Positions 1 to 64,000 of a DNA stretch of 64,000 nt are shown here, piece after piece. The DNA lies in NCBI RefSeq assembly GCF_000816845.1, contig NZ_CP006877.1, positions 1,245,501 through 1,309,500 on the forward strand, written 5' to 3'. Both the position numbers and the translations under genes were made by a program. Position 1 is the first letter of the stretch. Every line of letters begins with the position of its first letter. The notes under the pieces are model-generated. The model was not told the origin of the DNA. It made no database searches and worked only from the letters and a program-made list of their open reading frames with translations. Source of the DNA: Rhizobium gallicum bv. gallicum R602sp (GTDB lineage: Bacteria > Pseudomonadota > Alphaproteobacteria > Rhizobiales > Rhizobiaceae).

Positions 1-1146
1 GCCGCCGGTCAGAAAGACCTTGTCGATGTCGCCGGGCTTGGTCTCTGTCTTCTCCAGAACGTCGTCCAGCGCGCCTTCGATACGAGCCAGATCCTCCGCG
101 ATCCAGCTTTCGAAGTCCTTCCGTCGAATGATGCGATGGCCGCCGCGGCCGAGCGGGCCGAAATCGAATGGTGCTTCGTCTGCCGAAGACAGTGCCATCT
201 TGGTGGCCGAGATCGCCTGATAGAGCGGATAGCCCTCGTCGTGATCGACGAGATCGATGAAGGTTTCGAGCTTCTCCGGCTCGAGCGCCGTGCGGACCAG
301 TTTCCTCAGGTCCTCGAATTCGCGCGAGGTCTTGAAGATCGAAAGCTGGTTCCAGCGGCCGAAGCTCGAATAATAGTTCGACGGCACCTCAAGGATCTTG
401 TCGAAGCTCTTGAAATGACTCCCCTTGCCGATCTGCGGCGCGACGATGTTGTCGATCATCCGGTAGTCGAAATGATCGCCCGCGACGCCGACGCCCGAAT
501 GGCCGACCGGCGTTGCCGTCAGCTTGCCGGCAACGGTTTCGAAGCGGATCAGCGAATAGTCCGTCGTGCCCCCACCGAAATCGGCAACGAGCACCGTCGC
601 GTCCGACTTCAGGTTCTGCGCGAAGTAGAAGGCGGCGGCAACCGGTTCGTAGACGTAATGGATTTCCGGAAAGCCGAAGCGCAAGAGCGCTTTGTTGTAG
701 CGTTCGGTTGCAAGCGCCGGATCGGGATTGGCGCCGGCGAAGTGCACCGGCCGCCCTGTCACGATGCGCGTCACATCCCTCGACCAGTTTTCGCCCGCAT
801 AGGCGCGCAGCCGCCGGATGAAGACGTCCATCAGGTCTTCGAAGCTGTGGCGCTTGGCAAAGATCAGCGTGCCCTGGAAGAGGGGGCTTGCCGCGAAGGT
901 CTTGATCGACTGGAGGAAGCGGCAGTCGCCGGGATTGTCGATGAACTGGCGGATTGCCGCATGCCCGGCCTCGACCTTCAGGGCCGATGTGCCGAGCTGC
1001 GGATCCTTCATGAAGGAAAGCGCCGTGCGCATGCTGTCGGCCGTGCCTTCAGCGCTGGTGAACGCCATGGAATGCGTCGTCCCGCCATTGGCCGTTGCGA
1101 GAACCGTATTCGTCGTGCCGAAGTCGAAACCCAGCGCCTGAGCCAT
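1..1146 (-). CDS. Hsp70 family protein (YegD-like), 3' end outside window
   Basis: The first 382 codons of an actin-like ATPase of the Hsp70 superfamily. The start (ATG at 1146) follows an AAGAGGTG Shine-Dalgarno. GFDFGTTNT at residues 6-14 is the phosphate-1 loop, VADFGGGTTD near 187-196 is phosphate-2, and the last visible residues, VFLTGG, belong to the adenosine motif. Compared with DnaK the nucleotide-binding domain is followed by little room for a substrate-binding domain. YegD-type proteins are about 450 residues, so roughly 70 residues probably lie beyond the edge. The family is predicted to be a cytoplasmic chaperone-like ATPase with no firmly established client. A long open frame on the plus strand over the same DNA is a shadow, because all Hsp70 motifs read on the minus strand. 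Confidence 0.88.
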   Translation of the reverse strand, partial: MAQALGFDFGTTNTVLATANGGTTHSMAFTSAEGTADSMRTALSFMKDPQLGTSALKVEAGHAAIRQFIDNPGDCRFLQSIKTFAASPLFQGTLIFAKRHSFEDLMDVFIRRLRAYAGENWSRDVTRIVTGRPVHFAGANPDPALATERYNKALLRFGFPEIHYVYEPVAAAFYFAQNLKSDATVLVADFGGGTTDYSLIRFETVAGKLTATPVGHSGVGVAGDHFDYRMIDNIVAPQIGKGSHFKSFDKILEVPSNYYSSFGRWNQLSIFKTSREFEDLRKLVRTALEPEKLETFIDLVDHDEGYPLYQAISATKMALSSADEAPFDFGPLGRGGHRIIRRKDFESWIAEDLARIEGALDDVLEKTETKPGDIDKVFLTGG

Positions 1147-1465
1147 GCCCGCACCTCTTCATGCCGATTGTGATTGAGACCGGAGCCTTGCTCCGCATGA
1201 AGGACGCACGCGCGCCCAAAATTTAGGAGGGCGCGTGATGCCATAGAGGGGCGACACATTCAAGAGGGAAGGCGTCGGGCGTTGTGCCAATCTGGTGGTG
1301 GCCCCCCATCCGCCTTGCCGGCGCCTTCTTCCCGTAGTCGCGGCGAAGGCGATATGCCCCGCTCGCTTGCCCACTTCTCCAACGTCGAGCGAGGCGCGTC
1401 CGCATCTCCCCGCAGGCGGGAGAGGGTTGGGGTGAGAAGCAATGCGCGAAAGCCCGACCGAAAGA
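1147..1465. other. Intergenic region without a gene, holding a repeat
   Basis: This 319-bp stretch separates the Hsp70-like gene from the end of the RND pump gene upstream of it in the same orientation. I see no open frame with a ribosome binding site. About half of it is the repeat-like block annotated separately; the promoter of the Hsp70-like gene should lie in the first 100 bp, but no clear -35/-10 pair stands out. Confidence 0.5.
1300..1442. repeat. Rhizobial intergenic mosaic-type repeat (RIME-like)
   Basis: A GC-rich non-coding block containing short complementary segments, such as CCGCAGGCGGGAGAGG and CTTCTTCCCGTAGTCGCGG. It resembles the palindromic intergenic repeats scattered through Rhizobium genomes (CCATCCGCC...CTTCTCCCCG...GGCGGGAGAGGGTTGGGGTGAG type). 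The identification rests on recall of this sequence style, since only one copy lies in the window. Boundaries are approximate. Confidence 0.45.
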
Positions 1466-4400
1466 TCACTCCGCCGCGATCGCCGTCGGCTCCTCTTCGT
1501 CCGGCACCGCTTCCTTTCGCTGCCAAAGCCTCTGAAGCCAGCTGTTCAGCCGGCCCATCTCGATGAAGATAACCGGCGTGATGAAGAGCGTCAGAGCCTG
1601 GGAAACGACGAGGCCGCCGACGACGGCGACACCCAAGGGCTGGCGCAGCTCGGAGCTGGCACCGGTGCCGAGCGCGATCGGAAGGGCGCCGAGAAGCGCA
1701 CAGAAGGTCGTCATCATGATCGGCCGGAAGCGCCGCACGCAGGCCTCGTGAATGGCCTCCACCGGCGACATCGATGTGGAGCGCAGGTTCTCCAGCGCCA
1801 CGTCGATCATCATGATCGCGTTCTTCTTCACGATGCCGATCAGCATCAGGAGGCCGATGAGCGCGATGATCGAGAGGTCGAAACCCATCACCTTCAGAGC
1901 CAAGAGCGCGCCCAGGGCGGCGGCCGGAAGGCCGGACAGAATGGTGAGCGGGTGGATGAAGCTCTCGTAGAGAACCCCGAGGACCACATAGATCGTCAGC
2001 ACTGCGGCGAGGATCAGAAGCGGCGTGTTTCCTTGCGACTGCTCGAAGATCTCCGCCGTACCGCCATAGGACGTGAAGACGTCCGCCGGCATGTTGATGT
2101 CCTTCTTGATCTGGTCGATCGCGGCTGTTGCGTCACCCAGCGCCGCATCGGCAGGCAGGTTGAACGAAACCGTCGTCGAGACGAGTTGACCTGTCTGGTT
2201 GATCGTCACCGGCCCGGTGTTTCGCTCGACCCTCGCGAAATTCGACAACGGGACCAGCGTGCCGTTGGTTGAGGCGACCCGGATGTCCTGAAGCTTCTGA
2301 TCGTCCCAGGGCTTGTTGGTATCGTATTCGACGATGACGTCGTAGCTGTCACCGGTGGATTGGATTTGCGCTGCCGTATAACCACTGAACGATTCCTGCA
2401 GGGTCGTGCGCAGCTGGCTGTTGTCGATGCCGAAGGCGGCTGCCTTTTCGGAATCGACGAGGATATTGGCCTGCAGCGCGTTGTTCTGCGCATCGGTTGT
2501 CACGTCGGTGAAGCGCGGATCGCCGCGCATTGCCTGCTGGATATTATTGGCCCAGAGATTGGTCTGCTCGGCGCTGAGTGCCTGAACGACCAGCTGATAC
2601 TGGCTTGCGGTCTGACGGCCGCCGAAGCGTAGGCTCTGCTGCGGGGTGATGAAGGCTTGCAGGCCGGGCACCTTGGCGATGTCGGCCCGCAATTCGCGCA
2701 AGGTCTGGTCAAGCGGCGGACGCTGCTCCTTGTCCTTCAGCTCGACATACATCGTGCCATTGTTGAGCGGGCTGCGCGCGTTGCCGCCGACGATCGACAT
2801 GACGTGATTGACCGCCGGATTCTGTTTCACGATCGCTGCGGCCTGGTTCTGCAAGGCTACCATCGCCGGATAGGAGATGTCCTGGCGTGCCCTTGTGGAG
2901 ATGTTCAGCCGGCCGATGTCCTCGGTCGGGAAGAAGCTGGAGGGCAGCGTCATGAACAGATAGGCGTTCAAGCCGACCGAAACGAGGAACAGGCAAAGGA
3001 TCGCAGGCCGGTGGACGAGGCACCAGCCGACCGCCCGATCGTAACCTCTGAGCGTGCGTTCAAAGCCCGCATTGAACCAGCGGACGAAGAGGGGCGGGTT
3101 GGACTTGCGGCTTGAAAGCCGCGAGCCGAGCATCGGCGTTACCGTCAGCGAGACGATGGCGGATGCGACGATCGCCATTGCGACGACCATGCCGAATTCG
3201 TTGAAGATGCGGCCGACGACCCCGCCCATCAACAGGATCGGGATGAAGACCGCAATCAGCGACACCGACATCGAAATGATCGTGTAGCTGACCTCGCCGG
3301 CGCCCTTGATTGCCGCATCGAGGACCGGCATTCCCTCTTCGACATGCCTAAGAATGTTTTCCAGCATCACGATCGCATCATCCACCACGAGGCCGACGGC
3401 GAGCGTCAAGCCGAGCAGCGAGATGTTATCGACGCTGTAGCCGAGTACGTACATCATGCCGAAGGTCGAGATCAGCGAGAGCGGAACGGCAAGGCCCGGA
3501 ATGACCGTTGCGGTCAGATGGCCTGTGAAGAGGTAGATAACGAGCACTACGAGGCCGATCGTCAGCAGGAGCGTGAACTTTACATCGGAAATCGCGTCGC
3601 GGATCGGCTTGGCGGAATCGTTCATGACCTTGGTGGTGACTGACGACGGGATCTCGGCATGCAGCGTCGGCAGCTTGGCGTTGATCGCATCGACGACCTC
3701 GACCGTGTTCGCATCCGGCTGGCGCTGGATGGCGAGGATGATGCTGCGGTTACCGTCGTACCAGCTGCCGGTATTCTGGTTCTCGACGCTGTCTTCCACC
3801 TTGGCGATGTCGCCGAGATGAATCGGCGCCCCGTTCGGGTTTGCGATCACCAGCGAGCGGAATTCCGCTGCGTTGGTGCGCTGCGTGTCGGCGTTGATCG
3901 TCATGCTCTGCGCGTCGTTCTGCAGCGTGCCGACCGGCACCTGGCTATTGGCGGCGCTGATTGCCTGGTTGACGGTATCGATGCCGATGTTGCGGGCAAG
4001 CAGCTTGTTGGGATCGACCTCGACGCGGACGGCATAGGTCTGTGCGCCGAACACGGTCACTTCGGCGACGCCGGGCAGGGTGGAGAGCGACGGTGAGATG
4101 ATGTCTTCGGCGATGGCGTCGAGCTTGCTGCGCGGCATCGTATCGCTCTGCACCGCAAGCAGCATCACCGGCGCGTCGGCCGGGTTCGTCTTGCGGTAAC
4201 TCGGCGGCGTGGTCATGTTGTCCGGCAACTGCCGGGTCGCGTGCGAGATTGCGGCCTGCACGTCGGCCGCGGCCGCATCGATGTTGCGGTTGAGGTCAAA
4301 CTGCAGAATGATGCTGGTATTGCCGAGCGAATTCGTCGCGCTGATTTCGCTGATGCCGGGGATGGTCTGGAACTGCTTGATCAGCGGCGTTGCGACCGAA

Positions 4401-4579
4401 GTCGCCATGGTCTGCGGCGAGGCGCCGGTGAGCGCGGCCGAGACGTTGATCGTCGGGAAGTCGACCTGCGGCAAGGCCGCGACTGGCACGAGCCGGTAAC
4501 CTGCAAGGCCTGCAAGGATCACGCCGATGGCGAGAAGGGTCGTCGCAACCGGCCGCCGGATGCAGAAATTCGGGATCAT
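1466..4579 (-). CDS. RND multidrug efflux permease (HAE1/MdtC-like)
   Basis: A 1037-residue inner-membrane proton antiporter of the AcrB/MdtBC type, the usual length for the family. It starts with the typical cytoplasmic helix and first membrane span (IRRPVATTLLAIGVILAG). The paired aspartates of TM4 (GLVVDDAIVMLENI) and the lysine of TM10 (GIVKKNAIMMID) form the proton relay. Two large periplasmic porter loops follow TM1 and TM7. The ATG at 4579 overlaps the stop of the membrane fusion protein gene by ATGA, so the two are translationally coupled. No outer-membrane channel gene is adjacent, so a TolC-type protein encoded elsewhere is presumably used. Substrate cannot be read from sequence. 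Confidence 0.95.
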   Translation of the reverse strand: MIPNFCIRRPVATTLLAIGVILAGLAGYRLVPVAALPQVDFPTINVSAALTGASPQTMATSVATPLIKQFQTIPGISEISATNSLGNTSIILQFDLNRNIDAAAADVQAAISHATRQLPDNMTTPPSYRKTNPADAPVMLLAVQSDTMPRSKLDAIAEDIISPSLSTLPGVAEVTVFGAQTYAVRVEVDPNKLLARNIGIDTVNQAISAANSQVPVGTLQNDAQSMTINADTQRTNAAEFRSLVIANPNGAPIHLGDIAKVEDSVENQNTGSWYDGNRSIILAIQRQPDANTVEVVDAINAKLPTLHAEIPSSVTTKVMNDSAKPIRDAISDVKFTLLLTIGLVVLVIYLFTGHLTATVIPGLAVPLSLISTFGMMYVLGYSVDNISLLGLTLAVGLVVDDAIVMLENILRHVEEGMPVLDAAIKGAGEVSYTIISMSVSLIAVFIPILLMGGVVGRIFNEFGMVVAMAIVASAIVSLTVTPMLGSRLSSRKSNPPLFVRWFNAGFERTLRGYDRAVGWCLVHRPAILCLFLVSVGLNAYLFMTLPSSFFPTEDIGRLNISTRARQDISYPAMVALQNQAAAIVKQNPAVNHVMSIVGGNARSPLNNGTMYVELKDKEQRPPLDQTLRELRADIAKVPGLQAFITPQQSLRFGGRQTASQYQLVVQALSAEQTNLWANNIQQAMRGDPRFTDVTTDAQNNALQANILVDSEKAAAFGIDNSQLRTTLQESFSGYTAAQIQSTGDSYDVIVEYDTNKPWDDQKLQDIRVASTNGTLVPLSNFARVERNTGPVTINQTGQLVSTTVSFNLPADAALGDATAAIDQIKKDINMPADVFTSYGGTAEIFEQSQGNTPLLILAAVLTIYVVLGVLYESFIHPLTILSGLPAAALGALLALKVMGFDLSIIALIGLLMLIGIVKKNAIMMIDVALENLRSTSMSPVEAIHEACVRRFRPIMMTTFCALLGALPIALGTGASSELRQPLGVAVVGGLVVSQALTLFITPVIFIEMGRLNSWLQRLWQRKEAVPDEEEPTAIAAE

Positions 4580-5835
4580 TGTTCTGCCTCCGCCGCCAGG
4601 GTTTCGGTCTGGTGAGCCGGCTGCTCGGCGGAGGCGACGTTTAGTGCCTTGTCATCGAATTGCTCGTCGACATGCTGCTGGTCGGCAAGCTGCGCCTGTC
4701 CCTCGATGACGACGTGATCGCCTTCGGAGAGCCCTGCGGAAACGGCGGTGAAACCACCGTTCTCGCGGGCGACGGTGACGGGCGCCATCTGCACCTTTTC
4801 ATCCTTCACGACATAAGAAAAGAACCCATTTGCACCGGGGCTGACTGCGACGGTCGGTACGACGACCTGCGGTTCTTTATTGTTGAAGTGAACGACGAGA
4901 TTGACGGATTGCCCGGGCCAGAGCGTGCCGGTCGTATTTTTAAAGCGCGCCTTCGCGAGGATCGTGCCGGAAGCAGTGTCGACCGTATTGTCATAGAAGC
5001 TGATCGCGCCGCGGCGCACGCTGCCCTTCGTCGAATCCGGTGTGGTCGTGACCTCGACGGGTCCGCTGGCGAGCGATTGCTTCAACTGGCGCAGATCGCG
5101 CTCCTGCAGATGGAATTTCACATAAATCGGATCATATTGGGCAATCGTCACGATCGCCGTTCCGGCACCGACGAAAGCTCCAGGGCTGACCGCGATGTCG
5201 CCAAGGCGGCCGTCGAAAGGCGCGCGGATTTGCGTGTGCTCGAGCAGAACCTGATCGGAGGCGAGTGAGGCCCTGTCGGCTTCGACGGTGGCGGCAGCCG
5301 TGTCGCGAGCGGCCTTGGCCTGGTCGTAGCTCTGCCGTGTGCCGGCCTTTTGCGCCAGGAGATCGGCTGCGCGTGTGAGAGCGGTTTCGGCTTCCGAGAG
5401 CGTCGCTGTGTCTCGGATGATCGTCGCGTTGTCCTTGTCGACGGCTGCTTGCGCCGGCCGGTCGTCGAGCTTGGCGATCAGGTCGCCTTGCTTGACCGTG
5501 GCGCCGTCGGTCGCGACGATCGACGTGACAAGGCCCTGTTCCTGCGCGGCGATCGTGGTGGTGTTTTCGGCTTCCGCCCACCCCGAGGCCGTGACGTCTC
5601 GCGGCAGCACTGTCTTTACGGCGGCGACTGTTTTCACGAGCGTCGGGCCGCTGCCCCCCCGCCGGTTATGCTGCCCGCCGCCTTGCTGGCCCACTTGCGC
5701 CTTGCCGCCTTGTTGCGCAGGCGCACTGACCAACTGCGAGACGTAGGGAAACTGGTCGACGATTCTGTTTCCGAATTGCCAAACGCTGACGGCAGTAACC
5801 GCAATAATGCTGAAGGTAATCCAAAATATCTTCAT
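4576..5835 (-). CDS. RND efflux periplasmic adaptor (membrane fusion protein)
   Basis: A 419-residue HlyD/AcrA-type adaptor that links the RND permease to an outer-membrane channel. I chose the ATG at 5835 (MKIFWITFSIIAV), which gives an N-terminal membrane anchor; the open frame extends 33 codons further up without a sensible start. The two lipoyl half-motifs are visible (AAQEQGLVTSIVATDGATVKQGD and RAPFDGRLGDIAVSPGA), separated by an alpha-helical hairpin rich in Ala and Asp. A Gly/Gln-rich stretch (residues about 33-60) follows the anchor. It overlaps the downstream permease start by 4 bp, making a two-gene operon. No TetR or two-component regulator is next to it. Confidence 0.93.
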   Translation of the reverse strand: MKIFWITFSIIAVTAVSVWQFGNRIVDQFPYVSQLVSAPAQQGGKAQVGQQGGGQHNRRGGSGPTLVKTVAAVKTVLPRDVTASGWAEAENTTTIAAQEQGLVTSIVATDGATVKQGDLIAKLDDRPAQAAVDKDNATIIRDTATLSEAETALTRAADLLAQKAGTRQSYDQAKAARDTAAATVEADRASLASDQVLLEHTQIRAPFDGRLGDIAVSPGAFVGAGTAIVTIAQYDPIYVKFHLQERDLRQLKQSLASGPVEVTTTPDSTKGSVRRGAISFYDNTVDTASGTILAKARFKNTTGTLWPGQSVNLVVHFNNKEPQVVVPTVAVSPGANGFFSYVVKDEKVQMAPVTVARENGGFTAVSAGLSEGDHVVIEGQAQLADQQHVDEQFDDKALNVASAEQPAHQTETLAAEAEQ

Positions 5836-5997
5836 GTGTGAGACCGGTCTTGACGGGTTGCACGACGTTTCCGGTCCCGATTGAGCCGCCCATATTGCGG
5901 CGCAAAAAAGACATAATCCGCCGGACGCACTCACTAAGTGGTTATAATAGCTTAAATTTTTGTAATGATCGGCGTGGCGTCCACCTCGCGCTTGCGG

Positions 5998-6786
5998 TCA
6001 AACCGAACGCGCCGCACCGCCGTCGCAACGGATCAGTGAGCCGGTGATGTAGCTCGCCGGCTGGCTGCAGAGGAAAGCGGCGGTTGCTGCGAATTCTTCG
6101 ACCTTGCCATAGCGGCCAACCGGAATGCGCGCTTCCTTGTCGCTGCGGATGTCTTCCATGCTTTTGCCGGTGCGCTTGGCGGCCGCGCCGTCAAGCTCGT
6201 CGAGGCGTCCGGTGAGGATGCTGCCCGGCAAGAGCAAATTGGCCGTCACGCCGTGGCTTGCAACTTCCGAGGCGAGCGTCTTCGACCAGCCGGCAAGAGC
6301 AGGGCGCAGCGTATTGGAAAGCGCCAAATTGGCGATGGGCTCTATGACGCCGGACGAGGCGACGGTGAGAATGCGGCCCCACCCTTGCGCCTTCATGCCC
6401 GGAAGCAAGGCGTTGGTCAGGGAAATGACGCGCAGCACCATCGAGAAGAAATAAGTCTCGAGCTTCTCGGGCGTCATGTCCTCGGTCGTCCCAGGCGTCG
6501 GGCCGCCGGTATTGTTCACGAGAATATCCAGGCCGGCGAACTTTTCCTTGACGGCGGCAGTCACCGTCTCGACGAATTTCTCGTCAGCCAGATCAGCCCA
6601 GATCCAGTCGGCCTTGCCGTTGCCCTCGGCGTTGATCGCCTTGCAGTTGGCCTCCAACTGCTCACCGCTGCGGCCGCACAGAAGTACGTTTGCGCCTTCA
6701 CGTGCGAGTGCGATCGCAATGCCATGGCCAAGCCCGCGCGACGAAGCCAGAACGAGTGCGCGTTTGCCGTCGATTCCGAGATCCAT
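5998..6786 (-). CDS. Atypical short-chain dehydrogenase/reductase (BKR-like, catalytic residues missing)
   Basis: A 262-residue SDR-fold protein. The ATG at 6786 has a GGAGGACATC ribosome binding site. The nucleotide loop reads ASSRGLGHGIA rather than the usual TGxxxGIG. The NNAG motif is NNTGG. At the active site, where SDRs carry Tyr-x-x-x-Lys, the protein has SNTLRP, so both Tyr and Lys appear absent although the following helix (ALAGWSKTLASEVASHGVTAN) is normal. A subgroup of beta-ketoacyl-reductase-like SDRs with imperfect nucleotide motif and catalytic tetrad is known, and this fits it. Annotation as a FabG-type reductase would be unsafe. It is divergent from the ETF-QO gene across 245 bp. 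Confidence 0.85.
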   Translation of the reverse strand: MDLGIDGKRALVLASSRGLGHGIAIALAREGANVLLCGRSGEQLEANCKAINAEGNGKADWIWADLADEKFVETVTAAVKEKFAGLDILVNNTGGPTPGTTEDMTPEKLETYFFSMVLRVISLTNALLPGMKAQGWGRILTVASSGVIEPIANLALSNTLRPALAGWSKTLASEVASHGVTANLLLPGSILTGRLDELDGAAAKRTGKSMEDIRSDKEARIPVGRYGKVEEFAATAAFLCSQPASYITGSLIRCDGGAARSV

Positions 6787-6863
6787 GATGTCCTCCAGAT
6801 GCATCGGCTTCTGTATAAGGCGCAGCCGACGGAAAAGGGAAGAGTCCTTCTACCGAAGAACAA

Positions 6864-6890
6864 TTGACGTTAACGTAAGCGTTATATAAT
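6864..6890 (+). promoter_or_regulatory. Candidate promoter and ACGT palindrome upstream of ETF-QO
   Basis: TTGACG at 6864-6869 and TATAAT at 6885-6890 are close to sigma-70 boxes, although the 15-bp spacer is short. The -35 box overlaps the palindrome ACGTTAACGT (6867-6876). As I recall them, LiuR-type MerR regulators of branched-chain amino acid and acyl-CoA catabolism bind palindromes built of ACGT halves, which would suit an ETF-QO gene. This is inference; no regulator gene is nearby. Confidence 0.35.
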
Positions 6891-7031
6891 CTTGCGGTGG
6901 AGGAGATATTGATTGTGCGAATTGGAGGATCGGCTGTCGCTTCCCGGCTCGACAATGCTTTCCGGTTTTGACAAGACAATGACCCGACAAGGGGATTATG
7001 GCCGCGTGGGCGGTCGAGCGGAGACGGATGA

Positions 7032-8696
7032 ATGACCGAGACGACTGAGCTGCCGGAACGTGAGTCGATGGAATTCGACGTTGTGATCGTCGGTGCCGGG
7101 CCTGCCGGCCTGTCTGCCGCGATCCGACTGAAGCAGGTCAATCCGGAGCTTTCCGTCGTCGTGCTCGAAAAGGGGGCGGAAGTCGGCGCCCATATCCTGT
7201 CGGGCGCCGTCATCGATCCGATCGGCATCGACCGGCTGCTGCCGGATTGGCGCAGCCAAGGCGATCATCCCTTCAAGACCGAGGTGACCGCCGATCATTT
7301 CCTGGTGCTCGGTCCGGCTGGTTCCGTCCGCCTGCCGAATGTGCTGATGCCGCCCTTGATGAACAACCACGGCAACTACATCGTATCGCTCGGGCTTGTC
7401 TGTCGCTGGCTCGCCACGAAGGCCGAAGAACTCGGCGTCGAGATCTATCCGGGGTTTGCCGCAACCGAGGTGCTCTACAACGACGAAGGTGCGGTGATCG
7501 GGGTGGCCACCGGCGATATGGGCATCGAGAAGAACGGCGAGCCCGGCCCAAGTTTTGCCCGCGGCATGGAACTGCTCGGCAAATACACGCTGATCGGCGA
7601 AGGCGTGCGCGGCTCGCTCGCCAAGCAGCTGATCGCCAAGTTCGACCTTTCGAAGGGCCGCGAGCCGCAGAAGTTCGGCATCGGCCTCAAGGAGCTCTGG
7701 CAGGTCAAGCCCGAGCACCACAAGCCTGGCCTGGTGCAGCATTCCTTCGGCTGGCCGCTCGGCTTGAAGACCGGCGGCGGCTCGTTCCTCTATCATCTGG
7801 AAGACAACCTCGTCGCCGTCGGCTTCGTCGTGCATCTCAACTACAAGAACCCCTATCTCCATCCGTTCGAGGAGTTCCAGCGCTTCAAGACGCATCCGGC
7901 GATCCGCGCCACCTTCGAGGGTGGCAAGCGGCTCTCTTACGGTGCCCGTGCCATCACCGAGGGCGGCTACCAGTCGGTGCCGAAGCTTTCCTTTCCCGGC
8001 GGCGCGCTGATCGGCTGTTCGGCGGGCTTCGTCAATGTGCCGCGCATCAAGGGCAGCCACAATGCCGTGCTGTCGGGCATGCTGGCGGCCGACAAGATCG
8101 CCGAAGCGATCGCTTCGGGCCGCGCCAACGACGAAGTCGTCGAAATCGAAAACGACTGGCGCAAGAGTGATATCGGCAAGGACTTGAAGAAGGTCCGCAA
8201 CGTCAAGCCGCTCTGGTCGAAGTTCGGCACGGCCGTCGGCGTGGCGCTCGGCGGTCTCGACATGTGGACCAACACGCTGTTCGGCTTCTCCTTCTTCGGC
8301 ACCCTCGGCCATGGCAAGACCGATGCCCAGTCGCTGGAGCCGGCCGCCCAGCACACAAAGATCGACTATCCGAAGCCGGATGGCGTCTTGACCTTCGATC
8401 GTCTGTCCTCGGTGTTCCTGTCGAACACCAATCACGAGGAAGACCAGCCGGTCCATCTACAAGTCAAGGACATGGCGTTGCAGAAATCGTCCGAGCACGA
8501 CATCTATGCCGGACCGTCGGCGCGCTACTGTCCGGCCGGCGTCTATGAATGGGTGGAGAAGGACGGCAAGGACACCTTCGTCATCAACGCCCAGAACTGC
8601 GTCCACTGCAAGACCTGCGACATCAAGGACCCCAACCAGAACATCAACTGGGTCCCGCCCCAGGGCGGCGAGGGGCCGGTCTATCCGAATATGTGA
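7032..8696 (+). CDS. Electron transfer flavoprotein-ubiquinone oxidoreductase
   Basis: A 554-residue membrane-associated flavoprotein that passes electrons from ETF, reduced by acyl-CoA and other dehydrogenases, to ubiquinone. The N-terminal FAD motif is VGAGPAGLSAAI. The C-terminus has the [4Fe-4S] ligands Cys500 (CPAGVYEW) and Cys523, Cys526, Cys529 (CVHCKTCDIKDP), followed by the family's ending NWVPPQGGEGP. Length matches bacterial ETF-QO. The ATG at 7032 was preferred because the upstream ATG at 7028 is followed directly by a stop. etfAB are not in the window. The divergent SDR could share its control region. Confidence 0.96.
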   Translation: MTETTELPERESMEFDVVIVGAGPAGLSAAIRLKQVNPELSVVVLEKGAEVGAHILSGAVIDPIGIDRLLPDWRSQGDHPFKTEVTADHFLVLGPAGSVRLPNVLMPPLMNNHGNYIVSLGLVCRWLATKAEELGVEIYPGFAATEVLYNDEGAVIGVATGDMGIEKNGEPGPSFARGMELLGKYTLIGEGVRGSLAKQLIAKFDLSKGREPQKFGIGLKELWQVKPEHHKPGLVQHSFGWPLGLKTGGGSFLYHLEDNLVAVGFVVHLNYKNPYLHPFEEFQRFKTHPAIRATFEGGKRLSYGARAITEGGYQSVPKLSFPGGALIGCSAGFVNVPRIKGSHNAVLSGMLAADKIAEAIASGRANDEVVEIENDWRKSDIGKDLKKVRNVKPLWSKFGTAVGVALGGLDMWTNTLFGFSFFGTLGHGKTDAQSLEPAAQHTKIDYPKPDGVLTFDRLSSVFLSNTNHEEDQPVHLQVKDMALQKSSEHDIYAGPSARYCPAGVYEWVEKDGKDTFVINAQNCVHCKTCDIKDPNQNINWVPPQGGEGPVYPNM

Positions 8697-8706
8697 GGTC
8701 AACACA

Positions 8707-8732
8707 AGGAGCCCGGCAAACGCTGGGCTCCT
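8707..8732. terminator. Stem-loop between convergent genes
   Basis: AGGAGCCC (8707-8714) pairs perfectly with GGGCTCCT (8725-8732) around a 10-nt loop. It lies 10 bp after the ETF-QO stop and 16 bp before the stop of the convergent EamA gene, a position expected of a bidirectional terminator. The T-tract is poor, so efficiency is uncertain. Confidence 0.5.
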
Positions 8733-8748
8733 CTGTGTCGGGGCTCAT

Positions 8749-9654
8749 TCAGCGGTGACGGACGGCAATGCCCGTCGACAATGCCACGCCGATCCCTGTG
8801 ATGACAGCGGCTGCGATTTCCGCCAGGCCGATTTCCTCGCCCAGCAGGAATCCGCCGCCAAGCGTTGCCAACACCGGCGTGATCGCCGTAAAGGCAGCCG
8901 CCTGCGTGCCGCCCAGCGTTCTGACGGCGGTGCCGTAGGCAACCATGGCGACAAGGCCGGACAGGATGCCCTGGCTTACGAGCTGCAGTCCGAGATCTCC
9001 AGCGCTTGCCCGGGTCAGCGAGGTGCCGAAGCCGGCGGCAAGCGCTGCAATGATCAGGAACGACCAGATGGCGATCAGTGCGCTCGCCTGGACGGCGGTG
9101 AGCCCGCTGCGGCGGAAGGCGTGCGTATAGCTTGCCCAAAGGACGGCGCCGGCCGGCAAAAGCACGAAGCTCGTCCATGGCAGCGATGCATCCGAAAGGC
9201 TCTGCACAAGCAGGATCAGCACGCCGCAGACGATCGCGGCGAGGCCGAGCTTGCGGGTAATATCCGGCCGCTCCCCGAAGATGAATATGCCGATGAGTGC
9301 CGTCGCAAGCGGCATTGAGCCGCCGAGCAGGATGCCCGACGAACCTGCCGGGGTCGCATGGATGGCAAGTGTGGTGACGAGAAAGAAGACAGCGCCTGCG
9401 CCGGACACCATCAATGCCAGCAGATGCAGCGCAACGCCCTTCGGCAGCAGGCCGGTCTTGAGCCAAACGGGCGAAAGGGCAAGCGCAGGAATGCCGTAGC
9501 GGATCAGTCCGATATCGATCGAGCCGAGCGGCGTTGCTGCGCTGTGGCGGGTCGCAAGAAGCCACGTCGCCCAGATGAGCACCGTGACGGTTGCGCCCGC
9601 GTAACCGGCGATGAGGGATGGGGATTTCTGGTTGGCGATGCTGAAGCTGGTCAT
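8749..9654 (-). CDS. EamA/DMT family transporter
   Basis: A 301-residue protein with ten predicted membrane spans in two EamA repeats, as in amino-acid and metabolite exporters of the drug/metabolite transporter superfamily. The ATG at 9654 was chosen because it follows AAAGGAT and gives the normal short N-terminus before the first span (ATVTVLIWATWLLA). The open frame runs on into the neighbouring gene without a credible start. It is divergent from an Lrp/AsnC regulator, a common pairing for amino-acid exporters, so an amino acid is the likeliest substrate. That is inference from context. Confidence 0.88.
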   Translation of the reverse strand: MTSFSIANQKSPSLIAGYAGATVTVLIWATWLLATRHSAATPLGSIDIGLIRYGIPALALSPVWLKTGLLPKGVALHLLALMVSGAGAVFFLVTTLAIHATPAGSSGILLGGSMPLATALIGIFIFGERPDITRKLGLAAIVCGVLILLVQSLSDASLPWTSFVLLPAGAVLWASYTHAFRRSGLTAVQASALIAIWSFLIIAALAAGFGTSLTRASAGDLGLQLVSQGILSGLVAMVAYGTAVRTLGGTQAAAFTAITPVLATLGGGFLLGEEIGLAEIAAAVITGIGVALSTGIAVRHR

Positions 9655-9729
9655 CGGTCTATCCTTTCTTGTCATTCGGTGTGCTGTCCGACCAAGAAAA
9701 AGATAGGCCCGATGGTCAGGGCATGTCCT

Positions 9730-9763
9730 TGCTATCTGTAGCGCCAAAAACATGCTAGTAGCA
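9730..9763. promoter_or_regulatory. Candidate Lrp/AsnC operator repeats
   Basis: Two related inverted repeats lie between the EamA and Lrp genes: TGCTA-tctg-TAGC (9730-9742) and TGCTA-g-TAGCA (9753-9763). Their TGCTA halves are 23 bp apart, about two helical turns, as is usual for Lrp-type octamers that wrap DNA. They are the only strong symmetry in the 136-bp divergent region. Ownership by the adjacent regulator is inferred. Confidence 0.4.
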
Positions 9764-9790
9764 ATAATCTGCCAACAGTAAGGGCTGAAA

Positions 9791-10273
9791 TTGGAAAATA
9801 TGCCAAATCTTGATAAATTCGATCTGGCCATCCTCGAATGCCTGCAGGAGGATGCACGCGCCACCAACGTCGAAATCGCCGAAAAGGTAAACCTCTCGCC
9901 GTCGCCCTGCCTGCGGCGGATCCGCAACCTGGAAAAAGCAGGTGTGATCCGCGGCTACCGCGCCGATATCGACCGAAAGGAAGTGGGGCTGGGGCTGACG
10001 GTCTTCGTCGAGTTCAAAGTGGCCCATCACAGCCGTGAGAATTCGCAATCCCAGCAGGCGGCCCTCCTTGCGATCCCGGAGATCGTTTCCTGTTTCCTGA
10101 TTTCTGGAAGCGCGGATTTTCTGGCAGAGGTCGTGGTGGAGGATCTTGCTGCCTACGAGCGGCTTCTCACCGATACCTTGCTGACGCTGCCGAACGTCAG
10201 CGATATCCGCTCGAACTTTGCAATCCGCAGCATGAAGACCCACGGGCCTTTGAAGCTGCCCAGGGGGAGGTAG
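9791..10273 (+). CDS. Lrp/AsnC family transcriptional regulator
   Basis: A 160-residue regulator with an N-terminal winged helix-turn-helix (LDKFDLAILECLQEDARATN, then VEIAEKVNLSPSPCLRRI) and a C-terminal RAM effector domain. Two starts are possible: TTG at 9791, preceded at good spacing by AAGGG, and ATG at 9800, giving 157 residues but with the Shine-Dalgarno about 15 nt away. The Shine-Dalgarno favours TTG. Such proteins usually sense amino acids. The divergent EamA exporter is the likely target, giving an export system responsive to its own substrate. Confidence 0.92.
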   Translation: MENMPNLDKFDLAILECLQEDARATNVEIAEKVNLSPSPCLRRIRNLEKAGVIRGYRADIDRKEVGLGLTVFVEFKVAHHSRENSQSQQAALLAIPEIVSCFLISGSADFLAEVVVEDLAAYERLLTDTLLTLPNVSDIRSNFAIRSMKTHGPLKLPRGR

Positions 10274-10320
10274 ATCTGCACGCTCGCCAAGTCAGCCGGT
10301 GAGGCAGACGGAGGCAACAT

Positions 10321-10545
10321 GTGAGCGAGCCTTGGTGGTGCCGAGAGCTCACCGTGGATTTTCTGTCCTTGTGACAGGAATCCAGCCATGGGGCTCCGCC
10401 CGTGACCCTTTGCATGGCGCTGCTGGATCCGACACGGCAACGTTGTGCATGCCGCTCGTCTCCTTGCTCGCTCCTTCGTCGCTCAACCCTTACCCGCTCT
10501 GAGGACGAGCCACCCAGTCCCCTTCTTTGCCAGAAGAAGGAAAAT
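10321..10545. repeat. Rhizobial intergenic repeat with hairpin
   Basis: This gene-free block lies between the convergent Lrp and mgtE genes. It contains a nested inverted repeat: TGGATT (10355-10360) with AATCCA (10379-10384), and inside it CTGTC (10363-10367) with GACAG (10373-10377). The style, a CTGGATTCCTGTGACA-like core followed by text such as CTCGTCTCCTTGCTCGCTCC, is one I associate with dispersed repeats of Rhizobium genomes. No open frame here is convincing. Boundaries are approximate and there is no second copy in the window. Confidence 0.45.
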
Positions 10546-10552
10546 AGCCTGC

Positions 10553-11929
10553 CTAAAGCAACGTCCCGCTAAGGATGAGCAGGGCCACGGAGAAGTAGAT
10601 CACCAGGCCGGTCACGTCGACCAGCGTCGCGACGAACGGTGCCGACGCGCTGGCGGGGTCCAGGCGAAGCCTTTGCAGCAGGAACGGCAGCATCGAGCCG
10701 CAGAGCGAGCCGAAGGTGACGATGCCGATCAGCGCGGCGAAGACGGTGAGGCCGACGAGCAGCCAATGCTCGCCGTAGTCGTAGAGGCCGATTTTCTGCC
10801 ACAGCACGATGCGGCCGAAGCCGACGAGCCCGAGGATGGTGCCAAGCACGACACCGGTCGGCAACTCGTGCAAGAGCACGCGCCACCAATCCGAAAGCTT
10901 GAGCTCGCCGAGCGCCAGGGCACGAATGATGAGCGACGTCGCCTGCGATCCGGAATTGCCGCCCGAGCTCATGATGAGAGGGACGAAGAGCGTCAGCACG
11001 ATCGCCTTCTCCAACTCCCCTTCGAAATACTGCATGGCGCTTGCCGTCAGCATCTCGCCGAGGAAAAGGGCCGAAAGCCAGCCGGCCCGTTTGCGGATCA
11101 TGCCGAAAAAGCCGATCTTCATGTAAGGCTTGCCGAGGGCTTCCATACCGCCGAACTTCTGGGCGTCCTCGGTCGTATCCGCGATCATCGTGTCGATAAC
11201 GTCATCGACGGTGACGATGCCGAGCATGTGGCCGTCGTCGCTGACGACCGGCAGCGCCAGCAGATTATGCTTGCGGATCAGCCGGGCGACGTCCTCCTGC
11301 GTCATCAGCGGATCGCAGCGAACGAGGCCGCCCTTGTGCGCGACGGAGAAAACCGAAGCCTGCGGTTCGCCGGTGATGAGGCGGCGCAGTGTCACGACAT
11401 TGGTCAGCCGCTGCGTTGCCGCGTCGAGGACGTAGATCGCATAGACCGTCTCGCGCGAGCGCTCGACCTGGCGAACATGGTCGAGCGTCTCGGCAACGGT
11501 CCAGGCGTCCGGCACGCTGACGAACTCAGTCGTCATGATGCTGCCGGCCGTGCGCGGCGGATAGCCCATCAGGTGCTTGACGGCGAGCGCTGTCGTGCGG
11601 TCGAGCTTTGTAAAGAGGATCGCGCGGGAATCCTCGTCCAATTCATGGAAGAGATCGGCGACACGATCGTTTGCGGTGGCGTTGAGCAGCCGCGCGGCAT
11701 GCTCGACCGGCATCTCGGCGAGGATTGCGGCAGCGTTGTGCAGCTCCGGCCTGGCGAGAATGCGGACGGCCTTCTGCTGCGGAAGCGTGGTGAGGACGGC
11801 CGCTGCCTCCGGGATGTCGAGTATGTTGAGACGCTCGACGCGCTCTGCGGTGGTGACCGCTCCGAGGCTGTCGTGGGTGAAGAAACGGGCAGCATGGCCT
11901 GCCCGCAGGGGGAAGCGATTGATGTTCAC
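10553..11929 (-). CDS. mgtE: Magnesium transporter MgtE
   Basis: A 458-residue Mg2+ channel/transporter of normal length. The order is an N-terminal MgtE superhelical domain (about residues 25-130, with repeats such as LNILDIPEAAAVLTTLPQ), a CBS pair (about 135-255, TVDDVIDTMIADTTED at its end) that senses cytosolic Mg2+, a plug helix, and five membrane spans. The conserved pore segment GGNSGSQATSLIIRALALGE is intact. The start is GTG at 11929 with GGCGAG upstream. The gene lies 267 bp downstream of a dehydrogenase in the same orientation and probably has its own promoter; I do not see an M-box riboswitch there. Confidence 0.95.
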   Translation of the reverse strand: MNINRFPLRAGHAARFFTHDSLGAVTTAERVERLNILDIPEAAAVLTTLPQQKAVRILARPELHNAAAILAEMPVEHAARLLNATANDRVADLFHELDEDSRAILFTKLDRTTALAVKHLMGYPPRTAGSIMTTEFVSVPDAWTVAETLDHVRQVERSRETVYAIYVLDAATQRLTNVVTLRRLITGEPQASVFSVAHKGGLVRCDPLMTQEDVARLIRKHNLLALPVVSDDGHMLGIVTVDDVIDTMIADTTEDAQKFGGMEALGKPYMKIGFFGMIRKRAGWLSALFLGEMLTASAMQYFEGELEKAIVLTLFVPLIMSSGGNSGSQATSLIIRALALGELKLSDWWRVLLHELPTGVVLGTILGLVGFGRIVLWQKIGLYDYGEHWLLVGLTVFAALIGIVTFGSLCGSMLPFLLQRLRLDPASASAPFVATLVDVTGLVIYFSVALLILSGTLL

Positions 11930-12196
11930 TGGCTCGCCTTTCCGTCGATCCGCCGCAGCGTCCGGCGGGCGAGCCCGACAGGAGTCGGTCAGCGCACGGC
12001 GGCCGCGTACGGCAAGGGCAATCGACTGCTACTGTCGCTTGGCATCGGGTTGGCTCCGTTGATTTTCCGCGGAAAAGGGCTGTCATCCGCGTGCCGTAAG
12101 ACCTGCTCCTCCGATCGAGAAAAGTCAAGCGGCGTTGGTTTGTGAGTACAATGGCGCACACGGGGTGCGGCAATATGCGTGGATTATCGATGCTGG

Positions 12197-13210
12197 TCAG
12201 AAGCCGGCGAGTACTGCCTTGCCCTTCATCCTGCCGCTCTCGACCATCGAATGCGCCTTCTTCATATTGGCGGCATTGATCGCACCGACGATTTCGCTGA
12301 GTGTCGTGCGGATATTGCCGGCATCGACAAGCTCCGACACCTTGTTGAGGAGGTTATGCTGCTCGATCATATCGGGCGTCGAAAAGAGCGGCCGTGTGAA
12401 CATCAGCTCCCAATGCACCGAAACGGCCTTGCGCTTGAAGGGCACGACGTCGAGGGACTTCGGATCGTCGATCAGCGCGAAACGGCCCTGCGGTGCGATC
12501 GCCTCGACGATGTCGGGGATGTGGCTGTCGGTGTTGGTTGTCGAGAAGATGAAGCCGGGAGCCCCGATGCCGAGAGCCGCAACCTGCGGGGCGATCGGCT
12601 TCGAGTGATCGACGACGTGGTGCGCGCCAAGTTCCTTCACCCAGACCTGTGTTTCGGGACGGGAGGCGGTTGCGATGACTGTCAGATCGGTCAGCGCCCG
12701 GGCGATCTGGATGGCAATCGAGCCGACGCCGCCGGCACCGCCGATGACGAGGAGAGCGCGAGCAGCGCCCGGCACCGCGTCGTGAATCTTCAATCGGTCG
12801 AACAGTGCTTCATAGGCGGTGATCGAAGTCAGCGGCAGTGCGGCGGCGGCCGCGAAATCGAGGCTCTTCGGCTTTCGCCCAACGATACGCTCGTCAACGA
12901 GATGGAATTCTGCGTTCGAGCCCGGGCGATCGATCGCACCGGCATAGTACACCTCGTCTCCGGGCTTGAAGAGCGTGACATCCGGACCCACGGCCTTGAC
13001 GATGCCGGCTGCGTCCCAGCCGAGAACCTTCACTTCACCTGCCGGTGGTGCCGAATGTACACGCACTTTCACATCGACCGGATTGACGGAGACGGCCTTG
13101 ATCTCGACGAGCAGGTCATGTCCGGTCGCCTTGGGAACGGGCAGGTCGACATCGATCAGCGATGTCTCGGCGGAAATGGGCTGCGGGACCTTGTAGGCGA
13201 CGGCGCGCAT
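12197..13210 (-). CDS. Zinc-binding-type alcohol dehydrogenase family protein (MDR, quinone oxidoreductase-like)
   Basis: A 337-residue medium-chain dehydrogenase/reductase. The ATG at 13210 has a perfect GGAGG. The catalytic-domain motif [26 protein letters not shown] and the NAD(P) loop [14 protein letters not shown] are clear. The Cys/His zinc ligands of classical alcohol dehydrogenases are not evident in the N-terminal part, which fits NADPH-dependent quinone or enone reductases. It is divergent from an HxlR-family regulator. In several bacteria, HxlR proteins such as YodB and QorR control quinone or aldehyde reductases, so a detoxification role for electrophiles is likely but inferred. 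Confidence 0.9.
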
Positions 13211-13263
13211 GGAAACCTCCACTGTTCGTTGCATGGAGGCTAGATGCGTCTTATGTTCAAAGA

Positions 13264-13308
13264 GTGCAAGAATGCACAAATTCTGTACATAGTACCAAAA
13301 AGGATACT
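13264..13308. promoter_or_regulatory. Candidate HxlR operator region
   Basis: Two inverted repeats sit in the 104-bp divergent region. GTGCA-agaa-TGCAC spans 13264-13277, and AGTA-N10-TACT spans 13291-13308, only 6 bp before the HxlR start codon. HxlR/QorR-type operators are commonly short inverted repeats with TAC/GTA halves, so the second is the better candidate. Binding at that place would block translation-proximal transcription of the regulator itself. Confidence 0.4.
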
Positions 13309-13314
13309 GTAAAA

Positions 13315-13707
13315 ATGTCGTTGCCCCGCGCCAAGCTGACGAAGAATTTCCCCGGCTGTCCGGTCGAGGCGACGCTGAGCTATCTTGATGGAAAATGGAA
13401 AGGCGTCATTCTGTTCCACCTCATGGACGGAACGTTGCGCTTCAACGAATTGCGCCGGAAGCTGCCGGCGGTGACACAGCGCATGCTGACCAAGCAGCTG
13501 CGGGAACTGGAAGGCTCCGGCCTCGTCTCGCGCACGGTCTATCCAGTCGTGCCGCCGCGTGTGGAATATGCGCTGACGCCGCTTGGCGACACGCTGAAGC
13601 CGGTCATCCGCGCACTGGCGGCCTGGGGCGAAGAATATGTCTTCTGCCGCCCGGAAGGCCACGAACTGCGCGATCCTTCATGCGCGCCGGCTGCGCTCCA
13701 GGCGTAG
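13315..13707 (+). CDS. HxlR family winged-helix regulator
   Basis: A 130-residue MarR-like winged helix protein. The ATG at 13315 begins [11 protein letters not shown]; longer readings would run back into the divergent dehydrogenase. The family signature is present: [18 protein letters not shown] with Cys15 at the position used for redox or electrophile sensing in YodB/QorR, then [21 protein letters not shown] as the recognition helix region. It probably represses the divergent reductase until Cys15 is modified. Its end overlaps the convergent MFS gene by 30 bp. Confidence 0.92.
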
Positions 13708-14895
13708 CGACGCGGCGTAGACGAAGAGGCCGAACAAGGACAGCACGGCGCCGACATAACCCGTCGCCGCAAAGCCGTAGTTCCAGGCGATCACAAGGCC
13801 GCCGAGCCAGGCGCCGAGTGCATTGGCGATGTTGAAGGCAGAGTGGTTCGAGGCGGCGGCAAGCGTTTGCGCATCGGCGGCGACGTCCATCAGCCGGGTT
13901 TGCAGCGCAGGACCGGCCGCAAAGCCGCAGCCGACGAGGAACACGCAGATCGCCAGCATAATGGGGCTAGATGCCGTCAGTGAAAACAGCGTCAGCACGA
14001 CGATGTTGAAGACCAGCGAGCCGCCGATCGTTCCCATGATCGATTTGTCGGCGAGCCATGAGCCGACGATGTTGCCGGCATTCATGCCGACGCCGAAAAG
14101 GACCATCATAACGGCAACCATGCTCTCCGGCAGCATCGCGACCTTCACGGTGGTACCGGCGATATAGCTGAACATAGCGAACATGCCGCCATAGCCGACG
14201 GCTGCGATGCCGAGCGTCAAGAGCACCTGCGGACGCTTGAAGGCGCCGAGCTCGCGCAGGAAGCTGGCACCGTCCGCGACCTGGTCGCGCGGCACGTAGT
14301 ACCAGATGAGCGCCACGGTCACGAGGCCGATGACGCCGACGGAGGTGAAGGCTGCGCGCCAGTCGAGCGACTGACCGAAGAAGGTAGCGAGTGGCGTGCC
14401 GAGCAGGGTTGCAATCGTCAGACCGAGCATCACCCGGCCGACGGTTCGCGCTCGCTTGTGCACCGGCACCATCGAAGCAGCGACAATCGCCGCGACGCCG
14501 AAATAGGCGCCGTGCGGCAGGCCGGTGATGAAGCGCATCACGGTGAAGATCTCGAAGGTTGGGGCCAGTGCGCTCAAGATGTTGCCGACCGCGAAAATGC
14601 CCATCAACAGCAGAAGCAGTGAGCGGCGTGTCATCTTGGCGGCGAGGACCGCGATCACCGGTGCGCCGATGACGACCCCGAGCGCATAGGCGCTGATGAC
14701 GTAACCCGCCTGCGGGGTCGTGACCGAAAACGTGTCCGCCACATTCGGCAGCAGGCCCATGATGGCGAATTCGCCGGTGCCGATCCCGAAGCCGCCGCAG
14801 GCGAGCGCCAGCTGCACCAGGGCGATCGCCATCGGCGAAAGGGCTTCGCAAGCCGGAGCGGAATCGATGGAATCGTCTACGGCGATCTGGCTCAC
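13678..14895 (-). CDS. MFS transporter (AraJ/sugar-efflux-like)
   Basis: A 405-residue major facilitator with twelve predicted spans. The start is GTG at 14895, preceded by CAGGAG at 6 nt; it gives a short cytoplasmic tail before the first span ([26 protein letters not shown]), which is the signature of the AraJ/YdhP/NepI efflux branch. Another family sign is [25 protein letters not shown] between TM2 and TM3. The substrate is unknown: arabinose-like sugars, purine nucleosides and drugs are all reported for relatives. It overlaps the convergent HxlR gene tail-to-tail by 30 bp. Confidence 0.88.
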
Positions 14896-15209
14896 GCGAG
14901 CTCCTGAGGCATGTCTGCAGGGCAAACCATCCGAATTGCGGGCGCTGAGGCGGAGGTCGGCCGTTTTATGGCGGGAGACGGAGATCAAGAGTCTCCATCA
15001 TTGAAATCATGGGTGATTGCACCGTCAGCGTCGAGTGCATTTTTCGCAGTGCAGCGTCCTGCTATGCGCATACGCGCATTGCAATATTTGCTCTTGGACG
15101 CCTCGCAGTTACGTCGGTCACAGTGCATGCCGCGCTTGAAAACGAAGAGGGTCCAACCATCTTAAGGGGCACTGACTGAGACGCCACGACGCGAGGAACG
15201 GCACGCCTG
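14896..15209. other. Divergent intergenic region, no gene seen
   Basis: This 314-bp gap between the MFS gene and the lipid kinase gene holds no credible open frame. A perfect inverted repeat ATGCGC-atac-GCGCAT (15064-15079) stands about 130 bp upstream of the kinase start and could be a regulator site. I see no other structure. Confidence 0.4.
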
Positions 15210-16154
15210 ATGAAGCTTGTAGGTTTTTTCAATAAAGACGGTGGTACCTTCCGCACCACCGATATGGAGGCCTACGAAAAGCGGGCAGAGGCGACCTTCC
15301 GAGAAGCCGGACATGACTTCGAGGCCATCGTCTTTTCCGGCAAGGAGATCGTTCCCGCGATGGAGCGGGCCGCCCGGCGCGACGATATCGACGGCATCGT
15401 CGCGGGCGGCGGTGACGGCACGATTTCGGCAGCGGCCTCGATTGCCTGGAAGAACGGCGTCGCCCTCGGTGTCGTCCCGGCCGGAACCATGAACCTCTTT
15501 GCCCGCTCGCTGAAAGTGCCGCTCGATATCTGGCAGGCGCTGGATGTGTTGGCCACCGGCGAGGTCGATCATGTCGACATTGCTAGCGCCAACGGCCGGC
15601 CCTTTATCCATCAGTTCTCGGCAGGGCTTCATGCGCGCATGGTGCGATACCGCAACTCCTTCACCTATCGCTCCCGTTTCGGCAAGATGCGCGCCAGCGT
15701 CCGCGCAGCCTTCGGCGTAGTGCTCAACCCGCCGGAATTCGAAGTCGAATTCCAGGCGCTCGGCGTGCGCGAGACGCGCCGCGTATCGGCCGTTTCGGTC
15801 TCCAACAATCCCTTCGGCGAGAACGCGCTTCTTTACGCCGATAACCTGCGCAGCGGCGAGCTTGGCTTTTACACCGCAAAACCGCTGAAGCCGATCGGCG
15901 TCGCCCGTCTTGCCGTCGATATGCTGCGGGGCAAGGTGCGCGAAAATGCCGACGTGATGGTGATGCATCCGGCCGAAGTACATCTGCATTTCCCGAAGCT
16001 GAGGGCAAAGGCCAATTGCGTCATGGACGGCGAGCTTTTGCCGCTCGAACGCGACATTGCCATCAAGCTGCATCCCGAAGAGCTGAAGGTGCTGGTCAAG
16101 CAGGGCCTTGCCGCGCAGGTCAATGAGGCCGAGCGGCGGGAGCCTGCGGCTTAG
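15210..16154 (+). CDS. Diacylglycerol kinase family lipid kinase (YegS/BmrU/DagK-like)
   Basis: A 314-residue member of the DAGK catalytic-domain family. The ATP-binding glycine motif GGGDGTISAAAS is near residue 66, followed by GVVPAGTMNLFARSLKVP, both diagnostic. The C-terminal beta-sandwich region holds DGELLPLERDIAI, typical for the lipid-binding half. The family phosphorylates diacylglycerol or similar membrane lipids on the cytoplasmic face; YegS acts on phosphatidylglycerol. The exact lipid cannot be assigned here. The gene is monocistronic and its end overlaps the convergent cyclase gene by 35 bp. Confidence 0.93.
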   Translation: MKLVGFFNKDGGTFRTTDMEAYEKRAEATFREAGHDFEAIVFSGKEIVPAMERAARRDDIDGIVAGGGDGTISAAASIAWKNGVALGVVPAGTMNLFARSLKVPLDIWQALDVLATGEVDHVDIASANGRPFIHQFSAGLHARMVRYRNSFTYRSRFGKMRASVRAAFGVVLNPPEFEVEFQALGVRETRRVSAVSVSNNPFGENALLYADNLRSGELGFYTAKPLKPIGVARLAVDMLRGKVRENADVMVMHPAEVHLHFPKLRAKANCVMDGELLPLERDIAIKLHPEELKVLVKQGLAAQVNEAERREPAA

Positions 16155-16986
16155 CTTGCCTCTTCACGCCAGCATCCGCCCAGTCGCATTGGAATGCCAG
16201 CACGGGCTTCGAAAATCCTTTCAATCGCCGCCGCGTCGCATGCGTGAAAAGATCAGCGGTGCCGTACTCCCGAAAAATATTCTCCGACACGAGGATATGA
16301 TCGCCGGAGGCGGCCGCGCACAGGCGTGCTGCAAGCTGCACAGTGGAGCCGAACAGGTCGTTGCTGTCCTCGACGGGCTCGCCGCAATCCAGTCCGATGC
16401 GAACATGAATCGGCTCGGGGTTTCCGCGGTTGTAACGTTTGAATTCCTGCTGGATCGTCCTGGCGCAATCGACTGCTGCGGCCGTCGAGGCGAATGTCGC
16501 CATGATGCCGTCGCCGGTATGCTTCACCTCGCGGCCTGAGGAGTGGCTGAGGCATCTGTGCACGATCGAGTCATGCGCCCTGACCAGTTCGGTCGCCATG
16601 CGGTCGCCAAGGCGCGACGTCATCGCGGTCGAGCCGACGATGTCGGTGAACAGGATGGCGCGGTGGCCGGAATCCATCTCACCTGAGGCCTGTCCTGGCG
16701 CCGGCTCGGGGTCGTGAATTCGGCCAAGAAACGCCTCGACCGCCGACAACGCGACCTCGACAACCTCGCCGGCGACGAAGCCATGGGCTTCACGGTGCAC
16801 GCATTGAGCGGTTTCCGCGTCTGGCGCGTCCACCAGGCAAAATGCGGTCCCGCGCCGCTGGTCGAACCAGTAGGTGAGGAACTTGACACCGTAGCGGTCC
16901 TGAATTTCGAGATCCCTGCGATGGGCCTCGGCAACGTCGGCGGCTGTGGTTCCCGTGAGTTCATGCCGGTCCATGAAGATAGCCAT
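16120..16986 (-). CDS. DUF4242-class III adenylate/guanylate cyclase fusion
   Basis: A 288-residue protein. Residues 1-95 are a DUF4242 domain, a small ferredoxin-like fold (MAIFMDRHEL, then AEAHRRDLEIQDRYGVKFLTYWF). Residues 105-270 are a class III cyclase domain. Metal ligands Asp115 (ILFTDIVGST) and Asp159 (HTGDGIMATF) and Lys155 are present. In the DxxGxxVNxAAR motif the protein reads DLFGSTVQLAARL: the transition-state Asn is Gln217, while Arg221 is kept. Gln at this site occurs in other bacterial cyclases, so activity is possible but unproven. No membrane span or HAMP domain is present. It lies 95 bp downstream of the PuuA-like gene in the same direction. Confidence 0.88.
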   Translation of the reverse strand: MAIFMDRHELTGTTAADVAEAHRRDLEIQDRYGVKFLTYWFDQRRGTAFCLVDAPDAETAQCVHREAHGFVAGEVVEVALSAVEAFLGRIHDPEPAPGQASGEMDSGHRAILFTDIVGSTAMTSRLGDRMATELVRAHDSIVHRCLSHSSGREVKHTGDGIMATFASTAAAVDCARTIQQEFKRYNRGNPEPIHVRIGLDCGEPVEDSNDLFGSTVQLAARLCAAASGDHILVSENIFREYGTADLFTHATRRRLKGFSKPVLAFQCDWADAGVKRQAKPQAPAARPH

Positions 16987-17081
16987 TTGCGCGCTCCTTT
17001 CGGAAACCTCCGCTTACAGGACGGTTCATTCTACGACTTGGACACCGCCCGGTCCACCTTTGAGATGGCTGCCGGCAGGCC

Positions 17082-18437
17082 CTAGACGCGCGGCAGATAG
17101 GTCTGGTAGTCGAAGTCCGAGACCGTGCGCAGATAGGTGATGGCTTCCTTGTATTTGGTGTCGCCGTAGAGTTTCTGATAGCGCTCGCCGAAGATATCGG
17201 CGATGAAGGGCGATGCGCGAAAGGCTTCCACCGCCGTTAGAAAATCGTGCGTCAGCCGCGCTGTGTTTTCCGGCACATGCGACGGCGTCGTCTCCACGCC
17301 GGGGTCGAGATCGTCGTCGAGGCCAAGCAGCATGCCGCCGAGGATGGCGGAAAGCAGCAGGTAAGGATTGGCATCAGCGCCGGCGACGCGATGTTCGATG
17401 CGCGCTGCCGGCCCGTACGTATCCGGGATGCGGATCGCCGTGCCGCGATGGCCGGTTCCCCAAGTGAGGTCGATGGGGGCAAAGGAACGCGGCTGGAAGC
17501 GGCGGTAGGAATTGGCGAAAGGCGCAAAGATCAGCTGCGCCTCGCGCATCGTGTTCAGCATTCCGGCGCAGGCGGATTTCAGCCGCTTCGGCTCGCCGCC
17601 CTTTGCATCGAGTATATTGCGGCCCTGCCTGTCGACGACGCTCGCATGCACATGCAGGCCGGAGCCGGCATGTTCGGAATAGGGCTTGGCCATGCAAGTC
17701 GATTTGAGGCCGTGCTTGCGTGCGGCCTGTTCGGCGATGCGCTTCAGGTAAATGCAGTCGTCGGCGGCGGCCAAGGCATCTGGCCGATGCAGCAGGTTGA
17801 TTTCGAACTGCCCGGGTCCGAACTCGGCCGTCGTCGCCTCCGCAGGCAGGTTCTGCGCCTTGGCATAGGCACGCACCGTCTGCAGGTAATCGTCGAGCGC
17901 ATCGACGGCGCTCATGTCGTAGAGCTGGAAACCGTTCGGCTCGCCGCGATAGGTGAGGCTTTTCGGCGGCGAGGGACGGCCGGTATCGCGCCAGTCCTGT
18001 TCCATCACATAGAATTCGAGTTCCGTCGCGACGACCGGCGTGAGGCCGCGCTCTTCGTAGCGCTTCAGCACCGCTGCGAGGATCGCTCGCGGATCCATGA
18101 AGCTCGGGCTGCCGTCGAATTCGTGCATCGTCGCCAGCACCTGCATGGAGCCTTCCGGCGCCGCCCAGGGCATCGGCGCAAGGCTGCGCTCGTCGGCGAT
18201 GCAATTGCCGTCCGGATCGCCAATCGTCAGCGACAGGCCGGTGATGTCGTCATTATCGTCGCCCCAGATATCGAGCGACTGCGTCGAGCAGGGGAGACGC
18301 ACCTCGCCTTCCCAGATTTTCTTCTGGGCATCCAGCGGGATCTGCTTGCCGCGCAAATCCCCGTTCATGCCGACCAGCAGGATTTCGATCCTCGGTTCGC
18401 CTGTCGCAGCTTTGCCATGGACGATGTCGGCCGTCAT
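17082..18437 (-). CDS. Glutamine synthetase family protein, gamma-glutamylputrescine synthetase-like
   Basis: A 451-residue enzyme of the glutamine synthetase fold. I prefer the ATG at 18437 (MTADIVHG), which follows GAGGGGA by 8 nt; TTG codons further up give up to ten more residues. The ATP-grasp-like GS motifs are visible: VATELEFYV, TAEFGPGQFEINLLHR, CMAKPYSEHAGSGLHVHAS and the arginine-rich RRFQPRSFAPIDLTWG segment. The length and HVHAS motif fit the PuuA/FluG/GlnT-like branch, which ligates glutamate to an amine. The divergent gene is a putrescine/beta-alanine-type aminotransferase, so polyamine catabolism is the likely context. Confidence 0.88.
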   Translation of the reverse strand: MTADIVHGKAATGEPRIEILLVGMNGDLRGKQIPLDAQKKIWEGEVRLPCSTQSLDIWGDDNDDITGLSLTIGDPDGNCIADERSLAPMPWAAPEGSMQVLATMHEFDGSPSFMDPRAILAAVLKRYEERGLTPVVATELEFYVMEQDWRDTGRPSPPKSLTYRGEPNGFQLYDMSAVDALDDYLQTVRAYAKAQNLPAEATTAEFGPGQFEINLLHRPDALAAADDCIYLKRIAEQAARKHGLKSTCMAKPYSEHAGSGLHVHASVVDRQGRNILDAKGGEPKRLKSACAGMLNTMREAQLIFAPFANSYRRFQPRSFAPIDLTWGTGHRGTAIRIPDTYGPAARIEHRVAGADANPYLLLSAILGGMLLGLDDDLDPGVETTPSHVPENTARLTHDFLTAVEAFRASPFIADIFGERYQKLYGDTKYKEAITYLRTVSDFDYQTYLPRV

Positions 18438-18520
18438 GATCTTGAAAATCCCCTCGGACAAGGCCAAGGTCGTAGCTCATTGAGACGGCCCTTTCAATCT
18501 CCGCAGGTGTTTTGCGAATC

Positions 18521-19888
18521 ATGTCCGATACTTACCAGCGCTCAAATCTCGCCGCCATCGATGCCGCCCACCATCTGCATCCCTTTTCCGACATGAAGAA
18601 GCTGAATGCCGACGGCACGCGCATCATCCAGCGCGGCGAGGGCGTCTACATCTTTGACAACCACGGCAAGAAGTATCTGGATGGTTTTGCCGGGCTCTGG
18701 TGCGTCAATATCGGCTACGCCCGCAAGGAAATCACCGATGCCGTCGCGCGGCAGATGAACGAGCTGCCTTACTACAACACCTTCTTCGGCACCACGAGCA
18801 CGCCGACGACGCTGCTTGCGGAAAAGGTAACAGCGCATGCCGGCCCGCGCTTCAACCATGTCTTCTTCACCGGCTCCGGCTCAGAGGCCAACGATACCTG
18901 GTTCCGCATGGCGCGCGTCTATTGGAGTGCGGTCGGCAAGCCTTCGAAGAGGATCGTGATCGCCCGCAAGAACGGCTACCACGGCTCGACGGTTGCCGGT
19001 GCCAGCCTCGGCGGCATGAAATATATGCACGAGCAGGGCGACCTGCCGATTCCCGGCATCATTCATATCGGCCAGCCATATTGGTACGGCGAGGGCGGCG
19101 ACCTCTCGCTCGCCGAATTCGGCCTTAAGGTGGCCCGCGAACTGGAGGCTGCGATCGATGAGCTCGGCGAGGAGAATGTCGCCGCTTTCGTCGCAGAGCC
19201 GGTGCAGGGTGCGGCGGGCGTCATCATCCCGCCTAATACCTATTGGCCGGAGATCGACCGCATCTGCAAGGCGCGCAACATCCTGCTCGTTGCCGACGAA
19301 GTCATCTGCGGCTTCGGCCGTCTCGGCGAATGGTTCGGTCATCAGCATTTCGGCGTCGAGCCCGACATGGCGCCGATCGCCAAGGGTCTCTCATCGGGCT
19401 ACCTGCCGATCGGCGGCGTTTTGGTCAGCGCTCGCATCGCTGATGTGCTGATCAACGAGGTCGGCGACTTCAACCACGGCTTCACCTATTCCGGCCATCC
19501 GGTCTGCGCTGCCGCGGCGCTGGAGAACCTGCGCATCATCGAGGACGAAAAGCTGGTCGAGCGTGTCCGCGGCGACATCGGTCCTTACTTTGCCAAAGCC
19601 TGGGGCGCTCTCGGCGACCATGACCTCGTTGGCGAAGCGGTGAGCATCGGCCTGATGGGCGGCCTGCAGCTCACTGCCGATAAGAAGACGCGCACCCGAT
19701 TCGAAAAGGCGGACGCGGTCGGAGCGCTCGTCCGCAACCATGCACTCGCGAACGGCCTCGTGCTGCGGGCCACCGGCGACCGCATGCTGGCGTCTCCGCC
19801 ACTTGTCATCACTCATGATGAGGTGGACGAGATGGCGCGGATCGCGAGGATCGCGCTGGATGCGGCGTGGAAGGAACTGAAAATCTAA
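18521..19888 (+). CDS. Class III omega-aminotransferase (putrescine/beta-alanine:pyruvate type)
   Basis: A 455-residue PLP enzyme. The ATG at 18521 was chosen over a TTG 9 nt upstream. Class III motifs are DGFAGLWCVNIGYARKEI, FTGSGSEANDTWFRM (phosphate contact), VADEVICGFGRLGEWFG (Asp for the pyridine nitrogen) and DMAPIAKGLSSGYLPIGG with the Schiff-base lysine. SpuC/YgjG-like enzymes of this length move the amino group of putrescine or spermidine to pyruvate. With the divergent PuuA-like synthetase across 83 bp this makes a plausible polyamine-use module, although the oxidase and hydrolase steps are not present here. The stop overlaps the convergent GT39 gene by 4 bp. Confidence 0.92.
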   Translation: MSDTYQRSNLAAIDAAHHLHPFSDMKKLNADGTRIIQRGEGVYIFDNHGKKYLDGFAGLWCVNIGYARKEITDAVARQMNELPYYNTFFGTTSTPTTLLAEKVTAHAGPRFNHVFFTGSGSEANDTWFRMARVYWSAVGKPSKRIVIARKNGYHGSTVAGASLGGMKYMHEQGDLPIPGIIHIGQPYWYGEGGDLSLAEFGLKVARELEAAIDELGEENVAAFVAEPVQGAAGVIIPPNTYWPEIDRICKARNILLVADEVICGFGRLGEWFGHQHFGVEPDMAPIAKGLSSGYLPIGGVLVSARIADVLINEVGDFNHGFTYSGHPVCAAAALENLRIIEDEKLVERVRGDIGPYFAKAWGALGDHDLVGEAVSIGLMGGLQLTADKKTRTRFEKADAVGALVRNHALANGLVLRATGDRMLASPPLVITHDEVDEMARIARIALDAAWKELKI

Positions 19889-21393
19889 TCCGCGGGCGCG
19901 ACCCACGCGTAGCCGAAACGATAGGAATCGCTGTTGCGGGCGTAGTAATACGGAACCTCGATCGTCGAAACCTCGGGCGCGATACTGCCGAGCTCCGGCA
20001 CCGATCTTAGCCACTCGGCCGCTTTGGCGGGCAGGGCATTGCCTTGTGCAGTGCTCAGCTGCCAGACCACGAGTAGCGGGCGCTCCTTCGAGATCGAGAC
20101 CGTAGGCTTGAACCCTGGATAGTCCGTCGAAATCACGGTCGCCGGAACAAAGTCCTTCCGCAAATTCCCCGCAAGCAGGCTGCCTTCCGCGAGAATAGCG
20201 GCAGGCTCGCCCTGTTGCCGGAGCGCTGCTGCGAGCTGGGCGTAGGGAACGTTCAAACGCTCGTAATCGCCGTTCAAAGTGGCAGCTGCAATGCGTCCGA
20301 AGAGAATAGTCGGAACGGCGATCATGATTATCGCAACGACCGGTACGAGGCGGCGCAATGGATTTGAAACCGCAACATTCGATGCCTCGATCTTCAGGCA
20401 AAGATAAAGCGGGAAGATGAAGAAGAGCGGCACCAGCCAGCGATCCTTGATATGGGCCGCTCCGCCGAAAATGACGAGAAGCAGGATGCCAAGGATGGAA
20501 AAAAGCATAATGCGCTCAAGGAGCTGTGTCCACTGCGACCTGCCGGAGACGGCCGAGAGAAACGGCTTGCCGAACGCGAACGCGAAGACAAGCAACGTGA
20601 CCGCGCAAAAGCCAATCACTGCCAGAACGAGCAACCCTGAACCCATGGCGACCTGCACGACGTAGCTCGCATTGCCGCCGTCGGTCAGCTTTTTCAGTGT
20701 CCGGGCCGTTGCGAAACCGAGATTGTCCTTCAGCCAGAAGAGATGCGGTAGTGCGATGACGAGGGCGGTGATTGCGGTCAAGGCCATGCGCCAGTCGAAG
20801 ACGCGCTTGCGCATCTGCGGATCGAGCAGTGCCGCCAAGAGCGCCGAAGCGGGCAGAAGGGCGAAATTGTATTTGGACAGCAGGCCGATGCCGATGCCGA
20901 TGCCGGTCACGAGATATGAGAGCACATCCGGCTTCTTGAGCGATCGGATAAATCCGTAGAGGAAGACGCAGCCGGCGAAAAACACCGCGACCGTATGGGT
21001 CAGGTCGCGCTGCATTTCGAATGCGACCTGCGGAAGCGTCAGGAGTCCGAGCGTTGCGACCACCGCCAGCACGCTGTTCTTCAGGATCATCCGTGCCGTC
21101 AGGCCGTAAATAACGTAGGATGTGAAGAGCAGCGCATTCTTGACGACGGCAAGCGAAAGCAGCGAGACACCGCTAATCGAAAAGGCGGCATATTGCAGCC
21201 AGTTATAGAAAGGCGGCTGCGGGCCATAACCGGCGGCAAGCCATTGCGAGCGGAAGGCCTGCTCGGCTTCGTCGAGCCCGAGTGTCGGCGGCATCGCCAC
21301 GCGAACGGCGACCTGTATGAGAAAATATGCGGCAAGCACAGCGAAAAACCACCGCATGTCGACGTTGCGGGCCTTGTCCACGTCCACGTTCAT
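19885..21393 (-). CDS. GT39-type polyprenyl-phosphate-sugar transferase (ArnT/Rgt-like)
   Basis: A 502-residue integral membrane protein with about eleven spans. The ATG at 21393 (MNVDVDKARN) has GGAA upstream; in-frame alternatives lie 8 and 12 codons further up. The first periplasmic loop carries LGLDEAEQAFRSQW with the acidic pair typical of GT39/PMT enzymes, then GPQPPFYNWLQYAAF. Such enzymes transfer a sugar from a polyprenyl-phosphate donor to lipid A, LPS core or protein on the periplasmic side. In rhizobia, RgtA-D transfer galacturonic acid in this way. The GT2 gene upstream would make the donor. The exact sugar and acceptor are not decidable from sequence. Confidence 0.85.
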   Translation of the reverse strand: MNVDVDKARNVDMRWFFAVLAAYFLIQVAVRVAMPPTLGLDEAEQAFRSQWLAAGYGPQPPFYNWLQYAAFSISGVSLLSLAVVKNALLFTSYVIYGLTARMILKNSVLAVVATLGLLTLPQVAFEMQRDLTHTVAVFFAGCVFLYGFIRSLKKPDVLSYLVTGIGIGIGLLSKYNFALLPASALLAALLDPQMRKRVFDWRMALTAITALVIALPHLFWLKDNLGFATARTLKKLTDGGNASYVVQVAMGSGLLVLAVIGFCAVTLLVFAFAFGKPFLSAVSGRSQWTQLLERIMLFSILGILLLVIFGGAAHIKDRWLVPLFFIFPLYLCLKIEASNVAVSNPLRRLVPVVAIIMIAVPTILFGRIAAATLNGDYERLNVPYAQLAAALRQQGEPAAILAEGSLLAGNLRKDFVPATVISTDYPGFKPTVSISKERPLLVVWQLSTAQGNALPAKAAEWLRSVPELGSIAPEVSTIEVPYYYARNSDSYRFGYAWVAPAD

Positions 21394-21519
21394 TTCATTT
21401 CCGTTCAAACCAGACATAGCCAAGCGCAAAGGTGTTGCCGCTCTTGCCGAGGGGGTACGGGAGCGCCAGTGAGCCGATCGCGTCCGGTTCGATGCCGCAG
21501 CGAGCTTTCCCGCCGCCTC

Positions 21520-22533
21520 TCAAACGTCGCTTCCATCGAAAATCTGCCGCACGATGTAATTAGGCGAAGCGTCGTCGCGATAGTAGGTGCGGGCAATCAT
21601 CTCGGCCAGAATGCCAGTCGTGATCAACTGCACGGACGAGAGCAGCAGCACGACGCCGACCATGAGCATCGGACGGGTACCGATATCGTTGCCCAGAATG
21701 AACTTGTCGAAGAACAGGTAAAGCAGGATCAGCGTTGCGAGCGCTCCAAGGCCAAGGCCGAGCGAGCCGAAGAAATGGCCAGGCCGCGCCTTGTAGCGCA
21801 TGAAGAACATCACCGACAGCAGGTCGAGGATAACGCGGAAGGTTCGCGAGATGCCGTATTTCGACTGGCCGTGCTGGCGAGCATGGTGCGTGACGGCCAC
21901 TTCGCCGATGCGCGAACTCGGGACGACGCCGGCGACCCAGGCGGGGATGAAGCGGTGCATTTCGCCCATCAGCTTCACCTGCTTGATGATGGAGGCGCGG
22001 TAGATCTTCAGGCTGCAGCCATAGTCGTGCAGCTTCACGCCGGTGATGCGGCCGATCAGATAGTTGGCGCACCATGAGGGAATCTTGCGCAGCAGCAGGC
22101 CGTCCTTGCGGTTCTTGCGCCAGCCGACCAGGAGATCGAGTTCACGGCGCTCGAGTTCGGAAATCATCGAAGGAATGTCTTTCGGATCATTCTGCAGGTC
22201 GCCGTCCATCGTTGCAATCAGCCGGCCTTGCGCCGTGTCGATGCCGGCCTGCATCGCCGCGGTCTGGCCGAAGTTGCGCTGCAACTCCACGATCCTGAGC
22301 GCCAGCCCTTCACGCCCCAGATATTTGCGGGCATTGACGAGCGTGGCATCCGTACTGCCGTCATCGATCAGGATAAGCTCCCACCGATGAGGATAGGCGA
22401 CCATCGCATCGCAGATGCGTTCGACGAGCGGGCCGACGCTTTCTTGCTCGTTGAAGACCGGCACCACAAGCGAAAGTTCGAGCGACTGCGTTAGATCATT
22501 TGCGCTTTGCAGCGACTCTGACGTTGTCTGCAA
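21520..22533 (-). CDS. GT2 polyprenyl-phosphate glycosyltransferase (ArnC/RgtE-like)
   Basis: A 337-residue family 2 glycosyltransferase. The start is TTG at 22533, preceded by TAGGAG at 9 nt. The catalytic domain (residues 20-250) shows SLVVPVFNEQESVGPLVERI, LIDDGSTDATL and the DxD-like TMDGDLQNDP. Two C-terminal membrane spans (GSLGLGLGALATLILLYLFF and a second one near 285-310) are as in ArnC and dolichyl-phosphate-mannose synthases. The product would be a polyprenyl-phosphate sugar, in rhizobia possibly dodecaprenyl-phosphate-galacturonate. It lies 126 bp upstream of the GT39 gene in the same direction and is divergent from a flippase-like gene. Confidence 0.9.
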   Translation of the reverse strand: MQTTSESLQSANDLTQSLELSLVVPVFNEQESVGPLVERICDAMVAYPHRWELILIDDGSTDATLVNARKYLGREGLALRIVELQRNFGQTAAMQAGIDTAQGRLIATMDGDLQNDPKDIPSMISELERRELDLLVGWRKNRKDGLLLRKIPSWCANYLIGRITGVKLHDYGCSLKIYRASIIKQVKLMGEMHRFIPAWVAGVVPSSRIGEVAVTHHARQHGQSKYGISRTFRVILDLLSVMFFMRYKARPGHFFGSLGLGLGALATLILLYLFFDKFILGNDIGTRPMLMVGVVLLLSSVQLITTGILAEMIARTYYRDDASPNYIVRQIFDGSDV

Positions 22534-22607
22534 CTGTTATTGCTCCTAAAAGGCCGTGACGGCCAGTCGAGCGGCGTTTTGACCGCTGAAGTCAGGAAGC
22601 CTAGTAC

Positions 22608-23570
22608 ATGAACTCTCCTGTTGGCGCCAGCCGACAATCCTGGTTCGGGCGCAATCGCATGACACTGCTGACGGTCGTAATCGTCGCAGCCTATGCATCT
22701 TTCATCGAGTGGTTCTGGGGATGGTCGGCCATCATCGCCCAATGGGCGGCCGTCGGCGTGATGCCGATCCTTGTCGCTCTTGCATTATTGACCAGTACCT
22801 ATTTCCTGCGGACGTGGCGTATTCTCGATTACTTCCCGCGGGAGACGGCGGGCAGTTTCGGCACGCTTTTCCGGGTGACGCAGGTCCATAACCTGCTCAA
22901 TATCATGATGCCGTTTCGCACCGGGGAGACGAGCTTTCCGGTTCTCATGCGCGCAGAATTCGGCATTGCGTTGACGCGGGCAACCTCTGCCCTGCTTGTC
23001 ATGCGTCTCCTCGATCTGCACGCGCTGCTTGCCGCAGCCGGCATCGGATTTGCGGCAGCTTCCCCGAACGCCGTTCCGGCCTGGTTTTTATGGGCCGCAT
23101 TCCTGTTCTTGCCGATCACCGCTTTCCTGATCCGCAAGCCATTGCTTCGCTTGGGCTTCCGGCTCTTTCCCGCCAAGGCGCAAGGCTTCCTGTCGGAGAT
23201 CGAAAACGGCCTGCCCGCAAATGCCTCAGCCTTCGCACGGGCCTGGGCCATGACGGCGGTGAACTGGCTGGTGAAGGTCGTCGTGCTCGCCTGGGCGCTC
23301 AGCCTCATGGGCGTTTGGCCACTCACGGCGAGCTTCGGCGGCGCGCTCGGCGGCGAGCTTTCGTCGGTTCTGCCGGTCCATGCGCCGGGCGGCGTTGGCA
23401 CCTATCCCGCCGGCATTACCGCAGGCGCCATTGCCTTGGGCGCACCGGGCGGAAAGGCGGCGCTTGCAGCCCTGGCGCAGGCAAGCATCAACGCACATCT
23501 GTTGATCATCGTCTCCGCCTTGACGGGAACAGCAATCTCACTGCCCCTCGGGCGCCGCCGTCAGCTCTGA
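22608..23570 (+). CDS. Flippase-like membrane protein (lysylphosphatidylglycerol synthase TM family, UPF0104)
   Basis: A 320-residue protein with about eight membrane spans. AGGAAG precedes the ATG at 22608. The motif VHNLLNIMMPFRTGETSFPVL, with the MMPFRxGE core, and GGELSSVLPVHAPGGVGTYPAG are typical of the LPG-synthase transmembrane/UPF0104 family, members of which are thought to flip lipids or lipid-linked sugars. It is divergent from the GT2 gene across 74 bp. A role in moving the polyprenyl-phosphate sugar across the inner membrane is an attractive inference. The 3' end overlaps the convergent sigma factor gene by 33 bp. Confidence 0.82.
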   Translation: MNSPVGASRQSWFGRNRMTLLTVVIVAAYASFIEWFWGWSAIIAQWAAVGVMPILVALALLTSTYFLRTWRILDYFPRETAGSFGTLFRVTQVHNLLNIMMPFRTGETSFPVLMRAEFGIALTRATSALLVMRLLDLHALLAAAGIGFAAASPNAVPAWFLWAAFLFLPITAFLIRKPLLRLGFRLFPAKAQGFLSEIENGLPANASAFARAWAMTAVNWLVKVVVLAWALSLMGVWPLTASFGGALGGELSSVLPVHAPGGVGTYPAGITAGAIALGAPGGKAALAALAQASINAHLLIIVSALTGTAISLPLGRRRQL

Positions 23571-24782
23571 TATCCTCTTGCGCAGGAAAGCCAGCTCGGG
23601 CCCCTGCTGACAAAGGGACAGCGCGCGTTCATAGGCGGTGATCGCCTCCGCCGGTCGGCCGAGCTGGCGCAGGAAATCGGCGCGTGCGGCATGGGCAAGG
23701 TGATAGGTGCCGAGCTTTCCGGATGCCAGGATGCCGTCGATGATCTCAAGCCCTCTCTGCGGCCCTTCCGACATTGCGATCGCCACTGCGCGATTGAGTT
23801 CGACGATCGGCGAGGGCTGCGCCGTAATCAGCAGATCGTAATAGGCAGCGATGCGCGGCCAATCCGTTGCCTGCGGCGTTGCGGCCTTGGCATGTTCGGC
23901 GGCGATGGCGGCCTGGACAGTGTAGAGGCCGACCTCGCTAGGTTCCATCGCCCGCTGCAAAAGGTCCAGGCCTTCTTCTATCTTCCTGCGATCCCAGGTC
24001 GATCGGTCCTGCTCTGCAAGCAGGGTCAAGCTGCGGTCCTCAGCGCAGCGCGCCAGCCCGCGAGAGTCCTGCAGCAGCATCAGCGCCAGCAGGCCCTCGA
24101 CATCGGGGTGCGGCAGTAAGTCCGCCACCAGCCGCGCCAGCCGGATCGCCTCGGCCGTCAGGTCCGCCCGTACCACTTCTGTGCCCCAAGAAGCCGAATA
24201 CCCTTCGTTGAAGACGAGGTAGATGACGTGTAGCACGCGATCGAGGCGCTCCGGCAGTTCGTCGAGGTCCGGAACTTCGTACGGGATGCGGTCGGAACGT
24301 ATCTTGATCTTTGCCCGCACGATCCGCTGTGCGACGGTCGGGGCCGGAACGAGGAATGCGTGGGCGATTTCCTCGGTCGTCAGGCCGCAGACTTCGCGCA
24401 GCGCCATTGCCATCTGCGCGTCGGATGGAATGGCCGGATGGCAGCAGGTGAAGATCAGCCGCAGCATGTCGTCGCCGATAAGCTCCATGTCGCCGATCTC
24501 GGTAGCGTCGGCCTCGCCGTATAGGCTGTCCTCGATGTCTTTTAGCGACGCATCGAAGCGCGAACGCCGCCGGATATGGTCGATTGCCTTGTGGCGGCCG
24601 GTGGAAACGAGCCATGAAAAAGGATTGCCGGGAACGCCATCGCGTGGCCATGCGCGCGCGGCCGCCGCAAAAGCGTCGTGCAGGGCCTCCTCCGCCCGGT
24701 CGAAATCGCCGAGCAGGCGGATGAGAGTTGCCAGCACCCGTCTCGATTGCGACCGGTAGATGTCCTCGATCAGTTTCTCCAA
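23538..24782 (-). CDS. ECF42-type RNA polymerase sigma factor with C-terminal TPR-like extension
   Basis: A 414-residue sigma factor, more than twice the normal ECF length. Sigma-2 occupies residues 1-75 (SRRVLATLIRLLGDFDRAEEALHDAF, then PFSWLVSTGRHKAIDHIRR). Sigma-4 occupies about 110-165 (MALREVCGLTTEEIAHAFL, then VPAPTVAQRIVRAKIKI). From residue 175 on there is a DUF6596/TPR-like domain (ELNRAVAIAMSEGPQRGLEIID, AITAYERALSLC). This architecture and the adjacent DGPF genes are diagnostic of group ECF42, which has no cognate anti-sigma factor. The start is TTG at 24782 with CCGGAG upstream; it overlaps the frameshifted end of the DGPF gene. It is the last gene of a four-gene operon. Confidence 0.92.
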   Translation of the reverse strand: MEKLIEDIYRSQSRRVLATLIRLLGDFDRAEEALHDAFAAAARAWPRDGVPGNPFSWLVSTGRHKAIDHIRRRSRFDASLKDIEDSLYGEADATEIGDMELIGDDMLRLIFTCCHPAIPSDAQMAMALREVCGLTTEEIAHAFLVPAPTVAQRIVRAKIKIRSDRIPYEVPDLDELPERLDRVLHVIYLVFNEGYSASWGTEVVRADLTAEAIRLARLVADLLPHPDVEGLLALMLLQDSRGLARCAEDRSLTLLAEQDRSTWDRRKIEEGLDLLQRAMEPSEVGLYTVQAAIAAEHAKAATPQATDWPRIAAYYDLLITAQPSPIVELNRAVAIAMSEGPQRGLEIIDGILASGKLGTYHLAHAARADFLRQLGRPAEAITAYERALSLCQQGPELAFLRKRISELTAAPEGQ

Positions 24783-25147
24783 ATGCTACTCCGGTAAAGT
24801 GAGTATCCGCACCGAACGCAGCTCCACGGCGCGCCGACACGTGCGGAGGGGATGCGTGCGGCAATCTCCTTCGCCGCTGCATCGTCCGGTGCTTGGATCA
24901 CGTAGAAACCCGCAAGATGCTCCTTGGTTTCGACATAAGGCCCATCGCTCGCCTGCAGTGCATTGTTGCGGACCCGCAGCACGGTTGCTTTCTCCGGCAT
25001 TTCAAGCGCATCGGAGTGGATCATGATGCCGTTGCGGCGCAGCCCTTCGTCGAAGCTGAAATGCGCTCTGACGCGTTCGCCAGTCTCCCTCGGCGTCAGC
25101 GTGCGGTCAACGTCTGCGGAATTGTAGATCAGGCAAAGATAACGCAT
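24770..25147 (-). CDS. DGPF/YCII-related protein 1, frameshifted near its 3' end
   Basis: A DGPF-domain protein (PF03795, YCII-like) of 125 residues as read. The core is normal: MRYLCLIYNSADVDR, then LQASDGPYVETKEHLAGFYVIQAPD and IAARIPSARVG (to residue 105). After that the family's ending is lost. Shifting the frame at GGCGCGCC (24828-24835) restores AVELRSVRILTLPE and a TAG at 24786-24788, which aligns with the endings of the two paralogs next door (ASVEIRPAY and GSIEVRPVY). The change equals a 2-bp GC insertion. Either the gene is mutated or the base calls are wrong. The intact form would be 119 residues and would end just before the sigma factor start. Biochemical function is unknown for the family. 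Confidence 0.85.
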   Translation of the reverse strand: MRYLCLIYNSADVDRTLTPRETGERVRAHFSFDEGLRRNGIMIHSDALEMPEKATVLRVRNNALQASDGPYVETKEHLAGFYVIQAPDDAAAKEIAARIPSARVGAPWSCVRCGYSLYRSSIWRN

Positions 25148-25151
25148 CGAC

Positions 25152-25511
25152 CTACTCTGCGCCTTTGATGGAATAGGCAGGGCGGATCTCGACAGAGGCA
25201 TATTTCAGGATCGGGAAGGTCGAAACGATCGATTTCGCTTCATCCATGTCTCTGGCATCGAGCAATACGAAGCCGCCGAGGTGCTCCTTGATTTCTGCGA
25301 AAGGACCATCGGTGGCAACCGTCGTGCCCTTGCGGATGTGCAGGGTGACGGCTGACGCCGGCTCGCGCAGCGCAAGCGCAACCTGGAGGAAACCGCGCTC
25401 GCGCCAGAGATCGTCACTGACGATGCATTCCTGGGTCAGCGCCTCCCATTCTTCCTGCGGAACCAGCTTGCTTTTTTCGGTATCGAACCAGACCTGGCAA
25501 AGAAATTTCAT
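25152..25511 (-). CDS. DGPF/YCII-related protein 2
   Basis: A complete 119-residue DGPF-domain protein. The ATG at 25511 begins MKFLCQVWFDTEKS, like its neighbour's MKYLCQVWFEPS. The signature TVATDGPFAEIKEHLGGFVLLDARDMDEA contains the DGPF tetrad that names the family. It ends SVEIRPAYSIKGAE. Only 4 bp separate it from DGPF 1 and 11 bp from DGPF 3, so the genes form an operon with the ECF42 sigma factor. The dimeric alpha-beta barrel-like fold suggests small-molecule or redox chemistry, but no substrate is known. Confidence 0.93.
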   Translation of the reverse strand: MKFLCQVWFDTEKSKLVPQEEWEALTQECIVSDDLWRERGFLQVALALREPASAVTLHIRKGTTVATDGPFAEIKEHLGGFVLLDARDMDEAKSIVSTFPILKYASVEIRPAYSIKGAE

Positions 25512-25522
25512 GGCGTGCTTCC

Positions 25523-25873
25523 TCAGCCGAACGTGTAGACAGGACGGACTTCAATGCTGCCGAGCTTTGCCAGTGGAATGCCGGCTGCGACACGGATCGC
25601 ATCATTCAGATCGCTGGCCTCGATCAGGATGAAGCCGCCGAGTTGTTCCTTCGTCTCGGCATAGGGGCCATCTGTCACCGACACCTCACCATTGCGGACA
25701 CGGATGGTGACTGCACTTTTCGGCGATTGTAGAGCCTCGGCGTGGATCATGTGGCCGCTTTCGACGAGGTCCTCATCATAACCGAGCGAATCCCTGTCGA
25801 GCTTCTTCCTCTCCTCGTTCCTCATGCGCTCGAGCACGGATGGCTCGAACCACACCTGACACAGATATTTCAT
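25523..25873 (-). CDS. DGPF/YCII-related protein 3, first gene of the ECF42 operon
   Basis: A 116-residue DGPF-domain protein. The ATG at 25873 was chosen because it aligns with the start of the paralog; the open frame runs 68 codons further up across the promoter. Key segments are MKYLCQVWFEPSVLERM, SVTDGPYAETKEQLGGFILIEASDL and the ending LGSIEVRPVYTFG. It opens the operon DGPF3-DGPF2-DGPF1-sigma. A TGTCGA-N17-CGTC element 37-63 bp upstream of its start codon fits an ECF42-dependent promoter, so the operon is probably autoregulated by its own sigma factor. Confidence 0.93.
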   Translation of the reverse strand: MKYLCQVWFEPSVLERMRNEERKKLDRDSLGYDEDLVESGHMIHAEALQSPKSAVTIRVRNGEVSVTDGPYAETKEQLGGFILIEASDLNDAIRVAAGIPLAKLGSIEVRPVYTFG

Positions 25874-25909
25874 CGCTTGCTTCCTGCGGGCTGCCTCTGA
25901 CTGCATGTT

Positions 25910-25936
25910 GACGAAGAGACTAGGCTGAATTCGACA
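25910..25936 (-). promoter_or_regulatory. ECF42-type promoter of the DGPF-sigma operon
   Basis: On the minus strand TGTCGA (25936-25931) is followed by exactly 17 nt and CGTC (25913-25910). This matches the ECF42 consensus as I recall it from work on Streptomyces venezuelae, TGTCGA at -35 and CG(A/T)C at -10. Transcription should start near 25903 and leave a leader of about 30 nt before the ATG at 25873. Confidence 0.75.
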
Positions 25937-25965
25937 GCAAAGAAAAAAATTTTGTTCGCCCGGAC

Positions 25966-25992
25966 TGTCGAAATCAGCGGCGCGCATTCGAC
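25966..25992 (+). promoter_or_regulatory. Divergent ECF42-type promoter-like element facing the small membrane protein gene
   Basis: On the plus strand TGTCGA (25966-25971) is followed by 17 nt and CGAC (25989-25992). A start near 26000 would precede the Shine-Dalgarno GGAG (26016-26019) and the ATG at 26028 of the small membrane protein. Spacing is identical to the two copies facing the DGPF operon. Confidence 0.6.
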
Positions 25993-25993
25993 A
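25967..25993 (-). promoter_or_regulatory. Second, upstream ECF42-type promoter-like element
   Basis: A second minus-strand copy, TGTCGA (25993-25988), 17-nt spacer, CGAC (25970-25967), lies 57 bp upstream of the first. It shares its boxes with the plus-strand element, because TGTCGA-N16-TCGACA is an inverted repeat. It may be a second start site for the operon or simply the mirror of the divergent promoter. Confidence 0.5.
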
Positions 25994-26027
25994 AAGCTCC
26001 ATCGATAACATTGAAGGAGTGAAGGAC

Positions 26028-26246
26028 ATGGGAGTTCTGGAAGTCGCCATTGCAAGCCTCATCTGGGCGCGCCGCACGGAGCAGCCTCGCGATGAGCTTT
26101 ACGGCACAGATATTGGCCAGTTTCTTGGGCGGATGGTGGTTGCCTTTGCGGTGTTTGCAGCGGTCATCACAGGACTGCAGATTGCGGCCGCACGCCATGA
26201 CGACCCGCAAATGGTTGCGGATAGCGCGGTGGCAGAAGCGAATTGA
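26028..26246 (+). CDS. Small single-span membrane protein, candidate ECF42 regulon member
   Basis: A 72-residue protein of no family I recognise. The ATG at 26028 has GGAG at 8 nt; the GTG at 26019 in the same frame overlaps that Shine-Dalgarno and is less likely. Residues 1-32 are polar with charged clusters (WARRTEQPRDELYG). Residues about 33-56 form one membrane span (GRMVVAFAVFAAVITGLQIA). A short acidic tail follows. It is divergent from the DGPF-sigma operon and has its own TGTCGA-N17-CGAC element, so it is probably co-regulated with it. It ends 6 bp before the end of the convergent amn gene. That it is expressed is inferred from the ribosome binding site and promoter. Confidence 0.65.
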   Translation: MGVLEVAIASLIWARRTEQPRDELYGTDIGQFLGRMVVAFAVFAAVITGLQIAAARHDDPQMVADSAVAEAN

Positions 26247-26252
26247 AACGGC

Positions 26253-27758
26253 CTACTGGAAGGCCGTCTCGAAGAAGCTGCGAAGCTTGCGGGAATGCAG
26301 TGCCTCCGGCGGCATTGCCGCAAGCTTCTGGATGGCGCGGATGCCGATCTGCAGGTGCTGGTTGACCTGTGTTCGATAGAATGCAGTCGCCATGCCCGGC
26401 AGTTTCAGCTCGCCATGCAGCGGCTTGTCGGAAACGCAAAGAAGCGTGCCGTAGGGCACACGGAAGCGGAAGCCGTTGGCCGCGATCGTTGCCGATTCCA
26501 TGTCGAGCGCGATGGCACGCGCCTGGGAGAGCCGCTTCACAGGGCCGCGCTGGTCGCGTAGTTCCCAGTTGCGGTTGTCGATCGTACCGACGGTGCCGGT
26601 GCGCATGATGCGCTTCAGCTCGAAGCCTTCGTAGCCGGTGATTTCGGCGACGGCTGCTTCCAGCGCCACCTGCACTTCGGCAAGCGCGGGGATCGGCACC
26701 CAGACCGGTAGGTCGTCGTCGAGAACATGATCCTCGCGCATATAGGCGTGCGCCAGGACATAGTCGCCGAGTCGCTGGCTGTTGCGCAACCCGGCGCAGT
26801 GGCCAAGCATCAGCCAGGCATGTGGGCGCAGGACGGCCACGTGGTCGGTGATCGTCTTTGCGTTGGAGGGACCGACGCCGATATTGATCATGGTGATCCC
26901 TGCATGGCCCTTTTTCTTCAGGTGATAAGCAGGCATCTGCGGCAAGCGCGGGGCCGTGGCATCGGTTTCCGGCTGGCACGATCCGGCGTGAGTGATGATG
27001 TTGCCCGGCTCGACGAAGGCCGTATAACCGTCTTCGCCGCCGCCCTTGGCTATCGTCGCGCGCGCCCAGGCGCAGAACTCGTCCATATAGAACTGGTAAT
27101 TCGTGAAAAGCACGAAATTCTGGAAGTGCTGCGCGCTCGTTGCTGTGTAGTGGGCAAGGCGGGCGAGCGAATAATCGGTGCGCTGCGCCGTGAAAGCGGC
27201 AAGCGGCGAGGGCTCGCCCGGCGGCGGGATATATTCTCCGTTGGCGATCTCGTCGTCGGTCGTATTGAGGTCCGGGGTGTCGAAGAGGTCGCGCATCGGG
27301 ATGTCGATGAAGGTCGAGGCGGACGCTTCGACATGCGCGCCCTCGCCGAAGGCGAAATGCAAAGGGATCGGTGTCGAGGACTCGGACACGACGATCGGAA
27401 CGTTATGGCTCCTCATCAAGAGCGCCAGCTGTTCCTTCAGGTAGTGACGGAAAAGCTTCGGCCGGGTGACGGTCGTCGTATAGACGCCCGGGGCCGTCAC
27501 ATGCCCGTAGGAGAGGCGGGAGTCGACATGCCCGAAGCTGGTAGTCTCGATGCTGACCTGAGGGTAGAAGGCGCGGTAGCGCGAGGTAATCGGTGCGCCC
27601 TTGGCAAGCTCCGAAAAACTGTCGATCAGGAAGGTGGTATTGCGTTCGTAAAGCGCAGTCAGCGCATCGACGGCCTGCGCTGGATCATCGAAGCTTTGCG
27701 GTTCAAAAGCAGGTGGCGAGGAAATATCAAGAGGTAATGGAGAGATTCGTTTGCTCAT
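26253..27758 (-). CDS. amn: AMP nucleosidase
   Basis: A 501-residue cytoplasmic enzyme that splits AMP into adenine and ribose 5-phosphate and so adjusts the adenylate pool. Length and both parts match E. coli Amn: an N-terminal regulatory domain (VDALTALYERNTTFLIDSFSELAKG) and a C-terminal nucleoside-phosphorylase-like catalytic domain (AGITMINIGVGPSNAKTITDHVAVLRP, LDMESATIAANGFRFRVPYGTLLCVSDKPLHGE). The DMESA motif holds the ribose contact. The ATG at 27758 is clear. The gene is alone; its end faces the small membrane protein gene. Confidence 0.95.
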   Translation of the reverse strand: MSKRISPLPLDISSPPAFEPQSFDDPAQAVDALTALYERNTTFLIDSFSELAKGAPITSRYRAFYPQVSIETTSFGHVDSRLSYGHVTAPGVYTTTVTRPKLFRHYLKEQLALLMRSHNVPIVVSESSTPIPLHFAFGEGAHVEASASTFIDIPMRDLFDTPDLNTTDDEIANGEYIPPPGEPSPLAAFTAQRTDYSLARLAHYTATSAQHFQNFVLFTNYQFYMDEFCAWARATIAKGGGEDGYTAFVEPGNIITHAGSCQPETDATAPRLPQMPAYHLKKKGHAGITMINIGVGPSNAKTITDHVAVLRPHAWLMLGHCAGLRNSQRLGDYVLAHAYMREDHVLDDDLPVWVPIPALAEVQVALEAAVAEITGYEGFELKRIMRTGTVGTIDNRNWELRDQRGPVKRLSQARAIALDMESATIAANGFRFRVPYGTLLCVSDKPLHGELKLPGMATAFYRTQVNQHLQIGIRAIQKLAAMPPEALHSRKLRSFFETAFQ

Positions 27759-27823
27759 GGCGCATTATAGATTGCCCTTTTTAACAAGCAAGCGACGCGG
27801 CCTTCGGCCGGCGGGAGAATTGT

Positions 27824-28000
27824 TCAGCGGACGCCGGTGCAGAAGGGGCTGGTCACGTTGAGGCAGGTGTAGTTCGCACCGAAATGCGATTGTGCTCCGC
27901 CCCCGCCGCCGCGCACGACCGCTGCCGAAAATGTGATCGCGAAAACCGCCGCGAACAGCGTGATGACGGTGAAGCGTCTTGCAAGAATAAGCACGTCCAT
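27824..28000 (-). CDS. Small secreted peptide with two cysteines
   Basis: A 58-residue open frame, short but well supported. The ATG at 28000 is preceded by GAGGAAC. Residues 1-29 form a signal peptide: MDVLILARRF, a hydrophobic core VITLFAAVFAITFSAAVV, then a Gly5 linker. The mature part, about QSHFGANYTCLNVTSPFCTGVR, has two Cys that could form a disulfide in the periplasm. No family is recognised. A 21-bp palindrome 20 bp upstream of the start suggests regulated expression. It lies between amn and a GST gene and is divergent from the latter. Confidence 0.6.
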   Translation of the reverse strand: MDVLILARRFTVITLFAAVFAITFSAAVVRGGGGGAQSHFGANYTCLNVTSPFCTGVR

Positions 28001-28019
28001 GTTCCTCGGGCCGATATGC

Positions 28020-28040
28020 GTCTTATCGTTGAGATAAGAC
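28020..28040. promoter_or_regulatory. Perfect palindrome between small secreted gene and GST
   Basis: GTCTTATC (28020-28027) and GATAAGAC (28033-28040) are perfect arms around GTTGA. It lies 20 bp upstream of the small secreted gene's ATG, where a repressor would overlap the transcription start, and 117 bp from the divergent GST start. It could also fold as a leader hairpin of the small gene. The binding factor is unknown. Confidence 0.5.
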
Positions 28041-28157
28041 TTGCCACACGCCGGCTGAACCGGTGCTGAGGTTCCGGTTCATTTGGCGTTCACAATGGTC
28101 GACGGCTTGAAGGCGGCGCTTCGCAACTTATGTGTTTAGTCCCGCAAAGGAGATTTC

Positions 28158-28859
28158 ATGACCGCACCGATCGAACTTTATTACTGGCCGACCCCGAACG
28201 GCTTTAAGATCAGCATCATGCTCGAGGAACTCGGTGTTCCCTACGAGGTGAAGTACATCAACATCGGCAAGGGCGAGCAGTTCGCGCCCGACTTTCTGAA
28301 AATCGCGCCGAACAACCGCATGCCGGCGATCATCGATCCGGACGGTCCGGGCGGGACGCCGATCTCCGTCTTCGAATCCGGCGCCATTCTCCAATATCTC
28401 GGCCGCAAATACGGCAAGTTCTATCCACAGGACGAGCGCACGCGCGTGCAGGTGGAAGAATGGCTCTTCTGGCAGGTCGGCGGCCTCGGCCCGATGGCCG
28501 GTCAGGCGCACCACTTCCGCAGCTATGCGCCGGAAAAGATCGAATACGGCATCAACCGCTACACGAACGAAGTGAACCGCCTCTACGGCGTGATGAACAG
28601 GCGGCTGGAGGGTCGCGGCTACCTCGCCGGCGACTATTCGATCGCCGACATGGCCTGCATCGGCTGGGTGATCCCCTACGAGCGACAGGGACAGAACCTC
28701 AATGATTTTCCGAACCTCAAGGCCTGGTTCGAGCGCATGCATCAGCGCCCGGCGGTGGTGCGGGGTATCGAAGTCGGCAAGGAAGAGCGCGAACGCCAGG
28801 CGAATCTCGCCGAGGACAAGGAAGCGCAGAAGATTCTCTTTGGGCAGCGCGCCCGCTGA
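28158..28859 (+). CDS. Glutathione S-transferase family protein (Nu class, YfcG/YghU-like)
   Basis: A 233-residue cytoplasmic GST. AGGAGATTTC precedes the ATG at 28158. The thioredoxin-like N-domain begins ELYYWPTPNGFKISIMLEEL, where Thr-Pro-Asn replaces the Tyr/Ser/Cys of other classes and is the Nu-class active site. The glutathione contact VFESGAILQYL and the helical C-domain motif LAGDYSIADMACIGWV follow. YfcG and YghU reduce disulfide bonds and organic peroxides and bind two glutathiones. A disulfide or peroxide reductase role is therefore likely. Confidence 0.93.
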   Translation: MTAPIELYYWPTPNGFKISIMLEELGVPYEVKYINIGKGEQFAPDFLKIAPNNRMPAIIDPDGPGGTPISVFESGAILQYLGRKYGKFYPQDERTRVQVEEWLFWQVGGLGPMAGQAHHFRSYAPEKIEYGINRYTNEVNRLYGVMNRRLEGRGYLAGDYSIADMACIGWVIPYERQGQNLNDFPNLKAWFERMHQRPAVVRGIEVGKEERERQANLAEDKEAQKILFGQRAR

Positions 28860-29325
28860 AGGCGGCACCTAAGGGTGTGGCTTGAATGTCGAATTGAAGG
28901 CGAGGTCGCTTAAACCACGTTGTTGGGGCGGCCTTCCTTGTTCGCTGAAGGGTCGCTTGGCAATGTTGCAAAAGTCAAAAGCTGCAACGGTTCCTCAACT
29001 TGTGAAGCGAATTGATGCCGCCTATCGACACGAAGTTAAAAACCGCTCTTCCCGAAATTGCCGATGATCGGTTTGTTTTTCAAGGAGAGGGCGGTCATCC
29101 ATGTTGCGCGCGTTGTTCAGTCTGCCTTGGCTACTGAACAACGCTGTGACGGTCTCGCAACACTCCGCAGCCGCATCCTCTGGCATCTTGAGTCATCGAT
29201 TCTTGCATGCGGGCACGCTAGTGTCCGTCCGGCATTTCTTCGCCCTGACGACCAGGCTCGCGAGACCTCACGAGCGTTGGCCCGATAGGACCGATCCCGT
29301 GCAGTAATTTCGGCCGCTATTGATT
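28860..29325. other. Gene-poor region with a 12-bp hairpin
   Basis: 466 bp without a convincing gene. Open frames at 28963 and 29101 start with ATG but have no clear family or coding bias. The conspicuous element is a perfect inverted repeat, GCGTTGTTCAGT (29110-29121) with ACTGAACAACGC (29133-29144), 11-nt loop, without a T-run behind it. It may be a small RNA, an operator or a relic of a mobile element end. AT-richer text around 28960-29090 differs from the neighbouring genes. Confidence 0.35.
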
Positions 29326-29664
29326 CTAAAGCCGCGTCCAGGTCTGCGACTTGCACAGTACCTTAAGCACGCAGCCCTTCATCTTCAGCGAATTACCGGA
29401 CAGGCTTCCCTCGCCGCTGTAGGTCTTGTCGTTTTTAGGGTCGGTGATCTCGCCGTTATAGGTGCCGCCGGTGCCGGCAAGTGTCCCGATCTTCTTGCCC
29501 GCGAATTTGCCGGTTTTCAGCGTCACGCAGTAGCTGCCGCCGCAAGAAGCGATTTGGGCGGTTTCGCCCGAGGCGGTCTTCCAGTTGCCGACGATCGGCT
29601 CCTCCGCGCAAGCAAGGTTGGCTGAAAGCGCCATTGCGCCGGCGAGAATAAGTGTACGGATCAT
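29326..29664 (-). CDS. Secreted DUF2147-like protein
   Basis: A 112-residue exported protein. The ATG at 29664 follows GGAGGAAAGG directly. Residues 1-20 are a signal peptide (MIRTLILAGAMALSANLACA, cleavage after ACA). The mature protein is the DUF2147 beta-barrel type: EPIVGNWKTASGETAQI near its start and YSGEGSLSGNSLKMKGCVLKVLCKSQTW at the end, with a Cys pair likely oxidised in the periplasm. The family has no established function; relatives lie with transport and stress genes. It is preceded by a 442-bp intergenic region shared with the divergent Sel1 gene. Confidence 0.85.
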   Translation of the reverse strand: MIRTLILAGAMALSANLACAEEPIVGNWKTASGETAQIASCGGSYCVTLKTGKFAGKKIGTLAGTGGTYNGEITDPKNDKTYSGEGSLSGNSLKMKGCVLKVLCKSQTWTRL

Positions 29665-30106
29665 CCTTTCCTCCCTGATGTCCTGAGCGCGGCGAAAATA
29701 ACTGACGCGAACGTAAAGGTAAACAGGCCGCAACCTTGCTTTTTCGCTGATTTCCAAGGTGCTTTCTTGCCGAATTGTTTCCGGCTTGCTTTTTGCGGAC
29801 TGATTTCGTGGTGAACGAAAGGTTGATTTTCAAACGTGAATCTTTCGTAAAATTGTTCGGAAAGTCCTTAATGTGCAGGGACTCCGATGTTTAACGAAAA
29901 CCCAATTTTACCAAGCGTTTGCACTTTGTTTGTCTCAAATTAATCATGCATTTTAGGCGTTTTTTGAAAGCGTCGCGGCATAGTGGATCCATCAAACGAG
30001 CGGGGCAAACCCGCCGGACCGAAGGGACCGAAAGCTGCGATAGACGGCAGGGCCCGGAAGGTAAAACAGGGCAAGTCGATAACAGACTAAAACAGGGATT
30101 AAACCG
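29665..30106. other. Divergent intergenic region with imperfect hairpin and structured leader
   Basis: 442 bp separate the DUF2147 gene from the Sel1 gene. The left half is AT-rich and includes an imperfect inverted repeat around 29816-29847 (CGAAAGGTTGATT against AATCTTTCG). The right 110 bp is a GC-rich structured leader, annotated separately. No open frame is supported. Confidence 0.4.
30000..30050 (+). promoter_or_regulatory. Structured 5' leader of the Sel1 gene, three tandem hairpins
   Basis: Three hairpins follow one another: GCGGG-gcaaa-CCCGC (30000-30014), CGGACC-gaag-GGACCG (30015-30030, one A-A mismatch) and CTGC-N8-GCAG (30035-30050). They end 56 bp before the Sel1 ATG. The strings GGGCAAACC and GGGACCGAAAGC recall conserved pieces of the GEMM (c-di-GMP-I) riboswitch, but the pairing scheme does not match well, so no class is assigned. 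It is best treated as an unnamed cis-acting RNA candidate. Confidence 0.4.
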
Positions 30107-30373
30107 ATGGCACGCTTTGAAATGCACAATGCTGAAATGGCCACCATGGGTGGCGACAACAACGCCGATATCTTCTGCGAAATGGGCCTCATGTATGCAA
30201 CGGGCCGCGGCTGCGACGTTGATCTCGTCGCCGCGCACAAATGGTTGAACATCGCCGCGATCAAGGGCAACGACCGCGCTGCCGAACTTCGCGCCGATGT
30301 CGCAGCCACGATGGACAAGATGCAGCTCGCCGCGGCACTGCGCGCTGCCCGTGAGTGGATGACCGTCCACTGA
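30107..30373 (+). CDS. Short Sel1-repeat protein
   Basis: An 88-residue protein made of about one and a half Sel1/TPR-like repeats: ADIFCEMGLMYATGRGCDVDLVAAHKWLNIAAIKGNDRAAELRAD has the Sel1 pattern (LGxMYxxGxGVxxDxxxAxxWxxxAAxxGxxxA). There is no signal peptide. It may be a small cytoplasmic scaffold. The leader upstream holds a cluster of hairpins, suggesting post-transcriptional control. A strong terminator follows at 30465. Codon use is typical of the chromosome. Confidence 0.85.
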   Translation: MARFEMHNAEMATMGGDNNADIFCEMGLMYATGRGCDVDLVAAHKWLNIAAIKGNDRAAELRADVAATMDKMQLAAALRAAREWMTVH

Positions 30374-30464
30374 GACCGTCTCCGGCGCGAAGGAACAGTT
30401 GAGAGAAATAACAACCTCAAAAGAGGGGACTGGCGGGGCGCCTTGGACGGGGCCGGGAGAACGG

Positions 30465-30502
30465 AAACCGCGACCGGCAGGAACAAGGCCGGCGCGGTTT
30501 TT
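30465..30502. terminator. Bidirectional rho-independent terminator
   Basis: AAACCGCG-a-CCGGC (30465-30478) pairs with GCCGG-CGCGGTTT (30488-30500) with one bulged A and a 9-nt loop, followed by TTTTT. It serves the Sel1 gene on the plus strand. The A-run on the other side lets it also stop the convergent aminotransferase transcript, whose stop codon is 5 bp away. Confidence 0.75.
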
Positions 30503-30506
30503 CCAT

Positions 30507-31619
30507 TTAGTCCAGCAAGCGAAGAACCTCGGGCAGGGCTTCCTCGAAGCGGGCCATATCCCGCTCCGGCCCGACGCTGACGCGGACGCAGCGGTTGAGC
30601 GGCGCGACACCCGGCATGCGGATGAAGACGCCGTGCTGCATCAGACCGTCGACGATTGAGCGGGCATGGGTACCGTCGCGTCCGGCGTCGATTGCGACGA
30701 AGTTCGTGGCCGACGGCAGCGGCGAAAGCTGGTTGGCGCGGGCGATCGAGGCTATGCGTTCGCGCGCGGCATGGATATTGCCGACGACCTCGGCGAGATA
30801 GGCCTGATCCTTGAGCGCGGCAAGTGCCGCCGCCGTCGCCAGCCGGTTCATGCCGAAGTGGTTCCTGATCTTGTCGAAGGCCAGCGCCGTGCCGGGCGTC
30901 GAGATGGCATAGCCGACGCGTGCCCCGGCGAGACCATAGGCCTTCGAGAAGGTACGGGTGCGCACGACGTTCGGCAGGCCGATCAGCGCCTCGATCGGGG
31001 GAAGTGAGCCGGCAGGGCCGGTTTCGCTGTAGGCCTCGTCGAGCACCAGCAGGCAGGTTTCCGGAAGGGCGCGGGCGAAGGCGACGATCCTGTCGGCATC
31101 CCACCAGCTTCCCATAGGATTGTCCGGATTGGCGAAGTAAACGAGCGGGGCGCTTTCGCGCTTCACCGCATCGAGCAGGCCGGAGAGATCCTCGCGGTCG
31201 TTGACGTAGGGCACCGTCACCAGCCGTCCGCCGAAGCCTGCGACGTGGAAATTGAAGGTCGGATAGCCGCCGAGTGACGTGACGACCGGCATTTTCGGTT
31301 CGATCACCATGCGGACGATCTGGCCGAGGAGTTCGTCGATGCCGCCGCCGATCGCGATATTGGCAGCCGTCACGCCGAGATGGGCAGCCAGCGCCTCGCG
31401 GAGATCGAAGTTCTCCGGATCGTTGTATTTCCAGATATCGCCGGCCTGCTCGCGCATCGCGGCAAGCACGGAGGGCGCGGGGCCGAAGCCGTTTTCATTG
31501 GCGCCGATGCGGGCCTCGACCTTGAGGCCACGCTGGCGCTCGATGGCCTCGGGGCCGACAAAGGGAACGGTGGAAGGAAGGACGCTGACCAGCGGCGTGA
31601 AACGCGAGAAGGCGGACAT
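30507..31619 (-). CDS. PLP-dependent aminotransferase, histidinol-phosphate aminotransferase-like
   Basis: A 370-residue fold-type I, class II aminotransferase. The ATG at 31619 (MSAFSRFTPLVSVLP) is chosen; an upstream start 14 codons earlier gives a hydrophobic non-conserved tail. Motifs are ANENGFGPAPSV, FANPDNPMGSWW, VLDEAYSETG and TRTFSKAYGLAGARVGYAI with the Schiff-base Lys. HisC proper is usually encoded with other his genes and is about 350-365 residues. This isolated copy may act on another substrate, as several rhizobial HisC paralogs do. Substrate is uncertain. Confidence 0.88.
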   Translation of the reverse strand: MSAFSRFTPLVSVLPSTVPFVGPEAIERQRGLKVEARIGANENGFGPAPSVLAAMREQAGDIWKYNDPENFDLREALAAHLGVTAANIAIGGGIDELLGQIVRMVIEPKMPVVTSLGGYPTFNFHVAGFGGRLVTVPYVNDREDLSGLLDAVKRESAPLVYFANPDNPMGSWWDADRIVAFARALPETCLLVLDEAYSETGPAGSLPPIEALIGLPNVVRTRTFSKAYGLAGARVGYAISTPGTALAFDKIRNHFGMNRLATAAALAALKDQAYLAEVVGNIHAARERIASIARANQLSPLPSATNFVAIDAGRDGTHARSIVDGLMQHGVFIRMPGVAPLNRCVRVSVGPERDMARFEEALPEVLRLLD

Positions 31620-31712
31620 CGAAATGCAGGTTCCCGGGATGATGAAAAAACGCGCCAACAATAGGCACTGCCATCCTCAAGGCAAGGAAGATTATTCTAT
31701 CGGGCGCGCAGC

Positions 31713-32120
31713 TTACGGTCTGCTTTCGATACGCGGTGCGCGATAGGCTTCGATCGCTTCGAGATTGCCGGCCATGAAGTCGGCGCGCACGACGCGCCGA
31801 AGCACTTCGGGGTCCAGCGTGTTGATGAAGCGGACACCGATGCGCTCGTTGTTGCGGTGGACCTCCGCGCAGCCGATGCGATAGGCAAGGCCGAGAATAT
31901 TGAGATAGTAGTGTTTCGGCAGCCCGGCCGCCGACGAGACGACGAAGGTGGCGCCGCCGCGGGAAATATCCAGGATCTCCGCGCTTCGAAGCGAGATGCC
32001 GGTCAGGCACGGGCGCACGGCGACGATGCGGGCCGGGCGCCGCACGTTGAACTGTTCCCAGCGTACGTCGTAAACTTCCGATCTGACCGTAGCAAGATGG
32101 GTTGCTCGGAGCATGGACAT
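31713..32120 (-). CDS. PilZ domain protein 1
   Basis: A 135-residue single-domain PilZ protein. The ATG at 32120 has AGGAG at 8 nt. The c-di-GMP motif RxxxR appears as RRPARI (around residues 27-32), and the second motif D/NxSxxG as DISRGG (residues 51-56). The C-terminal tail is basic and acidic mixed. PilZ proteins bind c-di-GMP and change motility, exopolysaccharide or adhesion. The neighbouring host-attachment gene and a second PilZ gene 2 kb away make a surface-attachment role plausible. Confidence 0.85.
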   Translation of the reverse strand: MSMLRATHLATVRSEVYDVRWEQFNVRRPARIVAVRPCLTGISLRSAEILDISRGGATFVVSSAAGLPKHYYLNILGLAYRIGCAEVHRNNERIGVRFINTLDPEVLRRVVRADFMAGNLEAIEAYRAPRIESRP

Positions 32121-32246
32121 GACGCGGCTCTCCTTGGGCCAAGCTCATCCTGGCCCTGTTGTCGCATAGCGTCACATGAATGTTTTTCGCATTCGTCAAA
32201 CGGATCGAAATAATTTTAATGAAAGCTAATTTTGTTTTAAGTGCAT

Positions 32247-32272
32247 ATGCCTGATTTCATTCGTTCAGGCAT
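32247..32272. promoter_or_regulatory. Perfect inverted repeat upstream of host-attachment gene
   Basis: ATGCCTGA (32247-32254) and TCAGGCAT (32265-32272) are perfect 8-bp arms with a 10-nt AT-rich spacer, 118 bp upstream of the host-attachment ATG and 127 bp upstream of the divergent PilZ start. It may be an operator for either gene. The surrounding 32190-32260 is strongly AT-rich, as expected for promoters. Confidence 0.4.
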
Positions 32273-32389
32273 CGGATCACCTCTGCGAATCGATTTATCC
32301 GTGGACCCTCCGAACTCTTTCAATTACTGTACGTTTTGCCTCTGTCGATGAAGCATTTCGCTTCGATTATCACTTAAGAGGAAACGAAA

Positions 32390-32836
32390 ATGGCTGACAT
32401 CAAAGTGCCGTGGGAATCATGGGTCGTGGTCTGTGATGGTGCGAAGGCTTTGATCATGCGCAATGCAGGCAATGCGCTTCTCATGAACCTGCAGGTGCAT
32501 GAAACGCTGAGCCAACCCAGCGAGCCCACCCGCGAACTCGGCACCGATAAGCCAGGACGGGCCCATGCTCCGGACGGCACGAGCGGCAGCGCCATGGAGC
32601 AAACAGACTGGCAGGAGCAGGCGGAAGCCGAGTTTCTGAGGCGGATCGCCGCGAAGTTGGATAAGCTGGTCCGTGAAAGGAACGGTAGCCGCATCATCCT
32701 GGTTGCGCCGCCCAAGGCGCTCGGTACTTTGAGGCCGAACCTGAGCGCCGAAGCGCAGGCGGCCATCTCCGCGGAAGTCCCCAAGGATTATACTAACATG
32801 CCGGTTGATGAGATCGAGCGCCGCCTGGCCGCCTGA
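32390..32836 (+). CDS. Host attachment protein
   Basis: A 148-residue protein of the family described as required for attachment to host cells (PF10116). AAGAGGAAACGAAA precedes the ATG at 32390. The N-terminal ESWVVVCDGAKALIMRN is the usual opening and is an archaeal-eRF1/RNase H-like fold start. A disordered middle (QPSEPTRELGTDKPGRAHAP) is followed by the helical end with ILVAPPKALGTLR and VPKDYTNMPVDEIERRL. Despite the name it has no signal peptide, so it acts in the cytoplasm. The name comes from Agrobacterium genetics. A strong terminator follows directly. Confidence 0.9.
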   Translation: MADIKVPWESWVVVCDGAKALIMRNAGNALLMNLQVHETLSQPSEPTRELGTDKPGRAHAPDGTSGSAMEQTDWQEQAEAEFLRRIAAKLDKLVRERNGSRIILVAPPKALGTLRPNLSAEAQAAISAEVPKDYTNMPVDEIERRLAA

Positions 32837-32854
32837 TCGTATCTCCGCAAGAAG

Positions 32855-32881
32855 AGCGCGGGCAAAAGGCTCGCGCTTTTT
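32855..32881 (+). terminator. Rho-independent terminator of host-attachment gene
   Basis: AGCGCGGGC (32855-32863) pairs with GCTCGCGCT (32869-32877) as a 9-bp stem with one G-T pair, loop AAAAG, and runs into TTTTT (32877-32881). It lies 19 bp after the host-attachment stop codon. Confidence 0.85.
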
Positions 32882-32889
32882 CCGTCTTT

Positions 32890-33159
32890 GCCCGCCGTGG
32901 ATACCTGCGCAAGGTCGATCCCCGCCACACCTCGCAGACCTGTTCGGCCTGCGGGCCCGTGGACGGGGAAAGCCGCGAAAGCCAAGCATCTTTCCGCTGT
33001 TGCCAATGCCGCTTGCGCGCCCATGCCGACCACAATGCTGCAATCAACATCCTGCGTCGGAACACGGCGTCTATGATCGTGCAGGAAGGGCAGCGGCTCT
33101 GCGTTGAAGCGATAACTATCGGCGGAGCTTCCGAAATCTTCAAGCGGGGAAGATGTTAA
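32890..33159 (+). pseudogene. Remnant of an IS200/IS605-type TnpB (zinc-ribbon C-terminus only)
   Basis: About 90 codons in one frame match the end of TnpB/OrfB. VDPRHTSQTCSACG holds the first Cys pair, FRCCQC the second pair, and HADHNAAINILRRN the DxNAAxNI motif with the third RuvC aspartate. The zinc ribbon is therefore complete, but everything upstream (RuvC-I, RuvC-II, wedge) is missing: the text begins right after the terminator of the host-attachment gene. No start codon or ribosome binding site exists and no TnpA is nearby. The end overlaps the LysR stop. It marks an old insertion or deletion scar. Confidence 0.8.
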
Positions 33160-34022
33160 CCACCGCTCTTTCGCCCTGCAAACATATCCCGGTTCTCGCC
33201 GAAAAGCGCCGCAAGTCTGTCGATGACCGTGCGTACCTCCGGACGCTGGCGCTCGTCGTCATGCGCCGTGATCCACATGTCATAAGTGAGTGGCTCGATG
33301 ATCGGTCCGGCGCGCGTCAGGCCAGGCTCCCCATCGCCTATGAAGCATGGCAGCACGCCGCGGCCGGCGCCGCCGCGGATCAGGTGGAAGAGCATATGTG
33401 GCGTGTTCGTCCAGCCGGTGATCCAATAGTCCGGCTGCTCGAAGGTCCATTTGTCCGCCGGTGTGATCGCGATGTCGGTGCCCAGCGAAATCCAGTTGCG
33501 GTTGTCATCGTCGAAGCTTGCCGCCTGGTAGGCGGCGTGCGCTACCGTCACCGAACGCCGGATCGCGATATTGCCGTTTTCCGGACGGCTGTGCCGGATG
33601 GCGATATGCGCTTCGCGATAGGTGAAATCGACGCCCGCGTCGCAGGTCTTGTAGCACATGCGGAACCGGTCTTTCGGCGTCCAGATTCTTGCCAAGTGGT
33701 CGGCGATGAAACGCGACGTCCAGCTGTCGGCAGTCGTCGAAACGATCGGCAGGGTCAGCACTTCGCCGCGCCAGTCGGAGATCGACTGCGCGGCCTCCTG
33801 CATCAGGCGCACGCGCTCCAGAAGCGCCGTGCCGTCCTTTGCCAGCAGATAGCCGGTTGGCCCACGTGTGAAGAGCGCCCGGCCCGTAGCGCGCTCGAGC
33901 GCCAGCATGCGCCGGCCGATCGTCGGCGCGCTGAGGCCGGTCTTTGACGCAGCCGCCGACAGTCCTCCGGCGGTCGCAACGTGGAAGAAGAGTTGAAGAT
34001 CGTCCCAGTTCGCGTCTTTCAT
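33156..34022 (-). CDS. LysR family transcriptional regulator
   Basis: A 288-residue LysR-type regulator. Residues 1-65 form the winged helix-turn-helix (WDDLQLFFHVATAGGLSAAA, then SKTGLSAPTIGRRMLALERATG). The rest is a periplasmic-binding-protein-like effector domain, somewhat shorter than usual. The ATG at 34022 is the only sensible start. No obvious target operon is adjacent; the divergent side has only a doubtful small open frame. Its stop overlaps the tail of the TnpB remnant by 4 bp, consistent with the remnant having fallen next to it. Confidence 0.9.
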   Translation of the reverse strand: MKDANWDDLQLFFHVATAGGLSAAASKTGLSAPTIGRRMLALERATGRALFTRGPTGYLLAKDGTALLERVRLMQEAAQSISDWRGEVLTLPIVSTTADSWTSRFIADHLARIWTPKDRFRMCYKTCDAGVDFTYREAHIAIRHSRPENGNIAIRRSVTVAHAAYQAASFDDDNRNWISLGTDIAITPADKWTFEQPDYWITGWTNTPHMLFHLIRGGAGRGVLPCFIGDGEPGLTRAGPIIEPLTYDMWITAHDDERQRPEVRTVIDRLAALFGENRDMFAGRKSGG

Positions 34023-34114
34023 TTTTGAAAACCCCCTTTCTTCCGCAGGCTCTACATTCGGCTGCAGCGAAGGCCTAGTTCAAGTGCTCCAACAGATAGA
34101 TGGAGAACCTGACA

Positions 34115-34354
34115 ATGCTTCTCAACTGGGCTGTTCTCTGGAACGAGCTGGAGACAAGAAACAGAAGCCGTCGCCGCGATCCCCTGGCAGACCCGCTCGA
34201 CGGGCCAGAATGGGACGGCCTGCGGTGGCTCCTGCCGTTGATCGTGTGGTTTGCCGCGCGCGACAGTGCCCGCCCTCCCGGCCGGGCCGCAACGTGCGTC
34301 ACACGTCCGCTTCGAAGCTCAGGCGCAGCACATGGTGCAGGAATTCGGCGTTGA
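34115..34354 (+). CDS. Doubtful small protein between LysR and PilZ genes
   Basis: A possible 79-residue open frame. The ATG at 34115 has GGAG at 9 nt. It reads MLLNWAVLWNELETRNRSRR, then an acidic stretch and WDGLRWLLPLIVWFAARDSA, which could be one membrane span. The last 55 bp overlap the 3' end of the convergent PilZ gene, and the C-terminus (RPPGRAATCV onward) looks non-natural. No family is recognised. It may be real or chance. Confidence 0.3.
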   Translation: MLLNWAVLWNELETRNRSRRRDPLADPLDGPEWDGLRWLLPLIVWFAARDSARPPGRAATCVTRPLRSSGAAHGAGIRR

Positions 34355-34649
34355 TCAGCATGTTGAAGCTGATCGTCACAAGCTCGCCTTCGCGTTTGAC
34401 GACCGTCGAACCAATCTCGTCGCGGATGCCGAGGATTTCCAGGAAGAAATGGTTCGGAACCTCGAGTGTCGGGCTCACTTCGAGGACGGCGCCGGCGAGA
34501 TTGATGGTGCGGATCAGGCAGCGGACCTGCGTGCCGGTGCTGAGGTGATGGCCGACGAAAATGATCTTGCCGGGCCGGTCGAGCGAGAAATCCCGATAGG
34601 ATTTCTCCTGCTCGTTACTGTCGTCGTTGAGGTGCGTCTGAAAGGCCAT
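34299..34649 (-). CDS. PilZ domain protein 2
   Basis: A 116-residue PilZ-like protein. I chose the ATG at 34649 (MAFQTHLNDD) because GGAGG lies 6 nt before it; the frame starts 13 codons higher. The layout resembles the first PilZ protein: DFSLDRPGKIIFVG (basic motif weak, RPGKI), then RTINLAGAVLEVSPTLEVPNHFFLEILGI, matching DISRGGATFVVSSAAGLPKHYYLNILGL of the other. The RxxxR motif is degraded, so c-di-GMP binding is doubtful. The two are clearly related and 2.2 kb apart. Confidence 0.7.
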   Translation of the reverse strand: MAFQTHLNDDSNEQEKSYRDFSLDRPGKIIFVGHHLSTGTQVRCLIRTINLAGAVLEVSPTLEVPNHFFLEILGIRDEIGSTVVKREGELVTISFNMLINAEFLHHVLRLSFEADV

Positions 34650-34987
34650 TTCAGCCTCCACTCGTTGTACGATTGAAAGGTAACGCATGAATGCTGACAG
34701 GTACTGAACCGGATCAATAGAATTTGAGCCTTATGCGTAGCTGGACGAAAAAATCTTGATTTCGACAAGGGCGGAAGAACCGGGCGGTCCATTCTGGGGC
34801 AATTCTTGACAGAGCAGGCCGCTTCGCCCATATCAAGCACCGGTTCGAGGCGCCGGCCGCTCGCGGATGAAAGTCCATGGTGAAGTCCTTAAAGTTCACG
34901 TCGCAGCCAATTTGGTGCATGCTGACTGACGGCAATGCGAGCTCCCCTTTGCAGTCAAAATGGCATGCCATCCGAAAGGCTCAGCAC

Positions 34988-35422
34988 ATGACGACCTATC
35001 TTACCATCGATGAATTGAAGGCGCAGGCAAAGCGGCTCCGCCAGGCGATGGAACCGCGCGGTACTGCGATTTCGCACAGTGCCGCGCTCGAACTCGTTGC
35101 CCAGCAACACGGCGTGCGCGATTGGAATACGCTTTCGGCTCTCGCAACAAAGCCGAACGCCGATCCCATCGCCGCGCTCTCCGTGGGCTCGCACGTGCGC
35201 GGCCGCTACCTGAACCAGCCATTTACCGGCAAGGTTCTGGCTCTCGCAGAGACCGGCGGTGGGCTTCACAAGATCACCATCCATTTCGATGAACCGGTGG
35301 ATGTCGTGACCTTCGAGAGTTTCTCGGCGTTCCGGCAGCGCATCAACGCGCAGATTGACACGAACGGCGTCTCGCCGCGGAAGACATCGAACGGCCAGCC
35401 GCATCTGGTACTCGATATCTAG
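34988..35422 (+). CDS. Glyoxalase-superfamily-type small protein
   Basis: A 144-residue protein. The ATG at 34988 (MTTYLTIDELKAQAKRLRQAM) has AAAGG upstream; an in-frame ATG 37 codons earlier lies in intergenic text. The N-terminal helix pair with SHSAALELVAQQHGVRDWNTLSALA is a hallmark of rhizobial proteins annotated as glyoxalase superfamily. The C-terminal half (VGSHVRGRYLNQPFTGKVLAL, ITIHFDEPVDVV) looks like a small beta barrel. No catalytic metal site is evident. Function is unknown. Confidence 0.75.
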   Translation: MTTYLTIDELKAQAKRLRQAMEPRGTAISHSAALELVAQQHGVRDWNTLSALATKPNADPIAALSVGSHVRGRYLNQPFTGKVLALAETGGGLHKITIHFDEPVDVVTFESFSAFRQRINAQIDTNGVSPRKTSNGQPHLVLDI

Positions 35423-35442
35423 CCGCGGGAGAGGTCCTGACC

Positions 35443-35604
35443 TTAGTTCTTGGCGGTCGTCGCTGCGGTTGCAGCGGCGTCGGCCTCCTTCAGCGCTGCG
35501 GCGCATTCTTCGCAGCAGACCTCGACGGTTTTGCCGCCAAGTTTGACGCTGATAGCCTCGCGACCGAGTTCGCAGTCGCAGGCAGCGCATGTAGTCTTCT
35601 TCAT
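35443..35604 (-). CDS. Small CxxC/CCxxC metal-binding-type protein
   Basis: A 53-residue protein. CCGGAGGATCATCAG precedes the ATG at 35604. The sequence has CAACDC (residues 6-11) and VCCEEC (residues 29-34), with GREAISVKLGGKTVEV between, a layout like the TRASH/YHS-type metal-binding knuckle. The tail is Ala/Lys-rich. It may carry or sense a soft metal such as copper or zinc. It lies downstream of an AraC regulator in the same orientation. Confidence 0.7.
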   Translation of the reverse strand: MKKTTCAACDCELGREAISVKLGGKTVEVCCEECAAALKEADAAATAATTAKN

Positions 35605-35704
35605 CTGATGATCCTCCGGTTGATCGTCCCGCGACCGGGACAGGATCATAAGATCATCAAGGGGCCATCGGCGCTGTCCAAATCTTTAGCGATCGGCCGG
35701 CGCA

Positions 35705-36535
35705 TCACCTCAGTCGCGCCAGGCGCTGAAATTCGGCGGGCGTCTGGCCGAAGGCCTGCTTGAAGGAGGCACTGAAGTGGCTGTGGCTCGAGAAGCCCAG
35801 ATCGAGGCCGAGCGCGGTCAGATCCTCGTATATTCCAAGAAGATCAAGGGCGCGGGCAAGGCGCAGCCGCAGTTGATAGCGATAGAGCGGCGTCGCTTCC
35901 ACCTGCTGGAAAACCTGGGTGAGGTAGACGGGCGAGACGCCGACTTCGTTGGAGATCTCGGCCAGGGTCCAGCGGCGCGCGAGATCTGAAGAGAGCACAA
36001 GCTTTGCCCGGTCGACGAGCTTCTGCCGTCCGGCGCTGGCGCCCGCTGCATGCGAGGTGCGCTCGCCTAGCGAGCGGCGCACGAGTGTCAACGCCAGTGT
36101 CTCGGCCTCAAGCGGCTCGGCTGCTTTCCGGTGCAGGCCATGGCGCAACAGCGCAACCAGGGCCTGCGCGCGCGGATCGATCCGGCGGCGCTGGCGGCGG
36201 AAGGAGAGGAGTTCGCCTGCCTGCACCTGCTCCTTCGGCGCAAGCTCTGCAAGAACGGATTCGTCGATCGCCAGATCGATGCAGGCATCGCCGCCTTCGA
36301 CCGGATGACTGATCCGGTAACCCTGGCCGGCATTGAAGAACAGCATCTGGTTGGCTTCGGCCACCGCATCGTTGCAGCCGACATGGCGCATGAAGACGCC
36401 GCGATAGGGATAGACGAGGCTTGTCCTGTGGGCGTATTCCTCGCCGCTCTTGTGACGGCACTCCCCACTGCAGACGATGTCACGGATCGTCACGATCTTC
36501 GTCTTCAAGAGCAGGGCGGTTGATATCTGCGGCAT
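35705..36535 (-). CDS. AraC family transcriptional regulator
   Basis: A 276-residue regulator. The ATG at 36535 (MPQISTALLLKTKIVTIRDIVCSGEC) has GGAAGG at 5 nt; the frame is open 72 codons further but over the DUF1127 gene. Residues 30-170 are a cupin-like effector domain with RTSLVYPYRGVFMRHVG and GQGYRISHPVEGGDACIDL. Residues 180-276 hold the two helix-turn-helix units: LARRWTLAEISNEVGVSPVYLTQVFQ and ALGLDLGFSSHSHFSASFKQAFG. The N-terminal ECRHKSGEE segment has a Cys/His pair. Effector and targets are unknown. Confidence 0.9.
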   Translation of the reverse strand: MPQISTALLLKTKIVTIRDIVCSGECRHKSGEEYAHRTSLVYPYRGVFMRHVGCNDAVAEANQMLFFNAGQGYRISHPVEGGDACIDLAIDESVLAELAPKEQVQAGELLSFRRQRRRIDPRAQALVALLRHGLHRKAAEPLEAETLALTLVRRSLGERTSHAAGASAGRQKLVDRAKLVLSSDLARRWTLAEISNEVGVSPVYLTQVFQQVEATPLYRYQLRLRLARALDLLGIYEDLTALGLDLGFSSHSHFSASFKQAFGQTPAEFQRLARLR

Positions 36536-36597
36536 CGAACCTTCCAGGTCTGATAGGCGGCGATACGGGGTTCGTCCTGGTTGCACGGTATCACACC

Positions 36598-36810
36598 TCA
36601 ATAGCGTGAATAGACATGGACGTCGCTTTCGGTCTGGCCGCGCGAAAGACCGATATCCTTGAGCTGGTCGTCTGAAAGCTCGAGCAGGGCGTTGCGGTTG
36701 CGCCGTTCGGCCATCCAGCGCTCTGCCGCGATGAGGATTGCAAGCAGCCATGGCCGCGTCTCAGGCGAGGAACGGAACTGCCTCGACGGGATAAAGCTTG
36801 GGCCGCGCAT
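36598..36810 (-). CDS. DUF1127 small protein
   Basis: A 70-residue protein of the DUF1127/YjiS family. GAGGATCACC precedes the ATG at 36810. The C-terminal signature RRNRNALLELSDDQLKDIGLSRGQTESDV is the typical arginine-rich DUF1127 motif (LxxLsDxxLxDIGlsR). In Agrobacterium, short members affect phosphate, motility and RNA-related phenotypes, and some bind RNA. It lies 62 bp upstream of the AraC gene, same strand. Confidence 0.88.
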   Translation of the reverse strand: MRGPSFIPSRQFRSSPETRPWLLAILIAAERWMAERRNRNALLELSDDQLKDIGLSRGQTESDVHVYSRY

Positions 36811-36901
36811 GGTGATCCTCCATCCTTTCTGATTGGATGAAGGCAGTGAACCACCTGCGCGGCTTTCGCGCTGTCAGATTATTTAGCGATCGAAGGCGGC
36901 G

Positions 36902-37699
36902 CTACGCCTTTAGCAGCCATTCGTGCTCGCGCGCATTGTGGAACTTCCAGATGCGCTTCGGACCGGCCATCACGTTGAGATAGTAAAGGTCGTAGCCGTG
37001 GCAGGCAGCACAGGGGTGGTAGCCCTTCGGTACCAGCGTCACATCGCCGTCTTCCAGCACCATCACCTCGTCCAGCGAGCGGTCGTCGGTGTAGACGCGC
37101 TGGAAGCCGAAGCCCTGGGGCGGGTTCAGGCGGTGGTAATAGGTCTCTTCGAGGAAGCTTTCGTTCGGCAGGTCGTCCTGGTCGTGCTTGTGCGGCGGAT
37201 AGGAAGACGTATGGCCGCCCGGCGTGATGACTTCGACGACCAGCAACGAATGCGCCGAGCTGTCGTCCTCCGGCATGATGTTGTTGACGTAGCGGACATT
37301 CGTGCCCTTGCCGCGCGCGAGTGCCGGATGCGTGCCCGGCGGGATGGCCTTCGCCTCGTAGGTGCCGCCACCCGGTGCCGAGCAGACGGCGAGTTCCAGA
37401 TCGGTCTCGGCCGTCACCGACCAGGTCGATTCCATCGGGATATAAAGCGCATGCGGGCTACCCTCAAAGGGGCTCATGCGCTCGCCGAGCGTACCGAAAT
37501 CCTTGGTACCGGCCTTCGCCTTGCCCTTGCCGCTCACCCAGACGAGGCAGACCTCGCGGTCGCCGGTCTCGCCGGCTGCAGTTTCGCCCGGCTTCAGCCG
37601 GTGGAGGTCGAAGCCCACATAGGTCCAGCCGGCATTCTCCGGCGTGACATGGGTGACGCGGCCGTTCGTGCCGTTCGGCTTGACCTTGAGATTGGGCAT
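36902..37699 (-). CDS. iolB: 5-deoxy-glucuronate isomerase IolB
   Basis: A 265-residue cupin enzyme that turns 5-deoxy-D-glucuronate into 2-deoxy-5-keto-D-gluconate, the fourth step of myo-inositol breakdown. AAAGGAGAAACGACC precedes the ATG at 37699. The metal-binding segment is GGHTSSYPPHKHD (His residues), with NESFLEETYYHRLNPPQGFGFQRVY following, and a second cupin half near the end (VTLVPKGYHPCAACHGYDLYYLN). Length is normal. It is the last gene of the iol operon, 51 bp after iolE. Confidence 0.97.
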   Translation of the reverse strand: MPNLKVKPNGTNGRVTHVTPENAGWTYVGFDLHRLKPGETAAGETGDREVCLVWVSGKGKAKAGTKDFGTLGERMSPFEGSPHALYIPMESTWSVTAETDLELAVCSAPGGGTYEAKAIPPGTHPALARGKGTNVRYVNNIMPEDDSSAHSLLVVEVITPGGHTSSYPPHKHDQDDLPNESFLEETYYHRLNPPQGFGFQRVYTDDRSLDEVMVLEDGDVTLVPKGYHPCAACHGYDLYYLNVMAGPKRIWKFHNAREHEWLLKA

Positions 37700-37750
37700 G
37701 GTCGTTTCTCCTTTTAAGCTGTGGGGGGCGGCCTGGCTCCGGTAGTCAAC

Positions 37751-38653
37751 TCAGCCCTTGTCCAATCCAGCTTCCTTCGCAAGACCCTTCAGCGCCTTCA
37801 GCCCCATCGACTGATACTCGAACGGATTGCGCTTGAGCGGGTCCTGCTCGGCTTCGATAACCAGCCAGCCCTCGTAACCGTGGTCGGCGGCGACCCTAAG
37901 GACCGGCAGGAAATCGACGCCGCCCTCCTTGTCGCCGGGGACCGTAAAGACGCCGCGACGCACACCTTCGAGGAAGGAGAGCTTGTCACCCTCGACCTGA
38001 TTGCGGATGGTTGGGCGGACGTTCTTCGCGTGGATATGGCGGACGCGGTGCATGTACTTCTTCGCGACGTCCACGGGATCGCTGCCGCCGAACCAGGCAT
38101 GTCCCGTGTCGAGCAGCAGCTTCGTTGCCGGGCCGGTATTCTCCATCAGCTTGTCGATCTCGGCGCCTGTCTGCACGACCGTGCCCATATGGTGATGATA
38201 GACGAGATCGATCCCCTGATCGGCGCAATATTGCGCGATCGCCTCGATATCGGCGCCGAACTTCTTCCACTGATCGTCGGCGAGAGCCGGCTTGTCGGCG
38301 AGAGCCTTGCTGTCGTTGCCGTGGATGGCGTTCGACGTTTCGCAGACGATGCACACCTTGCAATCATTGGCCTTGAGCATGTCGAGATGCGGCTGGATCG
38401 CTTGTTTCTCGTCCTCGACACTGTGGTCGAGCAGGTTCAGCGAGTGCCAACCGGATACGAAGACGAGCTTGTGCGCGGCGAGCACTTTCTTCAGTTCGTG
38501 GCCGTCGGACGGCATCTTGTGGCCCTTCTCGATGCCGTCGAAGCCGATCTTCTCGCAATCGCTGAGGCAGTCCTCGAGCGTCAAATGCGCGCCGATCGTG
38601 CGGTCGTCGTCATTGCTCCAGGCGATGGGGTTGGTCCCGTAGCGGATCATCAT
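37751..38653 (-). CDS. iolE: myo-Inosose-2 dehydratase IolE
   Basis: A 300-residue TIM-barrel enzyme of the AP endonuclease 2/xylose isomerase-like family that dehydrates scyllo-inosose to the diketone substrate of IolD. Typical parts are [15 protein letters not shown] near the start, [14 protein letters not shown] (metal site His) and [22 protein letters not shown] (Asp/His metal ligands). Two adjacent ATG codons (38653 and 38650) follow GGAGACA; the second has the better spacing. It sits between iolD (18 bp) and iolB (51 bp). Confidence 0.97.
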
Positions 38654-38671
38654 TGTCTCCGGATATGTGAT

Positions 38672-40516
38672 TTAGCGTTGATGCTTGCGCGCTTCGACAT
38701 AGCTCTTGCGCGCCTTGTTGACCTGTTCGCGCGGGCTGACCTCAGGAACGGCGACATCCCACCAGTGACCGCCGGCTTCTGTCGTGATCAGCGGGTCGGT
38801 ATCGATGACGAAGACCGAGGTACGGTCGTTCTTCTTCGAATCGGCAATCGCCCTCTCCAGTTCGGCAATCGAAGAAACCTTGACCGCGATGGCGCCCATG
38901 CTCTCGGCATGCGCCCGGAAGTCGATTTCCGGCATCACCTGGTGGTAGGAGTCCTTCAGCAGGTTGTTGAAGTTCGCACCGCCCGTTTCCATCTGCAGGC
39001 GGTTGATGCAGCCGTAGCCGCGGTTGTCGAGCAGGACGACGTTCACCTTGATGCCCATCATCACCGAGGTTGCGAGCTCGGAGTTCAGCATCATATAGGA
39101 GCCGTCACCGACGAGAACGAAAACCTCCTTATCGGGGTTGGCCATCTTGGCGCCGAGGCCGCCGGCGACCTCGTAACCCATGCAGGAGAAGCCGTATTCC
39201 ATGTGGTAGCTGCCGGGGGCTGTTGCTGGCCACAGCTTGTGCATCTCGCCCGGCAGGCCGCCTGCGGCGCAAAGGCCGATCGCCTTATCCAGTTCGATCG
39301 AGCGCGTCACCGCGCCGATCACCTGCGCATCAGATGGCAGGGCGGCATTGGTGGAAGCCATCGCCTTGTTGGCAGCATCCGTCCAGACATTCTTTTCCTT
39401 CGTCGCCCTTTCGGTGAGTGCCGCCGGTGCCTTCCAGCCACCAAGCCCTTTCGACAGCGCCTTCAGGCCTTCGCGGGCGTCGGCGATCAGCGGCTGACCG
39501 TCATGCTTGTAGGCATCGTAGGCGGCGATGTTGAGGCCGAGGATCTTCAGCTTGTCGTTCTTGAACAGCGCCCAGGAGCCGGTCGTGAAGTCCTGGCAGC
39601 GGGTGCCGACGGCGATGATGAGATCGGTTTCCTCGGCAATGGCGTTGGCAGCCGAAGTGCCGGTGACGCCGACGGAGCCGAGCGCCAGGGGGTGGCGCTC
39701 GTCGATCGAGGATTTGCCGGCCTGGCTGACGACGACGGGAATGCCGTGAGCCTCGACGAAGGCTTCAAGTTCCTGCGTCGCCTGTGAATAGAGCACGCCG
39801 CCGCCGGAGATGATCACCGGCTTTTGGGCGGATTTGATCAGCGTGATCGCCGAGGCCAGTTCATCGGCGTCCGGCTGCGGACGGCGTATCGTCCAGACCT
39901 TTTCTTCGAAGAGGTTCTCCGGATAGTCGAAGGCTTCCGCCTGGACGTCCTGGCAGAGGGAAAGCGTCACCGGGCCGCAGTCCAGCGGATCGGTCAAGAC
40001 CTGCATGGCGCGCTTCAGCGCGGTGATGATCTGCTCGGGGCGGGTAATGCGGTCGAAGTAGCGCGAGACCGCGCGAAAGGCGTCGTTGGCCGAAACCGTG
40101 CCGTCGCCCCAGTCCTCGATCTGCTGCAGCACCGGATCGGGCGCGCGGTTGGCAAAGACATCGCCGGGCAGGAGGAGCACCGGGATGCGGTTGACATGTG
40201 CGACGCCGGCTGCCGTCACCATATTCAATGCGCCCGGGCCGATCGAGGTCGTGCAGGCCATGAACCGCTGGCGGAAGCTTGCCTTTGCATAGGCGATCGC
40301 CGCATGCGCCATGCCCTGTTCGTTATGTGCGCGATAGGTCGGCAGTTCGCCGCGCACCTGATAGAGCGCTTCGCCGATGCCGGCGACATTGCCGTGGCCG
40401 AAGATCGCCCAGACGCCGCCGAAGATCGGCACCTTCTTGCCGTCGACGACAGTCATCTGCTTCTTCAGGAAATGCGCAACCGCCTGCGCCATCGTCAATC
40501 GGATCGTCTTGCCCAT
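38672..40516 (-). CDS. iolD: 3D-(3,5/4)-trihydroxycyclohexane-1,2-dione hydrolase IolD
   Basis: A 614-residue ThDP-dependent ring-opening hydrolase, the third step of inositol catabolism. The N-terminal PYR domain contains GVWAIFGHGNVAGIGEAL and the catalytic Glu in TYRAHNEQGMAHAAIAYAK. The central domain has VVSQAGKSSIDERHPLALGSVGVTGTSAA, and the C-terminal PP domain the cofactor motif LVGDGSYMMLNSELATSVMMGIKVNVVLLDN. Length is normal. GGGAGGTGCCC precedes the ATG at 40516. The gene is 24 bp downstream of iolC. Confidence 0.97.
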   Translation of the reverse strand: MGKTIRLTMAQAVAHFLKKQMTVVDGKKVPIFGGVWAIFGHGNVAGIGEALYQVRGELPTYRAHNEQGMAHAAIAYAKASFRQRFMACTTSIGPGALNMVTAAGVAHVNRIPVLLLPGDVFANRAPDPVLQQIEDWGDGTVSANDAFRAVSRYFDRITRPEQIITALKRAMQVLTDPLDCGPVTLSLCQDVQAEAFDYPENLFEEKVWTIRRPQPDADELASAITLIKSAQKPVIISGGGVLYSQATQELEAFVEAHGIPVVVSQAGKSSIDERHPLALGSVGVTGTSAANAIAEETDLIIAVGTRCQDFTTGSWALFKNDKLKILGLNIAAYDAYKHDGQPLIADAREGLKALSKGLGGWKAPAALTERATKEKNVWTDAANKAMASTNAALPSDAQVIGAVTRSIELDKAIGLCAAGGLPGEMHKLWPATAPGSYHMEYGFSCMGYEVAGGLGAKMANPDKEVFVLVGDGSYMMLNSELATSVMMGIKVNVVLLDNRGYGCINRLQMETGGANFNNLLKDSYHQVMPEIDFRAHAESMGAIAVKVSSIAELERAIADSKKNDRTSVFVIDTDPLITTEAGGHWWDVAVPEVSPREQVNKARKSYVEARKHQR

Positions 40517-40540
40517 CGGGCACCTCCCAAATGCTCTTAA

Positions 40541-42475
40541 TTAATGCAGGCCGCGGGTTTTCAACCAGGCCTCGGTCAGTCGGCGGAAGCGTCCGGCCAT
40601 GTCGGCGATTGCTTCCTCGTCATTCATGTTGCCGGAGAGCCAGGCGCGCGCCGCATCGGCAAAAATGGTGCGGCCAACGGCAAAGCCTTTTACCGAAGGG
40701 GCGGCAAGCGTTGCCTCGAAACCCTTCACGAGCTCTTCGGCCGGCGCCTCCAGCCCGAGCAGCACGATACCGCGGCACCAGGGATCGTTCCTTGCGATCA
40801 CGGCGTCGATCTTCCTCCAGGCAGCCGTCGAGGCCTGCGGCTCCAGCTTCCACCAGTCCGGCTTGATACCGAGCGCGTAAAGCTCTTCCATCGCCGTCGA
40901 GATCGTGTCGTTTGTCAGCGGGCCGTTCTTGCTGGCGATGATTTCCACCAGCAGTTCGCGGCCGACCTTGCGCGCGGCCTCGAAGAGTGTGCGCAGCTTC
41001 TCCTGCTGCTTTTTCTTTAGATCGGTCGGATCATCTGGATGATAGAAGCACAGGCACTTGATGCAGTGGTTGAGCGGCCATTCGACAAGCTGCGAGCCGA
41101 TATCCTGGCTGAACTCGAAGCGCAGTGGCTTCGAACCCGGCAGTTCGACCGGCCGTCCGATCCAAGAGAAATTCCTGCTCGCCGCATCGAAGAAGGCGTC
41201 ACGGCCGAACCGCTCGTCAATCAGCATGCCGTAGCCGACACGGCCGCCGGCAACGCGCGCGGCCGCTTCGACGGCCAGCCGCTTGAAGGCGACGATCTTC
41301 TTGTAGTCGACGCCCAGTTCGTCGCAAACGCTGGTGAGTTGTGACCGATGGTCGATGGCGAGCGCCATCAAAAGCGGAATATCGCCCTTGCGCGTCGACG
41401 CCCAGTGAATGTGGTTGATCGCCTCGTCCTTGCGTAGCGCGCGGTGCTCGCTGCCGTTCTTCAGGAAGAAATCGAGCTCCGCCCAGGTCGGATATTCCGG
41501 CGAGCAGAGCAGGCGGGAGACGGCAAAGGCGCCGCATGCATTGGCCCAGGTGGCGCAGGTCTTCAGCGGCTCGTCCTTCAGCCAGCCGCGCAGGAAGCCG
41601 GACATGAAGGCGTCGCCGGCGCCGAGCACGTTGAAGACCTCGATCGGGAAGCCCTGGCCGATGATGCCTGCTTCCAGATCGTCGGCAATCGGTCCGTCGT
41701 AGACGATGCAGCCCATCGCGCCGCGCTTCAGCACGATCGTTGCCGGCGAGAGGCGGCGGATTTCCTTGAGTGCGCCGAGCACGTCATCCGCGCCGGAGGC
41801 GATCAGGATTTCCTCCTCGGTGCCGACGATGAGGTCGCAATCCGGCAGCGTCTCCTTCATCTTCGAAGAGACGCGGTCGGACTTCACATAGCGCTCGAAG
41901 CCTTCGGCATGGCCGGCAAGCCCCCAGAGATTTGGACGGTAGTCTATGTCGAAGATCACCTTGCGGCCATTCGCTTTGGCGATCCGGATCGCCTTTCGCT
42001 GCGCAGCCTCGGTGTTCGGTCGCGAGAAATGTGTGCCGGACACGAGAACGGCGCGTGACGACTGGATGAAGTCCTCGTCGATATCGCCTTCGTCGAGCGC
42101 CATGTCGGCGCAGTCCGAGCGATAGAAGATCATCGGCGAAACGCCTTCTGCCTCCACCGCAAGCAGCACGAGCGCCGTCAGCCGTTCGTTGTCTGTCCGG
42201 ATACCCTTAGTTTCCACACCTTCGCGCGCCGACTGCTCGATGATGAAGCGGCCCATCTGTTCGTTGCCGACGCGGGTGATCAGGCCGGACTTGAGGCCGA
42301 GGCGCGCCGTGCCGATAGCGATATTGGCCGGGCAGCCGCCGACGGATTTGGCGAACGAGCCGATGTCCTCCAGCCGCGAACCGATCTGCTGGCCATAGAG
42401 ATCGACGGAAGAGCGGCCGATGGTGATTACATCAAGAGATGGCTCGGGCTGCAGATCCGGATTCGATTGTGCCAT
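40541..42475 (-). CDS. iolC: 5-dehydro-2-deoxygluconokinase IolC fused to DUF2090
   Basis: A 644-residue fusion. Residues 1-335 are a PfkB sugar kinase that phosphorylates 2-deoxy-5-keto-gluconate: ITIGRSSVDLYGQQIG, then GGCPANIAIGTARLG, and the catalytic loop NVLGAGDAFMSGFLRG. Residues 345-640 are DUF2090, a TIM-barrel class I aldolase-like domain (PLLMALAIDHRSQLTSVC, EIIASKNGPLTNDTI). In Bacillus the aldolase IolJ is separate, while in alpha- and gammaproteobacteria the kinase carries this domain. The next enzymatic step may thus be on the same chain, but that is not shown here. GGGAGGACATC precedes the ATG. It is the first structural gene of the operon. Confidence 0.96.
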   Translation of the reverse strand: MAQSNPDLQPEPSLDVITIGRSSVDLYGQQIGSRLEDIGSFAKSVGGCPANIAIGTARLGLKSGLITRVGNEQMGRFIIEQSAREGVETKGIRTDNERLTALVLLAVEAEGVSPMIFYRSDCADMALDEGDIDEDFIQSSRAVLVSGTHFSRPNTEAAQRKAIRIAKANGRKVIFDIDYRPNLWGLAGHAEGFERYVKSDRVSSKMKETLPDCDLIVGTEEEILIASGADDVLGALKEIRRLSPATIVLKRGAMGCIVYDGPIADDLEAGIIGQGFPIEVFNVLGAGDAFMSGFLRGWLKDEPLKTCATWANACGAFAVSRLLCSPEYPTWAELDFFLKNGSEHRALRKDEAINHIHWASTRKGDIPLLMALAIDHRSQLTSVCDELGVDYKKIVAFKRLAVEAAARVAGGRVGYGMLIDERFGRDAFFDAASRNFSWIGRPVELPGSKPLRFEFSQDIGSQLVEWPLNHCIKCLCFYHPDDPTDLKKKQQEKLRTLFEAARKVGRELLVEIIASKNGPLTNDTISTAMEELYALGIKPDWWKLEPQASTAAWRKIDAVIARNDPWCRGIVLLGLEAPAEELVKGFEATLAAPSVKGFAVGRTIFADAARAWLSGNMNDEEAIADMAGRFRRLTEAWLKTRGLH

Positions 42476-42530
42476 GATGTCCTCCCGCTAGATTCCTGCA
42501 GGACATTGCCGCCTGCAGATTTTGAATAAT

Positions 42531-42574
42531 GAAACATTGGTTCCGAGTTTTTGTCAATTCGGAATATTTATTCC
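42531..42574. promoter_or_regulatory. IolR-type operators upstream of iolC
   Basis: GGAA-TATTTA-TTCC at 42561-42574 is a perfect GGAA-N6-TTCC palindrome, and GAAA-CATTGG-TTCC at 42531-42544 differs in one arm base. This is the motif reported for the RpiR-like repressor IolR in Sinorhizobium meliloti, as I recall it. They stand in the gap between iolR and iolC and overlap the last codons of iolR, where they would control iolCDEB transcription. A palindromic CTGCAGG/CCTGCAG segment near 42495-42516 is also present. Confidence 0.7.
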
Positions 42575-43440
42575 ATTTTCTCTTTTGCGGTCTTGGGATG
42601 GTGCAGTTTGCGCCGACGCTCGGCGATCGCCACCGGCAGCGCCATCACCAGCGCCATGGAGGCGGAAAGCGAGCGGAAGCCGGCAAAGTCGGCTTCGGCA
42701 ACCTCGAACCAGCAGGCGGCACGGGCCGCAAGCGGTGAGAAAGCCGAATCGGTGATCGCGACGACCGGCACGCCGCGATCGGCCAACCCTTCGGCCTGGC
42801 TGAGGCTGTCGGCAGCGTAGGGCGAGAAGCTGGCGGCGATCGCCGCATCCTTTGGCGTTGCGAACTGCACCATCTCCAGATCGACCCCATTCGGCGAAGC
42901 GACGATCTGGTGGCGGATGCCAAGTTTCGAAAGGGCATATGTCATATGCGCCGTGAGCGGATAGGAGCGGCGTTTCGCTATAAGATATATGGTGTCCGCC
43001 GCCGCCAGGATATCGACGGCCCTGGTGAAGGTCTCCGTCTCGACGGTCGCCGCCATGCGGTTGATGGATTGGGTGGCCGCGGCGATGAACCCTGAAAGCA
43101 GATTGGCATCTTCGTCACCTTCGGATTGCTCCAGCGTGGCAAGGCGCTCCTCGTAGCTCAGTGTCCGGTCGCGCAGCCGCTCGCGGAAAATACTCTGGAG
43201 ATCGGAGAAGCCCTCATAGCCGAGGTGACGGGCGAGCCGCACCAGCGTCGACGGCTGGACGTCCGAAGCTGCCGCAATGCTCGCCGTCGTGCCGAAGGCA
43301 ATCTCGTCCGGATTGCCGAGCGCAAAGGCGGCGACCTGGGCCAACCGCTTCGGCATGCTTGCCTTGCGCTCGATGATCGTGCTGCGCAGGCTTTCGAAAT
43401 CGCGGGGCACGCGTACAACTCTCTTGGTGTCGTTATCCAT
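42568..43440 (-). CDS. iolR: RpiR/MurR family repressor of inositol catabolism
   Basis: A 290-residue regulator. Residues 10-85 are an RpiR-type helix-turn-helix (IIERKASMPKRLAQVAAFAL, ASIAAASDVQPSTLVRLARHLGYEGFSDLQ). Residues 110-275 are a SIS sugar-phosphate isomerase domain (AADTIYLIAKRRSYPLTAHM, AIAASFSPYAADSLSQAEGLADRGVPVVAITD), which binds a phosphorylated inositol intermediate in relatives. The ATG at 43440 starts MDNDTKRVVRVPRDFESL; the frame is open 59 codons further across the promoter. It lies 92 bp upstream of iolC on the same strand and is the likely repressor of the operon and of the divergent dehydrogenase. Confidence 0.93.
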   Translation of the reverse strand: MDNDTKRVVRVPRDFESLRSTIIERKASMPKRLAQVAAFALGNPDEIAFGTTASIAAASDVQPSTLVRLARHLGYEGFSDLQSIFRERLRDRTLSYEERLATLEQSEGDEDANLLSGFIAAATQSINRMAATVETETFTRAVDILAAADTIYLIAKRRSYPLTAHMTYALSKLGIRHQIVASPNGVDLEMVQFATPKDAAIAASFSPYAADSLSQAEGLADRGVPVVAITDSAFSPLAARAACWFEVAEADFAGFRSLSASMALVMALPVAIAERRRKLHHPKTAKEKME

Positions 43441-43458
43441 GCAGGCGGCCCACAGAAT

Positions 43459-43615
43459 GAAACAAATATTCCATATTGAAAAGCATAAATGATTTCGCTT
43501 TTTGATTCTAACTGTTTTTATTTCCCTTGGAATCACGGATTTTGAACAATATTCGGCATCGCCTGACGCAAATGATGCATCCGTGTCGCCCTTGTCAAAA
43601 CGGTCCAAATATTCC
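43459..43615. promoter_or_regulatory. IolR-type operators between iolR and the Gfo/Idh/MocA gene
   Basis: GAAA-CAAATA-TTCC at 43459-43472 and GGTC-CAAATA-TTCC at 43602-43615 share the 10-bp core CAAATATTCC as a direct repeat 143 bp apart, each a partial match to GGAA-N6-TTCC. One lies 19 bp upstream of the iolR ATG and the other 36 bp upstream of the dehydrogenase ATG, so each gene has its own copy. Control of both by IolR is inferred. Confidence 0.55.
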
Positions 43616-43650
43616 AAAAATCACCCCGGACATAGTGGAGTGTACGGAAA

Positions 43651-44766
43651 ATGAAACCACTCGGCATCGGTTTGATCGGCACCGGTTATATGGGCAAGTG
43701 CCACGCGCTGGCCTGGAATGCGGTGAAGGCTGTGTTCGGTGATGTCGAGCGTCCAAGGCTCGTGCATCTCGCCGAAGCCAACGCAGACCTCGCCAAATCG
43801 CGCGCCGCCGAATTCGGCTTCGAAAAGGCGACGTCCGACTGGAAAGCGCTGATTGCCGATCCGCAAGTCGACGTCGTCTCCGTTACCACACCGAACCAGT
43901 TCCATGCCGAAATGGCAATCGCGGCGCTTCAGGCCGGAAAACATGTGTGGTGCGAAAAGCCGATGGCTCCAGCCTATGCCGATGCGGAGCACATGCTGAA
44001 AGCGGCGAGGGCTTCCGGCAAGGTAGCCGTTCTTGGATACAACTATATCCAGAACCCGGTCATGCGGCACATCAAGACGCTGATCGGTGAGGCTGCGATT
44101 GGCGCCGTCAACCACATCCGCGTCGAGATGGATGAGGATTTCATGGCGGATCCGGAGGGCTTTTTCTATTGGAAGAGTGAACTGTCTTCAGGTTACGGCG
44201 CGCTTGACGATTTCGCCGTGCATCCGCTTTCGCTGCTCTGGTATCTCTTCGGCCACGTCGAAGCGGTCATTACCGACATGGTGAAACCGTTTGCCGACCG
44301 TCCGCTCATGGAGGGCGGTCGCCGTGCGGTCGAGAATCACGATGGCGCAAACGTCCTGATGCGCCTTGGCGGCGGCATCTCCGCCGTACTGATGGCAAAC
44401 CGTGCCGCCTGGGGCCGCAAGGGCCGTATCGCACTGCAGATTTTTGGATCGAAAGGATCGATCGCCTACGATCAGGAACGCATGAACGAATTCGAGCTCT
44501 ATCAGGCAGACGACCGCGGCACCGAGCAGGGCTTCCGCAAGATCCTCGCAGCGCCCGCCCACCGGCCGTATGACCGCTTCATTCCCGCGCCTGGCCATGG
44601 CCTCGGCTTCAACGACCTGAAGATCATCGAATGCCGCGAGCTGATCCGCGCCATTTCCGGTCAGCCGTCGTCCTTGGTCACGTTCGAAGACGGTCTCAGG
44701 ATAGAGAGGTCGGTGCATGCCATGGCACAGTCCTTCCACGAGCGCCGCTGGATCGAGATCGGCTGA
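43651..44766 (+). CDS. Gfo/Idh/MocA family oxidoreductase, probable inositol dehydrogenase
   Basis: A 371-residue NAD(P)-dependent dehydrogenase. The Rossmann motif is GIGLIGTGYMGKCHA, the EKP motif (KHVWCEKPMAPAYADAEHM) carries the catalytic Lys, and the C-terminal half is the usual beta-sheet domain. It is divergent from iolR and preceded by an IolR-type site, so it most likely oxidises an inositol isomer. In S. meliloti, the homolog at the same place is, as I recall, needed for scyllo-inositol use, while classical iolG lies elsewhere. No iolG or iolA is in this window. GGAG lies upstream of the ATG. Confidence 0.88.
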   Translation: MKPLGIGLIGTGYMGKCHALAWNAVKAVFGDVERPRLVHLAEANADLAKSRAAEFGFEKATSDWKALIADPQVDVVSVTTPNQFHAEMAIAALQAGKHVWCEKPMAPAYADAEHMLKAARASGKVAVLGYNYIQNPVMRHIKTLIGEAAIGAVNHIRVEMDEDFMADPEGFFYWKSELSSGYGALDDFAVHPLSLLWYLFGHVEAVITDMVKPFADRPLMEGGRRAVENHDGANVLMRLGGGISAVLMANRAAWGRKGRIALQIFGSKGSIAYDQERMNEFELYQADDRGTEQGFRKILAAPAHRPYDRFIPAPGHGLGFNDLKIIECRELIRAISGQPSSLVTFEDGLRIERSVHAMAQSFHERRWIEIG

Positions 44767-44851
44767 CGGGCAATATCGCTTCCTGTTGACGGCGCCAAGG
44801 GCGGGGGCTACGTCTCGCCTCTATAATAACGCTGCTTCTGGGAGTGGGATC

Positions 44852-46069
44852 GTGACGGACAGACTGGTAATCATCGGTGCGGGGCAGGCGGGCTTCGCGA
44901 TGGCCGCAAAGCTGCGCGCGCTGCACGACACCCGCCCAATCACCATTATCGGCGCCGAGGACGTTCTGCCCTACCAGCGGCCGCCGCTTTCGAAGAAATA
45001 CCTGCTCGGCGAGATGACCTTCGACCGCCTGCTGTTCCGCCCCGAGCACTGGTATCCGGACAATAATGTCGAAATCCGCCTCGCGACCTGGGTCGAGCAG
45101 ATCGACCGCGACAAGAAACAGGTCGCGCTGCAGGACGGCTCGATCCTTGACTACGGCACGTTGGCGCTGACCACGGGTTCGGCGCCGCGCAGGCTGCCTG
45201 CAGCCGTCGGCGGCGACCTCGACGGCGTCTATGTCGCCCGCGACAAGCGCGATGCGGACCTTCTCGCCGACGAGATGCGGCCCGGCCGGCGCGTCCTTAT
45301 TATAGGCGGCGGTTATATCGGTCTCGAAGCGGCAGCCGTTGCGCGCTATCGCGGCCTCGAAGTGACCGTCATCGAAATGGCCGACCGCATTCTCCAGCGC
45401 GTTGCCGCCAAGGAAACGGCCGATATCATCCGCGCGATCCACGAAAGCCATGATGTCGTGATCCGCGAAAAGACCGGGCTTAAGCGTCTCGTCGGCAGGG
45501 ATGGGCATGTTTGCGGCGCTGAGCTCTCTGACGGCTCGGTAATCGAGATCGATTTCGCCATCGTCGGCATCGGCGTCGTGCCGAACGACCAACTGGCCAA
45601 GGAAGCCGGTCTTGACGTTGCGAACGGCATCCTCGTCAACGAATTCGCCCGAACCTCGGACACGTCGATCTTTGCCGCCGGCGATTGCGCCGTGCAGCCC
45701 TGGCAGGATGGGCGGATAAGACTCGAATCGGTGCAGAACGCCGTCGACCAGGCTGAAGCCGCCGCTGCGGTCATCGTCGGCGGTGACGCGCCCTATGACC
45801 CGAAGCCGTGGTTCTGGTCCGATCAGTATGACGTGAAGCTGCAGATCGCCGGCTTCAACCTCGGCTACGACGAAACCCTTTTGCGCCGCGGCGCCCGCGA
45901 AGGCGCGCATTCCGTCTGGTACTTCAGGAACGGCCAGTTCATCGCCGTCGACGCGATCAATGACGCAAAGGCCTATGTGACGGGCAAGAAGCTGCTGGAA
46001 ACAGGAATCAATCCCGACAAGGCCGTGCTGGCAGACGCCGCCGCCGATCTCAAGCAGTTGCTGGCTTAA
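44852..46069 (+). CDS. FAD-dependent ferredoxin/putidaredoxin reductase-like oxidoreductase
   Basis: A 405-residue pyridine nucleotide-disulfide reductase-type protein. The start is GTG at 44852 with GGGAGTGGG upstream. The FAD loop is LVIIGAGQAGFAM, the second NAD loop VLIIGGGYIGLEAA (around residue 150) and the FAD closing motif SIFAAGDCAVQPW. The YQRPPLSKKYLLGE and WSDQYDVKLQIAGF segments mark the rubredoxin/ferredoxin-NAD reductase branch, which feeds P450s or ring-hydroxylating dioxygenases. No such partner is adjacent. An 85-bp gap separates it from the inositol dehydrogenase, so co-transcription is possible. Confidence 0.92.
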   Translation: MTDRLVIIGAGQAGFAMAAKLRALHDTRPITIIGAEDVLPYQRPPLSKKYLLGEMTFDRLLFRPEHWYPDNNVEIRLATWVEQIDRDKKQVALQDGSILDYGTLALTTGSAPRRLPAAVGGDLDGVYVARDKRDADLLADEMRPGRRVLIIGGGYIGLEAAAVARYRGLEVTVIEMADRILQRVAAKETADIIRAIHESHDVVIREKTGLKRLVGRDGHVCGAELSDGSVIEIDFAIVGIGVVPNDQLAKEAGLDVANGILVNEFARTSDTSIFAAGDCAVQPWQDGRIRLESVQNAVDQAEAAAAVIVGGDAPYDPKPWFWSDQYDVKLQIAGFNLGYDETLLRRGAREGAHSVWYFRNGQFIAVDAINDAKAYVTGKKLLETGINPDKAVLADAAADLKQLLA

Positions 46070-46152
46070 GATCACAGCATTGTTTTCTTCCCGGGTGGAA
46101 GCCGAAAAAGCGCTTGCTTCACCTGCCGAATGACTCTATCAGGGCTCCCACC

Positions 46153-46243
46153 GGAGAGGTGGCCGAGTGGTCGAAGGCGCTCCCCTGCTAAGGGAGTATA
46201 CGTCAAAAGCGTATCGAGGGTTCGAATCCCTTCCTCTCCGCCA
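46153..46243 (+). tRNA. tRNA-Ser (anticodon GCU)
   Basis: A 91-nt type II tRNA with an encoded CCA end. The acceptor arm GGAGAGG (46153-46159) pairs with CCTCTCC (46233-46239), the discriminator is G and then CCA. The D-arm region GGCCGAGTGGTCGAAGG is canonical. The anticodon stem CTCCC/GGGAG encloses CTGCTAA with the anticodon GCT for AGC/AGU. A long variable arm (TACGTCAAAAGCGTA) and the T-arm GAGGGTTCGAATCCCTT follow. All parts indicate tRNA-Ser. Confidence 0.96.
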
Positions 46244-47298
46244 CGAAACTTTTGTCCGACCCGGAGACATAGGTAACGATCTTACCTAAGTGTAGTGCAT
46301 CCCGATTTTTGGCACAGAAATTGGTAGCAGCTCTCCGTTAGGAGGACTGATGAGCACGGAATTCGGCGCGAAGCCGATGCGTCTTGAACCTCAGCCCCTG
46401 CATTCGCCAGCCCCGTTCCACGGGTCCGGAGCACATGTGGCGTCACATTGTCCCCCAGCTTTGCTCGGCACGAACCGCGCGAAAAGCCTTGTATGGTTTG
46501 ATCACCTTGGCGCCGTAGTCGTTGATGACATGCAGCGCGGGCATCGGCTTGTAAATCTTCTTGTCCGCCCCCGCGTCAGTAGCGCAGGAAGGTCACAAGT
46601 CGGGGAGGGATTGCTCCCGGTGGCTTGCAGACGCGCTCCCTAAGCCTTCCGGTAGAAAATACCCGCGTCAAGTTTGACCCTGCCGTGGGATGTTTGGCAT
46701 CCATTGCCGCCTGACCATCGCCGACAATCGCGTTCCGCTCTAAACTCAGCCAGTCTCTTAGGTCGGAGGAAAATCACAAAACGGGTTTGATCTGCTCTCG
46801 GCCGATACGCATCCCGGTAAAATCGAATCCCCCGCGCCAGAATCGCCTGAAGAGAATCAATTCTCATCCGGAAGTGATTCCTGCGGTGAAGCATCGTCAA
46901 TTCGGATGCCCCCTCATCCACGGTCGCATTGCGGGGCGGTCATAAAAGCCGCCGAATCTGGCTGGAAATTGGTATCAATGCGGCACAGGATGCGTCGTGC
47001 CATACATGTGAGGCGATGCTAAACCCCTGCAAAACCGGCAGTTTCTTAACAAAGCATAAAGAAATGCGGCGGCGCCTGCCCAACTTGTGGCCTTTCAGCA
47101 ACAGGACGGCGGTAAGGCTGATGCAAATACCACAAACGAGTAAGTTGGTGATTGCGTGACAGGCGCGGTCTTGTATTTTCAACCTCGGAAGCGAGGGCGG
47201 TTGATCGTCCGACTTCTTGAAACATGGGGATGGGGCAGGGAACGCTGCTCAAGGCGAAAAATCCCAGACCCGATCGAAACTTTGAATTGGAGGTCACT
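46244..47298. other. Gene-poor stretch after tRNA-Ser, possible decayed insertion
   Basis: 1055 bp without a supported gene. Directly after the tRNA comes text (CCGGAGACATAGGTAACG, then CCCGATTTTTGGCACAGAAA) that looks like the end of an insertion sequence, followed by TTAGGAGGACTG and an ATG at 46350 whose 97-codon frame has no recognisable product. On the minus strand 46443-46544 reads MPALHVINDYGAKVIKP and on, protein-like but without a family. 46640-46921 minus is open but unrecognised. The right end (about 47160-47298) is the porin leader. A degraded mobile element next to a tRNA is the simplest reading. Confidence 0.35.
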
Positions 47299-48354
47299 AT
47301 GAACATCAAGAGCCTTCTTCTCGGCTCCGCTGCTGCTCTCGCAGTAGTTTCCGGTGCTCAGGCCGCTGACGCTATCGTCGCTGCTGAGCCGGAACCGGTT
47401 GAATACGTTCGCGTCTGCGACGCCTACGGCACCGGCTACTTCTACATCCCGGGCACGGAAACCTGCCTTAAGATCGAAGGTTACATCCGCTTCCAGACCG
47501 ACTTCACGTTCGGCGACCTCGCTGACAACGGCGGCGGCGAAGACTGGTCGGCTCGTACCCGCGGTCAGGTTGCCTTCACGGCGAAGAGCGACACTGAATA
47601 CGGTCCGCTCACCGGCGTTATCGTTTATCAGGCAAACTTCCGCCCGAACGGTGTTGCCAACAGCCAGGATGATCAGAACGACACGGTTATCGATGAAGCC
47701 TACATCGATATCGCCGGCTTCCGCGTTGGTAAGTTCGTCAACTGGTGGGATGCTGACTTCTCCGGTGAAACCGAAGTTATCAACAACAACACCAACTTCA
47801 ACGCGATCCGCTACCAGTACGACTCTGGCGACTTCTACGCCGGTATTGCTGTTGAAGAGCTGACCCGTACGGGTCTGGGTCAAGACAACGGTGGCAACAA
47901 CGTCGGTATCGACGCTGCTGTCGGCGGCAAGTTCGGCGCCATCAGCTGGGAACTTCTCGGCGGCTACGACCTCGACCGCGCCGATGGTGCTGTCCGTGGC
48001 ATCATCTACGCAGACATCGGTCCGGGCACCTTCGGTCTCGCCGGTGTATATGCGAGCGGCCCGAGCGACTACTATGACAACGGCGAATGGGCTATTGCTG
48101 CTCAGTACGCTGTCAAGGCAACTGACAAGTTCACCATCACCCCGGCTGTTCAGTACACCGACAACATCGACATCGACGCAGACGAAGATTTCGACGGTGG
48201 CAGCGAATGGCGCGCTGGCGTCACGCTCGACTACGAAATCGTCGAGAACCTGACGACGAAGGTGACGGTTAACTACATCAGCCAGGACCACGACAATGGC
48301 GATGAAGACGAAGACGGCGTAACGGGCTTCTTCCGCCTGCAGCGTTCGTTCTAA
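47299..48354 (+). CDS. Alphaproteobacterial porin (RopA/Omp2b-like)
   Basis: A 351-residue outer-membrane general porin. TTGGAGGTCACT precedes the ATG at 47299. Residues 1-22 are the signal peptide (MNIKSLLLGSAAALAVVSG, then AQA). The next segment, ADAIVAAEPEPVEYVRVCDAYG and YFYIPGTETCLKIEGYIRFQ, is the hallmark of rhizobial and Brucella porins, including the two conserved Cys. The protein ends on Phe (GFFRLQRSF), as needed for barrel assembly. Codon choice (GCT, GTT, CGT, GGT) is shifted toward the highly expressed set relative to the neighbours. A strong terminator follows. Confidence 0.95.
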   Translation: MNIKSLLLGSAAALAVVSGAQAADAIVAAEPEPVEYVRVCDAYGTGYFYIPGTETCLKIEGYIRFQTDFTFGDLADNGGGEDWSARTRGQVAFTAKSDTEYGPLTGVIVYQANFRPNGVANSQDDQNDTVIDEAYIDIAGFRVGKFVNWWDADFSGETEVINNNTNFNAIRYQYDSGDFYAGIAVEELTRTGLGQDNGGNNVGIDAAVGGKFGAISWELLGGYDLDRADGAVRGIIYADIGPGTFGLAGVYASGPSDYYDNGEWAIAAQYAVKATDKFTITPAVQYTDNIDIDADEDFDGGSEWRAGVTLDYEIVENLTTKVTVNYISQDHDNGDEDEDGVTGFFRLQRSF

Positions 48355-48381
48355 TCTGATCTGACTTCGGTCAAATCGGGA

Positions 48382-48407
48382 AGCCCGGCTTTCGAGCCGG
48401 GCTTTTT
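48382..48407 (+). terminator. Rho-independent terminator of the porin gene
   Basis: AGCCCGGCT (48382-48390), TTCG tetraloop, AGCCGGGCT (48395-48403), then TTTTT. A textbook stem with an extra-stable UUCG loop, 27 bp after the porin stop codon. Confidence 0.93.
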
Positions 48408-48450
48408 GTTTTGCGGGTGTCTGCTTCCGATGGCCCTGAGACGGATGCCA

Positions 48451-49344
48451 TTAGAGGTCGCGGAGAAAGCGACGGATTTCCTCCGCCACATCATCGAGAT
48501 GCAGCAGCGGCGCATGTCCCTGACATCTTGCTGTGAACTGCCGTGCTGCCGGATGCCGCCGCAGCATCTCTTCGACCGTTGCCTTTGACAGCAGTTTTGA
48601 AGTCTCGCCGCGGATAACCAGCAGCGGTATCGCCGCCATTGCGTCGAACGGCGTCCAAAGATCCGGCAGCGGCTTGCTGAAATCGGCAGCGATCACGGCT
48701 TCGGCGATGGCCGGATCGATATCCGTGACCAATCCATCATCGGTTTCGCGATAGATTGCGTAGGCCATTCCGCGCCAATCGCCGGCGGAAAGAGCGGAAA
48801 ATTCCGCCTCGTGCAGTTCGCGAAGCAATCCGGCCGCATCGTCCCAGTCACGAGGCTTTCGCGGATTTGCGAGATAAGCTTGAATATGCCGAAGCCCTTC
48901 CAGTTCGAGCACCGGGCCGACATCGTTGAGCACCACGGATGCCAGCAGTTCGGGCTTCATCTCGGCGATGAGATGCAGAATCAGTCCGCCACGTGACGTT
49001 CCGATGAAGACGGCTTGGGTGATGCCGAAGGCGGCGCAGGCGCTCAGAACGTCGTTTGCTTCCACGCCGAGATTGTAATTCTGCTTGTTATCGTCCCACG
49101 CCGAGCGGCCGCGTCCGCGATAGTCGAGCGCGATCACGCGTCTGGGACGCTCCGGGTCCTTCGAGAGGATCAGCGCAAGCTGATGAAAGTCGCGGGAATT
49201 GCGTGTCAGGCCGGGAAGGCAGATGACCGGTGGGCAGACGGATGCCGACCGATTCCCGGCTCCATAGTCGCGGGCATAGAGCTTGAGCCCGTCGGCTGAC
49301 AGGTATGTCTTTTCCTCGAAGCCTTCTGCGGTGCTTGAAAACAT
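48451..49344 (-). CDS. Alpha/beta hydrolase
   Basis: A 297-residue alpha/beta-hydrolase-fold enzyme. The ATG at 49344 (MFSSTAEGFEEKTYL) is preferred over an open frame 16 codons longer. The nucleophile elbow is FIGTSRGG with Ser117, the oxyanion region is PVICLPGLTRNSRDFH, and the catalytic His lies in the final CQGHAPLLHLDD segment; GRGRSAWD resembles the usual GHGxS loop. Such proteins hydrolyse esters, lactones or C-C bonds, and substrate cannot be read. It is convergent with the porin. Confidence 0.9.
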   Translation of the reverse strand: MFSSTAEGFEEKTYLSADGLKLYARDYGAGNRSASVCPPVICLPGLTRNSRDFHQLALILSKDPERPRRVIALDYRGRGRSAWDDNKQNYNLGVEANDVLSACAAFGITQAVFIGTSRGGLILHLIAEMKPELLASVVLNDVGPVLELEGLRHIQAYLANPRKPRDWDDAAGLLRELHEAEFSALSAGDWRGMAYAIYRETDDGLVTDIDPAIAEAVIAADFSKPLPDLWTPFDAMAAIPLLVIRGETSKLLSKATVEEMLRRHPAARQFTARCQGHAPLLHLDDVAEEIRRFLRDL

Positions 49345-49402
49345 TGCGATTTCCCAGTTGCGCTCAGGAAATCTAACCTGCTTCAGCCTCAAAGCAAATC
49401 GA

Positions 49403-51478
49403 TCAGGATGAAGACCGCCCGCCGATCAGGTCGCGCTCGATATCCGGCGACTGCCCGAGCCGCGCCTTATAGACCTCGTAATTCTCCATCACGCGCTGGA
49501 CATAGTTGCGCGTTTCTGGAAAGGGGATGCGCTCAATCCAGTCGACGATTTCATTGATGGATTTGCCGCGCGGGTCGCCGTAGCGGCTGATCCATTCGGG
49601 CACGCGCTTCGGCCCGGCATTATAAGCGATAAAGGTCAAGATGTAGGAGCCGCCGAAGGCGTCGATCTGTTCGCCGAGATAATGCGCGCCGAGCGTGGCG
49701 TTGTAGCCGGCGTCCGCTGTCAGCTTGTCGGCTGAATAGGTGATGTTGTGGCGCTTGGCGACTGCCTTGGCGGTCCCGGGCAAAAGTTGCAGAAGGCCAC
49801 GGGCGTTTGCGGACGAGACGGCGGCGGGGTTGAAAGCGCTTTCCTGCCTTGCAATGGCATAGGCGAGCGCCTTGCCCGAGCCGGAGATATTCGCGTTCGC
49901 GGGAATGACGCCGACAGGGAAGGCGAGCGCTGCGACATCGATCCCGCGCGCATACGCGATCTTGCCGACCTGCAGCGACAGGTGATGGTTGCCGGAGCCT
50001 TCCGCCTGCGCCGCCAGGATGGCAAGTTCGCCGGCACTTTGAAGCTGCTCGGCGAGCGCCAGGTAAAGGCTTGCCGCACGCCAGCCATGACCTGCGGCCT
50101 CAAGGCGCGAAATCGCCTGAACGGCTTCGCGGGACTGGAGGCGCTGCCGGTCTTCTTTTGTGGGCGACGGATAGGACACGTTGAGCGTCTTGCGACCCAG
50201 CCGCTCAGCTGCGAGCTGACCGTAGAAAGTGCTCGGGAAGTTTGCTGCTTTTGCGTAGAAATCGCTGGATTTGCCCGCCCCGCCGGCTTCTGCGGCACGG
50301 CCCAGCCAATACCAGGCCCGCGAAACGGAAATCGGACCGTTCGAAACCTGAAGAATCTTGCGGAAATGCGTCTCGGCCGTCGCCGGATCCTGCAGTCCGC
50401 GCAACGCGTACCAACCGGCGTGGAATTCGGCTTCGACAATATCTGCCGCGTTCGTCGCGACGTGGTTGGCGACGACGCGGTAGGCGGCCCTGAACTGGCC
50501 CTGGTCGACGAGGCCGCGGCTGACGATGCGCTGCTCGTTCCACCATTCGCCGGAATTCAACAGTTCATCGCGCGCCGAAGGCATTTGCGCCAGAAGCTTG
50601 GCGGCTTCGGCATATTTGTCCTGCTTGCGCAGGTACTCGATGCGGGCAAACAGATAGCCCGGGTCATTCGACCATTTGCCATCGACAGCATAAAGGAGCG
50701 TGCCGGCATTGGCCGCCTTGCTCGCGACCGCCGACCATGCCTCGTAGAGGGACTGCGCCTGGCCCATGTCGCCGAAGCGCTTGGCCTGCGCGGTCCGGCC
50801 GCGATACATCAGATATTCCATGCGTGCCTTGTGGTCGGCGGGGCCGAGCAGTGCTGAGAACTCCGCCAGGATCTTGTCTTCGGTCTCCTTGTCGAGTGCT
50901 TCGCTGCGCCAGACCTTGCGGATATGTTTCGCGGCCTGTGTTTGTCTGCCGGCAGAGACCAGCGCTCGCGAGAGGATCATCGCGCCTGGGGTCGTTTCCG
51001 GTGCGGTGTCGCCGAAAGCCGCAAGGATTGCAGCCGGGTCCGGATTTTCGTCGTAGAGTGCGCGCTCGGAATAAGCGCGCAGCTTGGTAAGTCCCGGCCA
51101 CCCTTTGAGTTCCTGTGCCGCGCCTGCGATCTCGTAGGAGGGCACGCCCTTGATGCCGGAAACGGCAATCGCCCATGTCAGAATATGCCGGTCGAGGGTG
51201 CCCTTGGCCATACCGTTGCGGATCGAGATGGCCTGCTGCGCATTCTTGCCGGAAAGCGCGTCTAATCCGGCCTTCAGGTTTCCGCTGACGGGCGCGACGG
51301 TCGTGTTGCGCGGGATGGCGCCGGTCATGATCGATTCAGGCAGCGAGGTTTGCGGCACGAAGCCGATCGGCCCTACCTCGGGTACCGGAGCGCCCGTGTC
51401 AGGCAGCGGCGAGGCGGCGCTGCTCCACGCGGCGGCCGCAAGGCCGAGGGTGGAGAGGATCAACACAGCTTTTTTCAT
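49403..51478 (-). CDS. Soluble lytic murein transglycosylase
   Basis: A 691-residue periplasmic peptidoglycan lyase that cuts the MurNAc-GlcNAc bond to give 1,6-anhydro ends. Residues 1-22 are a signal peptide (MKKAVLILSTLGLAAAAWSS). A long superhelical U/L domain follows, made of TPR-like helices (about 60-490). The C-terminal SLT domain has the catalytic Glu in AIARQESAFNPAAVSS and ARGLLQLLPGTAKAVAKRH, then YNATLGAHYLGEQIDAFGGSY and FIAYNAGPKRVPEWI. This matches Slt70-type enzymes in size and order. It is divergent from dapA across 215 bp. Confidence 0.95.
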   Translation of the reverse strand: MKKAVLILSTLGLAAAAWSSAASPLPDTGAPVPEVGPIGFVPQTSLPESIMTGAIPRNTTVAPVSGNLKAGLDALSGKNAQQAISIRNGMAKGTLDRHILTWAIAVSGIKGVPSYEIAGAAQELKGWPGLTKLRAYSERALYDENPDPAAILAAFGDTAPETTPGAMILSRALVSAGRQTQAAKHIRKVWRSEALDKETEDKILAEFSALLGPADHKARMEYLMYRGRTAQAKRFGDMGQAQSLYEAWSAVASKAANAGTLLYAVDGKWSNDPGYLFARIEYLRKQDKYAEAAKLLAQMPSARDELLNSGEWWNEQRIVSRGLVDQGQFRAAYRVVANHVATNAADIVEAEFHAGWYALRGLQDPATAETHFRKILQVSNGPISVSRAWYWLGRAAEAGGAGKSSDFYAKAANFPSTFYGQLAAERLGRKTLNVSYPSPTKEDRQRLQSREAVQAISRLEAAGHGWRAASLYLALAEQLQSAGELAILAAQAEGSGNHHLSLQVGKIAYARGIDVAALAFPVGVIPANANISGSGKALAYAIARQESAFNPAAVSSANARGLLQLLPGTAKAVAKRHNITYSADKLTADAGYNATLGAHYLGEQIDAFGGSYILTFIAYNAGPKRVPEWISRYGDPRGKSINEIVDWIERIPFPETRNYVQRVMENYEVYKARLGQSPDIERDLIGGRSSS

Positions 51479-51693
51479 CCGGGATACTCGTCAGGAAAAT
51501 ATGCCTCGAGTTTCGCAACAGGCCTCTTAATGAAACCTTACCGAAACCGGTAAAATTCGTTCACATTTGATGTCGGAATTTGCCCTAAACCGATCCATGC
51601 GCGCTTGTCGCGGCGATTTCGCCGCTTTATGGTGCGCAACCTATATTCAAGGAATGCGGCTGAAGCGTGGATATCGGCCGTGAGGAGTTGCGC

Positions 51694-52578
51694 ATGTTTA
51701 AGGGATCCATTCCCGCTCTCGTCACCCCCTTCACTGATGCCGGACTGGTGGATGAAGCCTCCTTCGCTTCCCATGTCGATTGGCAGATCAGGGAAGGCAG
51801 CAGTGGTCTCGTTCCGGTCGGCACGACCGGCGAGTCTCCGACGCTGTCGCATGGCGAGCACAAACGGGTCGTGGAAATCTGCATCGAAGCGGCGGCCAGG
51901 CGCGTGCCGGTCATGGCGGGTGCCGGCTCGAACAATACGCGCGAGGCGATCGAGCTTGCCCAGCATGCCGAAAAGGCGGGCGCCGAAGCCGTGCTCGTCG
52001 TCACGCCTTATTACAACAAGCCGACCCAGAAGGGCCTGATCGCGCACTTCTCGGCCATCGCCGAGGCTGTCAGGCTGCCGATCTATATCTACAATATCCC
52101 CGGCCGCTCGGTGGTCGACATGACGCCGGAAACGATGGGCGCGCTTGCCAAGGCGCATTCGAACATCGTCGGCGTCAAGGATGCCACCGGCAAGATCGAG
52201 CGCGTTTCCGAACAGCGCATTACCTGCGGCAAGGATTTCCGCCAGCTCTCGGGCGAGGATGCAACGGCACTTGGCTTCAACGCCCATGGCGGTGTTGGCT
52301 GCATTTCGGTAACTGCGAATGTCGCGCCGCGTCTTTGCGCAGAATTCCAGGCGGCAACGCTTGCCGGCGATTACAATAAGGCGCTCGAATATCAGGACCG
52401 CCTGATGCCGCTGCACAAGGCGATCTTCCTGGAGCCGGGCCTCTGCGGCGCGAAATACGGCCTCTCTAGGCTCGAACGCATGAGCCGCAACGTGCGCTCG
52501 CCGCTGATCTCCATGCTGGAGCCGACGACAGAAGCGGCAATCGATGCCGCGATGCGTCACGCCGGTCTGCTGAACTGA
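51694..52578 (+). CDS. dapA: 4-hydroxy-tetrahydrodipicolinate synthase DapA
   Basis: A 294-residue class I aldolase-fold enzyme joining pyruvate and aspartate semialdehyde, the first step of lysine and diaminopimelate synthesis. TGAGGAG precedes the ATG at 51694. Key residues are Lys162 ([11 protein letters not shown]) for the Schiff base, Tyr133 in YIYNIPGR and the Thr pair of PVGTTGES. Length is normal. It is followed by smpB and a DUF3830 gene on the same strand. Confidence 0.97.
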
Positions 52579-52587
52579 GCGAAGCTG

Positions 52588-52610
52588 GAAGACGGGTTGC
52601 GTCCGTCTTC
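52588..52610 (+). terminator. Weak stem-loop after dapA
   Basis: GAAGACGG (52588-52595) pairs perfectly with CCGTCTTC (52603-52610) around a 7-nt loop, 10 bp after the dapA stop. There is no T-run, so it may attenuate or protect the 3' end of the mRNA rather than terminate fully. Confidence 0.4.
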
Positions 52611-52691
52611 ACAAGTTTCGGCTGTTCCCCTACATAAGGGCAGGAAATGAGGGCGCGCGGTTTTGCGCGTCCGCAAGGATTGGAATGAGTC

Positions 52692-53171
52692 ATGGCCCCC
52701 AAAGGCAGCCAGCGTATCGTGAAGAAGGTCGTGGCCGAAAACCGCAAGGCCCGCTTCAACTACGAAATCATCGATACATATGAAGCCGGGCTCGTTCTGA
52801 TGGGCACCGAAGTCAAGTCCTTGCGCGAAGGCAAGGCCAATATCGCTGAATCCTACGCTTCGGATGAAGGCGGCGAGATCTGGCTGATTAATTCCTACCT
52901 GCCGGAATATCTGCAGGCCAACCGCTTCAACCACGAGCCGCGCCGCCGCCGCAAGCTGCTGCTTTCGAGCCGCGAGATCAACAGATTGCGTGCGGGCATC
53001 AACCGCGAAGGCATGACGTTGATCCCGTTGAAAATCTATTTCAATGATCGCGGCCGGGCGAAGATGGAACTGGCGCTCGCCAAGGGCAAGAAGCTGCACG
53101 ACAAGCGCGAGTCCGAGAAGGAGCGCGATTGGAACAGGCAGAAGAGCCGCCTGCTGAAGGACAATGGCTAA
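52692..53171 (+). CDS. smpB: SsrA-binding protein SmpB
   Basis: A 159-residue tmRNA-binding protein of trans-translation. The ATG at 52692 starts [20 protein letters not shown]. The family core [22 protein letters not shown] and [14 protein letters not shown] is present, as is the Lys/Arg-rich C-terminal tail ([19 protein letters not shown]) that enters the ribosomal A-site channel. Length is normal. The dapA-smpB order is common in rhizobia. tmRNA itself is not in the window. Confidence 0.97.
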
Positions 53172-53174
53172 GCG

Positions 53175-53591
53175 ATGCGAAGACTGAAGATTTCGGTGGC
53201 GTCGCAAGTCTTCGTGGCGAAGCTGGAGGTAGAAAAGGCGCCGAAAACCTGCACGGCGTTCACGTCGCTGCTGCCCTTTCGAAATCAGACTATCCATTCG
53301 CGATGGAGCGGGGAGGCGATCTGGGTGCCGCTCGGCGATTATCAGTTCGGCGTCGATTTCGAAAATCACACCTGCCATCCGTCGCGTGGCGACATCCTGC
53401 TTTATCCGGGCGGGCACAGCGAGACAGAGCTGCTCTTTGCCTATGGCAGCTCGTCATTTGCGAGCAAGATGGGCGCTCTTGCCGGCAATCATTTCCTCAC
53501 GATCGTCGAGGGCTGCGAACAACTAGATGACATGGGAAAACTGGTGCTCTGGAAAGGCGCCCAGCCGATCTTGTTTGAGGCTTTGGATTGA
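53175..53591 (+). CDS. DUF3830 family protein
   Basis: A 138-residue protein with a predicted cyclophilin-like barrel. It starts 3 bp after the smpB stop, so the genes are co-transcribed. Family features are KAPKTCTAFTSLLPFRNQTIHSRWSGEAIW, FENHTCHPSRGDILLYPGGHSETELLFAYG and HFLTIVEG. The ATG at 53175 is the only start that fits. DUF3830 proteins often lie with transport or hydrolase genes, and their biochemical role is unknown. Confidence 0.85.
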   Translation: MRRLKISVASQVFVAKLEVEKAPKTCTAFTSLLPFRNQTIHSRWSGEAIWVPLGDYQFGVDFENHTCHPSRGDILLYPGGHSETELLFAYGSSSFASKMGALAGNHFLTIVEGCEQLDDMGKLVLWKGAQPILFEALD

Positions 53592-53594
53592 GAA

Positions 53595-54176
53595 CTACTC
53601 CTCGAAGTCGCTCGCCGGGGCGATCTCGACGGGCTTCTGCGGGCGTTCGGACGGGTCGCGGCCGATCTCGCTTTTCAGCGACAGCAGATCGATGAAGTGA
53701 TCCGCTTGGCGGCGCAGGTCGTCGGCGATCATGGGCGGCTGCGTCGCCATCGTGGAGATGATCGACACCTTGCGGCCCCTGCGCTGAAGGGCTTCCACCA
53801 GGGTGGTAAAATCGCCGTCGCCGGAAAAGATGACAAGGTGGTCGACGGTTTCGGATTGCTCCATGGCGTCGATCGCCAGTTCGATATCCATGTTGCCCTT
53901 GATCTTCCGGCGGCCCATGGAGTCGGTGAATTCCTTGGCAGGCTTGGTGACGACCTTGTATCCGTTGTAATCGAGCCAGTCGATCAGCGGGCGGATGGAG
54001 GAATATTCCTGATCCTCGATCAGCGCGGTGTAATAGTAGGCGCGCAGCAGGTAACCGCGTTTCTGGAACGCTTTCAACAGCTTGCGATAATCGATATCAA
54101 AGCCGAGGCTCTTGGATGCAGCGTAGAGGTTGGCGCCGTCTATGAAGAGTGCAATTTTTTCGCGTGGGTCGAACAT
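53595..54176 (-). CDS. NYN domain protein (LabA/DUF88-like)
   Basis: A 193-residue PIN-like predicted ribonuclease. The ATG at 54176 (MFDPREKIALFIDGANLYAASK) is preferred over a TTG five codons earlier. The metal-binding acidic residues are in FIDGANLY, IKGNMDIELAIDAM and FSGDGDFTTLVEAL, as expected for NYN nucleases, and ISTMATQPPMIADDLRRQADHFIDL closes the domain. It probably cleaves structured RNA in the cytoplasm. It is divergent from rpoZ, with two tandem palindromes between them, and this order is conserved in rhizobia as far as I know. Confidence 0.9.
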   Translation of the reverse strand: MFDPREKIALFIDGANLYAASKSLGFDIDYRKLLKAFQKRGYLLRAYYYTALIEDQEYSSIRPLIDWLDYNGYKVVTKPAKEFTDSMGRRKIKGNMDIELAIDAMEQSETVDHLVIFSGDGDFTTLVEALQRRGRKVSIISTMATQPPMIADDLRRQADHFIDLLSLKSEIGRDPSERPQKPVEIAPASDFEE

Positions 54177-54254
54177 CGCATGCCAATCCAATTAGAGTAA
54201 TCCAAATCTTCTTCGGTCAAAATTCCATAAAAACAATGGCTTAGTTAACGAAGA

Positions 54255-54285
54255 AAGAATAATTCTTAATTTATGAATTATTCAT
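54255..54285. promoter_or_regulatory. Tandem 13-bp palindromes between the NYN gene and rpoZ
   Basis: AAGAAT-a-ATTCTT (54255-54267) and ATGAAT-t-ATTCAT (54273-54285) are both perfect and share the core GAAT-W-ATTC; the centres are 18 bp apart. The first contains AGAA-NNN-TTCT, the core of the ICE box of the iron regulator Irr. They lie 79 bp upstream of the NYN ATG and 187 bp upstream of rpoZ. Which gene they control is unknown. Confidence 0.5.
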
Positions 54286-54471
54286 ATAAAGGAGATTTAG
54301 GGCACGATTCGGCATATTCCAAGCAACTAACGGTGGAATTGTCACATTCACTCGAAAATTTTAGCAAGGCGACCCATAAACGGCGGGGCGGTGCATGAAA
54401 AACTTGAATTCGTCGGCTTTTAATTGTATCGGGCGTTCTAATCCCGAAATCACGACCGTAAAGGACAGGCA

Positions 54472-54876
54472 ATGGCCCGTGTCACAGTTGAAGATTGCAT
54501 CGACAAAGTTGAGAACCGCTTCGAGCTGGTTCTGCTTGCCAGCCACCGCGCGCGGCTGATTTCCCAGGGTGCCTTGATCACCATCGATCGCGACAACGAC
54601 AAGAACCCCGTCGTGGCGCTGCGCGAAATCGCCGATGAAACGCTGTCTCCCGACGATCTGAAGGAAGACCTCATCCACTCGCTGCAGAAGCACGTCGAAG
54701 TCGACGAGCCAGAGCCCGACCCGGCAAGCCTCATTGCCGCTGGTGGCGTGGCGGCTGCGGAAGGCGAAGAGCAGGACGATCAGCCCGAGACGATCACTTT
54801 CGACCAGATGTCGGAAGAAGAGCTTCTGGCCGGCATCGAAGGTCTCGTGCCTCCGGAAAAGAGCGACGACTACTGA
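54472..54876 (+). CDS. rpoZ: RNA polymerase omega subunit
   Basis: A 134-residue omega subunit. AAAGGACAGGCA precedes the ATG at 54472. The conserved core is [33 protein letters not shown] and [18 protein letters not shown]. The acidic C-terminal extension ([25 protein letters not shown]) is typical of alphaproteobacteria. Omega helps assemble RNA polymerase and forms part of the ppGpp site; the ppGpp synthetase gene rsh follows directly, as in many bacteria. Confidence 0.97.
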
Positions 54877-54946
54877 TACGTCGCGAGACGATTACCAATC
54901 GTCAATCTTGCGCCTTTATTGCTAAGGCATATTATTGCCAGTGCGT

Positions 54947-54979
54947 GCGCCAATCGGTGATTGGCGCGCTTTTGTTTTT
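54947..54979 (+). terminator. Terminator/attenuator between rpoZ and rsh
   Basis: GCGCCAATC (54947-54955) pairs perfectly with GATTGGCGC (54959-54967) around GGT, followed by GCTTTTGTTTTT. The rsh Shine-Dalgarno (TTGGAG) starts only about 2 bp after the T-run. Any transcript coming from rpoZ must pass this hairpin to express rsh. Confidence 0.75.
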
Positions 54980-54996
54980 ATTGGAGTAGTTCCGGG

Positions 54997-57210
54997 ATGA
55001 TGCGGCAGTACGAGCTCGTGGAGCGGGTGCAGAAATACAAGCCCGACGCCAATGAAGCTCTGCTGAACAAGGCCTATGTCTATGCCATGCAGAAGCATGG
55101 ACAGCAGAAGCGTGCCAGTGGTGATCCCTATATCTCCCATCCGCTCGAAGTCGCCGCGATTTTGACGGACATGCATCTCGACGAGTCGACCATTGCCGTC
55201 GCTCTGCTGCATGATACGATCGAGGATACGACGGCGACACGCGCCGAAATCGACGAGCTCTTCGGCGAAGATATCGGCCGGCTGGTCGAAGGCTTGACGA
55301 AGATCAAGAAACTCGATCTCGTCACCAAAAAGGCCAAGCAGGCGGAAAACCTGCGCAAGCTGCTGCTTGCGATCTCCGACGATGTCCGCGTGCTGCTCGT
55401 CAAGCTGGCCGACCGCCTGCACAATATGCGCACGCTCGACCATATGTCGGCTGACAAGCGTGCCCGTATCTCCGAGGAGACGATGGAGATCTATGCGCCG
55501 CTTGCGGGTCGCATGGGTATGCAGGACATGCGCGATGAACTGGAGGAGCTTTCCTTCCGCCATATCAACCCGGAGGCTTACGAAACCGTCACGAAGCGTC
55601 TGCAGGAACTCTCGCAGCGTAACGAAGGCCTGGTCAAGAAGATCGAAACGGAACTGCGCGATCTGCTGGTGGCCAACGGCTTGACGACGGCTAAGGTCAA
55701 GGGGCGCCAGAAGAAGCCCTACTCGGTTTTCCGCAAGATGCAATCGAAGTCGCTTTCCTTCGAGCAGCTTTCGGATGTCTATGGCTTCCGTATCCTCGTC
55801 GAGGACGTTCCAGCCTGCTATCGCGCGCTCGGCATCGTTCATATGCGCTGGCGCGTCGTGCCTGGCCGCTTCAAGGACTACATCTCAACGCCAAAGCAGA
55901 ACGACTACCGTTCGCTGCACACGACGATCGTCGGCCCCTCCAGCCAGCGCATCGAACTGCAGATACGCACCAAGCGCATGCATGAGATCGCCGAATACGG
56001 CATCGCCGCGCACGCCCTTTACAAGGACGGCGCGACCAATGCCGAGGGCGACATTCTCTCGCGCGAGTCCAATGCCTATTCATGGCTCCGCCACACGATC
56101 GAGGCGCTGGCCGAAGGCGATAGCCCCGAGGAGTTCCTCGAACACACCAAGCTTGAGCTGTTCCAGGACCAGGTCTTCTGCTTCACGCCGAAGGGCAAAC
56201 TGATCGCCTTGCCGCGCGGCGCAACGCCGATCGACTTTGCTTATGCCGTTCACACCAATATCGGCGACACGACGGTTGGCGCCAAGATCAACGGCCGCAT
56301 CATGCCGCTGGTGACAAGACTTGCAAACGGCGACGAGGTCGAGATCATCCGCTCCGGCGTGCAGGTGCCGCCAGCTGCGTGGGAGGAGATCGTCGTGACC
56401 GGCAAGGCGCGTGCTGCAATCCGCCGTGCCACGCGCCTGGCGATTCGCAAGCAATATGCCGGCCTCGGGCACCGCATCCTGGAGCGCACCTTCGAGCGGG
56501 CGGGGAAGATATTTTCCCGGGACGCGATGAAGCCGGCGCTGCACCGCCTCGGCCAGAAGGATGTCGAGGACGCGATCGCCGCCGTCGGCCGGGGCGAGAT
56601 GTCGTCGCTCGATGTCCTGCGCGCTGTCTATCCTGACCATCAGGACGAGCGTGTCACCGTCAAGCCAAGTGGCGATGACGGCTGGTTCAATGTCCGCAGC
56701 GCCTCTGGCATGATCTTCAAGGTTCCAGACAAGGCCAAGACGGAGGCGGAGACGGATGCCGATATGGGCCCGATCCGCGGCATTTCCGGCAATATCGCCG
56801 TTCAGTTCGCACCTGCAGGCGCCGTGCCCGGCGATCGCATCGTAGGCATCATGGAGAAGGGGAAGGGCATCACCATCTACCCGATCCAGTCGTCCGCGCT
56901 GCAACGTTTCGATGATCAGCCCGATCGCTGGATCGATGTGCGCTGGGACCTGGACGAGGCCAACAAATCGCGCTTCATGGCGCGCGTGCTCATCAACGCA
57001 TTGAACGAGCCGGGCACGCTGGCCAAGGTGGCGCAATCCGTTGCAGGCCTTGACGTGAATATCCGTTCCTTAAACACGGTGCGCGTCGCGGCCGACTTCA
57101 CCGAAATGGCGGTCGATGTCGAAGTATGGGATCTTCGCCAGCTCAACCAGCTGCTCGCGCAACTGAAGGATCTGGATTGCATTGCGACGGTGCGACGCCT
57201 CTACGACTGA
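54997..57210 (+). CDS. rsh: Bifunctional (p)ppGpp synthetase/hydrolase Rsh
   Basis: A 737-residue RelA/SpoT homolog, the single long Rsh typical of rhizobia. The HD hydrolase domain has its metal motif at residues 72-78 (HDTIEDT) with SHPLEVA before it. The synthetase domain (about 235-350) contains YGFRILVEDVPACYRALG and PGRFKDYISTPKQNDYRSLHT. TGS follows at about 385-450 (PKGKLIALPRGATPIDFAYAVHT) and ACT at the end (RVLINALNEPGTLAKVAQSVA). Both catalytic halves look intact. Two adjacent ATG codons (54997, 55000) are possible starts. The stringent response affects nodulation and stress survival in rhizobia. Confidence 0.97.
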   Translation: MMRQYELVERVQKYKPDANEALLNKAYVYAMQKHGQQKRASGDPYISHPLEVAAILTDMHLDESTIAVALLHDTIEDTTATRAEIDELFGEDIGRLVEGLTKIKKLDLVTKKAKQAENLRKLLLAISDDVRVLLVKLADRLHNMRTLDHMSADKRARISEETMEIYAPLAGRMGMQDMRDELEELSFRHINPEAYETVTKRLQELSQRNEGLVKKIETELRDLLVANGLTTAKVKGRQKKPYSVFRKMQSKSLSFEQLSDVYGFRILVEDVPACYRALGIVHMRWRVVPGRFKDYISTPKQNDYRSLHTTIVGPSSQRIELQIRTKRMHEIAEYGIAAHALYKDGATNAEGDILSRESNAYSWLRHTIEALAEGDSPEEFLEHTKLELFQDQVFCFTPKGKLIALPRGATPIDFAYAVHTNIGDTTVGAKINGRIMPLVTRLANGDEVEIIRSGVQVPPAAWEEIVVTGKARAAIRRATRLAIRKQYAGLGHRILERTFERAGKIFSRDAMKPALHRLGQKDVEDAIAAVGRGEMSSLDVLRAVYPDHQDERVTVKPSGDDGWFNVRSASGMIFKVPDKAKTEAETDADMGPIRGISGNIAVQFAPAGAVPGDRIVGIMEKGKGITIYPIQSSALQRFDDQPDRWIDVRWDLDEANKSRFMARVLINALNEPGTLAKVAQSVAGLDVNIRSLNTVRVAADFTEMAVDVEVWDLRQLNQLLAQLKDLDCIATVRRLYD

Positions 57211-57374
57211 GACGTCTGCACATATTATGATCGTTTTGTTGCAGAATTCGCGTACCGAAAAGGCAAGGCATGCACGCTTTGCATGGCTGTGCCTATATTA
57301 GAGCGTTGGTAATTGTGCACTGCAGCACCTATCTTCCGTTCATCAGAGAATGAACCAAAGAAAGAACCAACGCT

Positions 57375-57524
57375 ATGTTTACTCCCATCAAGAAAATCGC
57401 CCGCGCTCTTCGCGTTCCAAGCGTACAGGAACGTGAAATGGCATACCTCAACGGTTCGTATGACCGTATTGATCTTGAATACCGTCAGCGTCAGGTTGAC
57501 CGGGGCCTGTTCCGTAGCCGTTGA
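57375..57524 (+). CDS. DUF3563 small protein
   Basis: A 49-residue protein, MFTPIKKIARALRVPSVQE at the start and YRQRQVDRGLFRSR at the end. The middle, REMAYLNGSYDRIDLEYRQRQ, is the conserved motif of DUF3563, a short family of proteobacteria. The ATG at 57375 has a modest AAAGAA ribosome binding site. It is 164 bp downstream of rsh and may have its own promoter. Function is unknown; members are often highly expressed and stress related, which is not shown here. Confidence 0.8.
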   Translation: MFTPIKKIARALRVPSVQEREMAYLNGSYDRIDLEYRQRQVDRGLFRSR

Positions 57525-57669
57525 TTGCGGGTCTACACTTCCAGCTATGCAAAAGGGCGCCATGCATGACGCGCGCCCTTCGGTGAAGAGCTTCGGCGGC
57601 GGGTGAGGCGAGCCGCGAGACTTTTGACCGCTCTTGTCATGGCGACCTGCGCTGCTCTAAATAGCCGCC

Positions 57670-58260
57670 ATGCTGTTTCGCCGCAGAAAACCTGCAGGAC
57701 TTCGTGAAAGGACGCGAGAGTTGTTCTGGCCCCGCAAGGGCTTTTTGCGTCCGCTGCGCTATGTGAAGATGCGCATCCTACGCCTGACGGCTTCGCCGCA
57801 CGCCGTGGCAATGGGCGTTGCAGCCGGCGTCTTCGTATCCTGGACCCCGTTCATCGGCGTGCATTTCATCATGGCCTTCGTGCTTGCCTATTTCCTCTCC
57901 GGAAACATGGTTGCGGCAGCGCTCGGCACGGCGGCCTTCGGCAATCCCCTCACATATCCCTTCATCTGGGCGGCGACCTGGGAAATCGGTCATCTGCTGC
58001 TCATGCGCGAAGATGCGATGAGCGGGCAGTCCGTCGATCTGATGGAGCTTTTTCACAAGCTCCGTTTCACCGAGCTCTGGAAGCCGGTGCTCGAGCCCAT
58101 GCTGATCGGCGCCATTCCTCCGGCCGCCATCAGCTCCGTTGTGCTTTATATCCTGACGTTCTACACCGTGAAGGGTTTTCAGGTCCGCCGCCGCGCGAAA
58201 CTGATGGAGCGGGCGCGCCTTCACCTTGCCCGTCCCACGCAGGATATTCCGACTGTATGA
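57670..58260 (+). CDS. DUF2062 membrane protein
   Basis: A 196-residue inner-membrane protein. The ATG at 57670 starts [25 protein letters not shown]. The DUF2062 features are the motif [25 protein letters not shown], a second span [29 protein letters not shown] and a third near [17 protein letters not shown], with a basic C-terminus. Function is not established. In rhizobia this gene regularly stands between rsh and acpS. The 25-bp gap to acpS suggests one transcript. Confidence 0.88.
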
Positions 58261-58285
58261 TTTCGTTTCGACAGAGAGGCATCGC

Positions 58286-58690
58286 ATGATCATCGGCATT
58301 GGCAGCGATCTCATCGACATCCGCCGTGTCGAAAAGTCGCTTGAGCGCTTCGGCGAGCGCTTCACCCACCGTTGCTTCACCGAGATCGAGCGGGCGCGCT
58401 CCGACCGCCGCGCCAACCGCGCCGAATCCTATGCGAAGCGTTTTGCCGCCAAGGAAGCCTGTTCGAAGGCGCTCGGCACGGGCATGGCGCAGGGCGTTTT
58501 CTGGAAGGATCTGGGTGTCGTCAATCTGCCGAGCGGCAAGCCGACGATGCAACTGACCGGCGGCGCCGCTGTCGTGCTTCAGTCCATGCTGCCTGCCGGG
58601 CACAGGGCGATGGTGCATTTGACGATAACCGATGATTATCCGCTTGCTCAGGCATTCGTGATCATCGAAGCCCTGCCGGAAAGCGCGTGA
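58286..58690 (+). CDS. acpS: Holo-[acyl-carrier-protein] synthase
   Basis: A 134-residue phosphopantetheinyl transferase that activates ACP. The ATG at 58286 has GAGAGG upstream. The metal-binding residues are Asp8 (IGSDLIDI) and Glu57 ([15 protein letters not shown]). Length and motifs match the AcpS group. It lies in the run DUF2062-acpS-lepB-rnc-era. A lead of about 35 codons in the same frame overlaps the DUF2062 gene and is not used. Confidence 0.96.
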
Positions 58691-58804
58691 GGAGCGGCGT
58701 GTGGTCGCTTTTAATGTTCGCGGCATTGCCGCCACCTGCCGAAGCCGCTAGAGAGAAGCAAACAGAGAATGCGCCGCTGCGGCGCCTTTAAGGAACAAGA
58801 CTGC

Positions 58805-59548
58805 GTGTCCGAAAAAGCCGATACTAAGCCGAACGCCCTTTGGGAAAATATTAAAGTCATTATTCAGGCATTGTTGCTGGCGATGGTGATCCGGACGGTC
58901 TTCTTCCAGCCGTTCACGATACCATCCGGCTCGATGATGCCGACCCTGCTCGTCGGCGACTACATCTTCGTCAACAAATTCGCTTACGGCTATTCGAAAT
59001 ACTCGCTGCCTTTTTCGCCGAACCTTTTCAGCGGCCGCATCTTCGGCTCCGAGCCGAATCGCGGCGATATCGTCGTCTTCCGCTTTCCGCCGAACCCGGA
59101 CATCGACTACATCAAGCGCGTCGTCGGTCTGCCTGGCGACCATATCCAGGTGACGGATGGCGTGCTCCATATCAATGGCAAGCCGGTTCCGAAGGTGGCC
59201 GACGGCGCCTTTACCTCGGATTACAAGCTCGATCCGGGCGAAGACGTGCCGGTGTTCCGCGAAACGCTTGACGATGGCAAGACCTACGACACGCTGGACC
59301 AGTCGCCCGTTTCGCGCGGCGACAACACCCAGGATTTCGTCGTGCCGGAAGGCCATTACTTCATGATGGGCGACAACCGCGACAATTCTCTCGACAGCCG
59401 TTTTGACGTCGGCTTCGTTCCGGCGGAAAACCTCGTCGGCCGCGCCAGCGTCATCTTCTTCTCGCTCGGCAACGACACGTCGTTCCGCGAAATCTGGAAA
59501 TGGCCGGCCAACATGCGGTGGGACCGCCTCTTCAAGGTTGTTGAATGA
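58805..59548 (+). CDS. lepB: Signal peptidase I LepB
   Basis: A 247-residue type I leader peptidase. The start is GTG at 58805 with AAGGA at 10 nt; an in-frame ATG 12 codons earlier (58769) is the alternative. One membrane span (VIIQALLLAMVIRTVFF) is followed by the periplasmic catalytic domain. The Ser-Lys dyad is Ser43 (PSGSMMPTL) and Lys104 (DYIKRVVGLPGD), and box E is MGDNRDNSLDSR. It removes signal peptides of proteins exported by Sec and Tat. Its stop overlaps the start of rnc (ATGA). Confidence 0.96.
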   Translation: MSEKADTKPNALWENIKVIIQALLLAMVIRTVFFQPFTIPSGSMMPTLLVGDYIFVNKFAYGYSKYSLPFSPNLFSGRIFGSEPNRGDIVVFRFPPNPDIDYIKRVVGLPGDHIQVTDGVLHINGKPVPKVADGAFTSDYKLDPGEDVPVFRETLDDGKTYDTLDQSPVSRGDNTQDFVVPEGHYFMMGDNRDNSLDSRFDVGFVPAENLVGRASVIFFSLGNDTSFREIWKWPANMRWDRLFKVVE

Positions 59549-60264
59549 GCAAAGTGCAGACGCTTTCGGCGGCGGACCGGACGAGGCTTGAAGCCTTGAT
59601 CGGCCACGAATTCGCCGGGAAGGAGCGCCTGGACCGGGCTTTGACCCATGCGAGCGCCCGCACGCAGAAGGGCGCCAATTACGAACGTCTGGAGTTCCTG
59701 GGCGACCGTGTGCTGGGCCTCTGCATCGCCGAACTGCTTTTTCGCACTTTCGGGACGGCCGGGGAGGGCGAGCTGTCGGTGCGCCTGAACCAGCTGGTCA
59801 GCGCCGAGACTTGCGCGGAAGTGGCCGACGAACTGGGTCTGCACCTTTTTGTCCGCACAGGCGCCGACGTCAAGAAGCTCACCGGCAAGCGCATGATGAA
59901 CGTTCGCGCCGATGTAGTCGAAAGCCTGATCGCGGCACTCTATCTCGACGGCGGTCTTGAGGTCGCCCGCCGCTTCATCCTTAAATATTGGGAACAGCGG
60001 GCGACCCGCGCCGACGGCGCAAAGCGGGACGCCAAGACCGAACTGCAGGAGTGGGCGCACGCGAAATTCGGCGTCACACCGCAATATCGGGTTGAAGAAC
60101 GCACCGGGCCGGATCATGATCCGCGCTTCACGGTGACGGTGGAAGTGGTCGGCGTGGAGCCGGAAACGGGAGTCGAGCGCTCGAAGCGTGCGGCCGAACA
60201 GGTCGCCGCAGCAAAGATGCTGGAACGCGAAGGCATTTGGCAGAAAGCCTCTGCCGGAAATTGA
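59545..60264 (+). CDS. rnc: Ribonuclease III
   Basis: A 239-residue double-strand-specific RNase. The signature ERLEFLGDRVLG (residues 47-58) holds the catalytic acidic residues, with the second set in RADVVESLIAALYLDGG. The C-terminal double-stranded RNA-binding domain covers about 160-232 (KTELQEWAHAKFG, AAEQVAAAKMLEREG). It processes rRNA precursors and regulates mRNAs and small RNAs. It overlaps lepB by 4 bp and lies 7 bp before era, the classical lepB-rnc-era order. Confidence 0.97.
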   Translation: MSKVQTLSAADRTRLEALIGHEFAGKERLDRALTHASARTQKGANYERLEFLGDRVLGLCIAELLFRTFGTAGEGELSVRLNQLVSAETCAEVADELGLHLFVRTGADVKKLTGKRMMNVRADVVESLIAALYLDGGLEVARRFILKYWEQRATRADGAKRDAKTELQEWAHAKFGVTPQYRVEERTGPDHDPRFTVTVEVVGVEPETGVERSKRAAEQVAAAKMLEREGIWQKASAGN

Positions 60265-60271
60265 CGGGACA

Positions 60272-61213
60272 ATGACGGAAGAAAACGATATGGCGCATGA
60301 AGTCGCCGCTGAAACCAATGGCGAAACGCATTCCGGCTTCGTCGCCCTGATCGGCCCGACCAATGCCGGAAAATCGACCCTGGTAAACCGCCTTGTCGGT
60401 GCCAAGGTGTCGATCGTCAGCCACAAGGTGCAGACGACGCGCGCCATTGTCCGCGGCATCGCGATCCATGGCAATGCGCAGATTGTCTTCATGGATACGC
60501 CCGGCATCTTCAAGCCGCGCCGCAGACTGGACCGCGCCATGGTCACGTCGGCCTGGGGCGGGGCCAAGGATGCCGATCTCATCATGCTGCTGATCGACAG
60601 CGAGCGCGGCCTGCGCGGCGACGCGGAGGCGATCCTGGAAGGGCTCAAGGAGGTGCGACAGCCCAAGATACTCCTGCTCAACAAGATCGACCGCGTCAAG
60701 CGCGAAGACTTGCTGGCGCTGGCCGCTGCCGCGAACGAGAAGATCGCCTTCGAGCAGACCTTCATGATCTCGGCGGAGAACGGCTCCGGTTGCGACGACG
60801 TCATGGATTATCTGGCCAAGACCCTGCCCGAAGGCCCGTGGTACTATCCGGAAGATCAGATTTCCGATCTGCCGATGCGCCAGCTCGCCGCCGAGATCAC
60901 CCGCGAAAAGCTCTTCCTGCGTCTGCACCAGGAGCTTCCCTATTCCTCTCACGTCGAAACGGAAAAATGGGAAGAGCGCAAGGACGGCTCGGTGCGTATC
61001 GAGCAGGTGATCTACGTCGAGCGCGACAGCCAGAAGAAGATCACGCTTGGCAAGGGTGGCGAGACGATCAAGGCGATCTCCTCGGCATCCCGAAAGGAAA
61101 TCGCCGAAATCCTCGAGCAGCCGGTGCACCTGTTCCTCTTCGTCAAGGTTCGGGAGAACTGGGGCGATGACCCGGAGCGGTTCCGGGAAATGGGGCTCGA
61201 CTTTCCGCGTTGA
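60272..61213 (+). CDS. era: GTPase Era
   Basis: A 313-residue ribosome-assembly GTPase binding 16S rRNA. The ATG at 60272 (MTEENDMAHEV) is right for length; an open frame into rnc is not used. The G1 loop GPTNAGKST starts at residue 28. G3 is DTPG and G4 NKID, and the switch VSHKVQTTR is typical of Era. The C-terminal KH domain (VIYVERDSQKKITLGKGGE and KEIAEILEQPVHLFLFVKV) recognises the 3' end of 16S rRNA. A terminator candidate follows. Confidence 0.97.
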   Translation: MTEENDMAHEVAAETNGETHSGFVALIGPTNAGKSTLVNRLVGAKVSIVSHKVQTTRAIVRGIAIHGNAQIVFMDTPGIFKPRRRLDRAMVTSAWGGAKDADLIMLLIDSERGLRGDAEAILEGLKEVRQPKILLLNKIDRVKREDLLALAAAANEKIAFEQTFMISAENGSGCDDVMDYLAKTLPEGPWYYPEDQISDLPMRQLAAEITREKLFLRLHQELPYSSHVETEKWEERKDGSVRIEQVIYVERDSQKKITLGKGGETIKAISSASRKEIAEILEQPVHLFLFVKVRENWGDDPERFREMGLDFPR

Positions 61214-61256
61214 CCGATTGAGAAAGACCGGCTCGAATGGCTTGGCGATATCAGGC

Positions 61257-61292
61257 GGCCGCTCATAAAATTTCTGCGGCCATGTCTTTTTT
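61257..61292 (+). terminator. Candidate terminator after era
   Basis: GGCCGC (61257-61262) pairs with GCGGCC (61276-61281) around a 13-nt AT-rich loop, then a run of six T (61287-61292). The position 44 bp after the era stop fits the end of the lepB-rnc-era transcript. Confidence 0.5.
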
Positions 61293-61501
61293 GAATGCAA
61301 ATCGGTCAAACAGAAAATAAGGTCGGTGATGCCACTTTTCCTCCGATTTTGCTTCTTATCGACAGAATCAGAAAAGCGGCTCACTCAGGTCGCATGGCCT
61401 ATGGCCCGCTAACCGGGCATAAGGGGGGTACCAGAGGTAGAGATGCGGGTTAAGCAGACGGTGTGCGCCGTAAACGGCGTTCAGCGAAGGGCGCGGAGAT
61501 C

Positions 61502-61879
61502 ATGAACGCAAGCCGTGTTCTGGTCCTTGAAGACAGTCTCATCATTGCGATGGAAGCGGAAGATATGCTCCGCGCCGTCGGCGTGGAGGCCATCGATATC
61601 GCAAGCGGCCTCGATCAGGCGATGGATGCCGTGAAGTCGAAAAGCTATGATTTCGCGCTGCTCGACGTCAATCTCGGCGAGGCGATGAGCTTCGGCTTTG
61701 CCCGGCATTTGAATGAGACGGGCATCCCTTTCGGCTTTGTCAGCGGCTATTCCGATACGCGAGACTTCCCGCCGGACCTCCAGGATGTGCCGCTTCTCGT
61801 AAAGCCCTTCGACGAAGGTGCGATGCGCGAATTCCTCGAGAAGCTCTTTCCGACTGCCGAACTGGATCCGGCTTCATGA
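61502..61879 (+). CDS. Single-domain response regulator (receiver only)
   Basis: A 125-residue CheY-like receiver. The ATG at 61502 (MNASRVLVLEDSLIIAMEAEDML) follows GCGGAG. The acidic pocket is LEDS (residues 9-12), the phosphorylated Asp lies in FALLDVNLGEAMS, and Lys of VPLLVKPFDEG is conserved. There is no output domain, so it acts by binding a partner or as a phosphate sink. No kinase gene is adjacent. It lies alone between era and recO, the order seen in related rhizobia. Confidence 0.9.
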   Translation: MNASRVLVLEDSLIIAMEAEDMLRAVGVEAIDIASGLDQAMDAVKSKSYDFALLDVNLGEAMSFGFARHLNETGIPFGFVSGYSDTRDFPPDLQDVPLLVKPFDEGAMREFLEKLFPTAELDPAS

Positions 61880-61933
61880 CATAGGGCTGTGCTTGCTTTA
61901 GGATCATTTCCGCAAGCTTGAGGTTCGTTCGCC

Positions 61934-62707
61934 ATGCAGTGGCAGGATCATGCAATCATTCTTGGCGTCAAACGCCACGGCGAGACCAGCGTCATTGCCG
62001 AGGTGATGACGCGTGCTCGGGGCCGTCATCTCGGGCTGGTGCGTTCCGGCCGTTCGCGCGCGATGCAGCCGGTGCTGCAGCCCGGCAACGAGGTGGATGT
62101 GATCTGGCGCGCGCGCCTCGACGAGCATCTCGGCGAATTCCGCGTGGAGCCGCTGCGGCTGCGTGCAGCGCAGCTCATGGAAACAGCCACCGCCGTCTAT
62201 GGGGTGCAGGCGATGGGCGCTCTTTTGCGGCTTTTGCCGGAACGCGACCCACATCCGCATCTTTACGATGCGCTCGAAGTCATTCTCGACAATCTCCACA
62301 ATCCGGCGGATGCCGGTGAACTTTTCGTCCGCTTCGAACTCGCCGTCCTCAACGACCTCGGCTTCGGCCTTGACCTTGCCGAATGCGCCGCAACGGGCGC
62401 GCGGACCGATCTTGCCTATGTCTCGCCGAAATCCGGCCGGGCGGTCAGCCGGTCAGCCGGCGCCCCCTGGGCGGACAAGATGTTCGTACTTCCGGGCTTT
62501 CTCCGCGCCGACGGCAATGATGCCGCAGACTTCGACAGTCTGAGCGCGGCCTTTCGCCTGACGGGCTTTTTCTTGCATCGCCACGTCTACGAGCCGCGCG
62601 GGATCGAAGCGACTGCAGCCCGCGACGGCTTCATTCAGGCAGCCCTGAAGGCACTCAATTCGTCTCTCAGGGCTGTTCCTCCAGCGCCGGACGAGCTCTC
62701 GGCCTGA
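61934..62707 (+). CDS. recO: DNA repair protein RecO
   Basis: A 257-residue recombination mediator that helps load RecA at gaps. GAGG lies upstream of the ATG at 61934. The N-terminal OB fold ([27 protein letters not shown]) and helical C-domain ([25 protein letters not shown]) are clear. The second half, [22 protein letters not shown], is typical of alphaproteobacteria. The zinc-binding CxxC pairs of Deinococcus RecO are absent, as usual in this class. Confidence 0.96.
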
Positions 62708-62712
62708 GGGTG

Positions 62713-62732
62713 GTTTTTCACTGCTGAAAAAC
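62713..62732. other. AT-rich perfect hairpin between recO and aldo/keto reductase
   Basis: GTTTTTCA (62713-62720) pairs with TGAAAAAC (62725-62732) around CTGC, 5 bp after the recO stop. It could stop transcription weakly on either strand or act as an operator for the next gene, whose ATG is 72 bp away. Confidence 0.4.
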
Positions 62733-62804
62733 ATGCTGCGGAATTGGAGGTTTATCCGTTCCGGCGTCCTGCCTATGTCTGCTCATATTGCTCTGGAGGA
62801 TTTC

Positions 62805-63800
62805 ATGCTGACGAAGACAGATAATGCGACAACGATCACGCTCTGGAATGGCCGCGAAATCCCGAGGCTCGGCATGGGCTGCTGGGCGATCGGCGGGCCG
62901 TTCTTCGCAGGCGAGGTGCCACTCGGCTGGGGGGAGGTCGACGACGACGAGTCGATCGAGGCCATTCATCGCGCCGTCGACCTCGGCATCCGCTTTTTCG
63001 ACACGGCTTCGAACTATGGCGCCGGGCATTCGGAAGAGGTCGTTGGTCGCGCGATCGGCAATCGCGACGATATCGTTATTGCCACGAAATTCGGTTTTGC
63101 CACCGACGAGAAAACGAAGCAGGCAACGGGCGCCTTTGCCGATCCGGCCTTCATCCGCCAATCGGCGGAAACGTCGCTGCGCCGGCTGAAGCGCGAGCGG
63201 CTCGATCTCCTGCAGTTCCACCTGAACGATTTCCCGCTGGAAGCGTCGGACGAAGTTTTCGATGTACTCGAAGCACTCAAGGCAGAGGGTAAGATCGACG
63301 CCTTCGGTTGGAGCACGGACTTCCCGGATCGCGCCGCCCGCCACGCAGGTTGCAAGGGCTTCGTATCCATACAGCACACGATGAATGTCTTTGAGCCGGT
63401 GCCGGCCATGATCGATGTGGTCGAGAAGAACGGCCTGCTGTCGATCAACCGCGGACCGCTGGCGATGGGGCTACTGAGCGGCAAGTTCACGCCGCAGAAG
63501 ACAGTCGGGGCCAAGGATGTCCGGGCCACGAGCCTCGACTGGATGGTTTATTTCAAGGATGGGCGCATCGCGCCGGAATTCGCAGCCCGCCTGGAAGCCG
63601 TTCGCGACCTGCTGACCACCGGCGGCCGCACGCTGACACAAGGCGCTCTTGCGTGGTTATGGGCACGCTCGCCGCGTACGCTGCCTATTCCCGGTTTTCG
63701 CACGGTCGCCCAGGTTGAGGAAAACGCCGGCGCTTTGGAAAAGGGACCGCTGGCCCGGGATATGATGGCACGGATCGATGCGGCGCTAGCTGGCCGTTAA
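62805..63800 (+). CDS. Aldo/keto reductase
   Basis: A 331-residue NADPH-dependent TIM-barrel oxidoreductase. The ATG at 62805 has CTGGAGGATTTC; upstream ATGs in the same frame lack one. The catalytic tetrad is visible: Asp in GIRFFDTASNYGAGHSE, the Tyr in the same segment, Lys in VIATKFGF and His in LLQFHLNDFP. The C-terminal cofactor part TLPIPGFRTVAQVEENAGAL fits the AKR YajO/YqkF-like branch that reduces aldehydes. It ends overlapping the MOSC gene by 3 bp. Confidence 0.94.
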   Translation: MLTKTDNATTITLWNGREIPRLGMGCWAIGGPFFAGEVPLGWGEVDDDESIEAIHRAVDLGIRFFDTASNYGAGHSEEVVGRAIGNRDDIVIATKFGFATDEKTKQATGAFADPAFIRQSAETSLRRLKRERLDLLQFHLNDFPLEASDEVFDVLEALKAEGKIDAFGWSTDFPDRAARHAGCKGFVSIQHTMNVFEPVPAMIDVVEKNGLLSINRGPLAMGLLSGKFTPQKTVGAKDVRATSLDWMVYFKDGRIAPEFAARLEAVRDLLTTGGRTLTQGALAWLWARSPRTLPIPGFRTVAQVEENAGALEKGPLARDMMARIDAALAGR

Positions 63801-64000
63801 CCCGCCGCGCGCATCTTGAAAGGCCAGCCTTCAGGCCGTTCCTCGATGATGGTGACGGCATCGCCGATGGCGATCCGGCCGGTGCCGCGCGGTACGGCAT
63901 TCCAGCCGAAAATCACGCCGCGCACGCGGCGGTCTGCCGACATGCGGATGCGGCCCATGGCGGGCATCGGGTTTGGCACCTCGCGCGAGCCCGTCATTTG
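63797..64000 (-). CDS. MOSC domain protein, C-terminal part
   Basis: The last 67 codons of a gene that runs past the right edge. The reading, RIRMSADRRVRGVIFGWNAVPRG and TGRIAIGDAVTIIEERPEG, is the C-terminus of a MOSC domain (molybdenum cofactor sulfurase C-terminal type, as in YcbX/MOSC proteins), where the PRGTGRIAIGDAV segment is characteristic. The frame is open to base 64000, so the start is outside. The full protein is probably about 250 residues. It converges with the aldo/keto reductase with overlapping stop codons. Confidence 0.7.
   Translation of the reverse strand, partial: QMTGSREVPNPMPAMGRIRMSADRRVRGVIFGWNAVPRGTGRIAIGDAVTIIEERPEGWPFKMRAAG

Follow-up and report, generated by a model that had tools for sequence, protein, structure and literature searches.

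This locus, part of a 64-kb window (by which we mean the whole stretch of DNA analysed) in a genome of 7.31 Mb and 4 contigs, is most likely a divergent ECF42 regulon unit: one ECF42-type promoter would serve three DGPF genes and the sigma factor gene behind them, and a second promoter of the same type, facing the other way, would serve the gene for a small membrane protein. The pairing of such a gene with an ECF42 operon is previously undescribed; searches of an open-access library, on bidirectional or palindromic ECF promoters and on ECF sigmas with small membrane proteins, brought up no title or abstract that describes it. Three YCII/DGPF genes, recognized by family scan, lie on the minus strand at 25523..25873, 25152..25511 and 24770..25147 (the last scanned as 24770-25144, its start one codon short), and the third overlaps the TTG start of the gene for an ECF42-like sigma factor of 414 aa (23538..24782, minus strand). 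Motif search and conservation place the predicted proximal promoter of this operon, P2 (TGTCGA-N17-CGTC), at 25936-25910 on the minus strand, and the predicted promoter of the small gene, the ‘plus site’ (TGTCGA-N17-CGAC), at 25966-25992 on the plus strand. The spacer between their -35 elements (25937..25965) contains an A/T tract at 25943-25953. The plus site is also one reading of a palindrome, the other being a distal minus site at 25993-25967. Downstream on the plus strand come a Shine-Dalgarno sequence, GGAG (26016-26019), and the ORF for a predicted single-span membrane protein of 72 aa (26028..26246). An AMP nucleosidase gene converges on this ORF, tail to tail across a gap of 6 bp, and, unless terminated, a transcript of the small gene would read antisense into it across 26246-26253.

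The sigma factor has, of the sigma regions, region 2 and region 4_2 only, as befits an ECF protein (PF04542 and PF08281, both above cut-off). It goes on with the TPR-containing extension of about 200 residues that marks the ECF42 group—DUF6596 at 179-279 and TPR at 363-399—and its neighbors include the YCII/DGPF genes, three of them, usual for that group. The earlier note took this for a DGPF-sigma operon of ECF42 type, and these features bear it out. The sites also have the ECF42 form TGTCG(A/G)-N17-CG(T/A)C, which takes in the promoter consensus reported for S. venezuelae.

The TPR extension and the YCII/DGPF genes are shared with the systems of S. meliloti RpoE10, S. venezuelae Sven_0747 and P. 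putida ECF-10, and ECF42 sites have in common with P2 a TGTCG-type -35, N17 and a CGTC -10. What the present locus adds is a divergent small membrane-protein gene with a same-type site of its own, the -10 of which is CGAC, whereas the three RpoE10 sites listed in the available excerpts of the S. meliloti study are TGTCGG-N17-CGTC (PMC6180224). The same excerpts describe ECF42 sigmas as lacking an identifiable anti-sigma factor nearby, and RpoE10 as lacking an identified one. When overexpressed, RpoE10 raised glyoxylase-like and other genes, so ECF42 targets are not DGPF genes alone, contrary to what the earlier note supposed; the YCII gene upstream of RpoE10 itself showed no increase, and autoregulation is thus not universal in the group, as far as that excerpted account goes (PMC6180224).

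The three sites match TGTCGA-N17-CGWC exactly, each with the spacing of 17 that had been claimed for it, and all lie inside 84 bp. With spacing relaxed to N16-18, the motif occurs ten times in the window, three of them here, against a mean of 1.58 and a maximum of 5 in 100 shuffles of the window. The palindrome was likewise found as claimed, TGTCGA-N16-TCGACA: when spacings of N14-18 are allowed it is present once in the window, at 25966-25993, where 0.02 occurrences would be expected and 2 of 100 shuffles contained one. Genome-wide the loose N16-18 motif has 419 matches on both strands of the 7.31 Mb (86 for the reversed-pattern control), and because of this a single loose-motif site is weak evidence. 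A tighter form, TGTCGAWW-N15-CGWC, has 13 matches (reversed control, 5). Three of these are the sites described here, the window's own distal minus reading among them since it, too, carries WW. Of the other ten, three precede a plausible target and form a candidate regulon of the tight ECF42 signature (L238, L248 and L249): they stand 22 nt before an alpha/beta hydrolase gene, 31 nt before a second YCII gene and 111 nt before a DUF899 gene, respectively, the first two also lying inside open frames of more than 120 codons. The remaining seven, all in long frames, are most likely chance matches in coding sequence.

Within the genus the arrangement accompanies the sigma factor closely. An orthologous sigma (at least 66% identity) is present in 79 of 90 same-genus genomes, our own included, and the 79 loci compared here are 78 fetched upstream regions together with the window, L147 and L148 being left out. 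The earlier note held that absence of the small frame and the plus-strand motif from orthologous loci would count against it. The small ORF is in fact present at all 78 readable loci (L126 is cut by a contig edge just after the ATG), and the plus site is exact at 70 of the 79 if N16 or N17 is allowed, 68 having N17, with three changes on the tree, a quick one of DGPF DNA in which 23 of 76 inner branches are unresolved. The nine loci with an inexact site (L070, L073-L078, L108 and L141) keep the ORF. Distances are close to fixed as well: the small gene starts 30-35 nt beyond the -10 in all 77 loci measured, and all 77 have an SD-like motif within 20 nt of the start, 62 of them at 6-8 nt. This set of 77 also supplied the proteins discussed below, and omits L126, for its contig end, and L141, where the start pattern was missed although the ORF is there. 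P2 is exact in 79/79 loci, 78 by site finder and L094 by direct reading of the sequence (its P2 state is left out of the tree and the -10 counts). The -10 is CGAC in 76/77 plus sites and CGTC in 77/78 copies of P2.

Between the -35 of P2 and that of the plus site lie 22-43 bp (28-34 bp in 74 of 77 loci), and in 76 of 77 this spacer contains a run of at least six A/T. This spacing and this run fit a back-to-back pair with a common upstream element, and the A/T spacer is possibly just that, an UP-like element that both promoters share. In two loci, L114 and L117, some 50-100 nt of extra sequence separates the first DGPF start codon from the promoter pair.

Approached from the other direction, a search with the small protein matched 52 of 150 genomes, all of the same genus. 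The earlier note had suggested a survey of rhizobial genomes for this gene next to ECF42-DGPF operons, and that is where it lies in all 52, beside the sigma gene (30 loci were read, our own included, and 22 judged by coordinates). In the 30 loci read it always has the AMP nucleosidase gene on one side and the DGPF genes on the other. A profile built from 20 of the proteins detects the gene in 27/27 tested same-genus genomes with a sigma ortholog and in 0/11 without one, though the 11 may share ancestry, and their lack of the gene may then represent few independent events.

Taken from the sites, the ORF, their conservation and co-occurrence, and the topology signal of the protein—all of them features legible in the sequence—the unit would work as follows. 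From P2 would come the transcript of the DGPF genes and the sigma gene behind them, and from the plus site that of the small gene, such that active sigma expresses both at once. We consider the small gene very likely to be a divergent target of the ECF42 sigma, and since it carries the same kind of promoter as the sigma operon, the two are probably switched on jointly. Its product would keep its basic N-terminus and a first helix in the cytoplasm, cross the membrane with a single helix and end in a short outer tail. Most likely located in the inner membrane, it would act there as a member of the sigma-induced response and possibly exert feedback on the sigma factor; an effector or feedback role is a guess on our part.

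The small protein, with its single strongly hydrophobic stretch and good ribosome binding site, answers to the description given of it in advance. It belongs to no Pfam or NCBIfam family at cut-off and matches no PDB sequence. Searches of Pfam and NCBIfam returned no anti-sigma match, and it shows no similarity to known anti-sigma domains in Pfam or among PDB sequences. DUF2231, DUF6601, DUF1345 and Rv2732c were considered as its family and set aside, each scoring below cut-off with few members matching. Forty-seven database proteins match it, and those listed with an organism are from Rhizobium; most are named ‘hypothetical’, one ‘Transmembrane protein’, and one an antiporter, which we take to be an error. 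The nearest named relatives are in Rhizobium mongolense (86–89%), R. azibense (69%) and R. sullae (67–69%). Conservation is weak—identity to P0001 ranges from 18% to 50%, and a 20-row alignment has just two invariant columns, M1 and R35.

The best 19-residue hydropathy is at least 1.6 in 76 of the 77 proteins, and K and R are in excess on the N side of the span in 73 (in 58, counting 15-residue flanks only). About 34 residues precede the span. An AlphaFold model (mean pLDDT 70, pTM 0.38), confident mainly at residues 31-50, has helices at 3-16, 27-56 and 60-71. The topology is most likely a single span, N-in/C-out, and in prediction it agrees with that of a single-span anti-sigma factor. The gene has the signature of coding sequence: median dN/dS is 0.32, with values below 1 in 99.8% of 489 pairs, and third positions hold 48% of the differences among them; the pairs, like the 79 loci, are not independent of each other. 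Between the window and its nearest relative, L069, dN/dS is about 1.0, on few changes. Ten loci of one clade (L106, L107, L110 and L112-L118) encode a version of 54–55 aa that ends just past the span, and because homology runs past the stop codon in several of them, the outer tail seems dispensable there. Decay of the sigma factor in this clade was suspected from one internal stop listed for several of its sigmas, and was rejected: of ten sigma genes retrieved, six have the stop, each time at query position 410, close to where the protein normally ends, and the other four show no stop within the aligned part.

The palindrome needs separate consideration. It arises because the plus -10 reads TCGAC followed by A, the complement of which resembles a -35. 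With N17 spacing, the distal minus site is exact in 51 of the 79 loci, both readings in 48, the plus alone in 20, the minus alone in three and neither in eight. Allowing N16, which adds L094 and L109, the full minus site is found in 52, its state changing seven times on the tree, more than twice as often as that of the plus site. TGTCGAWW-N15-CGWC, counted without those two N16 loci, is present in 67/77 plus readings, 6/77 distal minus readings and 77/77 proximal ones. Set against this, every one of the 79 loci has A as third base of the plus -10, with no changes (P2 has T there, with one), and that A yields GTCGA on the other strand; the five-base core GTCGA-N17-CGWC survives in 71/77 minus readings and 76/77 plus readings. 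By these loss counts and the WW signature the plus reading is the best kept, and by the invariant A and the minus core two-way use is possible. The functional pair, as far as conservation can say, is most likely formed by P2 and the plus site, which face away from each other on either side of the A/T tract; the distal minus reading is probably a by-product or a weak extra promoter, and firing from it toward the operon may be secondary at most. The earlier description of the promoters as divergent fits, but conservation differs between the two minus sites.

Loci beyond the genus bear on the same question. At E 1e-110 the sigma factor was matched in 34 of 394 genomes of the family, eight of the same genus and 26 of others. 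We read 20 other-genus regions: 19 of the 26 upstream regions plus that of G193 (L199), which was picked through a match to the small-protein profile and is not an unbiased case. G387, G294, G445, G424, G269, G383 and G234 were left out, and one upstream sequence, L206, runs to 259 bases. Defined here as a -35 ending in A or G with N16-18, a plus site is present in eight of the 20 and absent from 12. In five it is followed by a small ORF whose product has a strongly hydrophobic stretch, starting 36 nt on in L198, 34 in L199, 35 in L200, 73 in L202 and 54 in L203; the search turned up no exact minus site in L199 or L203. The small-protein profile matches at three loci outside the genus, L198, L199 and L203. 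The ORFs of L200 and L202 resemble the small gene in position and hydrophobicity, a likeness short of homology. Weak matches to the small protein outside the genus (L159, L160, L161, L163 and L164; L165-L170 were left out of this check) have no DGPF or sigma gene beside them. In two loci of one genus, L213 and L217, a palindrome occupies the position of the DGPF promoter and is not followed by a small membrane ORF; in L213 there is, in addition, an overlapping TGTCGG-N16-CGTC site. Among nine regions from other families (L147, L148 and L231-L237), L147 alone has a plus site and palindrome. It keeps P2 as well, and the ORFs behind show no clear membrane span.

Could the 28-bp palindrome be a true two-way ECF42 promoter, its half-sites doubling as -35 and -10 and its two directions mutually exclusive? 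We think this rather unlikely, although the invariant A and the well-kept minus core speak for it, and so do L217, where no DGPF-side site other than the palindrome was found, and L213, where it is the main one. Bidirectional promoters based on -10 symmetry, with steric exclusion, are known for sigma70 from the work of Warman, Grainger and colleagues, at least in the excerpts available (PMC12825309, PMC10268837), and the inverted symmetry they share with our palindrome could allow polymerase to bind both ways. The sigma70 promoters described there share a symmetric -10, whereas the palindrome has no such shared element: its symmetry is between -35 and -10, the roles of which would have to swap. 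The operon already has P2 to serve it, loss is commoner for the minus reading, which seldom has WW, none of the five other-genus loci that pair a plus site with a small TM ORF has a full palindrome, and palindromes turn up without such an ORF (L147, L213 and L217). The suggestion that this DNA reads as a promoter on both strands is weakened by all of this.

A different proposal concerns the protein: that it is a membrane-tethered regulator—a minimal anti-sigma factor or sensor partner—that binds the sigma factor or its TPR and supplies the signal input this lineage is missing. Minimal anti-sigma factors such as CnrY consist of a short cytoplasmic N-terminus and one membrane span, and the predicted small protein is built the same way; it differs in matching no Pfam or PDB sequence and in being encoded outside the sigma operon. 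Strict co-occurrence and the divergent arrangement with the sigma gene favor the proposal, as do the predicted N-in/C-out topology and cytoplasmic N-terminal helix, and according to a 2022 review, in the portion available, for most of the ECF42 C-terminal extension the partner ‘remains to be identified’ (PMC8999054). That review, though, points to involvement of the YCII protein (PMC8999054). The small protein resembles no described family, and its part ahead of the span is short, some 34 residues. Furthermore, 13 paralogous ECF42-DGPF regions within the genus (L218-L230, a hand-picked part of the whole) have no plus site, which also speaks for the reading preferred here, and ten of them have a minus site. 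The S. meliloti RpoE7 divergent unit, among the closest known systems, differs in belonging to another ECF group (ECF16), in having a presumptive anti-sigma factor in its operon, and in having four divergent genes, judging from the excerpts (PMC6180224). We regard a tethered regulator as doubtful, and as a general input for ECF42 the small protein cannot serve, since it is found only with this sigma lineage. Two proposals might hold jointly, the small protein being a sigma-controlled membrane partner of the ECF42 TPR and the invariant CGAC part of a two-way promoter in which the way the polymerase faces determines the ratio of operon to partner; this combination strikes us as more doubtful still.

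It is quite improbable that the small gene is transcribed from an ordinary promoter and that the plus site is there by chance, or as sequence inherited from a neighbor. The loose motif is admittedly common in the genome, as its excess over the control shows, but the plus site persists in most loci at a near-fixed distance from the start codon, and in L215 a different divergent gene, of the glyoxalase family (PF00903), stands 32 nt behind the same kind of site in place of the small membrane ORF. Least credible of all is a reading of the palindrome as an operator, bound by a dimeric repressor or activator and like a promoter only by accident: its inverted 6-bp arms are perfect in the window, but they are the -35 hexamer of P2 at the spacing of P2, the outer base has been lost separately on each side, and the genes scanned in the unit (YCII, sigma, AMP nucleosidase) include no DNA-binding regulator.

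Unless we misjudge the locus, then, the divergent ECF42 unit remains the reading to prefer, and it extends the candidate ECF42 regulon beyond soluble, enzyme-like proteins. A small protein encoded beside one ECF42 lineage, behind that lineage's own type of promoter, is also a concrete candidate for the partner of the TPR. Should it prove to be that partner, this lineage of ECF42 sigma factors would have both an input for signals from the envelope and a feedback loop.
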